Origin: Patescibacteria group bacterium
GTDB taxonomy: Bacteria > Patescibacteriota > Saccharimonadia > Saccharimonadales > UBA4665
Length of the DNA stretch: 48,495 nt
Assembly (NCBI GenBank): GCA_030272735.1
Contig: JARXKL010000005.1
Span: 12,462-60,956, forward strand
Reading direction: 5' to 3'
The notes under the pieces were generated by a model that saw nothing but the letters and a program-made list of their open reading frames with translations, was not told the origin of the DNA and ran no database searches. The position numbers and the translations under genes are program-made. Positions 1 to 48,495 of the stretch are shown here, piece by piece; positions within the stretch are counted from its first letter, which is position 1, and each line of letters starts with the position of its first letter.

Positions 1-918
1 GAGCAATTCTTCGTAATCTTTTTTTGAGGAGATATCGAGTTTTTTATGATCTATACGGTGGCTTGCTTTGTGTTGGAGCTCATTGAAGCGCTTCATAAAT
101 GCTGTATCCATGTGTTCTTGCGGCTGCAACGATGCTTCTGCCCAAGCAACCGCACCACTATCGAGCTCGCCATGCTCTCCCTTTGAAGGGTGATGCACTT
201 GGGCAATATCGAGGCATACACAGCGTGCAACCGGCAGGCTACCAAGTAGCAGGGTGTTGGTTGCTTGCTTGAGTAGTTCATCACTCTGCTCATAGGGCTT
301 TTTGTCCCCACGTTTAGAAACAACATCGAATTGCAGAGGATGCTCGGCATTATTAAAGAGCTGGTAGGCACCCTGACCTATGCTTGCACCATCATCGAGC
401 CAATCTGCGCCACCCTTATAACGCTCGTCGAGGGTTCGGAGCAGTACTCCTCCGGGTGCGTAACGGCTGATGACAGTGGTTTGCAAATAGGCGTGAGATA
501 CGTAGTACTGTATAAGACTGACGGTGATATCATCGTCGTTATCTTCGAAAATTCTTTTTGCCGCATGCTCAAGGTGCTCGGTAAGCTTCTGTTTGGTGTT
601 CACCTGCGCATAATCGAAATTGGGCTTGCCGAGGACTTTATTGTCACGTAAAAAATACATGCTGTAAGCCGCACGTAAAATGTTGGCAAACTCATCTGGT
701 TTTGTCCGAGGAAAATTTTCGTACCGAAGCGTAGCGAGCATATCGTTTGTTTTAGCAATGTGGCTATCAGGCGGTTGTTCATTGAAAATGGTGAACATAC
801 TACCGATAAGTGGGTCTCCGCCGGGAGGTAATTCGGCTTGTCGGCTAAATTGCTCACGCAGTTCTTCAACGGGGTATGGTTTTTCACCCCCAAGAAAAAA
901 CCGACGTCCCTCATGCAT
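1..918 (-). CDS. Hypothetical protein, C-terminus cut off by the left edge
   Basis: One frame stays open on the minus strand from an ATG at 918 to base 1, giving 306 codons without a stop, so the gene continues beyond the window. The product begins MHEGRRFFLGGEKPYP, is soluble, rich in charged residues, and has no signal peptide or membrane segment. I do not recognise the family. The start is supported by a TACTGT hexamer at 925-930, exactly 6 nt upstream of the ATG, the leaderless promoter arrangement seen in many genes of this window. Short ORFs on the opposite strand here are shadows. The reading frame is convincing; the function is unknown. Confidence 0.8.
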   Translation of the reverse strand, partial: MHEGRRFFLGGEKPYPVEELREQFSRQAELPPGGDPLIGSMFTIFNEQPPDSHIAKTNDMLATLRYENFPRTKPDEFANILRAAYSMYFLRDNKVLGKPNFDYAQVNTKQKLTEHLEHAAKRIFEDNDDDITVSLIQYYVSHAYLQTTVISRYAPGGVLLRTLDERYKGGADWLDDGASIGQGAYQLFNNAEHPLQFDVVSKRGDKKPYEQSDELLKQATNTLLLGSLPVARCVCLDIAQVHHPSKGEHGELDSGAVAWAEASLQPQEHMDTAFMKRFNELQHKASHRIDHKKLDISSKKDYEELL

Positions 919-1062
919 ATACTTACAGTAGACTATGGATCTCCAACATGCACAAGCATGAGTGTTATGAAAACTAGAGACTCTTCAAGCCTCTTATGGC
1001 TATACTTCCGGAAGTGGAAGATGTTGTATCCCGTTGGCACCGCCGTTTATAATGCTTGAACT

Positions 1063-1095
1063 AAAAAAAGACCGCACATTGCTGTACGGTCTTTA
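1063..1095 (-). terminator. Intrinsic terminator of the GlsB-type gene
   Basis: An 8-bp stem (AAAGACCG at 1067-1074 with CGGTCTTT at 1087-1094) encloses a smaller ACA/TGT pairing. On the minus strand it is followed by a run of T (A7 at 1063-1069 on the plus strand). It lies just downstream of the gene ending at 1121. Confidence 0.75.
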
Positions 1096-1120
1096 ATAAG
1101 TATCAATATAGTCAAATTAT

Positions 1121-1390
1121 TTAGGCGCGGTGAGAAGTGCCGCGGCGGAACGCTTTGACTATAGCGAGTAAGATCACTGCGCCAAGTACAGCGACAATCA
1201 AACTAACGAGGTTGAAGCCAGTAACATCGGTATTAGTCAGTGCTCGGACGACGAAGCCGCCGATAAATGCGCCTAAAATACCAACCACGATGTTAGCGAG
1301 GGCGCCTTGTTCGGCATCAGTTTTCATTATCATTGATGCGATCCACCCGGCTAGTGCGCCGAATACTATCCAAAGAATTATGTTGATCAT
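1121..1390 (-). CDS. GlsB/YeaQ/YmgE family small membrane protein
   Basis: An 89-aa protein of about three hydrophobic helices with the glycine-rich pattern of the transglycosylase-associated (GlsB/YeaQ/YmgE) family: GALAGWIAS near residue 12, VVGILGAFIGGFV near 36-48, and a last helix at 62-80 followed by a basic tail. The family sits in the cytoplasmic membrane and is often stress-linked; its biochemical role is unsettled. Unlike many neighbours it has a true leader with an AGAAGGAG ribosome site 9 nt before the ATG, and its own terminator at 1063-1095. A paralogue lies at 9028-9294. Confidence 0.85.
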   Translation of the reverse strand: MINIILWIVFGALAGWIASMIMKTDAEQGALANIVVGILGAFIGGFVVRALTNTDVTGFNLVSLIVAVLGAVILLAIVKAFRRGTSHRA

Positions 1391-1479
1391 AGCGGTATGC
1401 TCCTTCTATTAATTTGAGCCAAGTATAGGAACAAATTAATAAAGAATCTGTAAAAATTGTTACCCATAAAAAATTAGCC

Positions 1480-1556
1480 TGGTGTGCTCGGAGGGATTTG
1501 AACCCCCGGCCTTTGGTACCGGAAACCAACGCTCTATCCAGCTGAGCTACGAGCAC
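1480..1556 (-). tRNA. tRNA-Arg (anticodon CCG)
   Basis: The minus strand folds into a full cloverleaf: acceptor GTGCTCG/CGAGCAC, D-arm GCTC/GAGC, anticodon stem TTGGT/ACCAA with loop TTCCGGT (anticodon CCG), and T-loop TTCAAAT. Discriminator A and an encoded CCA (complement of 1480-1482) complete the 3' end. It would read CGG arginine codons. After CCA the transcript runs into a T6 tract without an obvious hairpin. Confidence 0.95.
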
Positions 1557-1592
1557 GTTAGCAGAATTACTGCTCGATTAGTGTACCACGGA

Positions 1593-2363
1593 TTATTTGC
1601 ATGTATCGGGGGTAGAATTGAGTGCTGAATCGAGTCCTTCATTGATAACTGGCGTCCATACTGCATAACCACGCTTATTAGGGTGGAATTTATCAGGACC
1701 GAAGAGGGTCGGATCTGCAGCAAATGTCGGACCTGTGCGCGCGGCAACGGGCGCAGATACTAAATGGTTTTTAGTAATCAGTTTTTCGTAAACGCCGTTG
1801 AGTTGCCTGGTTCTAAAACCAGCTAGTTGACGCGCACCTGGCGGGAAGCGGTCGACCGATCCCATAGCTGGCACGCCGGTAACGACAATCTTGAGATCAC
1901 AGTTGTCTTTACGCAGGCCGTCTATAGTTTGCTGTACAGAGCGTTCGAAGGCTTTTTTGCTCGTAAAATGAGTGACATCATTGGCTCCAATTGCTAGCAA
2001 AACTATATCTGGGTGAAGCTTGAGCGCTTGAGGCAATTGTATGGCCTGTACGTCTCGGGCACGGGCACCGGATACGCCCACATTCGTGAGTGTAACGGCG
2101 TATTTAGCGGCAATGTGCTGTGCACTCTGGTAAGAATAGCTATCTTTGTAATCTGCTCCCTGGCCAATACTTGTGCTATCACCCATGACAACATAGTGCA
2201 GCTTTGGCCCATTTTTACTGAGTGTTTGGCTAGTACGTGGGATTTTTGGCGCGTCAACCGGAGTGCCATTCTTAGCAATATAGACAAGTTCGAGCACCAC
2301 GAAAATAATTAATAGTATAAGGCATACAGAGACTCCGATGAAAAGTGTGCGCTTAGTGATCAT
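1593..2363 (-). CDS. SGNH/GDSL-type hydrolase, membrane-anchored
   Basis: A 256-aa protein with an N-terminal signal anchor (residues 8-30) and an extracellular SGNH hydrolase fold. The GDS block (61-63, nucleophile Ser63), the GAND block (126-129) and the catalytic Asp-x-x-His pair (D224, H227 in DKFHPN) are all present. Such enzymes are esterases or lipases acting on acyl or acetyl groups, often on envelope polymers; the substrate cannot be read from sequence. The start is set by a TACACT -10 hexamer at 2370-2375, 6 nt before the ATG, with no Shine-Dalgarno, so the mRNA is probably leaderless. The next gene diverges on the plus strand. Confidence 0.85.
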   Translation of the reverse strand: MITKRTLFIGVSVCLILLIIFVVLELVYIAKNGTPVDAPKIPRTSQTLSKNGPKLHYVVMGDSTSIGQGADYKDSYSYQSAQHIAAKYAVTLTNVGVSGARARDVQAIQLPQALKLHPDIVLLAIGANDVTHFTSKKAFERSVQQTIDGLRKDNCDLKIVVTGVPAMGSVDRFPPGARQLAGFRTRQLNGVYEKLITKNHLVSAPVAARTGPTFAADPTLFGPDKFHPNKRGYAVWTPVINEGLDSALNSTPDTCK

Positions 2364-2448
2364 GCGGATAGTGTAACAAAATAAGTGTCATAACCCTTGT
2401 AAAATACTGGAGCATTCGCATGATATACTTAATCTCAGGTTAGAACAT

Positions 2449-3234
2449 ATGGCCACCATTCTTAAAATACCAATACCAGAAGTCCAGAAAGTTCACTCTT
2501 TTTCAGAGCGATTAGTTTTACCAGATAGTGAAAGCACTATGGTTCATGTTGTGCGCTATGATCGCGAAACGGTTTTGCCGCGACTGGTTGTTTTCCCAGA
2601 GCCGACAGCTCTCCCTACGTGGTGCGCCGTTAACGGTATCAAGGAGGCATTGACGGCCGGTTTTTATTTACACGAGCCGAGCTCGTTACTCGGTGATACT
2701 TGGGTAAATGGCCATAAAATAGAAAGCGTACCGTTTACTAAACCTTGGAATGACATACGATCAGCTATAGCGCTTACCGGGTGCAAAATTAGTATAGCCA
2801 ACCGGCACGAGCTCGGCACTCTACCTAACGGTGATTTGATCCAGGCTGGACCACAGCTCGTAGAAAACGGTACTATTGCTTACGAAGAAGACGCAGATAG
2901 GGAAGGTTTCAGGCTTAATACCGGACAATTCGATAGCGATATAACAGCAGGTCGTTACCCTAGAACTGCGTTAGGTTACGACGAAAACTATATTTGGAGT
3001 GTTGCCGTAGATGGTCGCAGTACAGAAAACGTAGGGCTTACCATTCGTGAGACAGCAGAAGTAATGCTAAGTTTGGGCGCTCAGCAGGCCATAAACTTAG
3101 ACGGTGGGGCATCGTCAGTACAAATCAGTGGCGGCAATATAACAAATAATCCCCGCACTGGTTCTAATGGCATTACTGCTGCGGTTCCACTCGGCCGTCC
3201 CATCCGTACTGCGATTATATTTGAAACCTTATAG
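2449..3234 (+). CDS. Phosphodiester glycosidase (NAGPA) family protein
   Basis: A 261-aa protein resembling the NAGPA/phosphodiester glycosidase domain: AGFYLHE near 70-76 (family GGFF-type block), QAGPQLVENG at 132-141, RTALGYD at 172-178 and the signature INLDGGASS at 215-223. The family removes N-acetylglucosamine from phosphodiesters and includes exported wall-active proteins. No signal peptide is visible here, so it may act in the cytoplasm or leave by another route. A TATACT box at about 2425 would give a short leader. The 3' end overlaps the convergent kinase gene (3229). Confidence 0.75.
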   Translation: MATILKIPIPEVQKVHSFSERLVLPDSESTMVHVVRYDRETVLPRLVVFPEPTALPTWCAVNGIKEALTAGFYLHEPSSLLGDTWVNGHKIESVPFTKPWNDIRSAIALTGCKISIANRHELGTLPNGDLIQAGPQLVENGTIAYEEDADREGFRLNTGQFDSDITAGRYPRTALGYDENYIWSVAVDGRSTENVGLTIRETAEVMLSLGAQQAINLDGGASSVQISGGNITNNPRTGSNGITAAVPLGRPIRTAIIFETL

Positions 3235-4335
3235 TACTTTTTCTGGCTGCTTTGGAATGCACACGGTGAATGTTGTGCCCTTGCCGAGCTCACTTTCGCA
3301 ATCGATAGTGCCGCCGATTTTGCCCAGCAATATTTTGATCATATAGAGCCCCAAGCCCGTACCCTCGGGATAGGCTTTAAGGGCGTTATCGGCCCGCGAA
3401 AACTGGTTATAAAGATGTTGTTGATGTTCTTTTGGAATGCCAATACCAGTATCTTTGATAGCCACAATTACATCGTCTTTTTTAGTGTGGACAGTTACCG
3501 TTATAGCTCCTTTTTTTGGGGTATACTGTACAGCATTAACCACTAAATTTGAGAATATTTCGTGCAGCACGGACGGATCACTTTCCAGCTCGATTTTCGA
3601 CGGAATGTCGATTTTCATTGCTAACTTTTCTTCAGTTAGGCGGGGAAGTAGTTCAGTTCTTATCTGTTCGAAAACGGCAGTAAAATCAATTAATTTATAC
3701 TGCAAATAATCTTGCTCATTTTGTACGCGTGTAATTAGCAGTAGATCATTCACTAAACGAATCATACGCTCGGACGATCTGACTATAGTAGTGGCTAGCT
3801 TAAGCTGGTCATCATTAAGTTCACCGGCATATCCCTGTTGCAGCATATGCGAATACGTCATAATCGCAGTCATTGGTGTCCTGAGTTGGTGCGATGCGAG
3901 ATCGATGAAATCGGTTTTCATACGAGCTAACTCATATTCGCGCGTAATGTTCTGAATCATATAAACGATTTGGTCAGTTGTGGGTAATTGCCTAGAAGAA
4001 ACCCGGATAATTACTGGCTTATCATTTTTATTACGCCATTCGTAGACACCCTGATTCTCGCCGCTACCATTAAGCTTATTCTCTGGGGTTATTTCTTCAG
4101 GCGATTCTGCAACTTTTGTAATCGGAAACACGTCCTGAAATATTTGCCCAAGCAAAAACACTCGAGGTGTTTCAACGAGTTCTGCAAAACATTCGTTTAC
4201 AAATATCAAATGGTTGTTTGCATCGGTAACGCATACGGCATCTTTAATGTTGCCTATAACCAAGTCCATCCAGCCAAGTGTTCTCTGGACTTCTAGTAGC
4301 TCCTCGGCAATATAGTGGCGTGCATCGTTAGGCAT
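3229..4335 (-). CDS. PAS-domain sensor histidine kinase, soluble
   Basis: This gene encodes a soluble sensor kinase. A PAS domain covers roughly residues 20-135, then comes a HisKA domain with the box DLASHQLRTP (phospho-acceptor H149) and an HATPase domain with the N-box NLVVNAVQYTP, G1 DTGIG and G2 GTGLG. There is no membrane segment. I place the start at ATG 4335, because GGAG lies 5 nt upstream and the ATG overlaps the stop of the upstream PAS gene by 8 nt, suggesting translational coupling. A start 18 nt further upstream (4353) is also open. No response regulator is adjacent. The 3' end overlaps the convergent gene at 3229-3234. Confidence 0.88.
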   Translation of the reverse strand: MPNDARHYIAEELLEVQRTLGWMDLVIGNIKDAVCVTDANNHLIFVNECFAELVETPRVFLLGQIFQDVFPITKVAESPEEITPENKLNGSGENQGVYEWRNKNDKPVIIRVSSRQLPTTDQIVYMIQNITREYELARMKTDFIDLASHQLRTPMTAIMTYSHMLQQGYAGELNDDQLKLATTIVRSSERMIRLVNDLLLITRVQNEQDYLQYKLIDFTAVFEQIRTELLPRLTEEKLAMKIDIPSKIELESDPSVLHEIFSNLVVNAVQYTPKKGAITVTVHTKKDDVIVAIKDTGIGIPKEHQQHLYNQFSRADNALKAYPEGTGLGLYMIKILLGKIGGTIDCESELGKGTTFTVCIPKQPEKVL

Positions 4336-4696
4336 TTCGCTCCGGATAATCAATTATGGCGCTAAACCGCCACCGCCCATCTTTTTTTTCGCTCAAGATA
4401 AAATGATCTGACAACTTTTCGCTCCCATTTTTATAACGCACGCTTAAGGGCAGAGGTTTGCCGAGCAACTCAGAAGTCTCAGTAGTTAAAAAACGAGCAA
4501 AACCGACGTTATGGCCGCTACGCATGTGGCTCGGCATTATTTCGGTAACAGGCTTGCCAATAAGATCTTCGCTCGTCCAGCCGTATTCTTCTTCGAAGGC
4601 ACCATTAACGAAGGTAAATATACTTTCTTGATCTATGGCCACTACAGGCACATCAGTCAATAGCAGCATCGCTTCCACAGTTTTTGGGTATGCCAT
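4328..4696 (-). CDS. Stand-alone PAS-domain protein
   Basis: A 122-aa protein consisting almost entirely of one PAS domain (VPVVAIDQESIFTFVN near 17-32, then EEYGWTSEDLIGKPVTEIMP). It has no output domain. It is the first gene of a two-gene operon with the PAS histidine kinase, overlapping it by 8 nt, so it probably supplies a second sensory input to that kinase. An AAAGGAAA ribosome site precedes the ATG. It could also be the detached N-terminus of a once longer multi-PAS kinase. Confidence 0.8.
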   Translation of the reverse strand: MAYPKTVEAMLLLTDVPVVAIDQESIFTFVNGAFEEEYGWTSEDLIGKPVTEIMPSHMRSGHNVGFARFLTTETSELLGKPLPLSVRYKNGSEKLSDHFILSEKKDGRWRFSAIIDYPERNA

Positions 4697-4806
4697 CTAC
4701 GTTTCCTTTAGCTGTTTGTAAAGTAAGTATAAAGAAAGAAGCGCGGGCTTACTGTGAAAAATTTACTTCGTGATGTGAGACCATTATGGTACAAACAGTT
4801 AGTATT

Positions 4807-4819
4807 AACAGAAACTGTT
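4807..4819. promoter_or_regulatory. Inverted repeat AACAG-AAA-CTGTT, possible operator
   Basis: A perfect 5-bp inverted repeat with a 3-nt spacer lies between the divergent PAS/kinase operon and the secreted CHRD-like gene. A further AACAGT half-site occurs about 13 nt upstream. Position suggests a regulator site, but no partner is known. Confidence 0.3.
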
Positions 4820-4943
4820 CAACACACAAAAAACATACTGTAATAAATTATACATAACTTATTTTAGCTTTGTTACATGCTAGGCTCAACACCAAACAAC
4901 TTATATAAACAAACTATTATTTTTAATTAAGAGAGGAAATATT

Positions 4944-5726
4944 ATGAAAAATACTAGATTACGTAAAGCCTATGTTGGAATTACCTCTACGGTGATGACT
5001 ATTGGCGTGCTCGGCAGTCCATTGGCATTTGCTGAAACAGGAACAGGTGCACAGCACAGCTATAGAGCTAGCTTAACTGCACTCAATAAATCTGATGATG
5101 TTGGTAATGCCAGCACCACGGTAACGACAAATGGTGACGGTACTTTTACCGTTAAGACAACTGGCGCATCTCCATCTTTGGCGCATGCCCAGCATATCCA
5201 TGTTGGCGGTACCCATACCTGCCCAGATATTTCTGCCGATAAGGACGGCGATGGCTTAATAAACACTACAGAGGGAACTCCTTCATACGGTCCTATCGAG
5301 ATTTCACTAACTACTAGTGGCGATACAAGTAAGGATAGCGGACTAGCAGTTGATCGTTTCCCCGTGGCAGACGCCAATGGAAATGTGAACTATGAGCGTA
5401 CTTTCCCACTTCCAACTGGGGTAACCGAAGATATGATCGCCCAAGGTGTCGTAGTAACGCACGGCGTGTCAGAGTTATCTGGCGACAAAGCTAAATACGA
5501 TGGCGACAAGAAGAGCGATATACCGAAGTCTGAGTCTTTGCCATTAGAAGCTACTATTCCAGCAGCTTGCGGTAAGCTTGTCAGTATGACATCTCCTAGC
5601 GGCGGTGTTGCAGCAGGCGGCGGCTCAACGATGGGCATAGAAAATAGCGCGGCATTCGGTGTAGGCTTGGTGGCCTTAGCAGCAGCCGGTGGTTTAGCCT
5701 TCACATCTCGCAAGCGAAGTGTGTAA
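4944..5726 (+). CDS. Secreted CHRD-like surface protein with C-terminal anchor
   Basis: A 260-aa exported protein. Residues 1-30 are a signal peptide ending in LAFA before ETGTG. The body resembles a CHRD-type domain (AHAQHIHVGGTHTC near 81-94), with an acidic DKDGDGLINTTEG segment (99-111) that looks like an EF-hand/dockerin-type calcium loop. A glycine-rich linker (AAGGGSTMG), a hydrophobic helix (about 233-252) and the positive tail SRKRSV form a membrane anchor like that of sortase substrates, but no LPxTG-like motif precedes it. Leadered mRNA with a strong GAGAGGA site. The sortase gene follows 11 nt later. Confidence 0.75.
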   Translation: MKNTRLRKAYVGITSTVMTIGVLGSPLAFAETGTGAQHSYRASLTALNKSDDVGNASTTVTTNGDGTFTVKTTGASPSLAHAQHIHVGGTHTCPDISADKDGDGLINTTEGTPSYGPIEISLTTSGDTSKDSGLAVDRFPVADANGNVNYERTFPLPTGVTEDMIAQGVVVTHGVSELSGDKAKYDGDKKSDIPKSESLPLEATIPAACGKLVSMTSPSGGVAAGGGSTMGIENSAAFGVGLVALAAAGGLAFTSRKRSV

Positions 5727-5737
5727 CTGAGCTAAAC

Positions 5738-6604
5738 GTGCAAAGTATAGCCTTACAAAAGCTCCCTACTTTACCGAAACACCAAGGGCTATCATCGCCC
5801 TTGGTGTTTAGTGTTCTGTTTGGTCTAGTGGGATCAGGATTGCTTGTATATGGATTCTCAACACAGCTCACTATCCCGCTACCTGAAGAAAAGAATCAGC
5901 TAATAAGCCGACAAATTCTCAGACCGCAAGTTGCAAAAATATCTCCGGTTCAAGCTACAGGCATGCTTAAGCCAAATATTGATTTAAAAAACTTATCACC
6001 CACCGCTGTAGCCGCTACTGGTAACTTATTTACATCGACTCCGACTAAAACTCAGGCACAGTCGGTAACGGCGAGTACTCATAAACCTTCTGGCAACCCA
6101 GCAGTAGCATCTGAAGCCATCAAACATGAGCTCATCGCATCAGTGCCTCTCGTTATTGATATTCCGGCGATAGGCGTTCACTCGGATGTCTCAAAGGTTT
6201 CCCGCACAGCTAATGGTGCAATTGAAGTGCCATCTGGGGAAACTTACAACAATGCTGCTTGGTATAACGGCTCACCGACACCAGGCGAAGTTGGATCCTC
6301 AGTAATTATCGGTCATGTCGATTCGGCAAAGACTGGACCTTCAGTCTTTTTTAAACTGGGAGCGCTCAAAGAAGGTGACACAATTGAAGTGAAACGGACC
6401 GATGGCTCAACTGCCAAGTTTACTGTGGACGCTGTAAACGTATATGACAAAACTAAATTTCCGAGTACATCGGTGTATAAGCTTACAGGCGCACCTACGC
6501 TAACACTGGTTACCTGTGGCGGAACATTTGATAGTCAATCACATGACTACGACAGCAACATCGTTGTAACCGCCTCCCTGGTTATTGGAAATATACCAAA
6601 GTAG
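5738..6604 (+). CDS. Class F-type (SrtE/F-like) sortase
   Basis: A 288-aa transpeptidase with one N-terminal membrane helix (about 21-40), a Ser/Thr/Pro-rich spacer to about 130, then the sortase domain. The catalytic His is H193 in IIGHVDS and the catalytic Cys is C260 in TLVTCGG. After the Cys the strand reads SHDYDSNIVV; the arginine expected here (HYRDN in many class E/F enzymes) is not seen, which is unusual. It likely attaches surface proteins to peptidoglycan. The upstream exported protein and the LVNTGAG protein at 33638 are candidate substrates. Starts with GTG, with no clear Shine-Dalgarno, so it probably depends on the upstream gene. Confidence 0.85.
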   Translation: MQSIALQKLPTLPKHQGLSSPLVFSVLFGLVGSGLLVYGFSTQLTIPLPEEKNQLISRQILRPQVAKISPVQATGMLKPNIDLKNLSPTAVAATGNLFTSTPTKTQAQSVTASTHKPSGNPAVASEAIKHELIASVPLVIDIPAIGVHSDVSKVSRTANGAIEVPSGETYNNAAWYNGSPTPGEVGSSVIIGHVDSAKTGPSVFFKLGALKEGDTIEVKRTDGSTAKFTVDAVNVYDKTKFPSTSVYKLTGAPTLTLVTCGGTFDSQSHDYDSNIVVTASLVIGNIPK

Positions 6605-6644
6605 TCGAATTAGTTTTGATGGGACTACAACGTACACTAAGCAT

Positions 6645-7373
6645 ATGATTGACGGTAAAATCATTTATGAAACTGATACAGCAACTGGCCATTATCAGGT
6701 CGTCGACGGGTTATATAACGGACGGCCCTCTCGCGTTTTATACAGTGGTGAACAGCTTGCTGCTCAGTCAGGGATTGCGCTAGATGCTGAAGATGACCTG
6801 TTGTTCGATTACAATCAACGACTGTATGAACTTATTACAGGGCTTTTGCCCAAGAGAATGTTGATAATCGGCGGTGGAGCATGTACATTGCCGCAGGCCA
6901 TACAGCGCGATTGTCCAGAAATTGCGGTAGACATTATTGAGATAGACGACGGCTTGATTGCACTCGCTTGTGAGTACTTTTCGTTCAGCCCTACAGAGCA
7001 CGTCACGGTTCATATCGGCGAAGGACGCAAATTCTTGCATTCTGCCGCTGCGCAATATGATTTGATTATTGTCGATGCGTTTGATCATGACGTAACGCCG
7101 CAATCTTTTCAAACGCCTGAAGCAGCCAATGATTTATTGCGTAACCTCAGCCTTGACGGAGTGGTCGCCTATAACTGCATCGCATCTTATTATGGCAAAC
7201 GCTCGATAGCACTAGAGCGTACCGTTACATCGCTTGAATCAGTTTTTAATAATGTAGAAGTCTTCCCAGCTGCGAACGATATTTCTTTATGGATACCGCA
7301 GAACTTTCTTATAACCGCTCGTATCGACAAAAGTTCGTTGGCTCAGTATTTGCGTTTTAGCCCTATTCTCTAG
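6645..7373 (+). CDS. Spermidine synthase-like methyltransferase-fold protein
   Basis: A Rossmann-fold protein of the spermidine/polyamine synthase superfamily. It has the SAM-binding loop IIGGGACTLPQ, the acidic strand-2 end DIIEIDDG, a following GEGRKFL block and YDLIIVDAFDHD. A TTG start at 6585 overlapping the sortase is open, but an ATG at 6645 lies 6 nt after a TACACT -10 hexamer (6633-6638), so I prefer the shorter, leaderless form of 242 aa. True aminopropyl transfer cannot be claimed, because many such proteins in reduced genomes lack polyamine pathway partners and none is seen here. Ends overlapping the convergent GAF gene. Confidence 0.75.
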   Translation: MIDGKIIYETDTATGHYQVVDGLYNGRPSRVLYSGEQLAAQSGIALDAEDDLLFDYNQRLYELITGLLPKRMLIIGGGACTLPQAIQRDCPEIAVDIIEIDDGLIALACEYFSFSPTEHVTVHIGEGRKFLHSAAAQYDLIIVDAFDHDVTPQSFQTPEAANDLLRNLSLDGVVAYNCIASYYGKRSIALERTVTSLESVFNNVEVFPAANDISLWIPQNFLITARIDKSSLAQYLRFSPIL

Positions 7374-7888
7374 TTTGTTACTGCTATAGTTTGCAAATGA
7401 GCTGCAGCATTTATTTCAAGCTCAGCCCAGTGGGATAAATCTTTGAGAATTTGTAATTCTTTTTCTGAAAACTTATGTGGTTTGGTATCTACCAAGCACA
7501 ATGCCCCAGGACGTGTGCCGTCGGCAGCACGAATGGGCATGCCGGCATATGATCTGATGTTCATGCCTCCAGCTACCTGAGGGTGATCCTTAAATTGTTC
7601 GTGCTCGAGCGTATTCTCAATAACCATTGGCTCGTCAGATAATATTGTATAACTACAAAAAGATACGCGGCGGTCATTCTTGGCGCCTTTGGCCATGCCA
7701 TAACACGACTTATTAATATCCTCCCGCGCTGTAATGAGGTTGATCATTGCTACAGGCATTCCTAAAACTGCTGAAGCAATTCTTGTGATCCGGTCAAATC
7801 GATCTTCATGTAGCGGCGAGAGCAGCTTCAATTGCTCCAGGGTGTTCAGCCGTTGCTCTTCATTTTCTGGAATCGGGGAGGGTGTCAT
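7370..7888 (-). CDS. GAF-domain protein
   Basis: About 172 residues, made up of one GAF domain covering nearly the whole length (VLGMPVAMINLITARED near 40, RSYAGMPIRAADGTRPGALCLVD near 132-154). There is no kinase, cyclase or DNA-binding output domain, so it is a lone small-molecule or redox sensor, or a regulator of another protein such as the orphan kinases nearby. The FCSYTIL segment carries the conserved CxY pattern common in GAF proteins paired with kinases. Start chosen at ATG 7888, with TAGAAT (7897-7902) 8 nt upstream; a GTG two codons earlier is also open. Confidence 0.8.
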   Translation of the reverse strand: MTPSPIPENEEQRLNTLEQLKLLSPLHEDRFDRITRIASAVLGMPVAMINLITAREDINKSCYGMAKGAKNDRRVSFCSYTILSDEPMVIENTLEHEQFKDHPQVAGGMNIRSYAGMPIRAADGTRPGALCLVDTKPHKFSEKELQILKDLSHWAELEINAAAHLQTIAVTN

Positions 7889-7946
7889 ATACACTTATTC
7901 TAATCCTGTAAACGCTCTTTTTCAAATCTTTGAAGGCTATTTTATT

Positions 7947-8023
7947 TGGTGCACCCGGCAGGATTCGAACCTGCGACCCCTTGGTTCGAAGCCAAGTACT
8001 CTAATCCGCTGAGCTACGGGTGC
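7947..8023 (-). tRNA. tRNA-Arg (anticodon UCG)
   Basis: The minus-strand cloverleaf has acceptor GCACCCG/CGGGTGC, anticodon stem CTTGG/CCAAG with loop CTTCGAA (anticodon TCG), T-arm GCAGG/CCTGC with TTCGAAT, discriminator A and encoded CCA (7947-7949). It would read CGA and neighbouring CGN codons. Confidence 0.95.
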
Positions 8024-8081
8024 GCGTTGCATCTATTTTAACAGATTGTACTTCTTTCACCAGATACGCAATAATGAGTAC

Positions 8082-8582
8082 ATGATTCGTGCAATAGTGG
8101 CAGTTGATCAAAAAATGGGTATCGCCAAACATGGCGGCCAGCCATGGCATATTCCAGATGACGAAGCTTATTTTTCGCGCCAAACTAAATTATATGGCGG
8201 AAATGTACTCATGGGCAGCAAAACTCTTGCTGTAATGGGCGAGCCGCTAAAGGGGCGCAATAATTTTGTTTTAACGCGCAGCCAAGAGCATATTGACGGA
8301 GTTACGGTGTTACATAGCCTAGATAAGGTGAATGAAACGTGTGGAGAGGATAATGTATGGTCCATCGGTGGCGCATCACTTTATTCGCAAATGATGGAGG
8401 CCGGTTTATTAGATGAACTCTATGTCACTCATATCGCCGCGGATTTTAATTGTGATAAGTTCTTCCCAGCGATTCCGAAAGCAGAATATAAATTGTATCA
8501 GCAATCTGAGCCTAAGCAACAAAATGGTTTTACCTATACCTACGCGGTATATAAAAAAGTAGCCGCACATGCGGCTACATAA
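8082..8582 (+). CDS. folA: Dihydrofolate reductase
   Basis: A 166-aa enzyme reducing dihydrofolate to tetrahydrofolate with NADPH. It starts IRAIVAVDQKMGIA as the family does, has the catalytic-loop WHIPDDEAYF (acidic D at the active site), VLMGSKT for the cofactor and the late signature VWSIGGASLY. The ATG at 8082 matches family starts better than a TTG 36 nt upstream; an AATAAT hexamer lies 6 nt before it. No thymidylate synthase is adjacent; folD at 24483 is the other folate gene in the window. The last codons form one arm of the terminator of the convergent small gene. Confidence 0.92.
   Translation: MIRAIVAVDQKMGIAKHGGQPWHIPDDEAYFSRQTKLYGGNVLMGSKTLAVMGEPLKGRNNFVLTRSQEHIDGVTVLHSLDKVNETCGEDNVWSIGGASLYSQMMEAGLLDELYVTHIAADFNCDKFFPAIPKAEYKLYQQSEPKQQNGFTYTYAVYKKVAAHAAT
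8553..8578 (-). terminator. Intrinsic terminator of the 42-aa small gene
   Basis: A perfect 9-bp stem, GTAGCCGCA (8559-8567) with TGCGGCTAC (8570-8578), is followed on the minus strand by six T. It sits at the stop codon of the small minus-strand gene and inside the 3' end of folA. Confidence 0.8.
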
Positions 8583-8703
8583 TGTCTGTTTCTTCTTGGA
8601 CAAGTTCGGCGGGAACTTTTTTGATAGTTACTCTGGCGTTTTGGGTTATTTCAACGGTTATCTGACGATTAGTCATTGAATCTGTACTGCCTATACTACT
8701 CAT
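8575..8703 (-). CDS. Small protein gene, 42 aa, unknown
   Basis: A complete short gene. AAGGAGG lies just upstream of the ATG at 8703, 42 sense codons follow, TAG is at 8575-8577, and a strong intrinsic terminator follows immediately. A TATAAT -10 box lies at 8734-8739, giving a leader of about 25 nt. The peptide begins MSSIGSTDSM, is hydrophilic, with a central TVEITQNARVTIKKVP that looks like two beta strands, and ends acidic. No family is recognised. Its stop lies within 8 nt of the convergent folA stop. The complete signal set makes a real gene likely; the role is unknown. Confidence 0.7.
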   Translation of the reverse strand: MSSIGSTDSMTNRQITVEITQNARVTIKKVPAELVQEETDIM

Positions 8704-8880
8704 CTTCCTCCTTACGGTAATTTATAAGGGTAAATTATAGTATATGTTGTGTTTATAGCATTAGCTGCTAGATATCTAACAATAATAGTGTTAAAAAGTT
8801 CATAGTTAATACATTCGTGTCAGCTTACTATAGTGTTAGTTAACAGCAATGGTTACTGAGTATAAAAAAGGAGAAATAGT

Positions 8881-8973
8881 ATGTCCAGAAAGTTTGAAAG
8901 CAATTGTCACCCAGTTAGCACTTCATCTTTCGAATTTGGCAACCAGAGTCGCGAACTCTGCGCTGTTGTATAA
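8881..8973 (+). CDS. Possible 30-aa small peptide upstream of GlsB paralogue
   Basis: ATG at 8881 follows a strong AAAAAAGGAG site (7-nt spacing) and opens 30 codons to TAA at 8971. The same spacing and AGTATG context recur at the next gene (9028). The peptide is hydrophilic with two Cys. The 3' part holds a hairpin (AGAGT/ACTCT around 8946-8959). A 60-codon frame starting earlier at 8849 lacks a ribosome site and is less likely. It may be a small protein or a leader peptide. Confidence 0.35.
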   Translation: MSRKFESNCHPVSTSSFEFGNQSRELCAVV

Positions 8974-9027
8974 GTTAGAATATTTGCCCGCATTTGTTAC
9001 TAAATATAATATAAAGGAGTACGTAGT

Positions 9028-9294
9028 ATGAGTTTACTAATTATGTTATTTATCGGTGGATTGGTTGGTTATATCGCTGCACGTTTGCTAGGACGACGCG
9101 AGGGTATCATCGCCAGCATTCTTATAGGTATCGTCGGTTCGTTTATCGGTGGTTTCGTGTCGCGAATGCTTTCAGGCAGTGACCAGTCATTTCTCGCATT
9201 CAATTGGATGGGCCTCTTTTGGTCAATGATCGGCTCACTAATACTAGTAGCTATCATGAACGCGTTATCACACCGTTCACACCGCACCATATAG
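9028..9294 (+). CDS. GlsB/YeaQ/YmgE family small membrane protein, second copy
   Basis: An 88-aa paralogue of the protein at 1121-1390, with the same three-helix, glycine-rich plan (GGLVGYIAARLLG, ILIGIVGSFIGGFVSRML, then a last helix and a basic SHRSHR tail). The repeated GxxxG-like spacing suggests oligomerising membrane helices. An AAAGGAG site lies 8 nt before the ATG and a terminator follows at 9316-9340, so it is a leadered, independent or small-operon transcript. Function is not established for the family beyond stress association. Confidence 0.85.
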   Translation: MSLLIMLFIGGLVGYIAARLLGRREGIIASILIGIVGSFIGGFVSRMLSGSDQSFLAFNWMGLFWSMIGSLILVAIMNALSHRSHRTI

Positions 9295-9315
9295 TATCAG
9301 TTAAAATAAGCAAAA

Positions 9316-9340
9316 GCGCCTCCGAAAGGGGGCGTTTTTT
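9316..9340 (+). terminator. Intrinsic terminator
   Basis: A 7-bp stem CGCCTCC/GGGGGCG closed by a GAAA tetraloop is followed by T6. It ends the GlsB paralogue transcript. On the minus strand the stem is followed by TTTT, so it could also serve the photolyase gene converging from the right. Confidence 0.85.
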
Positions 9341-9345
9341 GTGCA

Positions 9346-10755
9346 TTACGTCACTCTTGGGACAGCTTGGTATCTCTCAAGTGCTGCAAGACGAGCTAGC
9401 TTGTGGTCCACAATAGGATTAGGGTAGTTAGTACCCATTTTGCAGCCAATTTCCTCTTGCAGTTCCGCCGGCATTGTCCACGGTTCAGCTAAGTACTTAT
9501 CAGGAACATTCTGAAGTTCAGGGACATATTTGCGCACATACGCACCGGTTGGATCATAGTTTTGTTGCTGAAGCGTTGGATTATACAGCCGCCGGTAAAC
9601 CGGCGCCGGGTCCACGCCAATGCTGGTTATCCACTGCCAGTTACCGACGTTATTTGATGTATCGCCGTCTAGAAGCATCTTCATAAAATATGCCTCGCCG
9701 TTATGCCAGTCGAGCCAAAGTTGCTTCGTATAGAAAGACGCTGTTATTAACCGCCCACGGTTATGCATCCAACCTTCAAGTTTTATTTGACGCATCGCTG
9801 CATCAACTATTGGGAAGCCAGTTTTGCCATCCTGCCATGCTTGTTCGAATGCTGGATTAGGATCCCAACTGAGCACGCTGTAACGTTCCTGAAAAGGCTC
9901 AGTTATAGTCTTAGGATTATTGTACATAATGTAGTGGTAAAACTCTCGCCACGCGAGTTGCCGATGCCAGGCTGCAGCCCCGCTGTTCTCAGGAAGCAGG
10001 GTCTCAACTTCGCGCGGGCTGACACAGCCAAAATGCAAATACGGACTCAAGCGTGAAGTGCGGTCGGCAGCCATGTCGTTGTTCGTTTCGCGGTAATCCT
10101 CGATGTCAGTCTCAATAAATTCAGCTAACCGTTTACGGCCTGCTGTTTCACCACCCGGTAGGGCGCGTTCAGATAAATCGTCACGCAAGGTAATGCTTTC
10201 AAGCTCAGGTAAACGACCGGCGTCTACACTCTTAGGGAGCGCACTAAGCTTTGGCAGTTCTGCGACGGCGCGGCGTTGAATTTCAAGCCAATTTTTATAA
10301 AATGGCGTAAACACTTTATGAATAGTGCCAGTTTTCGTGTGTAGCTTATCGAGCGTACTGACTGCTAGGCGGCCTGGGAAAGAGCGAAATTCAATATTCA
10401 AAGTATCTAAAGTCGATTTCATGTTTTTGTCACGCTTTAAGGAATAAGGTGTGTAGTCGGCGGTATAGTAGACAGCCTCGGCCGAAGTAAGTTGAGCAAG
10501 TTTAGGAAGCTCTACGTTGGGCGTGCCGTGCAAAATAATTAAATCGCTACCAAGGTTTTGTAATGAAGTGCGTACATCTTGTAGAGATTCAAGCAAAAAG
10601 CGATTGCGATTGCTGCCGCTTCGTTTTCCACTCAGTAAATCATCGGACAAAACAAATACGGGCACAACAACTGTGCCATCTTGTGCAGCGATGCTAAGCG
10701 CGGGATGATCATGCACACGCAAATCGTTTCTGTACCAAACAATGACTGTTTTCAT
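9346..10755 (-). CDS. phrB: Deoxyribodipyrimidine photolyase (class I, cryptochrome/photolyase family)
   Basis: A 469-aa light-driven DNA repair enzyme that splits UV cyclobutane dimers using FADH-. The N-terminal antenna domain starts TVIVWYRNDLRVHDHP. The FAD domain carries AAAWHRQLAWREFYHYIM, GWMHNRGR and the DGDTSNNVGNWQW signature with the electron-transfer tryptophan region. ATG 10755 matches the family start and lies 6 nt after TACAGT (10762-10767), so I prefer it to a TTG at 10776. It forms a unit with the DUF5995 gene 21 nt upstream. It suggests an organism that at least sometimes meets light. Confidence 0.92.
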   Translation of the reverse strand: MKTVIVWYRNDLRVHDHPALSIAAQDGTVVVPVFVLSDDLLSGKRSGSNRNRFLLESLQDVRTSLQNLGSDLIILHGTPNVELPKLAQLTSAEAVYYTADYTPYSLKRDKNMKSTLDTLNIEFRSFPGRLAVSTLDKLHTKTGTIHKVFTPFYKNWLEIQRRAVAELPKLSALPKSVDAGRLPELESITLRDDLSERALPGGETAGRKRLAEFIETDIEDYRETNNDMAADRTSRLSPYLHFGCVSPREVETLLPENSGAAAWHRQLAWREFYHYIMYNNPKTITEPFQERYSVLSWDPNPAFEQAWQDGKTGFPIVDAAMRQIKLEGWMHNRGRLITASFYTKQLWLDWHNGEAYFMKMLLDGDTSNNVGNWQWITSIGVDPAPVYRRLYNPTLQQQNYDPTGAYVRKYVPELQNVPDKYLAEPWTMPAELQEEIGCKMGTNYPNPIVDHKLARLAALERYQAVPRVT

Positions 10756-10776
10756 ACCTCTACTGTACGCTATCAA

Positions 10777-11463
10777 TTAAATAGGTAATACTTTTGCCCC
10801 TTTGGAGATGACATGTGCCCGGTTTTCAACATGCTTGATACTGACAATATCAGATTGTAACTTCCAGTAGTTGTGCCAGGCAGCAAATCTCCACCAAATT
10901 ATTACTGCGTGCATAAATGGTTTATAGACAGCTTTTGTCAGCTGGTGGTGGGGGCTAAAAACAGAAGAAGAGGGCTGCAAATTATGTATAACCGTATCGA
11001 TGCTTTCTGCAATCATACTGTTTACGCGCATAAAGTCGTTCTTATGTTTGGTATCTGCATGGCAATCTTGCAGTGCTTGAGGTATGTCGTTATTAACGTG
11101 CGCATTAACGCCGAGTGCCATTATTTTGAGTGGTGATGCAGTTGCATCTCGCGCAGCATCAAACGTTGCTCGCCAAGCAGGAGGGACTGGCTTACCAAGC
11201 GTATAATTACGCAGTGCGTCTAAATAGTAACAAGCAAACTGAGCATCAAAATTATTGAGAAAACCCGGATAATCAAACGCTTGATTCTTCAGTTTACGCT
11301 GCACATTTTCGGTGATAATTACGTAGGTTTTGTTAAAATTTTGTAACCGTTCAAGCGGAGAACTGGCTAGATGCTGATTTAATTCGTTAAGCACGCTAGC
11401 AACATCTTCAGTTGTCCGTAAACTAGCGAAATCGAGCGCAGATAGAAATGGAATTGTTTGCAT
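10777..11463 (-). CDS. DUF5995 family protein
   Basis: A 228-aa soluble protein matching my memory of DUF5995, notably the ALGVNAHVNNDIPQAL segment (near residue 117) and the C-terminal VYKPFMHAVIIWWRFAAWHNYWKL region. His-Asn clusters could bind a metal or cofactor. It lies directly upstream of the photolyase with a 21-nt gap, so the two are probably co-transcribed, but no functional link is established. ATG 11463 is preceded by GAGGG; an upstream TTG at 11523 is unlikely. Confidence 0.7.
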   Translation of the reverse strand: MQTIPFLSALDFASLRTTEDVASVLNELNQHLASSPLERLQNFNKTYVIITENVQRKLKNQAFDYPGFLNNFDAQFACYYLDALRNYTLGKPVPPAWRATFDAARDATASPLKIMALGVNAHVNNDIPQALQDCHADTKHKNDFMRVNSMIAESIDTVIHNLQPSSSVFSPHHQLTKAVYKPFMHAVIIWWRFAAWHNYWKLQSDIVSIKHVENRAHVISKGAKVLPI

Positions 11464-11557
11464 GAACCCTCGATAATCGTTTATTTTATTTGCTCGTATA
11501 GTTCTCTTATTACAGTACTCCAACTAGCCAGCTACCACAGTGCAAAATATTACCTTC

Positions 11558-12040
11558 TCATGAGCGTTGTTTTTGCTCAAGTTTCTTGTGCTGGAGTTTG
11601 AGTTTTTTGTAGCGGGCATCTTCACGCGCTTTAATGTAGTAGCCATAAAAAATGCGAGCTGATTCTGCCTTTGGTGATTGTTCTGACCCTGCATCTTGCG
11701 GTTTAGCATTACCATTATCGTCATATTTTTTGCCCGAACCATGATTCGTATAACGGCGTGCCCGGGTAAAGCCCATCTGTAAAAATTTGCGTGACATGTC
11801 CATTCCGACAAAATCATCATGTTTGCGATAATCTTTAAAGAGTAGATAAATCTTATTAGCCGATTGTTCGGCATACGCGGGTTGCGCAAACCTCCAATAC
11901 GGTAAAATTTCGCTTTTATACGGTTCGGCCATTAAAACTCCTTGCTCACCAATACCAACAAAGTATTTTTCCGGATTTTTACGGAAATCAATGTTGCGGT
12001 ATCGGTTAGCGTAGGAAGTATCACCCATGATATCTAGCAT
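11558..12040 (-). CDS. DUF4385 family protein
   Basis: A 160-aa protein recognised as DUF4385 by its characteristic run: NIDFRKNPEKYFVGIGEQGV, EPYKSEILPYWRF, and DDFVGMDMSRKFLQMGFTRA, followed by RRYTNHGSGKKYD. The tail is lysine-rich and probably disordered. The function of the family is unknown; the conserved arginines and lysines would suit nucleic acid or phosphate binding (inference). ATG 12040 and ATG 12028 are both possible starts. A 121-aa overlapping frame is a shadow. Confidence 0.8.
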   Translation of the reverse strand: MLDIMGDTSYANRYRNIDFRKNPEKYFVGIGEQGVLMAEPYKSEILPYWRFAQPAYAEQSANKIYLLFKDYRKHDDFVGMDMSRKFLQMGFTRARRYTNHGSGKKYDDNGNAKPQDAGSEQSPKAESARIFYGYYIKAREDARYKKLKLQHKKLEQKQRS

Positions 12041-12160
12041 TACATATTGTTTTAGAGCTGTACGTAAAAATAGTTACCGCCAAATGCTTCAATTAGTACG
12101 ATACATGTCGGTATGACTTATCCCACAGCCTGTATGATTCATAACGCGTAGTATAAAGTT

Positions 12161-12292
12161 ATGAAGCAAATAACTAATTACAATTTTGTGCACCCTAATC
12201 AGCAAGGTAAAGTTGTTGTAAAGGTTTTTTGGCTCACGAGTATTATCTTGAGCATCCTCGGCACCCTTATCTTAAACCTACTCCTTAATTAG
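12161..12292 (+). CDS. Small membrane protein, 43 aa
   Basis: ATG at 12161 opens 43 codons to TAG at 12290. The N-terminal half is polar (MKQITNYNFVHPNQQGK); the second half is one strongly hydrophobic helix (VFWLTSIILSILGTLILNLL). A TAGTAT hexamer (12149-12154) lies exactly 6 nt upstream, matching the leaderless promoter pattern of the window, and there is no Shine-Dalgarno. Its end overlaps the end of the convergent DUF6766 gene by 8 nt. No family recognised. Confidence 0.55.
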   Translation: MKQITNYNFVHPNQQGKVVVKVFWLTSIILSILGTLILNLLLN

Positions 12293-12947
12293 ACGTTAAA
12301 CTGTTTGGGGCAGCAACAGGCTTAGACTCAGTCGAGCCTTTTTGCCGCAAATAAATAGATAGCACAACAATGCTGCCGACGGCTAGGAATTCGCTTTGCC
12401 AGTTTTGAAATGATTCAAACCAAAATTGCGAACCTGTCACGTATTCTTTGAATGTTTCACAGCCCTGACCGTGAGCGGCGGTCTGGCTACAATTAGCGCG
12501 CGAACCTTCGACTGCATGTAATGCAAAGGATAATAAAAATAAGAAGGCAAATGCTATAAATAAAGAGTTTTCATATATTTTGAGTATTGCACCCCCTTTG
12601 CGGACGGCCCACGGTGCATCTTTTGCTGTTGATTTCTTAGTAGCAGCATTGCTAGTTTTGCGCGCTTTATCAGGGTCCTTAGATTCAGCTGAGCCTTTTT
12701 GAAATAAAAATACCGTCAAAATAATGTATGACGACATCTGCAGGAATTCACTCTCCCAGTTCTCAAAAACTGCCTCGCCAAAATGACCGCTTCCTAAGTA
12801 CTTGCGCATACTCATACTAGGTTGTTTATGGTCTTCGAGATCTTGGTTATTTACTGCGTAGCCGGTGAATGTTTGCCCAACTAGAAAGATAAAGAAAAGT
12901 ACAAATAACACGATCGATAATGAATTATTCTGCCAAAACTTCTTCAT
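12285..12947 (-). CDS. DUF6766 family membrane protein with internal duplication
   Basis: A 220-aa protein with about four membrane helices. Two halves repeat the same unit: helix, YLxSGxFxExxFENWESEFLQ-like loop (near 50-70 and again at FESFQNWQSEFLAVGS), helix, then QKGSAESK and QKGSTESK. This plan fits DUF6766 as I remember it, of unknown function. TAGAAT (12954-12959) lies 6 nt before the ATG, so the mRNA is probably leaderless. The linker between the halves is lysine- and alanine-rich. Cysteines in the second loop (CSQTAAHGQGC) could form an external disulphide. Confidence 0.8.
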   Translation of the reverse strand: MKKFWQNNSLSIVLFVLFFIFLVGQTFTGYAVNNQDLEDHKQPSMSMRKYLGSGHFGEAVFENWESEFLQMSSYIILTVFLFQKGSAESKDPDKARKTSNAATKKSTAKDAPWAVRKGGAILKIYENSLFIAFAFLFLLSFALHAVEGSRANCSQTAAHGQGCETFKEYVTGSQFWFESFQNWQSEFLAVGSIVVLSIYLRQKGSTESKPVAAPNSLTSN

Positions 12948-12992
12948 ATTCGCATTCTACACCCGGAAATTTAAAAATAAAACTGTTTATTA

Positions 12993-13589
12993 TTAGCGAC
13001 CTTGTAGTGCGTCGAGCATAATGCCCATTGCTACAAAAGTCACCCAGTGAGTGGTCGCGAGACCTGCATCCTCAACCTCCAGGCGATAATGGTCTTTTAT
13101 GAGCGTTGTTTTATCGAGTCTGGCTACAACTTTTCCAGTTGCAGGATCGCTATAATTGAAGTGGTATCTAAGGACAAAAGGGAAGTCACTGAGTATGGGT
13201 ATAAAGTCCCAGAGACGACGGACGATTGCCACCGTAGCATTACGCTCCGTCACAACCATAATTGGAGTATCCTCGGCGCCTGGTTTGTAAATATTCCATG
13301 TGCTACGTAGTAAAGATGAGCCAAATGCTTTACCAATGACGCCGGCAGTTTCACTATTGCTGAGGCGTATATCATAACGCGCGCCAAAATCGAGCACCTG
13401 GCGGGCTTGAATTTCTGCAAGGGGCAACTGCTGAGATTCATCGCTAAATAAATTAAACTTTTCGCGGAAAGCAAAACGTTTCTGCTGAGCAAAGGCAACG
13501 AGATTCGTCCCATTTGACGGGGCTTCCTCAAATACTTTGTACTGATTAACGAATGCAGTGATCTTCTGTTGAATTAGGTATGTCTTCAC
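12993..13589 (-). CDS. LURP-one-related/scramblase-like (DUF567-type) protein
   Basis: A 198-aa protein starting VKTYLIQQKITAFVNQYKVFE (translated Met) and built from repeated short beta strands, as in the LURP-one-related/tubby-like fold: QARQVLDFGARYDI, VIGKAFGSSLLRSTWNIY and VVARLDKTTLIKDHYRLEVE. Such proteins are thought to be membrane-lipid associated or scramblase-like; the role is unknown in bacteria. An apparent longer frame to 13811 runs into the divergent peptidase gene and is rejected. The GTG at 13589 has TATACT (13596-13601) exactly 6 nt upstream and no ribosome site, so it is probably leaderless. Confidence 0.7.
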   Translation of the reverse strand: MKTYLIQQKITAFVNQYKVFEEAPSNGTNLVAFAQQKRFAFREKFNLFSDESQQLPLAEIQARQVLDFGARYDIRLSNSETAGVIGKAFGSSLLRSTWNIYKPGAEDTPIMVVTERNATVAIVRRLWDFIPILSDFPFVLRYHFNYSDPATGKVVARLDKTTLIKDHYRLEVEDAGLATTHWVTFVAMGIMLDALQGR

Positions 13590-13677
13590 AAACAAAGTAT
13601 AACAGCGATGCTGTATGAATTTTAATAAATTGTTTATTCTATAACCAGTACCATCTAGATAAACGAGAGGAGCAATA

Positions 13678-14517
13678 GTGGCGGACTGGAGCAAGCTCAA
13701 GAGCAGAGGTAATGTTGAAGATCGACGTGGTATGAATCCGTCCGTAATAGGCGGGGGATTTGGACTTGTAGGCATAGTAATAGTCTTAGTATTTAATTTA
13801 TTAAGCGGCAACGATCCTACGACTTCGATACTTAATTCATTAAATCAGCTGCAGGGCTCTACTACCGTGCAGTCTCAAGGCGCGCAACCGTCGCAGTTTG
13901 CAGGCGCTGACCAATATGAAACCTTCGCTTCGGAAGTGCTCGGTTCGAATAATGATCTCTGGAAAAAAGTACTTACGGAAAATGGCAAAACCTATCAGCC
14001 TCCTAAGCTCGTATTGTTCAGAACTGCTACTCAATCAGGTTGTGGCGGTGCAACTTCGGCCGCAGGGCCTCACTATTGCCCGCGCGATTCAACGGTGTAT
14101 CTTGATGAAACGTTTTTCGATGAACTACGGACAAAATTTGGTGCCAAAGGGGGCGATGTCGCTGAGGCATATGTCATTTCTCATGAAGTAGGCCATCATG
14201 TACAAAATCAACTTGGGGTTATGCAAAAGCTCCAGTCCCAAAATGATCCGGCAGTGTCTGTGAAAGTTGAGCTGCAAGCAGACTGCTATGCGGGAGTATG
14301 GTCAAAGTCAGTCGCTAGTGCCGGCGTTATCAAACCGGGAGAAATCAACGAAGCCGTCGATGCAGCCGCCGCAGTTGGCGACGATCGCATCCAGCAAAAA
14401 GTAGAAGGCCAAATAAATTCTGAAACTTGGACTCACGGATCTTCCAAGCAGCGTGTGCAGTGGTTCAATACCGGCTATGATAGCGGCTCGCCAGCGCAGT
14501 GCAACACTTTCAAATAA
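13678..14517 (+). CDS. YpfJ/KPN_02809-family neutral zinc metallopeptidase
   Basis: A 279-aa membrane-anchored protease. After a short cytoplasmic start (MADWSKLKSRGNVEDRRG) comes one helix (about 24-43), then the extracellular peptidase domain with HEVGHH (zinc ligands H169 and H173, catalytic E170) and the third-ligand region ELQADCYAG (E198). CGG and HYCPRD contribute a conserved cysteine pair. GTG start with a strong GAGAGGAG site 5 nt upstream, in contrast to the leaderless gene diverging from it. The family is widespread, with few known substrates. Confidence 0.88.
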   Translation: MADWSKLKSRGNVEDRRGMNPSVIGGGFGLVGIVIVLVFNLLSGNDPTTSILNSLNQLQGSTTVQSQGAQPSQFAGADQYETFASEVLGSNNDLWKKVLTENGKTYQPPKLVLFRTATQSGCGGATSAAGPHYCPRDSTVYLDETFFDELRTKFGAKGGDVAEAYVISHEVGHHVQNQLGVMQKLQSQNDPAVSVKVELQADCYAGVWSKSVASAGVIKPGEINEAVDAAAAVGDDRIQQKVEGQINSETWTHGSSKQRVQWFNTGYDSGSPAQCNTFK

Positions 14518-14581
14518 TATAACGCCCCTCTCCACTAGGGTTAAGGCAGAATAACTGAAGCATATAGTCTACAATAAGCTG

Positions 14582-16798
14582 ATGCGTAAAATTGCTAACT
14601 TAAATTGGGTGAGCTACTGGCAGTTTGCATATGTTTTTTTGGCATCTACTTGGCTGCTTGCACCAGGCTTAAACAGGGTTCTTTCAGACCGAACGACACT
14701 TATCAGCGAATATGAAAGTATGGGGCAGCCCTACTCACTATTATTTCGTAGCTTCGACTTCTTAGCGGCGTTGCTATTGCTCTATATGGCGGTACATATA
14801 TACCGTTCACGGCGCAAGTCATACGAGTCGCTCCTCCTAATAGTTGTCGCAGTCGGAACAGCTCTTGATCCAATACTGCAACTAACGTGCTCGACATCTG
14901 GTACTGTCTGTCACAATAGCCATTCAATTATTTTTGTTGCGCATGGGATAGAATCAATTATCACTGCGCTCGGACTGTTTTTATTGGCGCTCTGGGATAC
15001 AAAGAGAAGGAACCAAGTTATTTCGATAGCTTTCCTGATTTTTCAAGCAGGATACGGAATAGTGGCAGTTTCGCGGATAGCCTCACATATGGAGAGCATT
15101 ACTGCACCGCAGTTTCTGTACCAATACGTAAGTATCGTCTGGCTGGCGTGGTTCGTGCGTGATTATTTTTTTCATGAAAACATTTTTAAGCATTCCCAGA
15201 AACGGGTAGTCCTTATTCGCTATACAGCGGCGCTCTGGGTGCTGCTCAACGGACTGTTGGCGATTGTTCTTAGTCTCACTCATCTTAATTTATTTGGAAA
15301 AGTTCAAAACCTTTATTTCTCAAATGATACGGCCTGGCTTGCACAACATGGTGTTATTGTCGGGATTATATTAATTTATCTGAGCAGGCATTTATTCAGA
15401 GGAGAAAGACTTGCGCGTCAGATCGTACTTGGAGTCTTTGGCATTGAGGTGCTGAAATATGCGGTGATTGCGCCGTCGTGGGAATTAGCTCTGCTGTATA
15501 GCCTAAGCTTCAGCCTGCTATTGAGTGTCGTTCACGATTTCAGGCGCGGAACCGTGCCGATCACTTGGAAAGTTAGGGCTAAAGATATTGCTTACAGCTT
15601 TGGAGTGATTATTGTTGCTGGCATGCTTATGTTCGTTATCGTCAACAGAAATACACGAGTCGCTCGCATAGCTGAAAAGTCGACCAGCCATTTTAGCTCG
15701 TATGCATTCCACTCCGGTGCCATCCCGCATACACCTGTCTCGAGTATCTTATTGGCCCACGTCTTCACAGCACTGGTGGCTGCGAGCAGTGCCTTGATTT
15801 TGTGGATACTCTTTAGGCCCAACAAGATTTTTATCACAGCTGAACCTGATCGTGAAAAACTCAAAGATGAGCTGAAAAAGTACAGTACTTCTTCCGAAGA
15901 TTATTTCAAACTTTGGCCGCATGATAAATCATATTACTTTTCGAAAACAGGCGAAGGATTTGTAGCATACAAAGTCGTTGGCTCAGTCGCCTTTGCATTG
16001 CCCGATCCTGTAGCAAGTAGTACAGGCCAAAGAGAGCTCCGACATGAGTTTACTGATTGGCTCAAGACACGGCGTCATACTGCTTGTTTTTTACCAATCC
16101 CCGCCCAGAGTCTTCAGCTGTACGATGATATGACGACGGTGCAGATTGGAGCTAGTGCAGTTGTCGATTCAGAAGTGTTCACGACAGCCACAATAAAAGA
16201 AAAGTGGTGGCGTTGGAAAATGAATAGGGCTACCAAGCAGGGCTATGAGTTTTGTCTTTCTGAGCTTCCTCACTCACGAGAAATACTCTCAGCGTGTAAG
16301 CAAGTATCTGATGCATGGCTTGCTGCAGGAAATCATCAGGAACGCGGCTTCGCCATGGGCTATTATGACGACGCCTATCTTCAGCAGTGCAGAATATATT
16401 ATTTACGCAATCCGGCGGGTGAAATTGTTGCCATTGCAAATCAGCTGCCTAATCTGAAAAAGCTCGAAATGACCACGATCGACCTTATGCGATACCTACC
16501 AGATGATAGGGATAGTATGCCTTTCCTCCTCGCAAATATTATCGCTGTTAGTCATCAAGATGGTTTTAAGTACTTCGATCTGGGATTCGTGCCATTCGCA
16601 GGTACAAAAGGTCCGCTACTTAGTTTTGCGCAGGCTATAAGTTCCCGCCGGTTCTCTGCGCAAGGTCTCAAGCAGTTTAAGAGTAAATTCAATCCAGTCT
16701 GGCAGGATACATATATGGCTTATGACGGAGATTTTGCTGATCTTGCTGCCGTCGCACTTAACATTGAGGCGGCAATGGAGCATTCGCAAGCAGACTAA
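14582..16798 (+). CDS. MprF-like membrane protein with DUF2156 (phosphatidylglycerol lysyltransferase-type) domain
   Basis: A 738-aa protein. The N-terminal 420 residues form roughly ten membrane helices; the C-terminal part (about 430-730) is a DUF2156/MprF C-terminal acyltransferase-fold domain, with DYFKLWPHDKSYYFS, WWRWKMNRATKQGYEF and a late YFDLGFVPFAGTKGP block. MprF proteins aminoacylate phosphatidylglycerol using aminoacyl-tRNA and flip it, lowering surface negative charge. The exact amino acid and lipid cannot be read here. TACAAT (14570-14575) lies 6 nt before the ATG, indicating a leaderless mRNA. Its stop overlaps that of the convergent HAAS gene. Confidence 0.8.
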   Translation: MRKIANLNWVSYWQFAYVFLASTWLLAPGLNRVLSDRTTLISEYESMGQPYSLLFRSFDFLAALLLLYMAVHIYRSRRKSYESLLLIVVAVGTALDPILQLTCSTSGTVCHNSHSIIFVAHGIESIITALGLFLLALWDTKRRNQVISIAFLIFQAGYGIVAVSRIASHMESITAPQFLYQYVSIVWLAWFVRDYFFHENIFKHSQKRVVLIRYTAALWVLLNGLLAIVLSLTHLNLFGKVQNLYFSNDTAWLAQHGVIVGIILIYLSRHLFRGERLARQIVLGVFGIEVLKYAVIAPSWELALLYSLSFSLLLSVVHDFRRGTVPITWKVRAKDIAYSFGVIIVAGMLMFVIVNRNTRVARIAEKSTSHFSSYAFHSGAIPHTPVSSILLAHVFTALVAASSALILWILFRPNKIFITAEPDREKLKDELKKYSTSSEDYFKLWPHDKSYYFSKTGEGFVAYKVVGSVAFALPDPVASSTGQRELRHEFTDWLKTRRHTACFLPIPAQSLQLYDDMTTVQIGASAVVDSEVFTTATIKEKWWRWKMNRATKQGYEFCLSELPHSREILSACKQVSDAWLAAGNHQERGFAMGYYDDAYLQQCRIYYLRNPAGEIVAIANQLPNLKKLEMTTIDLMRYLPDDRDSMPFLLANIIAVSHQDGFKYFDLGFVPFAGTKGPLLSFAQAISSRRFSAQGLKQFKSKFNPVWQDTYMAYDGDFADLAAVALNIEAAMEHSQAD

Positions 16799-17418
16799 TC
16801 TTGGGCAATGCAATGCAAGGTAGCTGTGGGGTTGCGAACGACTGTAATTGGGTTTCCTGCAACACAATGAACGCTGTCGTGGCCCAGCATAAAGACCGCA
16901 ATCATCAGCGCGAGTATGCTCACCACTAGCAAGGGCCAGTTATGGCGTATATCAGCGATGTTGACTGTCATTTTAGCTGAATGATTGCGGCGACCCAGGC
17001 TCCACCAACGCAGTATAGTTGTGGCGCAGAGTAGGAATGCTAAGGCTGGTAGCACTATAGCTAAAAACTGGTATATATCAGTCCAACTTGGAGTTAATGG
17101 CAAGGCTGATGGACGCAACTCGTTTAACATCAAGAGTAGAACAAAAGGCAGTAATAGTGATGCGCTGAGTTGCGTGTTTCGTTTTACATAACCAGGGGTT
17201 TCTTCTGAAAATGCTTGACCAGCAACTGCGAAATTAGACTTTGTAATTTGAACTGGTAATTCAGCAAAAGCAGCAGTCCAAATTTTGAGACGCTGAGGGC
17301 TACTAGACGCATCATGAACCATATCTTCGAGTGTTTGCGTCATTTCGTCTGCGTATCGTTCTTGGAAAGATTTTGGGTATGCGGATAGGATTTTCGCATA
17401 AAGAGTAAGTAAATTCAT
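16795..17418 (-). CDS. HAAS/DUF1700-type membrane protein, partner of PadR
   Basis: A 207-aa protein with an N-terminal HAAS-type helical domain (YAKILSAYPKSFQERYADEM, then TLEDMVHDA) and four membrane helices at about 82-100, 113-132, 155-170 and similar. Such prefix domains usually sit with PadR regulators and often precede ABC permeases; here no permease domain is attached. It overlaps the padR stop by 4 nt (ATGA), so the two are translationally coupled. It is probably a membrane sensor or regulator whose output is unknown. Confidence 0.75.
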   Translation of the reverse strand: MNLLTLYAKILSAYPKSFQERYADEMTQTLEDMVHDASSSPQRLKIWTAAFAELPVQITKSNFAVAGQAFSEETPGYVKRNTQLSASLLLPFVLLLMLNELRPSALPLTPSWTDIYQFLAIVLPALAFLLCATTILRWWSLGRRNHSAKMTVNIADIRHNWPLLVVSILALMIAVFMLGHDSVHCVAGNPITVVRNPTATLHCIAQD

Positions 17419-17753
17419 AGTTGCACCTCTGCGCCGCCGATAGCACGACGTTTTCGTGCTAGTTCCACACTTCGCTCGTAATGCTGCAGTTCAGCCTCGA
17501 GCGCCGAGCGGCCCTGTTCAGTGATGCTGTAGTAACGGCGGCGCTGCTCCATGTCGCTGGTTGATTCTTCGATTTGCCCCTGTTCCCGCAACTGTTTAAT
17601 GCTGCCATACAGCGTCCCAGGGCTCAGTGATATTCGGCCGTTAGAATCTTCGGCAACTTGTTTCATAATTTCATAGCCATGTCGCGGTTTTAACGAGAGC
17701 GCGAGTAAAATACTGAAAGCAACTTGTGGAAGTTGGTTGTATTGCTTCTTCAT
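17415..17753 (-). CDS. PadR-family transcriptional regulator
   Basis: A 112-aa PadR-type winged helix: VAFSILLALSLKPRHGYEIM, LSPGTLYGSIKQLREQGQIE and the wing RRRYYSITEQGRSALEAEL, followed by a short C-terminal dimer helix. The ATG at 17753 lies 7 nt after TATAAT (complement of 17761-17766), which itself abuts a near-perfect palindrome at 17764-17784; the gene therefore very probably represses itself. Starts at 17762 or further upstream would lie in the operator. It is coupled to the HAAS gene downstream and diverges from the COG4705-type gene. Confidence 0.9.
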   Translation of the reverse strand: MKKQYNQLPQVAFSILLALSLKPRHGYEIMKQVAEDSNGRISLSPGTLYGSIKQLREQGQIEESTSDMEQRRRYYSITEQGRSALEAELQHYERSVELARKRRAIGGAEVQL

Positions 17754-17763
17754 ATTTGTCATT

Positions 17764-17784
17764 ATATATCGTAGTACGTTATAT
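17764..17784. promoter_or_regulatory. Probable PadR operator between divergent genes
   Basis: A 21-bp palindrome centred on 17774: ATATA-t-CGTA-G-TACG-t-TATAT, broken only at the centre and one symmetric pair. It overlaps the padR -10 region and lies about 22 bp upstream of the -10 (17806-17811) of the divergent gene. PadR regulators bind such AT-rich palindromes, so this site probably controls both directions. Confidence 0.75.
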
Positions 17785-17818
17785 AACCATGGGGACAACA
17801 GACAGTATGCTACAAAAA

Positions 17819-18568
17819 ATGCTCAATAAAGTACCAGAAATTACGCTCTACTTTTGGATAATCAAGATACTTTGCACCACAGTCGGCGAGACTGCCGCTG
17901 ACTTTTTGAATAGTAATTTAGGATTAGGTCTGACAGGCACAACCATCGTGATGTCGGCTCTATTAATTGTAGCTCTAGCGATTCAGTTCAGGCTGCGGAA
18001 ATATGTTCCAGGCGTTTACTGGATTGCAGTAGTTTTGTTAAGCGTCGTTGGTACGCTCATAACCGACAATTTAACAGATAATCTCGGTGTTTCGCTGGTT
18101 ACATCCACGATTATTTTCGCTATAGTTTTGGCTGCTACTTTCGCCGCTTGGTACAAGTCCGAAAAAACTTTATCGATTCATAGCATTAGTACCACACGCC
18201 GGGAAGCCTTTTATTGGCTGGCTATTTTATTCACCTTCGCCTTGGGCACGGCGAGCGGAGACTTATTGGCAGAAAAAATGCATCTTGGGTATTTCGTAAC
18301 CTTACTATTAGTTGCAGGCGTCATTGCCGCAATCGCGGTAGCTCACCTGCGGTTCAGACTTAACGCAATTTTGAGTTTTTGGCTTGCATACATCCTTACC
18401 CGGCCACTTGGTGCTTCTCTCGGAGACTTGCTCTCGCAAGCTAAGAGTGATGGTGGACTTGGCCTCGGGACTACCGTAACGAGCGCGCTGTTTTTGGTAG
18501 CAATACTTAGCTTAGTTATATATCTCAGTGTCACAAAGCGAGATGCAACAGAAACTAGTACGCAGTAA
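17819..18568 (+). CDS. COG4705-type multi-pass membrane protein
   Basis: A 249-aa protein with about eight membrane helices in four similar units, each with a Gly-x-x-x-x-Asp turn: VGETAADFLN, GTLITDNLTDNLG, GTASGDLLAEKMHLG and GASLGDLLSQ. This matches uncharacterised COG4705 proteins, for which no activity is settled. Start MLNKVPEITLYFW fits the family and has TATGCT (17806-17811) 7 nt upstream; longer starts at 17726 or 17789 are open but less likely. It shares the PadR operator and is followed by the PAP2 gene with a TAATG overlap. Confidence 0.75.
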   Translation: MLNKVPEITLYFWIIKILCTTVGETAADFLNSNLGLGLTGTTIVMSALLIVALAIQFRLRKYVPGVYWIAVVLLSVVGTLITDNLTDNLGVSLVTSTIIFAIVLAATFAAWYKSEKTLSIHSISTTRREAFYWLAILFTFALGTASGDLLAEKMHLGYFVTLLLVAGVIAAIAVAHLRFRLNAILSFWLAYILTRPLGASLGDLLSQAKSDGGLGLGTTVTSALFLVAILSLVIYLSVTKRDATETSTQ

Positions 18569-19191
18569 TGTCTACGGGCAAAATACGCATTGGACATAAG
18601 TTTGCACTGCCTTCTGCTATAGCGGCAGGCGTACTCTTTTTATTCATAGCTCTTCAGGTCAAAAATAGGCCCATCCTGTTAGATGCCCAAATTTTACAGT
18701 TTTTGCACGCTCACAGTTCTCCTTTCTTTGATAGTTTGTTTTTGATAATAACCACTGTTGGTAATGTGGAGATCCTAGGACCAATCGTGCTCCTCACAGT
18801 GTTTTATCTATGGCGCAGGCAACTTAAAGATACTGCTTTATTTTTAGCACTCTGCGTAGTTGGTGCGAGTGCCGGCAATGTCGTCCTGAAGCATCTATTT
18901 CATCGCCACCGGCCAACACTGTGGCATTCTATCCTCCATGAAACGGACTTTTCTTTCCCCAGCGGTCATGCCATGCTGAGTTTTACATTTGGACTGAGCA
19001 TTGTCATTATTTTGTGGCAGACTAGATGGCGCTGGTATGCTGTAGCTGGCGCTAGTGCGTTCGCTATCGCAATTGGCTTATCCAGGCTGTATCTGGGCGT
19101 TCACTACCCGAGCGATATTGTCGCCGGGTGGTGTGCAGGTATAGTGTGGGTCAGCCTTGTGAGCTACTATTTTTCGAAGAAATATATTTAG
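18568..19191 (+). CDS. PAP2-family membrane phosphatase
   Basis: A 207-aa membrane phosphatase with the full PAP2 signature: K108-x6-RP (KHLFHRHRP), PSGH (131-134) and SR-x5-H (SRLYLGVHYPSD, H179). About six helices. These enzymes dephosphorylate lipid phosphates such as undecaprenyl diphosphate or phosphatidate; carrier recycling for wall synthesis is plausible. It starts inside the stop of the upstream gene (TAATG), so the two are coupled and fall under the PadR operator. It ends one base before the convergent gene's stop. Confidence 0.88.
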   Translation: MSTGKIRIGHKFALPSAIAAGVLFLFIALQVKNRPILLDAQILQFLHAHSSPFFDSLFLIITTVGNVEILGPIVLLTVFYLWRRQLKDTALFLALCVVGASAGNVVLKHLFHRHRPTLWHSILHETDFSFPSGHAMLSFTFGLSIVIILWQTRWRWYAVAGASAFAIAIGLSRLYLGVHYPSDIVAGWCAGIVWVSLVSYYFSKKYI

Positions 19192-19974
19192 TTATACTTC
19201 GCAGTTGAGCGCGGTAGTGGCTTGTTCTTTGAGCCAGGCCGTCATTGCCATTTGAGGTACTGGACCATAACTTATGCGGGCAACGCCTGCTTGAGATAGC
19301 TCTTTGGTGCTCGGAGCTCCCGGTAAGCGCAGAATATTCAGCGGCAATTCAATGCTATCTGCAAGCTGCTTAATAACAGCAATGTCTAATAAGCCTGGCG
19401 TGAAGTATCCGTTTGCGCCGGCCTGTTTATACGCATTAGCACGTTTTACTGCTTCATCGAGCAATCCCGCATGATCAGTTCGATCGGCCAAAATAAAAAT
19501 GTCTGTGCGAGCATTAATAAACAGTGGAATATTCAGTTCCTCTGCTGCTTCGCGGATAGTCTGGATACGTTTAATCTGCTCTTCGATCGGCTGGACACTG
19601 CTGCTATCTAATAAACGGTCCTCATAATTAATTCCTACTACTCCAGCCTCTAGTACAGTGCGTATGCGGTTTTTGAGCCCATCTGCCACCAAGCCATCAG
19701 CATTGCTTATATCGACACTAAACGGTAGTTCTCCTGCGCGCAGGGCTATTTCGTGGATAGTCGGCAAATAGATATCGAAGGAAAAATCATCAAAATCATC
19801 TTCACCAAATCCATGTGCAAAGCCCACTGGATGGTCGCCCGTAGCTATTGCCTTGGCTCCGCAGCTGGCGATAGTTTTGGCACTGCCGCCGTCCCAAGCA
19901 TTGTAGATAATGATGGGATTACCTTTAACGTGCAATTCAGTAAATAATGCTGCTTTAGAAACTTGGTCTGCCAT
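19192..19974 (-). CDS. Isocitrate lyase/PEP mutase superfamily protein, divergent
   Basis: A 260-aa TIM-barrel protein of the PEP mutase/isocitrate lyase superfamily: NAWDGGSAKTIASCGAKAIAT (25-45), GVVGINYEDR (111-120) and FINARTDIF. These enzymes form or break C-C or P-C bonds next to a carboxylate, with Mg2+. The strand that normally carries a VDxExGYG metal/substrate motif reads SVDISNADG, so one acidic ligand is replaced and the reaction may differ. An AGGAT site precedes the ATG. Operon partners are absent. Confidence 0.75.
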   Translation of the reverse strand: MADQVSKAALFTELHVKGNPIIIYNAWDGGSAKTIASCGAKAIATGDHPVGFAHGFGEDDFDDFSFDIYLPTIHEIALRAGELPFSVDISNADGLVADGLKNRIRTVLEAGVVGINYEDRLLDSSSVQPIEEQIKRIQTIREAAEELNIPLFINARTDIFILADRTDHAGLLDEAVKRANAYKQAGANGYFTPGLLDIAVIKQLADSIELPLNILRLPGAPSTKELSQAGVARISYGPVPQMAMTAWLKEQATTALNCEV

Positions 19975-20100
19975 AAAAATCCTGTCTGTTTACGTGATAA
20001 GTTACTAAGATATCGTTTATAGCTTTTTTGAGCAGTAAAAATTAGCACTACAGGTACTGCAGATTATTGATGAGAGGATGAAGTATTGAAGGTATTGAAA

Positions 20101-20115
20101 GTTAGGCTACCTAAC
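20101..20115. promoter_or_regulatory. Inverted repeat GTTAGG-CTA-CCTAAC
   Basis: A perfect 6-bp inverted repeat in the 264-bp gap between the PEP-mutase-like gene and the acidic secreted protein gene. No T-run follows, so it is more likely an operator or RNA hairpin than a terminator. Nothing else coding was seen in this gap. Confidence 0.35.
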
Positions 20116-20238
20116 CGACCTTATTAAAAACGCAACTTTCGCAAATACACGTATTATTCGAAATTTTCACTGCTTTATCTTCTCTAACCAAATAAAATTA
20201 ACTATGTTAAACAAGTACTATGTAATAGGAGAATATTT

Positions 20239-20529
20239 ATGACAATTTCTAAAAAGCAATTTGGTTTGTTGGCAATACCCTTACTAGCTGTAGGCGTTAT
20301 TGGAGTATCAGCACTGGCGACTAACCATACAAGTGCTTCGCCAGTAACAGACAGTAGTAATCAACAGACTGATAAACCAGAGGCAAATGATAAGCCTGAT
20401 GCACAAGATGAAAATGACCAAAATAACAAAAACGATGAGAGTGATACCAACGAAAATGATAACGATCAGTCAGATGCACAAGATAATCATGACGACGGCG
20501 AAAAAGTAGATGATACAAGCGCTCGTTAG
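20239..20529 (+). CDS. Small secreted acidic low-complexity protein
   Basis: A 96-aa protein. A signal peptide or anchor spans 1-33 (basic start, hydrophobic LLAIPLLAVGVIGVSALA), then an almost pure Asp/Asn/Glu/Gln/Lys tail (from about 38 to 94). Strong AATAGGAGA site 7 nt before the ATG, giving a leadered transcript like other secreted proteins here. Such acidic tails bind cations or act as flexible surface spacers; no domain is recognised. Confidence 0.7.
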   Translation: MTISKKQFGLLAIPLLAVGVIGVSALATNHTSASPVTDSSNQQTDKPEANDKPDAQDENDQNNKNDESDTNENDNDQSDAQDNHDDGEKVDDTSAR

Positions 20530-20614
20530 TAAGCAGTAGCGTGCGCGGGGTCACACTTAGCTTTTAAATTAAATAGCTCTATCCAACAAAGGTATATTTC
20601 CTAGTAGAATGCAA

Positions 20615-20642
20615 GAAGGGCTACCGTAAACGCTATCGCAAC
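20615..20642 (+). repeat. Imperfect direct repeat, left copy
   Basis: A 28-bp sequence ending GCTATCGCAAC matches 22485-22512 at 23 of 28 positions, in the same orientation. The two copies bracket the 588-aa orphan gene almost exactly, with about 30-40 bp to spare on each side. Confidence 0.6.
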
Positions 20643-20675
20643 CGAAATCTATGATATTCTGGCAGAATAACACAG

Positions 20676-22442
20676 CTAAAGAAGGCTGATAGATTTTTTA
20701 GCTTTGTGTCCCTCGATTTTGCCTAATTCAGGATTACCACGCGTATGTGTTTTAACAAAAGTTTCACCTTCTTGTAAAATTATGCCCCGTTTTTGTGCTT
20801 CTTCTAGGGCCTGATGACTAGCTTTATAACCCTTAGGTAGTACGCGAATATGCCAAATAACGCCATGCTCTCGTACCTGCCGCCTGGACTCTTCAATTTC
20901 TAGTCGGATTTCGGCTTCAATAACATCTGTACTTTCTCGCAAAAGCTTGATGCGAGGGACTAGAAGATCATTTATCTTTGCAAACTTCACGGCATTTCTC
21001 ATGCTGCCAAAAAAGCCCCTTTGTGAATGCACGCTCGGCATATCTTGAGTATATTTTTGAGGTACAACTAAGTCGATAAAGTTGGTTAGCAGAGACAGGC
21101 GCATTAATTCGTACGTGGACTCTGCATCCATTGCCGCGTACTCTCTCCTTAAAGGTAATATGCCAAGTGAACTTGACACTGCTAACTCACCATCTGGAAG
21201 CATCACCATGCTTTGGTATAACGGTACAGCTTTACCAATAAGCCTCGTATTGGGGCCGTACTCTATTGATTCATAGTCGGTAGTGAGAGCATTTTCTACA
21301 TTTGACTGGTCATATAATTTTATATCCGCTAAAAAATTATCAAGCATTGGGTTAATTAAGGCCCTATCTTGAGGATCCTCAAACACCCATACTTGATCCG
21401 TTTTAATGAGGAACCCGTTTGCAAAGTATGAGGGTTTAATCCCGTACTTTCGCAGCCTGCCCAGGTTAGTCATTATTTCGCTGGTTTGTCTTTTTAACTC
21501 TTCGATGTTGAAGGCTTTGGTCTGCGAAAAATCTTTGCCAAATAGTTTCATTTCGCGGGCATGGCTATGCGTTTCCTTACGAAAACATAAGTTTTGTCGC
21601 AGCATTGTGTTTTTTGGGACCATTGCTCTGAGGTGAGGAGCTTGTTGCATTTCCTGATCAATCAGCTTATCGATGAAAGCAATGGCCGTTTCTATTTCTC
21701 CTGGTTTCACTTTGGCGGTTAAAGTAGCACCAGCAGCTTGTATTATCATGTTAGAAACTCTTGTGGTGCCATTAAAGCCTATGGTATTGACCTTAGCTCT
21801 ATCAATACCATTAGCGATCTGCTTAAAGCCTACGATACGTTCAACAAGACTACTATCTTCGTCAGTAAACCGATTATATATACCCGCGCCCGCCTCTATG
21901 ATTTTTGGATCGCTCGGGTCATTTCGGCTGACGAGTCTTGCAACTGTGTGGGCCATGACTTCATCTTTTTCCATTTTTCTGCGGCGTGAAGATTTCCCTA
22001 AATCTGTGTCGATCAATCCGGTAGCCCACTCTATATTCATGGACATACTATATGCCGATACGGGTTCAGCTTCGATCATTGAACTTTCAGATTGGTCTGG
22101 TGGTGTCGCTACTCGTTCAGCTAAAACTGATTTCATAAATGAGGCATGCAGAGCAGTCGTCTTACTATCAGTTATCTCTCGGCTAGCAATTCGATCCAAG
22201 GCATCTAAAGTAGCCTGGCTGCGGTCGCCGTCCTTACCGAAAGCGGCGCGAGCTACAAACTCTTGTATCGGTGCTCGTCTTTGCGACGAGTTTAAATCTT
22301 TTGTGGATGTTAGCACATCGCAAGCGTCAGCTACGCCCGGCTCGCTGAATATAGAATCTGCTTTAGTATGAGGTACGCCCTCAAGTAACCGTTCACCTGG
22401 TAAACGGGCTATAGCGGGCCATACTCGAGATTGCTCTGACAT
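20676..22442 (-). CDS. Orphan 588-aa protein inside a repeat-flanked cassette
   Basis: A large soluble, charged protein with no signal peptide or membrane helix and no family I recognise. The N-terminus is Ser/Glu-rich and likely flexible (to about 140). The middle is helical, with FRKETHSHAREMKLFGKDF near 300 and VWVFEDPQDRALINPMLDNF near 365-385. The C-terminus (HGVIWHIRVLPKGYKASHQ, then KTHTRGNPELGKIEGHKAKK) is basic and could bind nucleic acid. TATTGT (22449-22454) lies 6 nt before the ATG, so it is probably leaderless. Direct repeats bracket it near tRNA-Lys, suggesting acquisition as a unit. Function unknown. Confidence 0.75.
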   Translation of the reverse strand: MSEQSRVWPAIARLPGERLLEGVPHTKADSIFSEPGVADACDVLTSTKDLNSSQRRAPIQEFVARAAFGKDGDRSQATLDALDRIASREITDSKTTALHASFMKSVLAERVATPPDQSESSMIEAEPVSAYSMSMNIEWATGLIDTDLGKSSRRRKMEKDEVMAHTVARLVSRNDPSDPKIIEAGAGIYNRFTDEDSSLVERIVGFKQIANGIDRAKVNTIGFNGTTRVSNMIIQAAGATLTAKVKPGEIETAIAFIDKLIDQEMQQAPHLRAMVPKNTMLRQNLCFRKETHSHAREMKLFGKDFSQTKAFNIEELKRQTSEIMTNLGRLRKYGIKPSYFANGFLIKTDQVWVFEDPQDRALINPMLDNFLADIKLYDQSNVENALTTDYESIEYGPNTRLIGKAVPLYQSMVMLPDGELAVSSSLGILPLRREYAAMDAESTYELMRLSLLTNFIDLVVPQKYTQDMPSVHSQRGFFGSMRNAVKFAKINDLLVPRIKLLRESTDVIEAEIRLEIEESRRQVREHGVIWHIRVLPKGYKASHQALEEAQKRGIILQEGETFVKTHTRGNPELGKIEGHKAKKSISLL

Positions 22443-22471
22443 TACATCACAATAACATAAAACAATGTAAT
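22441..22471. promoter_or_regulatory. Inverted repeat ATTACAT-N17-ATGTAAT over the orphan gene promoter
   Basis: Seven-bp arms (22441-22447 and 22465-22471) straddle the start codon and -10 hexamer of the 588-aa gene. A regulator binding here would block transcription. The TGTAAT half-site also appears within the palindrome at 32130-32149. Confidence 0.35.
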
Positions 22472-22484
22472 TTACAAGTGTTTC

Positions 22485-22512
22485 GGAGGGCCATTGTAAA
22501 TGCTATCGCAAC
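22485..22512 (+). repeat. Imperfect direct repeat, right copy
   Basis: Partner of 20615-20642. It begins GGAGGGCCA, which is the complement of the tRNA-Lys 3' end (TGGCCCTCC), linking the repeat to the tRNA target at 23452. Confidence 0.6.
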
Positions 22513-22719
22513 TTTTATTTGGCAGGAGATTTCAGTCTAGCAATATAGTTGCAGATAGTACACAGAGCTCTATGACAGGTGGTATTCATTATTTCAATAG
22601 CGGCAATCTGCTCAAGTAATGCCTATAGCCGGCAAAGCTATTAAATTTACTAGCTCAATCAAATAATCAGTATAATGCAAAACTTACAATATACACCTAT
22701 ATGAGTTAGAGTAAATATT

Positions 22720-23298
22720 ATGATAATAAATAAAACAAATTTCATCAAAAAACGACGTGTATTGTTAGCGGTCATTGTAGTGCTTCTTGGATACTTTATT
22801 GTTGTTCCAGTTTTGACTTATGAAAGTTCAATTGAGAAAGACCTCAAACCAATTAATGAATCGATTGAAAAAATTGGAGCAAAGAAAGTGTGTTCTTATC
22901 TTAGCCAGGGCGATAGGTTTACAGATTCAAAGCCATACTACTATAAATACTATTCGATTTCTGATAATCCTCAATTAACTAGAAATATAAAATCTATAGC
23001 TCAACAATCTGGTTATAATCTTAAGCCTGATACTGGTAGGATGGATGAATTAAAAAAAAGAATAGATGAGGAAAATAGCACCTTCGACACTACAAAGAAT
23101 TTATCCCCAGACGGAGAAAGTTTTAGTGATAAAACAGATTATTTAGAATCATCAGTCAATAAGAAAAGTCTTGCTGTTCAAATACACCGTGATGATATAA
23201 CGAGTCTCCAATGTATAGACGGGGCCCAGTATGGTGTTAAAAGAGTATCCAGAGGCAATGAAGTAACATTGTTTATAGGAATAAACTATCTAGATTGA
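22720..23298 (+). CDS. Orphan membrane-anchored protein, AT-rich
   Basis: A 192-aa protein with a basic start, one helix (about 15-32) and an extracellular part of repeated Asp/Glu/Lys/Ser segments (KPYYYKYYSISDNPQ, DELKKRIDEENSTFD). Two Cys (about 58 and 165) could pair outside. No family recognised. Its codons are visibly more A/T-rich than those of folD or murI nearby, which suggests recent acquisition. It lies between the repeat at 22485 and the tRNA-end fragments at 23309, within the tRNA-Lys island. TATAAT boxes upstream (about 22670) give a leader. Confidence 0.65.
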   Translation: MIINKTNFIKKRRVLLAVIVVLLGYFIVVPVLTYESSIEKDLKPINESIEKIGAKKVCSYLSQGDRFTDSKPYYYKYYSISDNPQLTRNIKSIAQQSGYNLKPDTGRMDELKKRIDEENSTFDTTKNLSPDGESFSDKTDYLESSVNKKSLAVQIHRDDITSLQCIDGAQYGVKRVSRGNEVTLFIGINYLD

Positions 23299-23308
23299 AT
23301 AAATATTC

Positions 23309-23336
23309 GGAGGGCCAGTAGGGCCAGTAGGGCCAG
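23309..23336 (+). repeat. Tandem 9-bp tRNA-end fragments (GGGCCAGTA x 2 and a partial copy)
   Basis: GGGCCAGTA occurs at 23312 and 23321, then GGGCCAG at 23330. With the preceding GGA, the first copy reproduces GGAGGGCCAG, identical to the complement of the tRNA-Lys 3' end about 145 bp to the right. Two GC-rich hairpins (GCGCAC/GTGCGC and CCGGC/GCCGG) follow at about 23335-23372. Probable scars of insertion or slippage at the tRNA end. Confidence 0.6.
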
Positions 23337-23413
23337 CGCACGTTAATCTGTGCGCCGGCCTTCGCCGGGCAACAAACTAACGACCGAACCTGTTCTGTTA
23401 GCCATCTGATCCA

Positions 23414-23454
23414 CCAAGTAAAAAGACCTACACGAGGCAGGTCTTTTTACTTGG
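23414..23454 (-). terminator. tRNA-Lys terminator whose stem includes the CCA end
   Basis: A perfect 16-bp stem: CCAAGTAAAAAGACCT (23414-23429) with AGGTCTTTTTACTTGG (23439-23454), and a 9-nt loop. On the minus strand the left arm starts with the CCA of tRNA-Lys and the right arm holds T5. It resembles the tRNA-Glu terminator at 35147-35186. Confidence 0.8.
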
Positions 23455-23528
23455 AGGGCCAGGAGGGACTCGAACCCTCGACACCCTGCTTAAGAGGCAG
23501 GTGCTCTAACCAGCTGAGCTACTGGCCC
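23452..23528 (-). tRNA. tRNA-Lys (anticodon CUU)
   Basis: Cloverleaf on the minus strand: acceptor GGGCCAG/CTGGCCC, anticodon stem CCTGC/GCAGG with loop CTCTTAA (anticodon CTT), T-arm GAGGG/CCCTC with TTCGAGT, and encoded CCA. The discriminator base is U, whereas bacterial tRNA-Lys normally has A. Its 3' end faces the accessory island on the left. Two tandem hairpins (AAAAACTGC/GCAGTTTTT at 23530-23552 and TGTAGAC/GTCTACA at 23552-23576) lie directly upstream and may terminate the preceding minus-strand transcript. Confidence 0.94.
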
Positions 23529-23615
23529 CAAAAACTGCTTGTAGCAGTTTTTGTAGACACGAGCGAAGCGTCTACATCCACAAAACTTTAGCAAATTACC
23601 TCTGTTTTGGCAAGA

Positions 23616-24394
23616 CTATACTTGCGGTGATGGCGGTGCAACCTGAGGGCCAACTGGGCTTGTAGGTGCTTTAAATGCAGCGGCAGGAGCGCTGTTGCTC
23701 AGCTCTGACCGGGTCAGGTAACGGTAAGCTATCGCTGTAGCAGCACTGTACATAAAGAGCAGATACACTGCTATAGGGATTCCGATGATCGTCAGGAAGA
23801 GTAGTGCATAGGCGAGGGCGGCGAGCACAATAGACCAAATAACTTTGGTTTTGCCTTTTGTAGCGGCAAGACTGGCTTTGTATGCTTCTACTGGACCAAT
23901 ATTTTTATCGACAATAAAGTAGCCAACAAGTGACAATCGTATCCCTATAATAATGCCAGGAATTATGAGAAATACTAAGCCAATCAGTACGGAAATAGTT
24001 ATCAATATCTGCGCTACAAAATAGTTACTAAAACGGTTCAGTGGTTTAGAGACTGCATCTGTAATACTAACTTTTTCACCGTCGACAGACTTAAGGAGCG
24101 CATAAACGAGTGCAAGACTTAGTAGAGTGCTGACTGCATAGCTCAAAACTTTCGCAATTACTGCAGGAATGGCATGAATCTTACCCGGCACAACATTAAA
24201 TCCACCACTCAATAGTATAAGTACCACTAGGGTTACAAGATTTATTGAAACTGCTCGCTTAGAATATTCCAATATACTGAAGCCGAAAAGTGAAGTTGGC
24301 CATTGTGACGGTACGGTTCCATGGTCTTGTTGGGGGGGGCGGTTGTAGGTGCTGCTGGTGAGATTGGTTGTGGGGTATATTGTTGTGGTTCCAT
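23616..24394 (-). pseudogene. Multi-pass membrane protein, frameshifted in a C8 tract
   Basis: Two frames make one gene. Codons from ATG 24394 give MEPQQYTPQPISPAAPTTAPP, then a run of eight C (G8 at 24332-24339 on the plus strand), after which this frame ends about 30 codons later. With one extra C the reading passes into the downstream frame (QQDHGTVPSQWPTSLFGFS) and continues through the full membrane domain to 23616. The product would have a Pro/Gln-rich cytoplasmic head and about six helices (NLVTLVVLILLSGGFNV, VLIGLVFLIIPGIIIGIRLS and others), like DUF975/YciC-type proteins. It is either a phase-variable gene, a true mutation or a homopolymer read error; a TTG at 24272 could still give the 218-aa domain. 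Confidence 0.7.
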
Positions 24395-24482
24395 AGTGTT
24401 GTGAATTCCGTTAATTACCATAAGCATACGATACTCATGTCTCGAAAACAATATAAGTCAGATGATGCTACAATTAACAGAT

Positions 24483-25292
24483 ATGAAATTACTAAATGGC
24501 GCAGATCTCGCGAGTTATATTAAGGAGCGACAGGCTCATCAGGTGCGTGGGTTGCGCCAGGCGCACGGCATCGCGCCGCACTTGAGCATAATTCGCACCA
24601 ATCCTGACCCCGTCGTTGATAGTTATATGCGCCTTAAGCAGTCATACGGTGAAGATATTGCAATTGATGTCACGGTCCATACTATCGAACAGCCTGCAGC
24701 CCTTGAAACCATAGTCGCGCTTAACGATGACGCTGCGGTGCATGGCATAATTGTGCAGATACCGCTGCCGGATCCTGCACAGACTGACGAGCTGCTTAGC
24801 AGTGTCGCGGCAGCCAAAGATGTAGATGGCTTGGCTAAGAAAACTAACTTTGACCCGGCGACTCCCTTAGCTATTGACTGGCTTCTTGCTGGCTACAACA
24901 TTGCTCTGCAAGGTAAGCGCATCGTCATTGTAGGGCAGGGCAGGCTCGTAGGATACCCATTGGCCGAACGCTGGAAAACTATAGGCTACGATGTAGTGAC
25001 GGCCGACCGAAGTACACAGGATTTAGCAGCTGTTGTAGGTGAAGCAGACGTTTTAGTGTGTGCCACCGGCATGCCAGGACTCATAACTGCTGACATGGTA
25101 AAACCAGAGGCCGTTATCGTCGATGCAGGAGTTGCAACAGATAGCAATGGGCTTGTTGGTGATATAGCTCCTAATGTCCGCGACCTCCCGAAAATAACCA
25201 TTACTCCCGAAAAGGGTGGCGTCGGACCTCTCACCGTCTGCGCACTCTTCGAAAACGTCATTCGTTCAGCTCAGGCGCGGATTTCCAAGTAG
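24483..25292 (+). CDS. folD: Bifunctional methylenetetrahydrofolate dehydrogenase/cyclohydrolase
   Basis: A 269-aa enzyme interconverting methylene-, methenyl- and formyl-tetrahydrofolate with NADP. SYMRLK holds the catalytic Tyr-x3-Lys (Y48, K52). IIVQIPLPDP, KDVDG and the dinucleotide loop VIVGQGRLVGYPLAERW follow, and it ends in TPEKGGVGPLTVCALFEN. The usual PCTPxG motif after the DVDG block is replaced by FDPATPLAID, a variant. ATG 24483 is chosen over upstream starts because TACAAT (24469-24474) lies 8 nt before it. murI starts 2 nt after the stop, an operon of otherwise unrelated genes. Confidence 0.9.
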   Translation: MKLLNGADLASYIKERQAHQVRGLRQAHGIAPHLSIIRTNPDPVVDSYMRLKQSYGEDIAIDVTVHTIEQPAALETIVALNDDAAVHGIIVQIPLPDPAQTDELLSSVAAAKDVDGLAKKTNFDPATPLAIDWLLAGYNIALQGKRIVIVGQGRLVGYPLAERWKTIGYDVVTADRSTQDLAAVVGEADVLVCATGMPGLITADMVKPEAVIVDAGVATDSNGLVGDIAPNVRDLPKITITPEKGGVGPLTVCALFENVIRSAQARISK

Positions 25293-25294
25293 AT

Positions 25295-25942
25295 ATGAAG
25301 ATAGGAGTGTTTGACTCTGGTGTTGGCGGCCTCAGCGTTGCAAACGCCATCGAAAAGGCTTTCCCTGAACATAAAGTAATCTTCAAAAACGACGCCGAAC
25401 ATATGCCATATGCAGTGCGATCGCCAGAAGAAATATTACCCCTGGTGACTCCGGTAATGCAAAGCCTCGTAGACGAGGGTTGTCAGGTGATTGTTGTCGC
25501 CTGCAATACGGTATCAACCACACTTATTGAGCCGCTCCGCGAGCAGTTCGATGTTCCACTCATCAGTGTAGAGCCTCTTATGAAGTTGGCATCAGAGATG
25601 ACTAAAACAGATGTGATCGCCGTGTGCGCGACACCAACGACACTTGCCAGTGCCCATTACGCAATGCTTAAAGAAACCTATACCAGTCAGTGCACCGTTA
25701 TCGAGCCTGACTGCAGTAACTGGTCATTACTCATTGAACACCATGACATCGAAGAACAACATATTGCAGATTGTATCAAGCCGGCTTTAGACGCAGGAGC
25801 CGACGTTATCGTACTCGGCTGCACGCATTATCACTGGATCGAGGAAGAAATAGCTGCCTTAGCATCAGACGCTGTTGCAATCATCCAGCCTGAGGCTTTT
25901 ATTATCGAAGAACTTACGCAAGTGCTTGAACAGCTGCAATAA
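25295..25942 (+). CDS. murI: Glutamate racemase
   Basis: A 215-aa racemase supplying D-glutamate for peptidoglycan. FDSGVGG (6-12), MPYAVRSPEEI and both catalytic cysteines, C70 in ACNTVST and C176 in GCTHYHW, are present. It is shorter than typical MurI (about 250-270) and has KNDAEHMPYAVRS where most have a YxGDxxxxPYGxRS segment. It follows folD and converges with murD, overlapping it by 29 nt; murD uses the product D-Glu, so the pair is functionally coherent though on opposite strands. Confidence 0.9.
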   Translation: MKIGVFDSGVGGLSVANAIEKAFPEHKVIFKNDAEHMPYAVRSPEEILPLVTPVMQSLVDEGCQVIVVACNTVSTTLIEPLREQFDVPLISVEPLMKLASEMTKTDVIAVCATPTTLASAHYAMLKETYTSQCTVIEPDCSNWSLLIEHHDIEEQHIADCIKPALDAGADVIVLGCTHYHWIEEEIAALASDAVAIIQPEAFIIEELTQVLEQLQ

Positions 25943-27209
25943 ACTGCGCCGCTCGGTCTTTATAATCCTTAAACATGCCAAAACTTGCACATCCTGTTGA
26001 GAGTAAAACGATATCACCCGCTTCAGCATTTCTTTGCGCTGCGGCGACAATTTCAGTCATTGTTTCGCCACCCGGGCTGTAATGATCATACCCCACTTTT
26101 TCGAGCGCAGTCTGCAACTTTGACGCCTCGTTGCCTATTAAGAGCACATGCCGTACATTGCCATTTGCAACTGCGGTGGCAAGCTCGCCGTACTCCGCGC
26201 CTTTGTCAGACCCCCCGAGAATAAGAATCTTCGGTTGCGCAAAAGCCTGCAGTGCAACGATTGCCGTCTCTGGGGTAGTACCAAAACTGTCGTCATAAAA
26301 CTTTACATTTAGCAGTTCGCGCACGAATTCGAGCCGATGAGGAAGGCCGGTGAATGTGGCAACGACCGATCGTATCGCCGTGATATCTTGGGTAATTTGC
26401 CATATGGTTGTTATGGCCGCGCAGACATTTTGCCAGTTGTGTTCACCAAGTAACTGTAGCTCGTTTACTGAACATATTTCTTGGCCGCTAATTTCAATCA
26501 CACCGTTATTGACGACTGCACCTGGCGCGGCATAATAGGGCAACTCTTGGCCTTTACCGGTGCTGGCGATTTGGCGTGACGTTTCATTCAGCGCAAAGTA
26601 GACAGCTGTATCGTCGCTCGTTTGATGAGCAAATAGCTGAGACTTGGCTGCCACATATTCATCCATATCCTTGTGCCAATTTAAATGCTCCGGGACGACC
26701 ATAAGGCACACCGCTATATGGGGTGAATACTGCAGGTCTATAAGTTGGAAACTTGATAGTTCAAGCACAACCCAGCTTTCTTCGTTCAGATTCTTTATAA
26801 AACTCAATGGCGGAATACCGATGTTGCCGCCTAAATGGACGTCTTTGCCAGCTGCTTCCAATAGTTTAGTAATAAGTGTGCTGGTGGTGCCTTTGCCTTT
26901 GGTTCCGGTAACGCCGATAACATTTTGTGTTGGGCAATTTATTAAAAATTCATTAACTTGTGTCGTTATCTTTTGGGCTACCGTAGGGTTCTTGTCTAGA
27001 ATGAGCCGTGGTGGAAGCCCGGCGGTGCGAACTAGTCGGTCAAAGCGATCCAGATTGTCGAGGTAGGCCTCGCCAAGCACGCTTTGCGCGCCCGCCGGAA
27101 CCACCACTTCGGAGTTCTGGTCGCAAATGGTCAGTTCATGTCCCTGTGCAGCAAAGTAGTCATAGGACACTTTACCTTCGGTATCGTAGCCTAGGATAGC
27201 GATCTTCAT
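25914..27209 (-). CDS. murD: UDP-N-acetylmuramoyl-L-alanine:D-glutamate ligase
   Basis: A 431-aa cytoplasmic Mur ligase adding D-Glu to UDP-MurNAc-Ala with ATP. The N-terminal Rossmann part starts KIAILGYDTEGKVSYDYF. The central ATPase P-loop is GVTGTKGKGTTS (99-110), then ELSSFQL and HLNWHKDMDEY, and the C-terminal domain carries LPHRLEFVR, DDSFGTTPET and a late LLSTGCASFGMFKDYKDR. AATACT (27217-27222) lies 7 nt before the ATG with no ribosome site. It overlaps murI at the 3' end. Confidence 0.93.
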   Translation of the reverse strand: MKIAILGYDTEGKVSYDYFAAQGHELTICDQNSEVVVPAGAQSVLGEAYLDNLDRFDRLVRTAGLPPRLILDKNPTVAQKITTQVNEFLINCPTQNVIGVTGTKGKGTTSTLITKLLEAAGKDVHLGGNIGIPPLSFIKNLNEESWVVLELSSFQLIDLQYSPHIAVCLMVVPEHLNWHKDMDEYVAAKSQLFAHQTSDDTAVYFALNETSRQIASTGKGQELPYYAAPGAVVNNGVIEISGQEICSVNELQLLGEHNWQNVCAAITTIWQITQDITAIRSVVATFTGLPHRLEFVRELLNVKFYDDSFGTTPETAIVALQAFAQPKILILGGSDKGAEYGELATAVANGNVRHVLLIGNEASKLQTALEKVGYDHYSPGGETMTEIVAAAQRNAEAGDIVLLSTGCASFGMFKDYKDRAAQFIAAVQALA

Positions 27210-27235
27210 AGGTACTAGTATTGCACAGTTGGCAC

Positions 27236-27607
27236 TTAGGCGGCGAGTTGCTTCTTTACGAGCTCTGCAACCTGGCGCGGCGTCATGTCGGCCTTAAGGA
27301 TAACATCGCTCACCCCGAGCTCACGTACGCGCGCTGGAACTTCCTGCTCACCCATATTGGTCAGAATAATAACTTTGAGGTCTTTACCCCAATCTTCCTT
27401 GCGAAGTTGCTCCAGCATGGCATCGCCAGGCATTTCCGGCATCATAAGATCGAGCAGTATAATATCTGGCTTAAAAGTTTTCGTGAGCTCCAAGCCTAGT
27501 TTGCCATTTTCGGCCGTTTCAACCGTGTAGCCCTCCGCTTCAAACTTAAACCGGTACATCTGGCTAATAGCTTGGTCATCTTCGATAATCGCAATTTTGG
27601 TAGACAT
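27236..27607 (-). CDS. Stand-alone response-regulator receiver (CheY-like)
   Basis: A 123-aa single receiver domain. The acidic pocket is E9/D10/D11, the phospho-acceptor is D53 in LLDLMMPEMPG, with T83 (ILTN) and K105 (ILKADMTP). No output domain, so it must act by protein contacts or in a phosphorelay. It is the only receiver in the window, against three histidine kinases. Start at ATG 27607, with TACCAT (27615-27620) 7 nt upstream, rather than 45 nt earlier. It lies just upstream of murD's start, on the same strand. Confidence 0.9.
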   Translation of the reverse strand: MSTKIAIIEDDQAISQMYRFKFEAEGYTVETAENGKLGLELTKTFKPDIILLDLMMPEMPGDAMLEQLRKEDWGKDLKVIILTNMGEQEVPARVRELGVSDVILKADMTPRQVAELVKKQLAA

Positions 27608-27693
27608 AAGCTTAATGGTACGGCAGTTTAAGTAAAACCACAACGACTCCATAATATTACATAACTACATTGACAAAAAATACACTAGATGTC

Positions 27694-27722
27694 TTGACAA
27701 TGATCGATTACGATAGTATAAT
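27694..27722 (+). promoter_or_regulatory. Consensus sigma70-type promoter
   Basis: TTGACA (27694-27699) and TATAAT (27717-27722) are both perfect and 17 bp apart, the only complete consensus pair I found here. It drives the orphan pair at 27792-29825 with a leader of about 60 nt that contains an 8-bp hairpin (TGTAGACT/AGTCTACA, 27751-27770). Confidence 0.9.
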
Positions 27723-27791
27723 TGACTCGTTAAAGTAAGCACAACCAAGTTGTAGACTAGTAAGTCTACATAGAAAAAATCGATTATTTAT

Positions 27792-29189
27792 ATGCCACAC
27801 AGTAATGAAGAACCTCTGTTTGATGAACTATCTGAATACGCTGAGATCAGCCTTGAAGTGCCCCGAGAAGATTTGGGTACAGGCGAGAGTATTAATACTA
27901 CTACCGTTCTCTCTGATTCTGAAAAGACTCAATCCCCTAATTGGCTACGTCGTAATCTGCTAAAAGTGTCCCTAGCGGCATTTATAGGTGGCTCTGCTGT
28001 GACTATCGCGACGAATCCAACTGATAAATTAGAAAAAGATATACTTACGGCTGCACCCTGGGTTGGAGTAGGGCTCGCTACGACCGAAGCGATGTGGATT
28101 GGCGGTGCTGCGCTTATGGCTGGAAGTGCAGGTATAAAAATAGGCAACCCCCTGACCCTTAAATCAAGATACGAAGAGGTCAGTGGTGAAATTAATGGCA
28201 GCAAAGCTTATAAAACTGGGCTCCATATAAATACTGCAGGCGCACTGGGAACAGCGTCGGTAATCACGTTAGGCACAATAAGTTCATTACCACTAGAAAC
28301 TTGGCCAGGGGCTGCTGGACTAATCGCAGCGGACATCGCTAGCACCGTAGCAATCAGAAGCGGACTATACGCAGGCATCAACGCAAATAAAAGAGAAACT
28401 ATAAATTACGGAGAGACTGAAGTTAAGCCCAAGGTGTCAGTACGTCATGCAACCCAGGCTGACATTAGTAGACTAGCCGATATTGATATACTATTATTTG
28501 ATAAAGCATACGGCGAACAAAAACCACAAAAAAAAGAAATCGAAGAAATGTTAGAACAAAGATTAGCAAATAACCCTGGCTGGATGTTCGTTTCAGAAGT
28601 AAACGGCGTTGTAGAAGGCTTTGTTACTGCGTTCAAAACCAACACAGGTATCGATAAATTTAGTTCATGGGAAGAGTCAACCGCTGACGGCACATTAGAA
28701 GGCAAAGTAGATTCTGACGGTAGATATGCGTATGTCGCAAATATGACCATTAAGCACGAAGCCGTAGAGTTAGGTGCTGAAGATATGCTCCTCGCAAATT
28801 TATTTGCAAACAGCATCCGCGATGGTGTTGAGTACGGCTATTTTGTAAGCCGAATGCCTCATTTTAGACGCTGGTTAGAAGCTAAAAATGTTGACCTTCA
28901 AGGAACTGAGATCGATACCTATGCTCAAGAATATTTAGAGACACGTCGAGAAGAAGATGGAAAAAGATATGACCCACAATTACGTATGTACGAGGACTAT
29001 GGCTTCAAATTAAAGCGTATGGTCCCCAATGCATTTGAAGATAATGCATCGATGGACTACGGAGTAGTCTTCAAAGCTGCAGTACCACCGCCACCGTCTA
29101 TTAAGAAGATCAAACCAGCAAGAATACTGCTGGCTAAATCATTACGTCAGGTAGCAAAACATCCAAAAATACTTAAGAAAGTGCTTTAA
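27792..29189 (+). CDS. Membrane protein with cytosolic GNAT-type acetyltransferase domain
   Basis: A 465-aa protein. An acidic start (1-50) leads to three or four hydrophobic segments (about 60-200: SLAAFIGGSAVTIAT, APWVGVGLATTEAMWIGGAAL, GLIAADIASTVAI). The C-terminal half is GNAT-like from SVRHATQADISRLADID, with WMFVSEVNGVVEGFVTAF and a late MYEDYGFKLKRMVPN. The C-terminus is Lys/Arg-rich. I know no matching characterised protein; the acetylation substrate is unknown. It is transcribed from the consensus promoter at 27694 and is immediately followed (no gap) by the next gene. Confidence 0.65.
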   Translation: MPHSNEEPLFDELSEYAEISLEVPREDLGTGESINTTTVLSDSEKTQSPNWLRRNLLKVSLAAFIGGSAVTIATNPTDKLEKDILTAAPWVGVGLATTEAMWIGGAALMAGSAGIKIGNPLTLKSRYEEVSGEINGSKAYKTGLHINTAGALGTASVITLGTISSLPLETWPGAAGLIAADIASTVAIRSGLYAGINANKRETINYGETEVKPKVSVRHATQADISRLADIDILLFDKAYGEQKPQKKEIEEMLEQRLANNPGWMFVSEVNGVVEGFVTAFKTNTGIDKFSSWEESTADGTLEGKVDSDGRYAYVANMTIKHEAVELGAEDMLLANLFANSIRDGVEYGYFVSRMPHFRRWLEAKNVDLQGTEIDTYAQEYLETRREEDGKRYDPQLRMYEDYGFKLKRMVPNAFEDNASMDYGVVFKAAVPPPPSIKKIKPARILLAKSLRQVAKHPKILKKVL

Positions 29190-29825
29190 GTGAACGATCA
29201 GTTGTTTTCTGCTACGCCGAATACTGCCCTGGTATCGTCTGGTGATGAATACAGCGTAGAATATTTCCACATTTATACAGATGAGAAGATCAATGACACT
29301 CATCAAGCGAGTATCGAATATCTAAAGCAGATGGAAACCATTTGGGATATATCGCATCACCGGATCTTATTTATCGATGACTATAATCCAACTGACCATA
29401 AAACTTCTCATTCAGAAATACTGAGCCACTTAGAAAAATATGACGTAACGCCACACTATTGGGCATTCGAGGGCGACTTAATTAATAATGCAATACTACT
29501 TTTAAATAAGATTTCATCTAATAAAATCCGGAAAAGTTATCGGCAGTATATAGAAAAAAATGGTAAATACCCATGCTCGCTTTTGACTGCTAGTTGGTAT
29601 CTAACAAGGTTAGGGGCGCTACCTCACGAAAATGTTATATCTTCGACAGGGCCAGTAGTTTTCCTGCCAGTTAATAGGTTAATAAATATACTCCCTCAGG
29701 ACTATAAGACAGTTGAAACACGAGCGCTTGAACTGATAAAGCATAGCGAATATTCCGATTATGCTGACAAAATTCAAGATTTATTCTTGCCAATGTCGTC
29801 CGGTAGAGCCGTCACGCTTTGGTGA
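29190..29825 (+). CDS. Orphan 211-aa protein coupled to the GNAT membrane protein
   Basis: A soluble protein starting with GTG directly after the stop of the GNAT gene (TAAGTG), so translation is probably coupled. ILFIDDYNPTDHKTSHSEIL (near 60-78) contains His and Asp clusters and VTPHYWAFEGDLI follows; KYPCSLLTASWYLTRLGALP (126-145) is the most family-like block. The pattern of short strands ending in acidic residues suggests a Rossmann-type enzyme, but I do not recognise it. Co-expression suggests it supplies or removes a substrate of the GNAT partner. Confidence 0.55.
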   Translation: MNDQLFSATPNTALVSSGDEYSVEYFHIYTDEKINDTHQASIEYLKQMETIWDISHHRILFIDDYNPTDHKTSHSEILSHLEKYDVTPHYWAFEGDLINNAILLLNKISSNKIRKSYRQYIEKNGKYPCSLLTASWYLTRLGALPHENVISSTGPVVFLPVNRLINILPQDYKTVETRALELIKHSEYSDYADKIQDLFLPMSSGRAVTLW

Positions 29826-29880
29826 GTCCACTAGCGTACTTATTAGTAAAACTTACCGCTTAAGCTTACAATAATGATGT

Positions 29881-32094
29881 ATGTTCATTGTTCTTGCCGC
29901 CACAATATTTTTGTCATCTTTTATAGTAATTTTAGCGGGCTCGCTGTCCCTGATACGCAGCCCTGGTAAATCTGTTAACCGGTGGTTTTTCTGGCTTACG
30001 TTGGTTTTAGCAGTTTGGGTGCCAGTAAATTTCCTTGATAGTAATAGCTTGAACCCGAGGATTACTCCAAGCCTTGTAAAAATTGATTTTGCATTAGCGT
30101 TATTAATTGCATGGAGCTTTCTGCATTTTGTAGTCGCTCTTATAAATTCTATTGATCAGAAAATTGCTAAGCGTTACTTCAAAGCTATAACAAATAAATA
30201 CTTCTTGCCCATTACCGCATTTATGAACGTCGGAATGGCCGCCTGCATTCTGAATGGTTTTGTAGCTACTGCTGTAGTGGAAGACGGTATTGTCAAATTG
30301 ACAAATAATATATTGTTTATACCGTATACCATATTTATACTGGGATATTTCTTCTATGCTATAACAATTTTAGGTACTGCTTACAAAAAGCTACCCAACG
30401 CAAAAAGAGGCGGTCTTGATTTGATATGGCTAGGTTTTTCTTTTGCATTCATAGCTAATATTTGTTCTAATTTAATCTTCCCAAATGTAATAAACGATCA
30501 CCAAACTGTACAAAACCTAAATGTTGTAGGCTACTTCGGAATTTTTTTATTAGTGGGTTGTTTGTATACGGCAATGAAGAGCCGTCGTCTTTTTAATATT
30601 AGGCTGGTGGCAGCACGAAGTCTAGTGTATCTATTACTGCTGGCTGTAATAGCCTTAGTTTACGCTGGCATTACTACTATTGTCGGAATTTTTCTTACGG
30701 GTGCTCATGTTGATACATCTGTAATTATTATCAACACTATACTTATTTTCATCGCGTCAATAACGTTTCAGTATGTAAAAAATTATTTTACGATTGCTAC
30801 AAAAAAATTATTTTACCGTGATGGCTACGATGCACAACAAGTCCTGGATGAATTAAATAGTATCATTACTTCAAATTTGAATTTGAAAAATTTGGCAGAC
30901 GGCTCAATTGAGTTATTAGTTGAGACAATGAAAAGCAACTTTTGCTATTTTGTATTACCGCTTTCTGATAAAACACGAAGAGTGTATGCTTCTGAGCGTA
31001 CGCCTAAACAAGTAAATTCTGTATCAAAACTTGTTGAAGCAAAATTAAGACCCCATATACCGCTGCATGTCGAGAGTATAGATGATAGCAACCTCAATGC
31101 CGATTTGACGCACCTCAATGTTGAATTGATAATGCCGCTCTATACAAGCAACACCTACATCGGCTATCTCGCATTCGGCACTAAGGATAATGGCATTAGC
31201 TATGGTAGCCAAGATGTCCGGCTCTTAGGCATAGCTTCGGATACTTTAGCCGTGGCATTACAAAATGCACTGCGCTTCGAAGAAATAAACAATTTTAACC
31301 TCACACTCCAAGAAAAAATTGATGATGCTACTAAACAGTTGCGCAAGGCTAATGAAAAGCTAAAGACTCTGGATGAGACGAAGGATGACTTCATAAGTAT
31401 GGCGTCGCATCAGTTGAGGACGCCGCTAACCAGTGTAAAGGGATATATAAGCATGGTCCTTGAGGAAGATGCCGGTAAGATCAACAAGGTACAGCACGAT
31501 ATGCTCGGGCAAGCCTTCGCGAGTTCGCAGCGTATGGTTTACCTGATTGCTGATTTGCTTAACGTGTCGCGGCTTAAGACGGGTAAATTTATCATCGAAC
31601 GAGTGCCGGTGGATTTGGCAGAAATAGTCCAGCAGGAAATGGCGCAACTCCAAGAAACAGCCGCTTCGCGGTCCTTAACGGTGGACTATATCAAGCCCGA
31701 TAATTTCCCTAAGATGCTGCTTGATGAAACCAAGACAAGGCAGATTATCATGAACTTTGTTGATAACGCTATTTACTACACGCCAGCGGGTGGCCATATT
31801 GATGTGAAACTGATAGACGGTTCGACCACTATAGAATTGCGTGTCGAAGACAATGGTATTGGTGTGCCAAAGATCGAGCAACCACATTTATTCACGAAAT
31901 TTTACCGCGCAGGGAATGCCCGTAAAGCAAGGCCCGATGGTACAGGGCTCGGACTGTTTATGGCAAAAAAAGTAATTGTCGCGCAAGGTGGAACACTTTT
32001 GTTTGAAAGCAAAGAAGGCAAGGGCAGTACCTTTGGCTTTATCTTCAGCAAGTCTAAATATGCAGCACCAGATGTTGCACCAAACAAAAAATAG
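29881..32094 (+). CDS. Membrane sensor histidine kinase with GAF-like domain
   Basis: A 737-aa kinase. About eight N-terminal helices (1-300, from FIVLAATIFLSSFIVILAG) form a membrane sensor module of the 7TM/histidine-kinase type. A GAF-like domain follows (about 320-470), then a coiled linker (NFNLTLQEKIDDATKQLRKA), HisKA with SMASHQLRTP (H510) and HATPase with NFVDNAIYYTP, DNGIGVP and GTGLGLFMAKK. No receiver is adjacent. ATG 29881 has TACAAT (29867-29872) 8 nt upstream. A weak hairpin (AGCCTA/TAGGCT, 32093-32117) follows the stop. Confidence 0.88.
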   Translation: MFIVLAATIFLSSFIVILAGSLSLIRSPGKSVNRWFFWLTLVLAVWVPVNFLDSNSLNPRITPSLVKIDFALALLIAWSFLHFVVALINSIDQKIAKRYFKAITNKYFLPITAFMNVGMAACILNGFVATAVVEDGIVKLTNNILFIPYTIFILGYFFYAITILGTAYKKLPNAKRGGLDLIWLGFSFAFIANICSNLIFPNVINDHQTVQNLNVVGYFGIFLLVGCLYTAMKSRRLFNIRLVAARSLVYLLLLAVIALVYAGITTIVGIFLTGAHVDTSVIIINTILIFIASITFQYVKNYFTIATKKLFYRDGYDAQQVLDELNSIITSNLNLKNLADGSIELLVETMKSNFCYFVLPLSDKTRRVYASERTPKQVNSVSKLVEAKLRPHIPLHVESIDDSNLNADLTHLNVELIMPLYTSNTYIGYLAFGTKDNGISYGSQDVRLLGIASDTLAVALQNALRFEEINNFNLTLQEKIDDATKQLRKANEKLKTLDETKDDFISMASHQLRTPLTSVKGYISMVLEEDAGKINKVQHDMLGQAFASSQRMVYLIADLLNVSRLKTGKFIIERVPVDLAEIVQQEMAQLQETAASRSLTVDYIKPDNFPKMLLDETKTRQIIMNFVDNAIYYTPAGGHIDVKLIDGSTTIELRVEDNGIGVPKIEQPHLFTKFYRAGNARKARPDGTGLGLFMAKKVIVAQGGTLLFESKEGKGSTFGFIFSKSKYAAPDVAPNKK

Positions 32095-32129
32095 CCTACA
32101 AAACCAGTAAATAGGCTTAAGCACAATAA

Positions 32130-32149
32130 TGTGTAATATATATTACACA
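32130..32149. promoter_or_regulatory. Perfect 20-bp palindrome, likely operator
   Basis: TGTGTAATAT is followed by its exact complement ATATTACACA, with no spacer. It lies between the kinase and the surface-protein pair and has no T-run, so a dimeric regulator site upstream of 32338 is more likely than a terminator. Confidence 0.45.
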
Positions 32150-32337
32150 CAGCACTATTTACTAGGCGTACGATCAGGTTAAGCACTTACTTCATTTAGT
32201 AATGGGGTGCCGTTAGTATCAATACAATTAATGTATCGTACGTTCGGAGATGGGTATAAACATTTTTGCATCCGTAGCCGGTTGCAGATTAGTGGTTGAC
32301 CGCATCTGTTGCGTTGCGTTATGAGAGGAGAATGCGT

Positions 32338-33612
32338 ATGTCAGAAGCATTACAAATGGCAGCACCGCCACAAGAACAAGGAGTGCTCGATAGATTTCGG
32401 CAGTCGAGCATCGGCAATAGAGTAGCAATTTTGGCTGCAGCGAGCAGCTTCGGCGTGGCTGCAGAGCAGTTTGTGGCACCAGAATCGGCCTTAGCTTCTT
32501 CAGCAACTCCAAATTGTATCGTAGATAACACGACACTACCCAGCAATGGTACTTTGCGAACAAACACCTGCAATACTGTTACCGCCACCTTTGCAGGGTC
32601 GGAACAGAGCGATAAAGATCTTGCCTCAGGGAGCATTAAAATCTTGGCGAACATTAGTACTCCTATGCCTAAAACGCAAGTTCGTAAACTTGAACGCGAA
32701 GGCAAATGTATTACCATCGGCAAAGGGACCAATAACCCCGAGTACATGAATGAAGGCTTCAACGTGGAGAACAAGCATGACTTTGGGCGAGATGACCGGC
32801 GCGTGAGGGCCTGTTATGTGGGTGGAGTCCTTACTAAGGTATTATGCAGAAATCGTATCAAACTATTTAATCACCCCGAAGTCACCGATAAGCCTAAGGC
32901 CGTATTTGTACGCAATTTTGCACATGCCAAATTGAGCTTGGTTTCCCGCAGCACTTCGGAGGCCCATGCAGTAGCTAAATGCTATGACACTAACGGTAAT
33001 GAGGTCAGCTTAGCCGAGGGTAACGGTAAGGGTTCAGGGTATGCAGCTGCCAAAATCGATATTCGCACCTATATAAAAACGCATGGAAACAGTGCTGAGG
33101 CGAGTAGAGTAATCGCCAGTGCATACGGTAGCGCGAAAACCGAGGCTGACTCCAAAGCAACAGCATCGGCTGTTTGTATTTCAAGTACTACGACAACCGA
33201 GTCAGGGTCGACTACGCCGACACCTCCTCCACAGCCACCGGCTGAAACCTGTGCGACAAACCCCTTTATGGAATCTTGTAAGATTAACCAGCCACCCACA
33301 GTACAGTTTGATAATTTCCCAGCTCATAACTACCCGAACGGCAAAATAGATCTTTGTGTTAAGACCTATGATCCAAATAACGATCCCCTTAAGACAGAAA
33401 TATACGCTACACGTGGAACCGTATCGAGCGAATTTCTAAAAAATCCAGCTGATCCATCAATAACTTGCGTACATTACACAGCTCCCGGGACAACCGGCGA
33501 TGAAACTATTTTGGCCACAACAACAGATGGCAAAGACGCATACGGCCGAACAGATTATTCTATCGATGCATCGACTTCAAATACATTCCCAGTAATTGCA
33601 GATCAATTTTAA
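32338..33612 (+). CDS. Large secreted surface protein, unknown
   Basis: A 424-aa exported protein. A cytoplasmic start (SEALQMAAPPQEQGVLDRFR) precedes a hydrophobic segment (about 30-55) ending ESALASSATP, the likely cleavage site. The body has paired Cys; a TPTPPPQPPAETC linker leads to a C-terminal Ig-like domain (PPTVQFDNFPAHNYPNGK, CVKTYDPNNDPLK, TTDGKDAYGRTDYS). No sorting signal or C-terminal helix, so it is released or held by partners. ATG 32338 is chosen because GAGAGGAG lies 7 nt upstream; an ATG two codons earlier is too close. The next gene follows after 25 nt. Confidence 0.7.
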   Translation: MSEALQMAAPPQEQGVLDRFRQSSIGNRVAILAAASSFGVAAEQFVAPESALASSATPNCIVDNTTLPSNGTLRTNTCNTVTATFAGSEQSDKDLASGSIKILANISTPMPKTQVRKLEREGKCITIGKGTNNPEYMNEGFNVENKHDFGRDDRRVRACYVGGVLTKVLCRNRIKLFNHPEVTDKPKAVFVRNFAHAKLSLVSRSTSEAHAVAKCYDTNGNEVSLAEGNGKGSGYAAAKIDIRTYIKTHGNSAEASRVIASAYGSAKTEADSKATASAVCISSTTTTESGSTTPTPPPQPPAETCATNPFMESCKINQPPTVQFDNFPAHNYPNGKIDLCVKTYDPNNDPLKTEIYATRGTVSSEFLKNPADPSITCVHYTAPGTTGDETILATTTDGKDAYGRTDYSIDASTSNTFPVIADQF

Positions 33613-33637
33613 TAATTCTTGAGAGGAGCTTAATAGT

Positions 33638-34738
33638 ATGAAATTAACGTTATCCAGGCGGCTGTCACTGCTAGCACTGACATTGTTTGCGCCGCTCATT
33701 GCACTTACCGCCCCGGCGATTGCGGCTAACGAAGGACAAATAGAGGGCGGCAATATTTACCGCGTACGCAATGTAACAAAAGGCACGGATTTCACAGACC
33801 CAGTCAATGCCATTGCATGTGAACGAGTACAGTACAAAGTTCGTATTCATAACCCAGGACCAGGTGAACTCAGCCAAGTGAATGTACAAGCGACGCTGCC
33901 AGCTAGTGCAGCTACCTCGAACACTTCGACCGTGACGGTGAGCTCGCAAAACGCCAGTCCAGCGAGTACGAGCGATACCGCCGTGGTTAACTTTCCGACA
34001 GCGCTATCACTAACTTATTTGCCCGGAAGCACACAGTTGCTGGATGCCAACGATGGACTTTTACGTGGGCTCCCTGATGGCATCACAGCCGGCGGCGTAA
34101 ATATAGGAAACGTCGGGGTGTCTATTGCACAAAAGCGTTTCGTGCAATTTAGCGCAGATGTGAACTGCCCTACGCCTACTCCAACACCAACTCCAACGCC
34201 AAGTTATAGCTGCGATGCCTTCGATATAACCGCCAACAATAATCGCACGGTTAATGTGGCCGTCTTTACGACATCAGCCGCGAACGGTGCCGTTTACAAG
34301 AGCGCTGATATTAACTGGGGCGACGGCAAAACCGATAGTGCCGTGACGAATGTTGTCGGCTCAACACATACGTACGGCGCAGACGGATCGTACACGCTTC
34401 AAGCTACTGCGCACTTTACCGTCGATGGCAAGGATGTGACTGCAGCCGGTGCGCAATGTGCCGAAAAAGTCACATTCAAAACTAATGAAACACCCGTTGT
34501 CATACATACTATTTCGACGAACACCTCCTCGACCATTACTGTGGGTGGCAATACTTCAAACACCACCAATAATTCAAGCTCAACTACCAACAATCAGGCT
34601 TCTCCAGCAACCAACCTTGAACGCCCAACAGCGCTCGTTAACACTGGTGCGGGGAGCGTCGCGACTCTCTTCGCGGTTGCAACAATAGCAGGAACTCTGG
34701 GACATCGGTTCTATTTGGGACGCCGCTTTAACAGCTAA
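33638..34738 (+). CDS. Surface protein with PKD-like repeat and LPxTG-like sorting signal
   Basis: A 366-aa exported protein. Signal peptide 1-30 (ending TAPAIAA). A DUF11-like beta domain (VQYKVRIHNPGPGELSQVNV) spans about 45-170, then a (TP)n linker, then a PKD-like domain (DINWGDGKTDSAVTNVVGSTH, DGSYTLQATA). An Asn/Thr-rich spacer leads to TALVNTGAG, a helix (about 340-358) and the basic RFYLGRRFNS tail, together a sortase sorting signal in which V replaces P of LPxTG. The sortase at 5738 could process it. Strong GAGAGGAG ribosome site; co-transcribed with the gene 25 nt upstream. Confidence 0.75.
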   Translation: MKLTLSRRLSLLALTLFAPLIALTAPAIAANEGQIEGGNIYRVRNVTKGTDFTDPVNAIACERVQYKVRIHNPGPGELSQVNVQATLPASAATSNTSTVTVSSQNASPASTSDTAVVNFPTALSLTYLPGSTQLLDANDGLLRGLPDGITAGGVNIGNVGVSIAQKRFVQFSADVNCPTPTPTPTPTPSYSCDAFDITANNNRTVNVAVFTTSAANGAVYKSADINWGDGKTDSAVTNVVGSTHTYGADGSYTLQATAHFTVDGKDVTAAGAQCAEKVTFKTNETPVVIHTISTNTSSTITVGGNTSNTTNNSSSTTNNQASPATNLERPTALVNTGAGSVATLFAVATIAGTLGHRFYLGRRFNS

Positions 34739-34832
34739 GATGGTGCCATATTGCGCTAGTAAAATAAGCGTTTTCGTGCTAAGATATTGCCAGTAACAAG
34801 GCTTGACTGGCCGCTCAAAACCTCAAAACTAA

Positions 34833-34864
34833 AAATCCCTCGCTATTTATGATGCGGGGGATTT
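34833..34864 (+). terminator. Intrinsic terminator of the surface-protein operon
   Basis: An 11-bp stem with one G-T pair, AAATCCCTCGC (34833-34843) with GCGGGGGATTT (34854-34864). T-rich on the plus side and A5 on the left, so it can work in both directions. Confidence 0.7.
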
Positions 34865-35074
34865 CCATTTCGTCTCTGTTATGGTACTATATGCCGAGTC
34901 TTTTGTGGCTTTTTGCTACTTTTAAAGAACCGTAGTCGGCCTTTATGCAAAGATCGCCGGCTGCTCGCTTAGCGGGCCTCATATTGCTCAGGCTGCCTCA
35001 TATCCTTCGGATATGACGGCCACTCGCTCGCAATGAGCAAATATGCAAGCACATTTGCATCAATGCTCACTCAT
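34865..35074. other. Structured noncoding DNA upstream of tRNA-Glu
   Basis: No ORF is credible in the 336-bp gap 34739-35074. After the terminator, nested inverted repeats fill the rest: TTGCTCA (34984-34990) with TGAGCAA (35034-35040) encloses CATATCC-TTC-GGATATG (34999-35015); ATGCAA/TTGCAT and GAGCA/TGCTC follow at 35035-35070. This could be a folded 5' precursor of tRNA-Glu, a small RNA, or an extragenic palindromic element. Confidence 0.4.
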
Positions 35075-35149
35075 GGCCTCATCGTCTAACGGTTAGGACA
35101 CCAGGTTTTCATCCTGGCAATCGGAGTTCGATTCTCCGTGAGGTCACCA
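35075..35149 (+). tRNA. tRNA-Glu (anticodon UUC)
   Basis: Cloverleaf with acceptor GGCCTCA/TGAGGTC, anticodon stem CCAGG/CCTGG and loop TTTTCAT (anticodon TTC), T-arm CGGAG/CTCCG with TTCGATT, discriminator A and encoded CCA (35147-35149). Confidence 0.95.
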
Positions 35150-35186
35150 AGTAAAAAGCCCACACTAATGTGGGCTTTTTACTTGG
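35147..35186 (+). terminator. tRNA-Glu terminator whose stem includes the CCA end
   Basis: A perfect 18-bp stem with tetraloop CTAA: CCAAGTAAAAAGCCCACA (35147-35164) and TGTGGGCTTTTTACTTGG (35169-35186). The stem starts at the CCA of the tRNA itself. T5 lies within the right arm. Same design as at tRNA-Lys. Confidence 0.85.
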
Positions 35187-35201
35187 TTGCTGGTCGCGAG
35201 A

Positions 35202-35232
35202 AACGAACTCCAGCGCGTAGCGCGAGTTCGTT
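35202..35232. repeat. Long inverted repeat AACGAACTC...GAGTTCGTT
   Basis: Nine-bp perfect arms (35202-35210 and 35224-35232) with an inner GCGC/GCGC pairing. It lies between the tRNA-Glu terminator and the end of the kinase gene, with an AGCTC/GAGCT hairpin beside it (about 35238-35254). No coding capacity; an extragenic palindromic element or weak minus-strand terminator. Confidence 0.45.
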
Positions 35233-35311
35233 CATGAGTAGCTCTCGCAGGAGCTGGCTCCGAGAAAGCTGCGAAATGCTGTCTTCTCCGTGTCCTCGCT
35301 TAGCAGCGTAC

Positions 35312-36463
35312 TTATATCGGAAGCAGCACGGTAAACGTAGAACCTTGCCCCGCCGTAGATACAACATTTACTTGCCCGGCGTGAAGGTCGATAACTTTTT
35401 TGGCCCAGTATAATCCTAGGCCGCTTCCGCCGACTTCAGTCGATAGCTCGTTCGGTATACGGTTAAATTTCTGGAATAGATTTTGTCGCTGGTTTTCCGG
35501 TATGCCAACGCCCTGGTCTTTGACGTGTATTTCTACGTTCCTATTATTTTTTCGTAGCTCGACAAATATCTTTTTACCACAGTGGGTGTATTTGCTAGCA
35601 TTATGCGTAAGATTTTCTAATACCATTCGCAATAAGGTCGGATCGGCTCTGACTGAGTAAGTTTGATCGGCTCCAACAAATGATACGTCTTGCTCCTTTT
35701 TCTTGAACATATCTGACTGAGTATCGAGAACGTCTTGGATTAACGGGGCTAGCTTAACTTCACAGAGCTGTGGTTCTACTTTTCCGGCATCTACTAATGC
35801 GACTTTCAGTAGGTCATCAATTATTTTTAGTTGTCGATCGTTGCTGTTATACGCACGTTGCAAAAATTCTTGTTGCTGAGGCGTCGTTTCGCCTGCATAC
35901 CCCTCTATGAGCATGCCGACGTACTGTTTGACGCTGGTAGCTGGCGTACGTAGCTGGTGGGACGCCAATGAAATAAATTCATCTTTCGCTTTGTTCATAG
36001 CGATGAGGTGCTGGCGTTGCTCGCGCAACTCGGCCGTTGTCAGTTCCAATTCATCGCGGCGGGCGGCCGTCTGGGCAATGCCATCAACATCGGTGTTGGT
36101 ACCATACCAGTGGACTATCTCGCCGTCGTCATTTTTTACTGGCACGACTCGCGTCAAAAATGGCCGAAACTTTCCGTCGGCACCCTTGAGCGGAAACACC
36201 ATGTCGAATGGCTTACCGGAACTTATTGAACTCTGCCAAGCCCTTAAAACCCTTGGCAGCTCGTCAGGGTCATGTACTAATTGCCAGCCCCAACCCTCCA
36301 TGTCTTCCGGCTTCGTGCCAGTATATTCGTACCAGCGCTTGTTATACCAATAAATCCAGCCGTCGGCCTTAGCCATCCAGGCCAAATTAGACATATTATT
36401 AGCGAGTTCTGTAAAACGTTCTTCACTTAAGTCAGCACTTACTGGCTTATGAGTAGCTGCCAT
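35312..36463 (-). CDS. PAS-domain sensor histidine kinase, soluble
   Basis: A 383-aa cytoplasmic kinase. One PAS/PAC domain (about 14-130: WMAKADGWIYWYNKRWYEYTG, WGWQLVHDPDELP, VHWYGTNTDVDG) of the type with a conserved WYEYTG segment, a short coil, HisKA with SLASHQLRTP (H169) and HATPase with NLTHNASKYT, DQGVGIP and GSGLGLYWAKK. No receiver adjacent. Start is ATG 36463 or the GTG 9 nt earlier; neither has a clear ribosome site or -10 signature. Confidence 0.88.
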   Translation of the reverse strand: MAATHKPVSADLSEERFTELANNMSNLAWMAKADGWIYWYNKRWYEYTGTKPEDMEGWGWQLVHDPDELPRVLRAWQSSISSGKPFDMVFPLKGADGKFRPFLTRVVPVKNDDGEIVHWYGTNTDVDGIAQTAARRDELELTTAELREQRQHLIAMNKAKDEFISLASHQLRTPATSVKQYVGMLIEGYAGETTPQQQEFLQRAYNSNDRQLKIIDDLLKVALVDAGKVEPQLCEVKLAPLIQDVLDTQSDMFKKKEQDVSFVGADQTYSVRADPTLLRMVLENLTHNASKYTHCGKKIFVELRKNNRNVEIHVKDQGVGIPENQRQNLFQKFNRIPNELSTEVGGSGLGLYWAKKVIDLHAGQVNVVSTAGQGSTFTVLLPI

Positions 36464-36706
36464 ACTAGACACGTTCGGGCTCCACAGTTTGAAGTAGTGG
36501 GGCAGCTTGGATCATAAGTAAACGAGCATACGCAATAATAGCAATCTCCCAGTTAAGCTGTAGCACTATAGTAACAGATATAAGCTGATAGTGGCATTCC
36601 TTAGAATAGCTTCGGAATTATTAATATGTGTCTCACTCGTTATATGTGCGTCAAACACATAGATACTCAAAATAGTCCCTTATTTGAATTTGTTATACTT
36701 TCACAA

Positions 36707-37585
36707 ATGACAACACAAAGTTTAGTAGTTGCGCTCTATGGCTTAGGAGCTGCCACAGCCTGGGGCAGCGCCGATTATTTTGGTGCGAAAGCTTCTCGAC
36801 GCACTAATCCTATTGCCGCTACTGCCGCCGTCTCAACAATCGGAACGTTGTTGTTCACTATATTTTTTATGTTTAACCAAGGTATTCACGCGTGGAACAG
36901 TACTGGGATACTCTATGCAATCGCGGCAGGCATCAGTCTTGAGCTTGGCTTACTGCTTTTTTATAGGGCACTTAACGACGGACCAGTGAATGTTGTCAGC
37001 CCCGTTAGTAGCGCCTATCCCCTCGTCACAACCGCAATTTCAATTTTGATATTTGGCAACAGACTGAGCGTATTAGAATACGCCGGTATTGCATCAGTCG
37101 TTATAGGAATAATCACAGCGACCGGCTTATTCAGTCTTAAAAAGTCTGAAAGAAAACTGAGTAGTGGTGTTGTTTTTGCGCTTATGACGGTCGTAATGTG
37201 GGGAGTTGCATTTGCCCTGATTGCCAAGGGAGTAGAACAGTTGGGCTGGCAAAAGGCCACACTTGTTAATTGCTACTCAGGCATTGCGGTACTGCCTTTT
37301 GCGCTTACTTTTTTGGGTGGAACTACATCGTGGCATAGCATTACGACAAAACTATTTAAAGACCCCAATGTAATTGCTGCGGCCGCAGTACAAACTCTGG
37401 GTGGCGTATTGTTTAGCCTAGGTCTTACCCAAGCTAAATCCGGCGCTGTTATTACCGCAATAGCTGCCACCTACCCCGTATTGACTATATTTTTGGCAAT
37501 AGTCGTACTCAAAGAAAAAGCAGTTGCAGCGTCATTAGTTGGTTCATTCATTACTATTTTAGGGATTGTAATTTTGTCCCTGTAA
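36707..37585 (+). CDS. EamA/DMT-family transporter
   Basis: A 292-aa membrane protein with ten helices in two similar EamA halves (LYGLGAATAWGSADYFGAKAS start; second half from SGVVFALMTVVMWGVAFALIAKG). Members export amino acids, nucleobases or other metabolites; the substrate cannot be told. ATG 36707 is preceded by TATACT (36694-36699) at 7 nt and no ribosome site, which decides the start over one 81 nt upstream. Confidence 0.85.
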   Translation: MTTQSLVVALYGLGAATAWGSADYFGAKASRRTNPIAATAAVSTIGTLLFTIFFMFNQGIHAWNSTGILYAIAAGISLELGLLLFYRALNDGPVNVVSPVSSAYPLVTTAISILIFGNRLSVLEYAGIASVVIGIITATGLFSLKKSERKLSSGVVFALMTVVMWGVAFALIAKGVEQLGWQKATLVNCYSGIAVLPFALTFLGGTTSWHSITTKLFKDPNVIAAAAVQTLGGVLFSLGLTQAKSGAVITAIAATYPVLTIFLAIVVLKEKAVAASLVGSFITILGIVILSL

Positions 37586-37700
37586 ACCGATCTAAAACGT
37601 ATTTTTACACAAGTTACAAAACACGTGACCCGCTAGTGGTATTAATCAGAGACTAGTTATATAATGAAGTTAAAGCATAACCGTTAGAGTGGGCAATTTT

Positions 37701-39131
37701 ATGAAACAAACAACAACCGTGCCGGATGTGTCGTTGGCCGAGTTTAAACGGGCCAAAATTATCGCAACGCTCGGGCCTTCAACTAATAGCTACGAAAAAA
37801 TAGAAGAGCTGATAGCCGCTGGCGCAAATGGCATCCGCCTTAACTTTAGCCATGGCACTCATGCTGAGCGCACGAAGCAGATTGCCTGGATCCGTGAAGC
37901 CAGCGCCGCAAAAGGCAAGCCCGTAGCAATTATTCAGGATTTACAGGGGCCAAAAATCCGTCTGGGTGACTTCGAAGGCATTATAAACGTTAAGCGCGGC
38001 CAGTCTTTAATGTTTAAGTTTCAGGCAGATTACGAAAAAACTGGTCATATTCCGACGCAGTACGACCTCAGCCTCAAAGTGAAGCGCGGCGAACGCATAT
38101 ATCTGTATGATGGCAAAGTTCAGGCCAGAGTAACCAGTATTCGTGATGGATTATTGCACGCTGAAGCGCTCAACAGCGGCATATTGTTGCAACGCAAAGG
38201 CATGAACCTGCCAGATACCGATTTTGGCGGAGATATTATTACGCCTAAGGACAAAGCTGATATTATTTATGGCTCTTCGCAAGATATCGACTATGTCGCT
38301 CTGAGTTTTGTACAAACCGCTGATGACATCACGTTAATACGGAAAATGCTCGGTAGCGTTAATAGCAAAGCCAAAGTTATCGCTAAAATTGAAACCAAAG
38401 CCGCGGTCGATAATATGGCGGCGATAGTTCAGGCTAGCGACGCCGTGATGATTGCCCGTGGTGACCTCGCGGTAGAAACGCCAGCTGAAAGCGTGCCGGT
38501 TGTGCAACGCCAAATAATTGCGCTAGGCCTGCAATACGGTAAGCCATCAATAGTGGCCACACAAATGCTCGCCAGTATGGTGGATGCGCCCGAACCAACC
38601 CGGGCAGAAGTGTCAGACGTCGCTACGGCAGTTATGTGCGGCGCAGACTGCGTGATGCTCAGTGATGAAACTGCCAACGGTACGTACCCGATAGAGTCTG
38701 TAGAAGTCATGAAGCGCGTTATACGCTACAGCGAAACCAATATGCCGTTTACGCTCGACATGCAGTATGAAAACCATAGTCGCCAGGCATCTATTAGCAA
38801 AGCTGTTATTAGCTTGGCCGATAACATTGCAGCTAAAGCGATTGTTGTCGAGACGCGATCTGGCGCTACGGCGCTGCAGATCGCATCCCGCAGGAGCCCT
38901 ATTCCATTGATAGTGGTAACCAGTGATACGCGGACTGCGCAACAACTGGCCATTGTCTGCGGTGCAAAGAGTTACGTGCGGCCGGTGGATGCCCTGGCAG
39001 CCACCAAATTAACTGATTGGCTTCGCAAAAATAAAGTGCTGCATAAAGGTGATATTGTTGTCACGGCTTCCGGTCATTATCCGGGCGTCGTTGGTACAAC
39101 CGACACAATTAAAGTGCGCGTGCTAGAATAA
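37701..39131 (+). CDS. pyk: Pyruvate kinase
   Basis: A 476-aa glycolytic enzyme making ATP and pyruvate from PEP. RAKIIATLGPSTNSYEKI, IRLNFSHGTHAER, IIQDLQGPKIRLG, the catalytic strand KVIAKIETKAAVDN, MIARGDLAVETP and ATQMLASMVDAPEPTRAEVSD with the C-terminal domain are all present. It is first in the pyk-pgk-tpiA block. A TATAAT at 37660-37665 lies about 35 nt upstream; a GTG at 37689 is an alternative start. The block supports ATP gain by substrate-level phosphorylation. Confidence 0.95.
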   Translation: MKQTTTVPDVSLAEFKRAKIIATLGPSTNSYEKIEELIAAGANGIRLNFSHGTHAERTKQIAWIREASAAKGKPVAIIQDLQGPKIRLGDFEGIINVKRGQSLMFKFQADYEKTGHIPTQYDLSLKVKRGERIYLYDGKVQARVTSIRDGLLHAEALNSGILLQRKGMNLPDTDFGGDIITPKDKADIIYGSSQDIDYVALSFVQTADDITLIRKMLGSVNSKAKVIAKIETKAAVDNMAAIVQASDAVMIARGDLAVETPAESVPVVQRQIIALGLQYGKPSIVATQMLASMVDAPEPTRAEVSDVATAVMCGADCVMLSDETANGTYPIESVEVMKRVIRYSETNMPFTLDMQYENHSRQASISKAVISLADNIAAKAIVVETRSGATALQIASRRSPIPLIVVTSDTRTAQQLAIVCGAKSYVRPVDALAATKLTDWLRKNKVLHKGDIVVTASGHYPGVVGTTDTIKVRVLE

Positions 39132-39148
39132 AAAGCATAAGGGGTGGG

Positions 39149-40435
39149 ATGTTTACGAAGCAAACAATTCGAGATGTAGAGCTGGACGGCAAAACAGTCT
39201 TGCTGCGCGCCGATTACAATGTGCCGCTCGATGACGGGAAAATTACCGACGATTTTCGTATTAAACAGTCGCTGCCGACCATTCAGTATTTGTTACAACA
39301 CGACGTAAAACTGATAATTTGTTCTCATTTAGGCCGACCATCGGGTCCTGATGATGTCGCCAATAGCTTATTTCCTGTGGCTAAGCGCTTGCAGCAGTTG
39401 CTCGATAAACCCGTGGGTTTTGCCACCGATACTGTTGGTGATGCTGCTGTAAAAGCAGTTAAGGCACTTAAGCCAGGCGAAGTCCTGCTCTTGGAAAACC
39501 TGCGTTTTTCTAAGGATGAAGAAGCTAATGACCCCAAGTTTGCTCTGGCACTAGCCAACTTAGCTGACGTATTTGTCCAAGATGGCTTTGGAGTGGTGCA
39601 CCGCGCGCATGCAAGTACCGAAGGCGTTACGCGGTATTTACCAAGTGTTGCCGGATTATTATTAGTAAAAGAAGTTGATACCATTACCAAGGTCATGGAG
39701 CAGCCCGAACGACCACTGATGGCGATTGTCGGTGGCGCTAAAATAGCCGATAAGATCGAAATTCTGCACCGCTTCATTGAAATTGCTGATTTTGTGGCCG
39801 TCGGTGGCGCCATGGCCAATACCTTTTTGGCGGCCCAAGGAACGTATGTTGCTGATAGCCTGTACGATAAGGCCGATATACCGGTGGCCCGATCGATAAT
39901 GCGTCAAGCGGCGATACAGGCCAAAAAACGCCCTTTTATTTTTGCAGTACCGCATGACGGTGTGGTTGCAAACGCGGTTGACCCCACCAAGCCGACGCGC
40001 ATCGTCGATTGGTCGTCCCATGCCATAGCAGACATTGAAAGTTACCCGCGACGCGTGCCGCGCAGTGCCAGTCATGTCCGTGCCCACGAAAAAATCCTCG
40101 ACATTGGGCCGTTTAGCGGTTCATTCATTGCCGGGGGCATTCAAATGGCGAATACTGTTATTTGGAACGGCACCATGGGCGTCACTGAAACCAAGGGTTT
40201 ACAGGGACCAGTTGGCCCGTATGCCCACGGTACTGACATTGTGGTGCAGGCCTTACTCGGTGAATTCGGGCACAAACCGTTCACGGTTGTAGGCGGCGGA
40301 GACACCGTTGGTTACGTGGAGTCACGCAAGCTCGTTCACTCCTTTGGCCACGTTTCAACAGGGGGCGGCGCTAGTCTAGAATTAATGGCCGGCCGCAAAC
40401 TACCAGGCGTGGAGGCCTTACTTGACGCTAAGTAA
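39149..40435 (+). CDS. pgk: Phosphoglycerate kinase
   Basis: A 428-aa enzyme transferring phosphate between 1,3-bisphosphoglycerate and ADP. LLRADYNVPLDDGKITDDFRI, SHLGRPSGPDD, LLLENLRFSKDEE, VGGAKIADKIEIL and GGGDTVGYVE mark both domains. A small insertion rich in Arg/Ser (YPRRVPRSASHVRAH) lies in the C-terminal half. AGGGGTGGG precedes the ATG. It starts 17 nt after pyk and 18 nt before tpiA, in one operon. Confidence 0.95.
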   Translation: MFTKQTIRDVELDGKTVLLRADYNVPLDDGKITDDFRIKQSLPTIQYLLQHDVKLIICSHLGRPSGPDDVANSLFPVAKRLQQLLDKPVGFATDTVGDAAVKAVKALKPGEVLLLENLRFSKDEEANDPKFALALANLADVFVQDGFGVVHRAHASTEGVTRYLPSVAGLLLVKEVDTITKVMEQPERPLMAIVGGAKIADKIEILHRFIEIADFVAVGGAMANTFLAAQGTYVADSLYDKADIPVARSIMRQAAIQAKKRPFIFAVPHDGVVANAVDPTKPTRIVDWSSHAIADIESYPRRVPRSASHVRAHEKILDIGPFSGSFIAGGIQMANTVIWNGTMGVTETKGLQGPVGPYAHGTDIVVQALLGEFGHKPFTVVGGGDTVGYVESRKLVHSFGHVSTGGGASLELMAGRKLPGVEALLDAK

Positions 40436-40453
40436 GGTACAATAGGCATAAGC

Positions 40454-41248
40454 ATGATCAAAAAAACCCTCATCGTCGCCAACTGGAAAATGCACCTCAA
40501 CACTCATGAGTCGAGCTTGCTTGTTAAGCGTTTGCACGATCATATTAAACAACATCGCACCGTCGAAGTTGTGTTAGCCCCGAGCGTACTCGTTTTGCAG
40601 CCATTAAGCCTCGAGCTCGACCGCCGGGTCTTTCGTTTGGCTGCCCAAGATGCCAATGCCAAAGACGAAGGTGCCTACACCGGCGAAGTCAGCTTCACTA
40701 TGCTTCGTGAGTTGGTTCAATACGCCATTATCGGCCACAGTGAGCGACGTATTTACTTTGCGGAAACGCTCGAAACAGTTCGCGACAAAGTCCAGGCTGC
40801 CGTACGCAATGGCATTACGCCAATACTCTGCGTCGGCGAAACTCATCAGGAGCGCGTCAACGGTGAAACCAGCCGCGTCATTCACGACCAAGTAACGACG
40901 GCGCTGTCTAATTTGACTCCAGAAGAAATCGAAGATGTGGTGATAGCGTACGAGCCAGTTTGGGCAATTAGCACATTTGGTGGTGAAATAGCCAAACCTA
41001 CAGATATCAAGAAAGTCCTCGACCTCATTCGTAAAACTATTGCAGATTTGTACGGCGACCAGTCGGCGCAACATGTGCGAGTGTTATATGGCGGCAGCGT
41101 ATCGGCTGATACTGCCCCAGGTTATCTAGCGATCGATGGCTGCGATGGCGCTTTAGTGGGCAGCGCTAGCTTAAACTACAAGCAATTCTCAAGCATCGTT
41201 GACGTTGCCTACCGCTTGTCTCACGGCGAGGAAGAAATTCATGGCTGA
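40454..41248 (+). CDS. tpiA: Triosephosphate isomerase
   Basis: A 264-aa TIM barrel interconverting dihydroxyacetone phosphate and glyceraldehyde 3-phosphate. ANWKMHLN (catalytic Lys), IGHSERR (catalytic His) and AYEPVWAI (catalytic Glu) are intact, as is LYGGSV. The flexible loop 6 after the Glu reads ISTFGGEIAKP instead of the usual IGTGKxA, a clear variant with altered length. An internal TACAAT box lies 10 nt before the ATG. The stop overlaps the next ORF by 8 nt (ATGGCTGA). Confidence 0.92.
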   Translation: MIKKTLIVANWKMHLNTHESSLLVKRLHDHIKQHRTVEVVLAPSVLVLQPLSLELDRRVFRLAAQDANAKDEGAYTGEVSFTMLRELVQYAIIGHSERRIYFAETLETVRDKVQAAVRNGITPILCVGETHQERVNGETSRVIHDQVTTALSNLTPEEIEDVVIAYEPVWAISTFGGEIAKPTDIKKVLDLIRKTIADLYGDQSAQHVRVLYGGSVSADTAPGYLAIDGCDGALVGSASLNYKQFSSIVDVAYRLSHGEEEIHG

Positions 41249-41996
41249 ATCGAAGAAAATTATCGATGTCGCTCATCCCAATCAGTCAGCTCCATCTACA
41301 AATTCCAAATCAGTAATAATTACTCGTCGCCCTGTTATACAGGACTCTATGGTTGTTGAAAATGGAGCTGAGAATACTGATACTCAAGATGAAACTGTGG
41401 CGACACGACCCGCAAAGGTGAATATTCAGCCGTTGACCGCTCCCGAATTGCCAGGCAAGCAATCTTCTAAGTCAGAAACCTCAACTGCTCCAGACGAAAC
41501 AGCCGCTGAAACTGTTAAAAATACTGCTGATTCAACACCAACTGATGCCTCGCCAGTCGCAGGCAAGAAGGTTATTAGCCCGCTTGCCAGCAGTGTGGTG
41601 ACCACGCCTGAAAGTGAGCCAGAGTCCGAAAAGCCTGATACAGCAGCGAAGCCCACTAATGAAACGTCATCAAGCAGTAAGTCGACAACAGTTCCTGGGC
41701 CAACTTATGATAAAACAACACTCGAAGGCGATGAAGGCCCTATTTCTGCAGCAGCCCAGCAGGATGCGATTGACGCTGAAAAGGAAAAAGCCGATAAAGC
41801 TTTGCAAAAACTCATTGATGACAAAGCGTACTACTTGCCTATAAATTCCTTAGAAAAGCGTCGTACGAAGCGCACGGCTATCCTTGGATTCGTTGTTAGT
41901 CTTGCTCTGATTGCACTGTGGATCGATGTAGCACTTGATGCAGGACTGCTGCATATCAACGGGCTACAGCCTTTGACTCATTTATTCTCTAGTTAA
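41241..41996 (+). CDS. Tail-anchored, disordered membrane protein
   Basis: A 251-aa protein. Residues 1-155 are a low-complexity Ser/Thr/Glu/Pro stretch, then a charged helical part (AAQQDAIDAEKEKADKALQKL), a KRRTKRTAIL stop-transfer patch and one C-terminal helix (about 217-233). No family recognised. ATG 41241 has GAGGAAG upstream and overlaps the tpiA stop, so it belongs to the glycolytic operon. The tail anchor suggests that it holds something at the membrane; this is inference. Confidence 0.6.
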   Translation: MAESKKIIDVAHPNQSAPSTNSKSVIITRRPVIQDSMVVENGAENTDTQDETVATRPAKVNIQPLTAPELPGKQSSKSETSTAPDETAAETVKNTADSTPTDASPVAGKKVISPLASSVVTTPESEPESEKPDTAAKPTNETSSSSKSTTVPGPTYDKTTLEGDEGPISAAAQQDAIDAEKEKADKALQKLIDDKAYYLPINSLEKRRTKRTAILGFVVSLALIALWIDVALDAGLLHINGLQPLTHLFSS

Positions 41997-42073
41997 TGAA
42001 AATTTAATACTTTACTGAGCGTTTACAGAAGTTACAACGCAGTTGTTGCGCTAATTTTGTTAAAATAGAGGTA

Positions 42074-44338
42074 ATGATTGACCCCTTACTGGAAGACCTG
42101 AACCCTGAACAGCGCCGTGCTGTCGAAACGACCGAAGGCCCGCTGCTCATACAGGCGGGTGCCGGCTCTGGTAAAACTAAAACACTAACGCACCGTATTG
42201 CGTATATAATTGCGCATCACAAAGCCACGCCTTATAACATTCTGGCGGTGACATTCACTAATAAAGCAGCCAAAGAAATGCGCGAACGAGTCGGTCAGCT
42301 GCTAGGACAAAACTCCGAGAACCGTGGTTTCATGCCGTATATGGGAACTTTTCACGGTATTTGCGTCCGCCTCTTGCGCCAGGACGGCGAGTATATTGGC
42401 ATACCAAAGACGTTTGTAATTTTTGATGAGTCTGATAGGCAAGCTGCCGTTCGACAAGTGAGTAAGCAGCTCATGATTGATGAAAAAGCTTTCCCGGCGC
42501 GCGCTATCAGCGGCATGATTAGCAGCGCCAAAAACGACATGGTAGGTCCTCAAGAATTTGCAGGTACAGCTAACACACCTGGCCAACACGCAGCAGCGCA
42601 GGTTTATCCGTTATATGAACGATCATTGCGTGAAGCTTCGGCGCTCGACTTTGATGATCTTATTAATCGCACGGTCCAACTCCTGAAGTCGCATGTTGAA
42701 GTACGAGAGAAATGGCAGCAGCAATTCAAATACGTTATGATCGATGAATATCAAGATACAAACTCCGCCCAATACCAATTAGTTAACCTGCTAACTAATG
42801 AAAATAATAATATTGCCGTCGTTGGAGATGACTGGCAATCGATTTACAGTTGGAGGGGCGCAGATTTCAGGAATATTTTAAAGTTTGAAAATGATTTTAA
42901 GGGCTGCACAATTATTAAGCTTGAGCAGAACTACCGTAGTACCAAAAATATTCTAGATGCAGCCCATGCCGTGATTACCAAGAATGCGCAACGTTCCGAT
43001 AAGGAGTTGTGGACGGCCGCAGGCTCCGGAAGCCCTGTGCAGATGTTGCAAGTGCATAACGAGCGCGCAGAGGGTGAAGCTGTGGTGCGACGCGTGCGCA
43101 TTGGTGTCGATAGCGATCAGCGTAAATATGGTGACTATGCGGTGTTGTATCGCACGAACGCCCAAAGCCGATCCATCGAAGAAGCCTTTGTTCATTACGG
43201 CATTCCATACCGCGTTGTAGGTGGCGTGAGGTTCTATGACAGGAAAGAAATTAAGGATTTGCTGGCTTATTTGCGGCTTATTTTTCAACCCGAGGACCGC
43301 GTTAGCTTTGAGCGCATCGTGAATATTCCAGCTCGCGGGGTCGGGGCAAAAAGCTTACAGGGGTTCATGGCCTGGTATTTACAGCGACGCGCCGAGCGCG
43401 GGCCTGCGCAGCTGCAACCTGACACCGATTCATTTAGCAGCGATCAACTCCTCAATTTATTTGATAATCCGGACGCCGAATCGTCAGCTACTAATCTGCC
43501 GTCATTCACCCTAATCGAAGCACTCAAGCAGGCAGAACAATGCCCGGGTATTACGCCAAAAGCTCGTAAAAGTTTAGCTGAACTCGGCGATATCTTAGTG
43601 AGCTTGCAGCGCGTTGCCGAAGAGTCGACTGTAGAAGGGCTCATAGACTCGCTCCTAAGACGCATAGATTACCTGACATTTTTGAGTGATGGCACACCGC
43701 AAGGTGAAGCACGACAAGAAAACGTCAAAGAACTGCTCAGCGTGGCGCAAGAATATCAAGATGCCGGGCTCAGTGGCTTTTTGGAAGAAGTTGCCTTAGT
43801 GAGTGATTTGGATAGTGCCGATTTTGGTAACAGCGCCGTTACCCTCATGACGCTTCATGCGGCAAAAGGTTTGGAATTTCCAATCGTGTTCATGGCTGGT
43901 ATGGAAGAATCAATATTCCCACACTCCCGAGCCTTATATGACCAGGGAGAAATGGAAGAGGAGCGACGCCTCTGCTACGTAGGCATGACCCGAGCGCGAA
44001 CTGAACTGTACATGATGTATGCCACCAGCCGACTCTTATACGGCGGTGTTCAGCATAATCCACCGAGTAGATTTTTATCGGAAATTGACAGCGAATTCCA
44101 GGCTGCAACTTCTGATTTCGGGATTGAACCGGGGCTACTAGGGCCGCCAGAGCAGCAAAAAATTGATCCGAACGAGGTAAGATATGTTCCAGATTTAACG
44201 GAAGGAGATACGGTGAAGCACCAAGTGTTTGGGACCGGTACCGTTATGGAAATCGACGGCGATACGGCAGTCATCTATTTTAAGGGCAAAGGGGCGCGCA
44301 AACTGAACATAAGTTTTGCGCCTCTCGAAAAGCTCTAA
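42074..44338 (+). CDS. pcrA: UvrD/PcrA-family DNA helicase
   Basis: A 754-aa superfamily 1 3'-5' helicase in DNA repair and replication restart. Walker A AGAGSGKTKTL (28-38), FTNKAAKEMRERV, VMIDEYQDTN (motif II), VGDDWQSIYSWRGAD (III), EQNYRSTKNIL (IV), TLMTLHAAKGLEFP (V) and CYVGMTRARTELYM (VI) are in order. The C-terminal part (DTVKHQVFGTGTVMEIDG) is the Tudor-like PcrA tail. TAAAAT (42061-42066) lies 7 nt before the ATG; AGAGG within the spacer may aid a short leader. Confidence 0.95.
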   Translation: MIDPLLEDLNPEQRRAVETTEGPLLIQAGAGSGKTKTLTHRIAYIIAHHKATPYNILAVTFTNKAAKEMRERVGQLLGQNSENRGFMPYMGTFHGICVRLLRQDGEYIGIPKTFVIFDESDRQAAVRQVSKQLMIDEKAFPARAISGMISSAKNDMVGPQEFAGTANTPGQHAAAQVYPLYERSLREASALDFDDLINRTVQLLKSHVEVREKWQQQFKYVMIDEYQDTNSAQYQLVNLLTNENNNIAVVGDDWQSIYSWRGADFRNILKFENDFKGCTIIKLEQNYRSTKNILDAAHAVITKNAQRSDKELWTAAGSGSPVQMLQVHNERAEGEAVVRRVRIGVDSDQRKYGDYAVLYRTNAQSRSIEEAFVHYGIPYRVVGGVRFYDRKEIKDLLAYLRLIFQPEDRVSFERIVNIPARGVGAKSLQGFMAWYLQRRAERGPAQLQPDTDSFSSDQLLNLFDNPDAESSATNLPSFTLIEALKQAEQCPGITPKARKSLAELGDILVSLQRVAEESTVEGLIDSLLRRIDYLTFLSDGTPQGEARQENVKELLSVAQEYQDAGLSGFLEEVALVSDLDSADFGNSAVTLMTLHAAKGLEFPIVFMAGMEESIFPHSRALYDQGEMEEERRLCYVGMTRARTELYMMYATSRLLYGGVQHNPPSRFLSEIDSEFQAATSDFGIEPGLLGPPEQQKIDPNEVRYVPDLTEGDTVKHQVFGTGTVMEIDGDTAVIYFKGKGARKLNISFAPLEKL

Positions 44339-44424
44339 ACTAGCATTTGTAAGGTGTTTTTGGTACACTTAGCATCAGGTTTTATAAAAAAATGTAGACC
44401 TTTATGTGAGCCCATTTACCTCGA

Positions 44425-45711
44425 ATGAATCTTGATACTCCCCAACAAAATGATACGATAACAAGCTCAAAAGGCAGTGTGCCGCACCGTATTACACGCA
44501 TCAGGAAAGCCAGTCGTCATCCACATGCCGTGCCGGTCCTGGTTTTTATTGCGTTGCTTTTTCTTGGAGGCTTAGGCTTCTTATTCGCTCGCCAAACAAA
44601 TAAACTCCCTGAAGTACATGACGCTAAAATTGTCATTATTTCGTACGATCACCAAAAGCAAGTTGTCCCTGCTAAAAACACCACCGTGGGCGATCTGCTC
44701 ATGAAGCTCAATATAACGCTCCAACCCGGTGATGTAGTTGAGCCAGCCGCCAAAACCCATATCGATCAAGACCAATTTCGCATTAATATTTACCGCGCGG
44801 TCCCAGTGCAAGTTGTTGACGGTAACCTGAAGTCTCATACTTTTAGCGCGGCAAGTACTGCCCGCACCATCGCCAAACAAGCCGGACAAACACTCTATCC
44901 CGAGGATATTATTACGCAAGCACCTACCGATGATTTTGTACGCAGCGGTGCTATTGGCGGGCAAGTAGTCATTGATCGCGCAACTCCAGTTAATGTTGAT
45001 TTATATGGTACTCCCGTCGTCCTCAGAACGCATGCGAGCACGGTTGGTGATCTAATAAAGGAAAAGAAAATAGTTTTAACTAAGGATGATAAACTCAGTG
45101 TCCCGACTGAAACCCCAATTGCGCCGAATCAACAGATAGCCGTATTGCGCACTGGTATGAAAGTTGAAAACGTTACCGAAGATATTCCGGCGCCGGTACA
45201 AACAATTGCTGATGGCTCGCTTGCATATGGCACCAGCGCTGTTCGACAACAAGGCTCGCCCGGCCAACAAACCGTGACCTATCAAATTGTCCTCAAAAAT
45301 AATGTTGAAGTCAGCAGAACTGCTATTCAAAAAGTAGTAAATAAAGAACCAGTCACGCAGATTACGGTCATGGGTAGCAGCCTCGGCGGTATTAAGGGAG
45401 ATATGGCATTGGCCGGCATCTCGCCAAGCGACTATATGTACGTTGACTATATTATTGGCCGCGAATCGGGTTGGTGCCCAACCAAAGCTCAAGGTCAATA
45501 CGGTGGTTGTCCAGCTTTTGCGGGCTCGGTTCCTTCCTACGGTGGTTACGGCCTCTGCCAATCTACTCCTGGCTCAAAGATGGCGAGCGCAGGCGCTGAC
45601 TGGATGACGAATCCAGTTACGCAGCTTCGTTGGTGCTCCGGTTATGCGCATAGCCGGTACGGCAGCTGGGCCGCCGCCTATAACCACTGGGTAAGCAACC
45701 ACAACTGGTAA
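44425..45711 (+). CDS. YabE/Rpf-like wall hydrolase with DUF348 and G5 domains
   Basis: A 428-aa secreted wall enzyme. A basic start and one helix (about 37-57) anchor it. Two DUF348-like ubiquitin-fold units follow (about 70-150 and 180-240), a G5 domain (about 240-315, with VTEDIPAPVQTIADGS, VVNKEPVTQITV), and a lysozyme/transglycosylase-like C-terminus from YIIGRESGWCPTKAQG (catalytic Glu) with GGYGLCQSTPG and AAYNHWV. This plan resembles resuscitation-promoting factors and YabE: peptidoglycan cleavage in growth or resuscitation. A TACACT box about 55 nt upstream gives a leader. rsmA follows after 1 nt. Confidence 0.85.
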   Translation: MNLDTPQQNDTITSSKGSVPHRITRIRKASRHPHAVPVLVFIALLFLGGLGFLFARQTNKLPEVHDAKIVIISYDHQKQVVPAKNTTVGDLLMKLNITLQPGDVVEPAAKTHIDQDQFRINIYRAVPVQVVDGNLKSHTFSAASTARTIAKQAGQTLYPEDIITQAPTDDFVRSGAIGGQVVIDRATPVNVDLYGTPVVLRTHASTVGDLIKEKKIVLTKDDKLSVPTETPIAPNQQIAVLRTGMKVENVTEDIPAPVQTIADGSLAYGTSAVRQQGSPGQQTVTYQIVLKNNVEVSRTAIQKVVNKEPVTQITVMGSSLGGIKGDMALAGISPSDYMYVDYIIGRESGWCPTKAQGQYGGCPAFAGSVPSYGGYGLCQSTPGSKMASAGADWMTNPVTQLRWCSGYAHSRYGSWAAAYNHWVSNHNW

Positions 45712-45712
45712 C

Positions 45713-46498
45713 ATGGCCTACTTACCTGCAACTAAAAAACACCTCGGCCAGCACTGGCTACGCGACGCGACGAGCCTGCAAGCTATGTGTGATGCCGCGC
45801 AACTCAGCCCAGACGATTACGTATTAGAAATTGGACCTGGCCTCGGCACATTGACCGAGTTACTCGTTCGTCAAGCGCGACATGTGCAAGCGGTCGAGTT
45901 CGATGAGGTGTTGGCCCGGACCTTACCGTCGCGTATGAACGCCGACAACTTAGAGGTTACGATTAAAGATATACTGAGTTTTGATTTCACAAGCTTGCCG
46001 AATGACTACAAGCTTGTGGCAAACATCCCGTATTATTTGACGAGTAATTTAATCCGAGTAATCAGCGAAACTTCAAATCCGCCATCGGTTGCAGTCATAC
46101 TTGTGCAAAAAGAAGTAGCCGAGCGAGTTGCGGCAGAGCCTGGCGATATGTCCATCTTGAGCATCACGGCGCAGTACTACTGGGAAGTATCAAACGGGCT
46201 GAAGGTTCCCGCCGAGTTATTTACGCCACCGCCAAAAGTGGATTCGCAGATACTCATAATGCAGCGCCGCGCAGTCCCACTATTCCCAGGCACAGACGAC
46301 AAAGATTTTTTCCGTGTAGTTAAGGCTGGTTTTTCCCAGAGACGTAAAACTTTGCTCAATAGCCTCAGTGCTGGACTGCAGCTCGATAAAGCCGCTATCA
46401 AGGCAGTTTGTGAATCAGTTGACATCAATGTAGGTAGGCGGGCACAAACCCTAAGCCTCGATGAGTGGCACAACCTCTATTTATCGCTGAACACTTGA
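45713..46498 (+). CDS. rsmA: 16S rRNA dimethyladenosine transferase
   Basis: A 261-aa SAM-dependent enzyme dimethylating two adjacent adenines near the 16S 3' end (KsgA). HLGQHWLRD, VLEIGPGLGTLTELL (SAM loop), QAVEFDE and the catalytic NIPYYLTSNLI are present, with the helical C-terminal domain (FTPPPKVDSQI, FSQRRKTLLNSL). It starts 1 nt after the wall enzyme's stop, as in YabE-KsgA orders of Firmicutes (established synteny type), and ends before the MarR gene. Confidence 0.94.
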   Translation: MAYLPATKKHLGQHWLRDATSLQAMCDAAQLSPDDYVLEIGPGLGTLTELLVRQARHVQAVEFDEVLARTLPSRMNADNLEVTIKDILSFDFTSLPNDYKLVANIPYYLTSNLIRVISETSNPPSVAVILVQKEVAERVAAEPGDMSILSITAQYYWEVSNGLKVPAELFTPPPKVDSQILIMQRRAVPLFPGTDDKDFFRVVKAGFSQRRKTLLNSLSAGLQLDKAAIKAVCESVDINVGRRAQTLSLDEWHNLYLSLNT

Positions 46499-46529
46499 CC
46501 TGCTAAGTGTTGGCGATTACACTGCTATT

Positions 46530-46976
46530 ATGGGTCCAACAAATAACCTTATCTATCTACTGCAGCATGTTACGACCGTCGTTACTAAACAGGTTGACGA
46601 TGCACTGCAACAACTGGCGGGCATTACACTCAGCCAATATAAAATACTGACGGTCCTGGAATGGGATCCTAAAGTACAACAAAAAAAGATAGCCACAACT
46701 CTTGGTCAGACTGAAGCAAGTGTCAGCCGCCAAATAAAACTACTCGAGAAAAAGGGATTGGTGAGCGTCAAGGCTGACCCGCAGAACCGCCGTAAGCACT
46801 TCACCACACCAACTGTCAGTGGAATGCGGGCAACCGAAGCAGCCACTACCGTTATGAGGCGGAGCTATGGCACTACATTCGCCGGATTACCAGCGGATCA
46901 AACTGTTTTCCTGAGTGATTATCTACAAAAACTACATAAACACGTACGCAAGCCGGGTGTCTGCGACCATAATTAG
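46530..46976 (+). CDS. MarR-family transcriptional regulator
   Basis: A 148-aa winged-helix regulator: GITLSQYKILTVLEWDPKVQQ, the recognition helix TLGQTEASVSRQIKLLEKKG and wing VKADPQNRRKHFTTPTVSG. Typically a dimeric repressor released by small phenolic or oxidising signals; the target is unknown. TACACT (46518-46523) lies 6 nt before the ATG with no ribosome site. No divergent target gene or operator palindrome is evident beside it. Confidence 0.88.
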   Translation: MGPTNNLIYLLQHVTTVVTKQVDDALQQLAGITLSQYKILTVLEWDPKVQQKKIATTLGQTEASVSRQIKLLEKKGLVSVKADPQNRRKHFTTPTVSGMRATEAATTVMRRSYGTTFAGLPADQTVFLSDYLQKLHKHVRKPGVCDHN

Positions 46977-46987
46977 ATTTGGGCGTA

Positions 46988-47164
46988 TTACGACGCGCTG
47001 CTCAGGTGCCATAAACCGCAGTGGCGACATTGGTAGGTCTTCAGGGTAATGCCGCGTTGATAGTCAGCAGTTAGTGCTGCAGCTTCGGCCTGTTTTTGCG
47101 TATCAAAAGCCAGTTTATCGACACAGGGAAGTGGGGCGATTTCTTCATACATTAAACTCATCAT
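46988..47164 (-). CDS. Small zinc-ribbon-like protein
   Basis: About 58 residues. LPCVDKLAFDTQKQAEAAAL contains one Cys, then KTYQCRHCGLWHLS supplies CxxC and a His, together a probable small zinc-binding unit of the type found as stand-alone adaptors in phage and Patescibacteria. ATG 47164 has TATCGT (47172-47177) 7 nt upstream; a start at 47188 is also open. It is divergent from tmRNA, whose promoter is only 40 nt away. Confidence 0.6.
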   Translation of the reverse strand: MMSLMYEEIAPLPCVDKLAFDTQKQAEAAALTADYQRGITLKTYQCRHCGLWHLSSAS

Positions 47165-47201
47165 AACAGATACGATAAGCATAGCCACTATTCCACTTGT
47201 G

Positions 47202-47210
47202 TGGTATAAT
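47202..47210 (+). promoter_or_regulatory. Extended -10 promoter of tmRNA
   Basis: TGG directly followed by TATAAT forms an extended -10. No good -35 is visible. Transcription would start near 47217, about 25 nt before the mature tmRNA 5' end. Confidence 0.7.
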
Positions 47211-47241
47211 AGGGGTACATCAGCAATGATGAAACACGTAG

Positions 47242-47643
47242 GGGGCTGAATTTTAAGCTCGACGTTGGACTTTATCGGTTAGATCAGCAGGTCGCTTGTC
47301 AGCGTATAGACAAACTATATAGATGCAAAAACACCTATTAGCGAACTTTCAAAGTCATTCGTAGACAGCCTCAAAACTGCCTTCGTTGGCCGCGAACTCG
47401 CACCAGCTTACGCCTAAAAATGTAAGCAACGGCGTACGATGACTCCGGATGGTCGTGCACGTTTTATATCCTCTGGATGCTCGCGTCAAATTGTCCGCTT
47501 GCTGCGCTAAGACCAGGATTGCTCGCTTGAGATGTTTGTTTGTTTAAATACTCATGCGCTAAGACAGCAAAACAAACTATGCCTGTAGACGACTAACCAA
47601 GATAAACTAGCGGACGCGGGGGCAGTACCCGCCAGCTCCTCCA
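47242..47643 (+). ncRNA. ssrA: Transfer-messenger RNA (tmRNA)
   Basis: One-piece tmRNA of 402 nt that rescues stalled ribosomes. The acceptor GGGGCTG pairs with CAGCTCC and keeps the alanine identity pair G3-U70. The tRNA-like 3' part GCGGACGCGGG...CCCGCCAGCTCC matches the E. coli type except that the T-loop reads GGCAGTA instead of UUCAACU, and the discriminator is U before CCA. The tag frame opens at GCA 47325 after a TAGAT context, begins AKTPISELSK, ends GRELAPAYA and stops at TAA 47415, about 30 residues. The end departs from the usual ALAA. Confidence 0.92.
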
Positions 47644-47651
47644 GTAAAAAC

Positions 47652-47677
47652 GCATCAGCCAACGCTGGTGCTTTTTT
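47652..47677 (+). terminator. tmRNA terminator
   Basis: An 8-bp stem GCATCAGC/GCTGGTGC with a 4-nt loop is followed by T6, 8 nt after the tmRNA CCA end. GTAAAAA follows CCA here, as at tRNA-Lys and tRNA-Glu. Confidence 0.88.
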
Positions 47678-47756
47678 AATTGCTAATGCTTGCATAGAGA
47701 AAGCATTACTGTAAATATGATGATAAAGAATTTAAGTATATTAAGAAAGGGCGCAC

Positions 47757-48389
47757 ATGAGTGAACAGTGCCATGGGAAAAATTTAGAAAGTTCACATGT
47801 TAAGCCAGTATTCCCGCCAGAACTTATTGAAGTATGCATAGATGAAGACGGAGAATTCAAATTCTCAGTTGGATCTGTTGTTTCTACAGATTCATCGGAC
47901 GAATATACTCAAGATAAGGAGCAGTTGAATACCAGGCTTAGTGCTCTTCTCGCACAGTATCATATTGCCCCCGAACAGTGGGTTGATCACCTTATTGCGC
48001 GCGAAGGTGCACATACACGCGCGGTATCAGGTAGGCGAATTAAGGCAGGAGGTGAGCAACGGCCAATAGGTGCTTTCTTGCATGATGAGACCTTCAGAGA
48101 CATGCCGATGGAATGGGGAGAGCTTGATGGGGGTAGTAAAGTAGTACTCAAAATAGAATTATCGGAACAGCATATCCTTGAGGTAGCAGGTCGTGGGGTG
48201 TATGGGAGAGCACGCTTTTATAAAAATCCTGAAACAGGTGAAACACCGACGTTGCCAACTGTAGATCAGGGTTTTGATGCTAATGAGGATGTTGATGACC
48301 CAAGCTATTTAGGTTATATGGATTGGCATCGCATCACTTTCAGCGGAATAATAACTGCAGCTGAAGCAAGGGAACAAATAGCCGATTAA
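47757..48389 (+). CDS. Orphan 210-aa protein
   Basis: A soluble, acidic protein with no signal peptide or membrane helix. The N-terminal part is acidic and Ser-rich (to about 60). ALLAQYHIAPEQWVDHLIARE and RAVSGRRIKAGGEQRPIGAF suggest a helical then beta structure; KVVLKIELSEQHILEVAGRG and YMDWHRITFSG are beta-like. No family recognised. AGAAAGGG precedes the ATG, so it is a leadered gene. The last 106 bp of the window hold only an 18-codon ORF and nothing that I can support. Confidence 0.6.
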   Translation: MSEQCHGKNLESSHVKPVFPPELIEVCIDEDGEFKFSVGSVVSTDSSDEYTQDKEQLNTRLSALLAQYHIAPEQWVDHLIAREGAHTRAVSGRRIKAGGEQRPIGAFLHDETFRDMPMEWGELDGGSKVVLKIELSEQHILEVAGRGVYGRARFYKNPETGETPTLPTVDQGFDANEDVDDPSYLGYMDWHRITFSGIITAAEAREQIAD

Positions 48390-48495
48390 AGTTCGTAGTC
48401 GCACGACTCATACTCTTTCAAGGCATCATGTATGAAGATCTAAATTCTTACAGTATCTTTATGGTGAAAAGTTATTTACTATAGACATACAACCT

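Follow-up and report, generated by a model that had tools for sequence, protein, structure and literature searches.

The contacts G18-Ψ55 and U54-A58 are regarded as near-invariant in tRNA structure; TruB makes pseudouridine 55, and TrmA/TrmFO make m5U54. The tmRNA has no D-stem, and its elbow is bound by SmpB (PMC3968760). According to Burks et al. (2005; PMC1168896), a G stands in place of U342 in the Caulobacter tmRNA and GG occurs in that of the Reclinomonas mitochondrion; the passages on these cases make no mention of a D-loop partner of G55. In UGNRA loops, which have the same closing pair, an outside A is commonly bound via the loop G to give a composite GNRA fold (PMC2258182), and eukaryotic AGC tRNA-Ala combines an A54-A58 purine-purine pair with a purine at position 60 and an extra D-loop base (PMC7566577). 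Here, we describe a tmRNA gene of a Patescibacteria genome (0.84 Mb, 24 contigs, 92.8% complete) in which the T-loop and the D-loop both depart from the tRNA pattern.

The window tmRNA gene

The window is the whole 48,495-nucleotide stretch of DNA that was analysed. A tmRNA had been proposed at 47242-47643 in the initial annotation, and this was borne out by a full-length match to RF00023 on the plus strand (model positions 1-374, 49.3 bits, E 5.9e-18). The gathering score of RF00023 is 47 bits, so the gene barely exceeds the cut-off, and an ARAGORN run did not report it. The parts of the gene and its flanks are as follows.

47182..47210, + strand: promoter-like TAGCCA-17-TATAAT with extended -10 TG (consensus scan, 10/12 matches)
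47242..47643, + strand: one-piece tmRNA gene (ssrA) (RF00023, 49.3 bits, full length; gene also in relatives)
47242..47248, + strand: acceptor stem 5' strand GGGGCTG (7/7 pairs with 47633-47639, G3-U70 kept)
47249..47260, + strand: D-loop AATTTTAAGCTC, with A18 at 47256 and G19 at 47257 (N18 covaries with T-loop position 55, 152/163)
47325..47417, + strand: tag reading frame, 30 codons AKTPISELSKSFVDSLKTAFVGRELAPAYA plus TAA (by translation; relatives' tags 16-35 codons)
47616..47620, + strand: T-stem 5' strand GCGGG (5/5 pairs with 47628-47632)
47621..47627, + strand: T-loop GGCAGTA, i.e., G54 G55 C56 A57 G58 T59 A60 (direct reading; class common to relatives)
47628..47632, + strand: T-stem 3' strand CCCGC (direct reading)
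47633..47643, + strand: acceptor 3' strand CAGCTCC, discriminator U73 (47640) and CCA (direct reading)
47652..47677, + strand: intrinsic terminator-like hairpin with a T run (consensus scan)

The acceptor stem with G3-U70, the encoded 3' CCA, the internal tag frame (47325-47417), which opens with an alanine resume codon and closes with a stop, and an SmpB partner in the same genome agree with RF00023. The T-loop (GGCAGTA rather than UUCRANN) and the D-loop (AG rather than GG) do not, but this is no bar to membership because alphaproteobacterial tmRNAs also do without them; the trait is typical, not universal. The permuted arrangement of RF01849, in which the 3' piece precedes the 5' piece, was not found; a single 402-base gene holds both the 5' acceptor and the CCA end in the usual order. 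A18 and G19 of the D-loop are positions G13 and G14 in E. coli tmRNA. Judged by these features, the window gene is a real, functional-looking one-piece tmRNA. The extended -10 (TGG-TATAAT at 47205-47210) lies 5' of the gene; chance would be expected to yield one promoter-like site in the scanned stretch, and the promoter and terminator patterns by themselves are no more than chance expectation in a stretch this long.

Elbow covariation in Patescibacteria tmRNAs

The initial annotation called the T-loop aberrant, as direct reading agrees, and pointed to Patescibacteria relatives as the context, which proved apt: dozens of Saccharibacteria, from independent assemblies, have this gene with a T-loop of the same class. 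Among tmRNAs from 47 genomes of the same order, GGCAGTA and GGCGGTA were the commonest T-loops, and TGCAATN, TGCGATT, AGCATTA, CGCAATN and GGTAGTR were also present. A local sequence error, to be suspected if relatives had canonical T-loops, fails as an explanation, as theirs are non-canonical.

We parsed 165 Patescibacteria tmRNAs (57 Saccharimonadia and 108 others), 163 of which have a 7-nt T-loop. The parsing rule was blind to the T-loop: counting back from the conserved D-loop GAC, a G at a distance of 4, 3 or 5 bases was taken as N19, and the base preceding it as N18. Positions 18 and 55 were in a matched state in 152/163 tmRNAs, with G18/U55 in 73 and A18/G55 in 79, and A18/U55 was seen twice and G18/G55 never. 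A18 is present in 79 of the 85 sequences having G55, as a candidate partner of that base. The 11 tmRNAs in neither matched state comprise the two A18-U55 cases, five with U18 and others with C at 18 or 55; four of the five U18 sequences read AUG, perhaps representing A18 and a bulged U. Outside Saccharimonadia, G18-U55 (73) and A18-G55 (29) are both common, and the 18/55 pattern therefore does more than mark a clade. Among GTDB families, 48 are purely G18-U55, 32 are purely A18-G55, and one (f52) has both matched states.

Positions 54 and 58 of the same 163 loops were U-A in 119, G-G in 38, C-A in 3, A-U in 2 and U-C in 1. Position 57 was a purine in all of them and C56 was found in 153. A purine at position 60 accompanied 37/38 G54-G58 loops compared with 9/119 U54-A58 loops, and D-loops were longer in tmRNAs with G54-G58 T-loops. 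Where U56 occurred, the D-loop had G19, or an A19 reachable by a one-base shift as judged by eye.

Several tmRNAs showed further peculiarities. Four (L188, L277, L305 and L316) have the T-loop UUUAACU with the D-loop GGATTTTGAC or GGATTTCGAC, in which an A19-U56 pair formed by the one-base shift is a possible further compensated elbow contact. The T-stem is apparently 6 bp instead of 5 (GCGGAG/CTCCGC) in 8/165, including L018, L019, L021, L024 and L029, which would make the acceptor/T-arm stack one pair longer. The tmRNA gene of genome G033 contains an extra stretch of 163 bases located before the tag (L340:1079-1241), flanked by a 13-base inverted repeat (GAGACCTACCTTA ... TAAGGTAGGTCTC).

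The number of times the switch arose was estimated from trees; those built from tmRNA alone are weak, and Fisher p values take the sequences as unrelated. The best tmRNA tree implied 20 changes at position 55 and 18 at position 18; 54G and 58G required 14 apiece and changed together in 6/6 well-supported contrasts (p 0.031). With SmpB and tmRNA concatenated (74 genomes), the tree needed 11 changes at position 55, 5 of them forced by supported branches alone, and both A18-U55 cases nest inside Saccharimonadia as returns of U55. Supported contrasts for positions 18 and 55 were 2 in the same direction, 0 opposite and 1 without change on the tmRNA tree, too few for significance alone, and 3, 0 and 2, respectively, on the SmpB and tmRNA tree, not significant alone.

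A DNA pattern covering the T-arm alone, with the D-loop excluded, was also scanned over GTDB genomes. Among the matches listed, hits came from Saccharibacteria and Alphaproteobacteria, and A18 was present in 46/46 of the listed alphaproteobacterial two-piece tmRNAs with GGCRGT T-loops. The same swap in Alphaproteobacteria is apparently convergent and independent of that in Patescibacteria.

Gene finders recover these tmRNAs unevenly. ARAGORN reported 66/76 U55 tmRNAs, 29/43 with U54-G55 and 0/38 with G54-G55. A clade model made from the 3' 75 bases of 24 same-order tmRNAs detected a tmRNA 3' end in 9/17 further genomes without a confident full-length Rfam hit. Given what ARAGORN and Rfam miss, claims that tmRNA is absent from these bacteria need care.

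Discriminator, tag and partner proteins

The initial annotation also drew attention to U instead of A as the discriminator, and U73 was confirmed by direct reading and recurs in the clade, in 8/57 Saccharimonadia versus 0/108 other Patescibacteria tmRNAs; the tmRNA tree implies about six changes at this position. AlaRS is present in the genome, and the sole tRNA-Ala found (GGC) keeps A73 with the same G3-U70 acceptor, so nothing points to an altered identity rule. U73 likely reflects tolerance and perhaps entails weaker charging. Pairing of G-1 with U73 was considered and rejected, as position -1 is G in the window gene but C or T in other U73 genes.

A matching change in SmpB was one of the checks proposed in the initial annotation. 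SmpB is encoded in the genome (G000:C7:43834-44253, E 1e-39), and in an alignment of 74 sequences (19 non-saccharibacterial G55, 24 saccharibacterial G55 and 31 U55) no residue tracked the T-loop type. The highest-ranking column is distinct in G55 sequences from outside the Saccharibacteria but not in Saccharimonadia, and clade effects therefore dominate; co-change was rejected.

The tag had been described as atypical, and it is indeed long (30 codons) and ends in APAYA, yet both features are ordinary for the clade. The tags of 44 Saccharimonadia span 16-35 codons (median 26), their last residue is A in 32 and V in 10, and their ends include ALAA (5), PALA (5) and PAYA (3), among others. The further suggestion that the protease receptors reading the tag may differ gained some support. 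Across 60 Saccharimonadia genomes (the source genome and 59 relatives), no member of the ClpX zinc-domain family was found, while ClpP was present in 18/21 Saccharimonadia genomes and in the source genome. A motif scan covering 838 kb of the 841 kb of the latter revealed FtsH above its cut-off, two ClpB/ClpA-like proteins below theirs, and no ClpX- or Lon-like motif. The tag is thus probably read by a partner other than ClpX.

A probable alternative elbow, its rivals and known systems

We consider it quite probable that the window gene encodes a functional one-piece Saccharibacteria tmRNA with an elbow built on alternative, self-consistent tertiary contacts. The swap looks like an alternative way of building the tRNA corner, not a damaged gene. 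U54-A58 would be replaced by G54-G58 in a trans Watson-Crick/Hoogsteen purine-purine pair, a geometry that we infer, and the covariation among U-A, G-G and A-U at 54-58 fits such a closing pair. G18-U55 would be replaced by A18-G55, with G55, C56, R57 and the inserted A18 forming a composite GNRA-like turn, as in UGNRA lonepair triloops. A18 would occupy the gap that G18 occupies in tRNA, and the T-loop would still dock to the D-loop. G19 would remain paired to C56, which fits the composite turn because the second GNRA base stays free for pairing. Alanylation via G3-U70, SmpB binding and tagging would then proceed as in other tmRNAs, and m5U54 and pseudouridine-55 modifications would be impossible on the window tmRNA. 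The initial annotation had U54, U55 and A58 as lost; the bases are absent, but their functions seem to have been swapped to G54/G58 and to G55 with A18, with G19-C56 and R57 kept.

Outright loss of the elbow contact is unlikely. The T-loop would drift because SmpB takes the place of the D-stem/anticodon arm and keeps the tRNA-like domain together, leaving the conserved bases unneeded, in line with SmpB binding at the elbow of an RNA without a D-stem (PMC3968760) and with the variable T-loop letters within Saccharimonadia. However, free drift would not yield 152/163 tmRNAs in two matched states with zero G18/G55, nor does it fit the full retention of R57, the near-full retention of C56 or the link to R60, and the covariation already disfavours it.

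Slightly less likely still is a change driven by loss or respecification of the T-loop modification enzymes (TruB, TrmA/TrmFO), by which an unmodified U55 would be free to become G55. TruB is missing in about one third of Patescibacteria and, outside Saccharimonadia, was found in 13/30 G55 genomes versus 51/73 (p 0.015, ignoring relatedness). Nevertheless, the window genome and nearly all searched Saccharimonadia have TruB yet carry G55, the tRNAs of the source genome retain U54 and U55 (UUCRANN in 34/35 checked), and A18 is left unexplained; as a driver, TruB loss is unsupported in Saccharimonadia. A pseudogene or assembly error is scarcely credible: a Rfam score slightly above the cut-off and the ARAGORN miss speak for it, but the fully paired stems, G3-U70, CCA, a tag frame that stays open, the presence of SmpB in the genome and a T-loop class common to independent assemblies of relatives have already refuted it.

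A separate observation concerns tRNA-Gly(GCC) of the source genome (L239:1498-1574, minus strand), which has the T-loop TTAGAGT (A56) and the D-loop ..AGTTGTTTAG... The two loops fit a U19-A56 contact replacing G19-C56, which would be the second elbow contact to be re-keyed in the same genome.

Beyond the alternative elbow of the window gene, we lean modestly toward the view that tRNA-like elbows carry a second, evolvable code, in which A18-G55, either alone or together with G54-G58, can replace the near-universal G18-U55/U54-A58 set as a block via a composite GNRA-like T-loop, and that tmRNA has undergone this exchange repeatedly within Patescibacteria and, in a separate event, in Alphaproteobacteria. 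A natural, repeated and compensated exchange would mean that the elbow can be keyed another way, and it hints that freedom from tRNA modification enzymes, with no U54/U55 to modify, is tolerated. The exchange is directly testable via double mutants in E. coli tmRNA.

The G55 T-loop is already known from Caulobacter and Reclinomonas. In the literature on Saccharibacteria/Patescibacteria tmRNA, we found no title or abstract describing a covarying D-loop partner or the spread in Patescibacteria. The window gene resembles the bacterial one-piece tmRNA (RF00023) in length, in having G3-U70 and CCA in its acceptor, in its tag frame and in its SmpB partner. It differs in its T-loop (GGCAGTA, against UUCRANN), its D-loop (AG, against GG) and its discriminator (U73, against A73). 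It shares the GGCRGT T-loop and D-loop AG with the alphaproteobacterial two-piece tmRNA (RF01849), whose genes have a permuted order and are split in two, whereas the window gene is in one piece and from another phylum. Many relatives, with U54 G55 C56 R57 A58 and an outside A18, fall into the UGNRA sequence class (type R1) of the lonepair triloop/T-loop motif of the TPP riboswitch and rRNA (PMC2258182); here, the class lies inside a tRNA-like elbow and occurs also with putative G54-G58 closure. Finally, eukaryotic AGC tRNA-Ala (PMC7566577) shares the purine-purine 54-58 combination, the purine at 60 and the longer D-loop, with A-A where the bacterial tmRNA has G-G.
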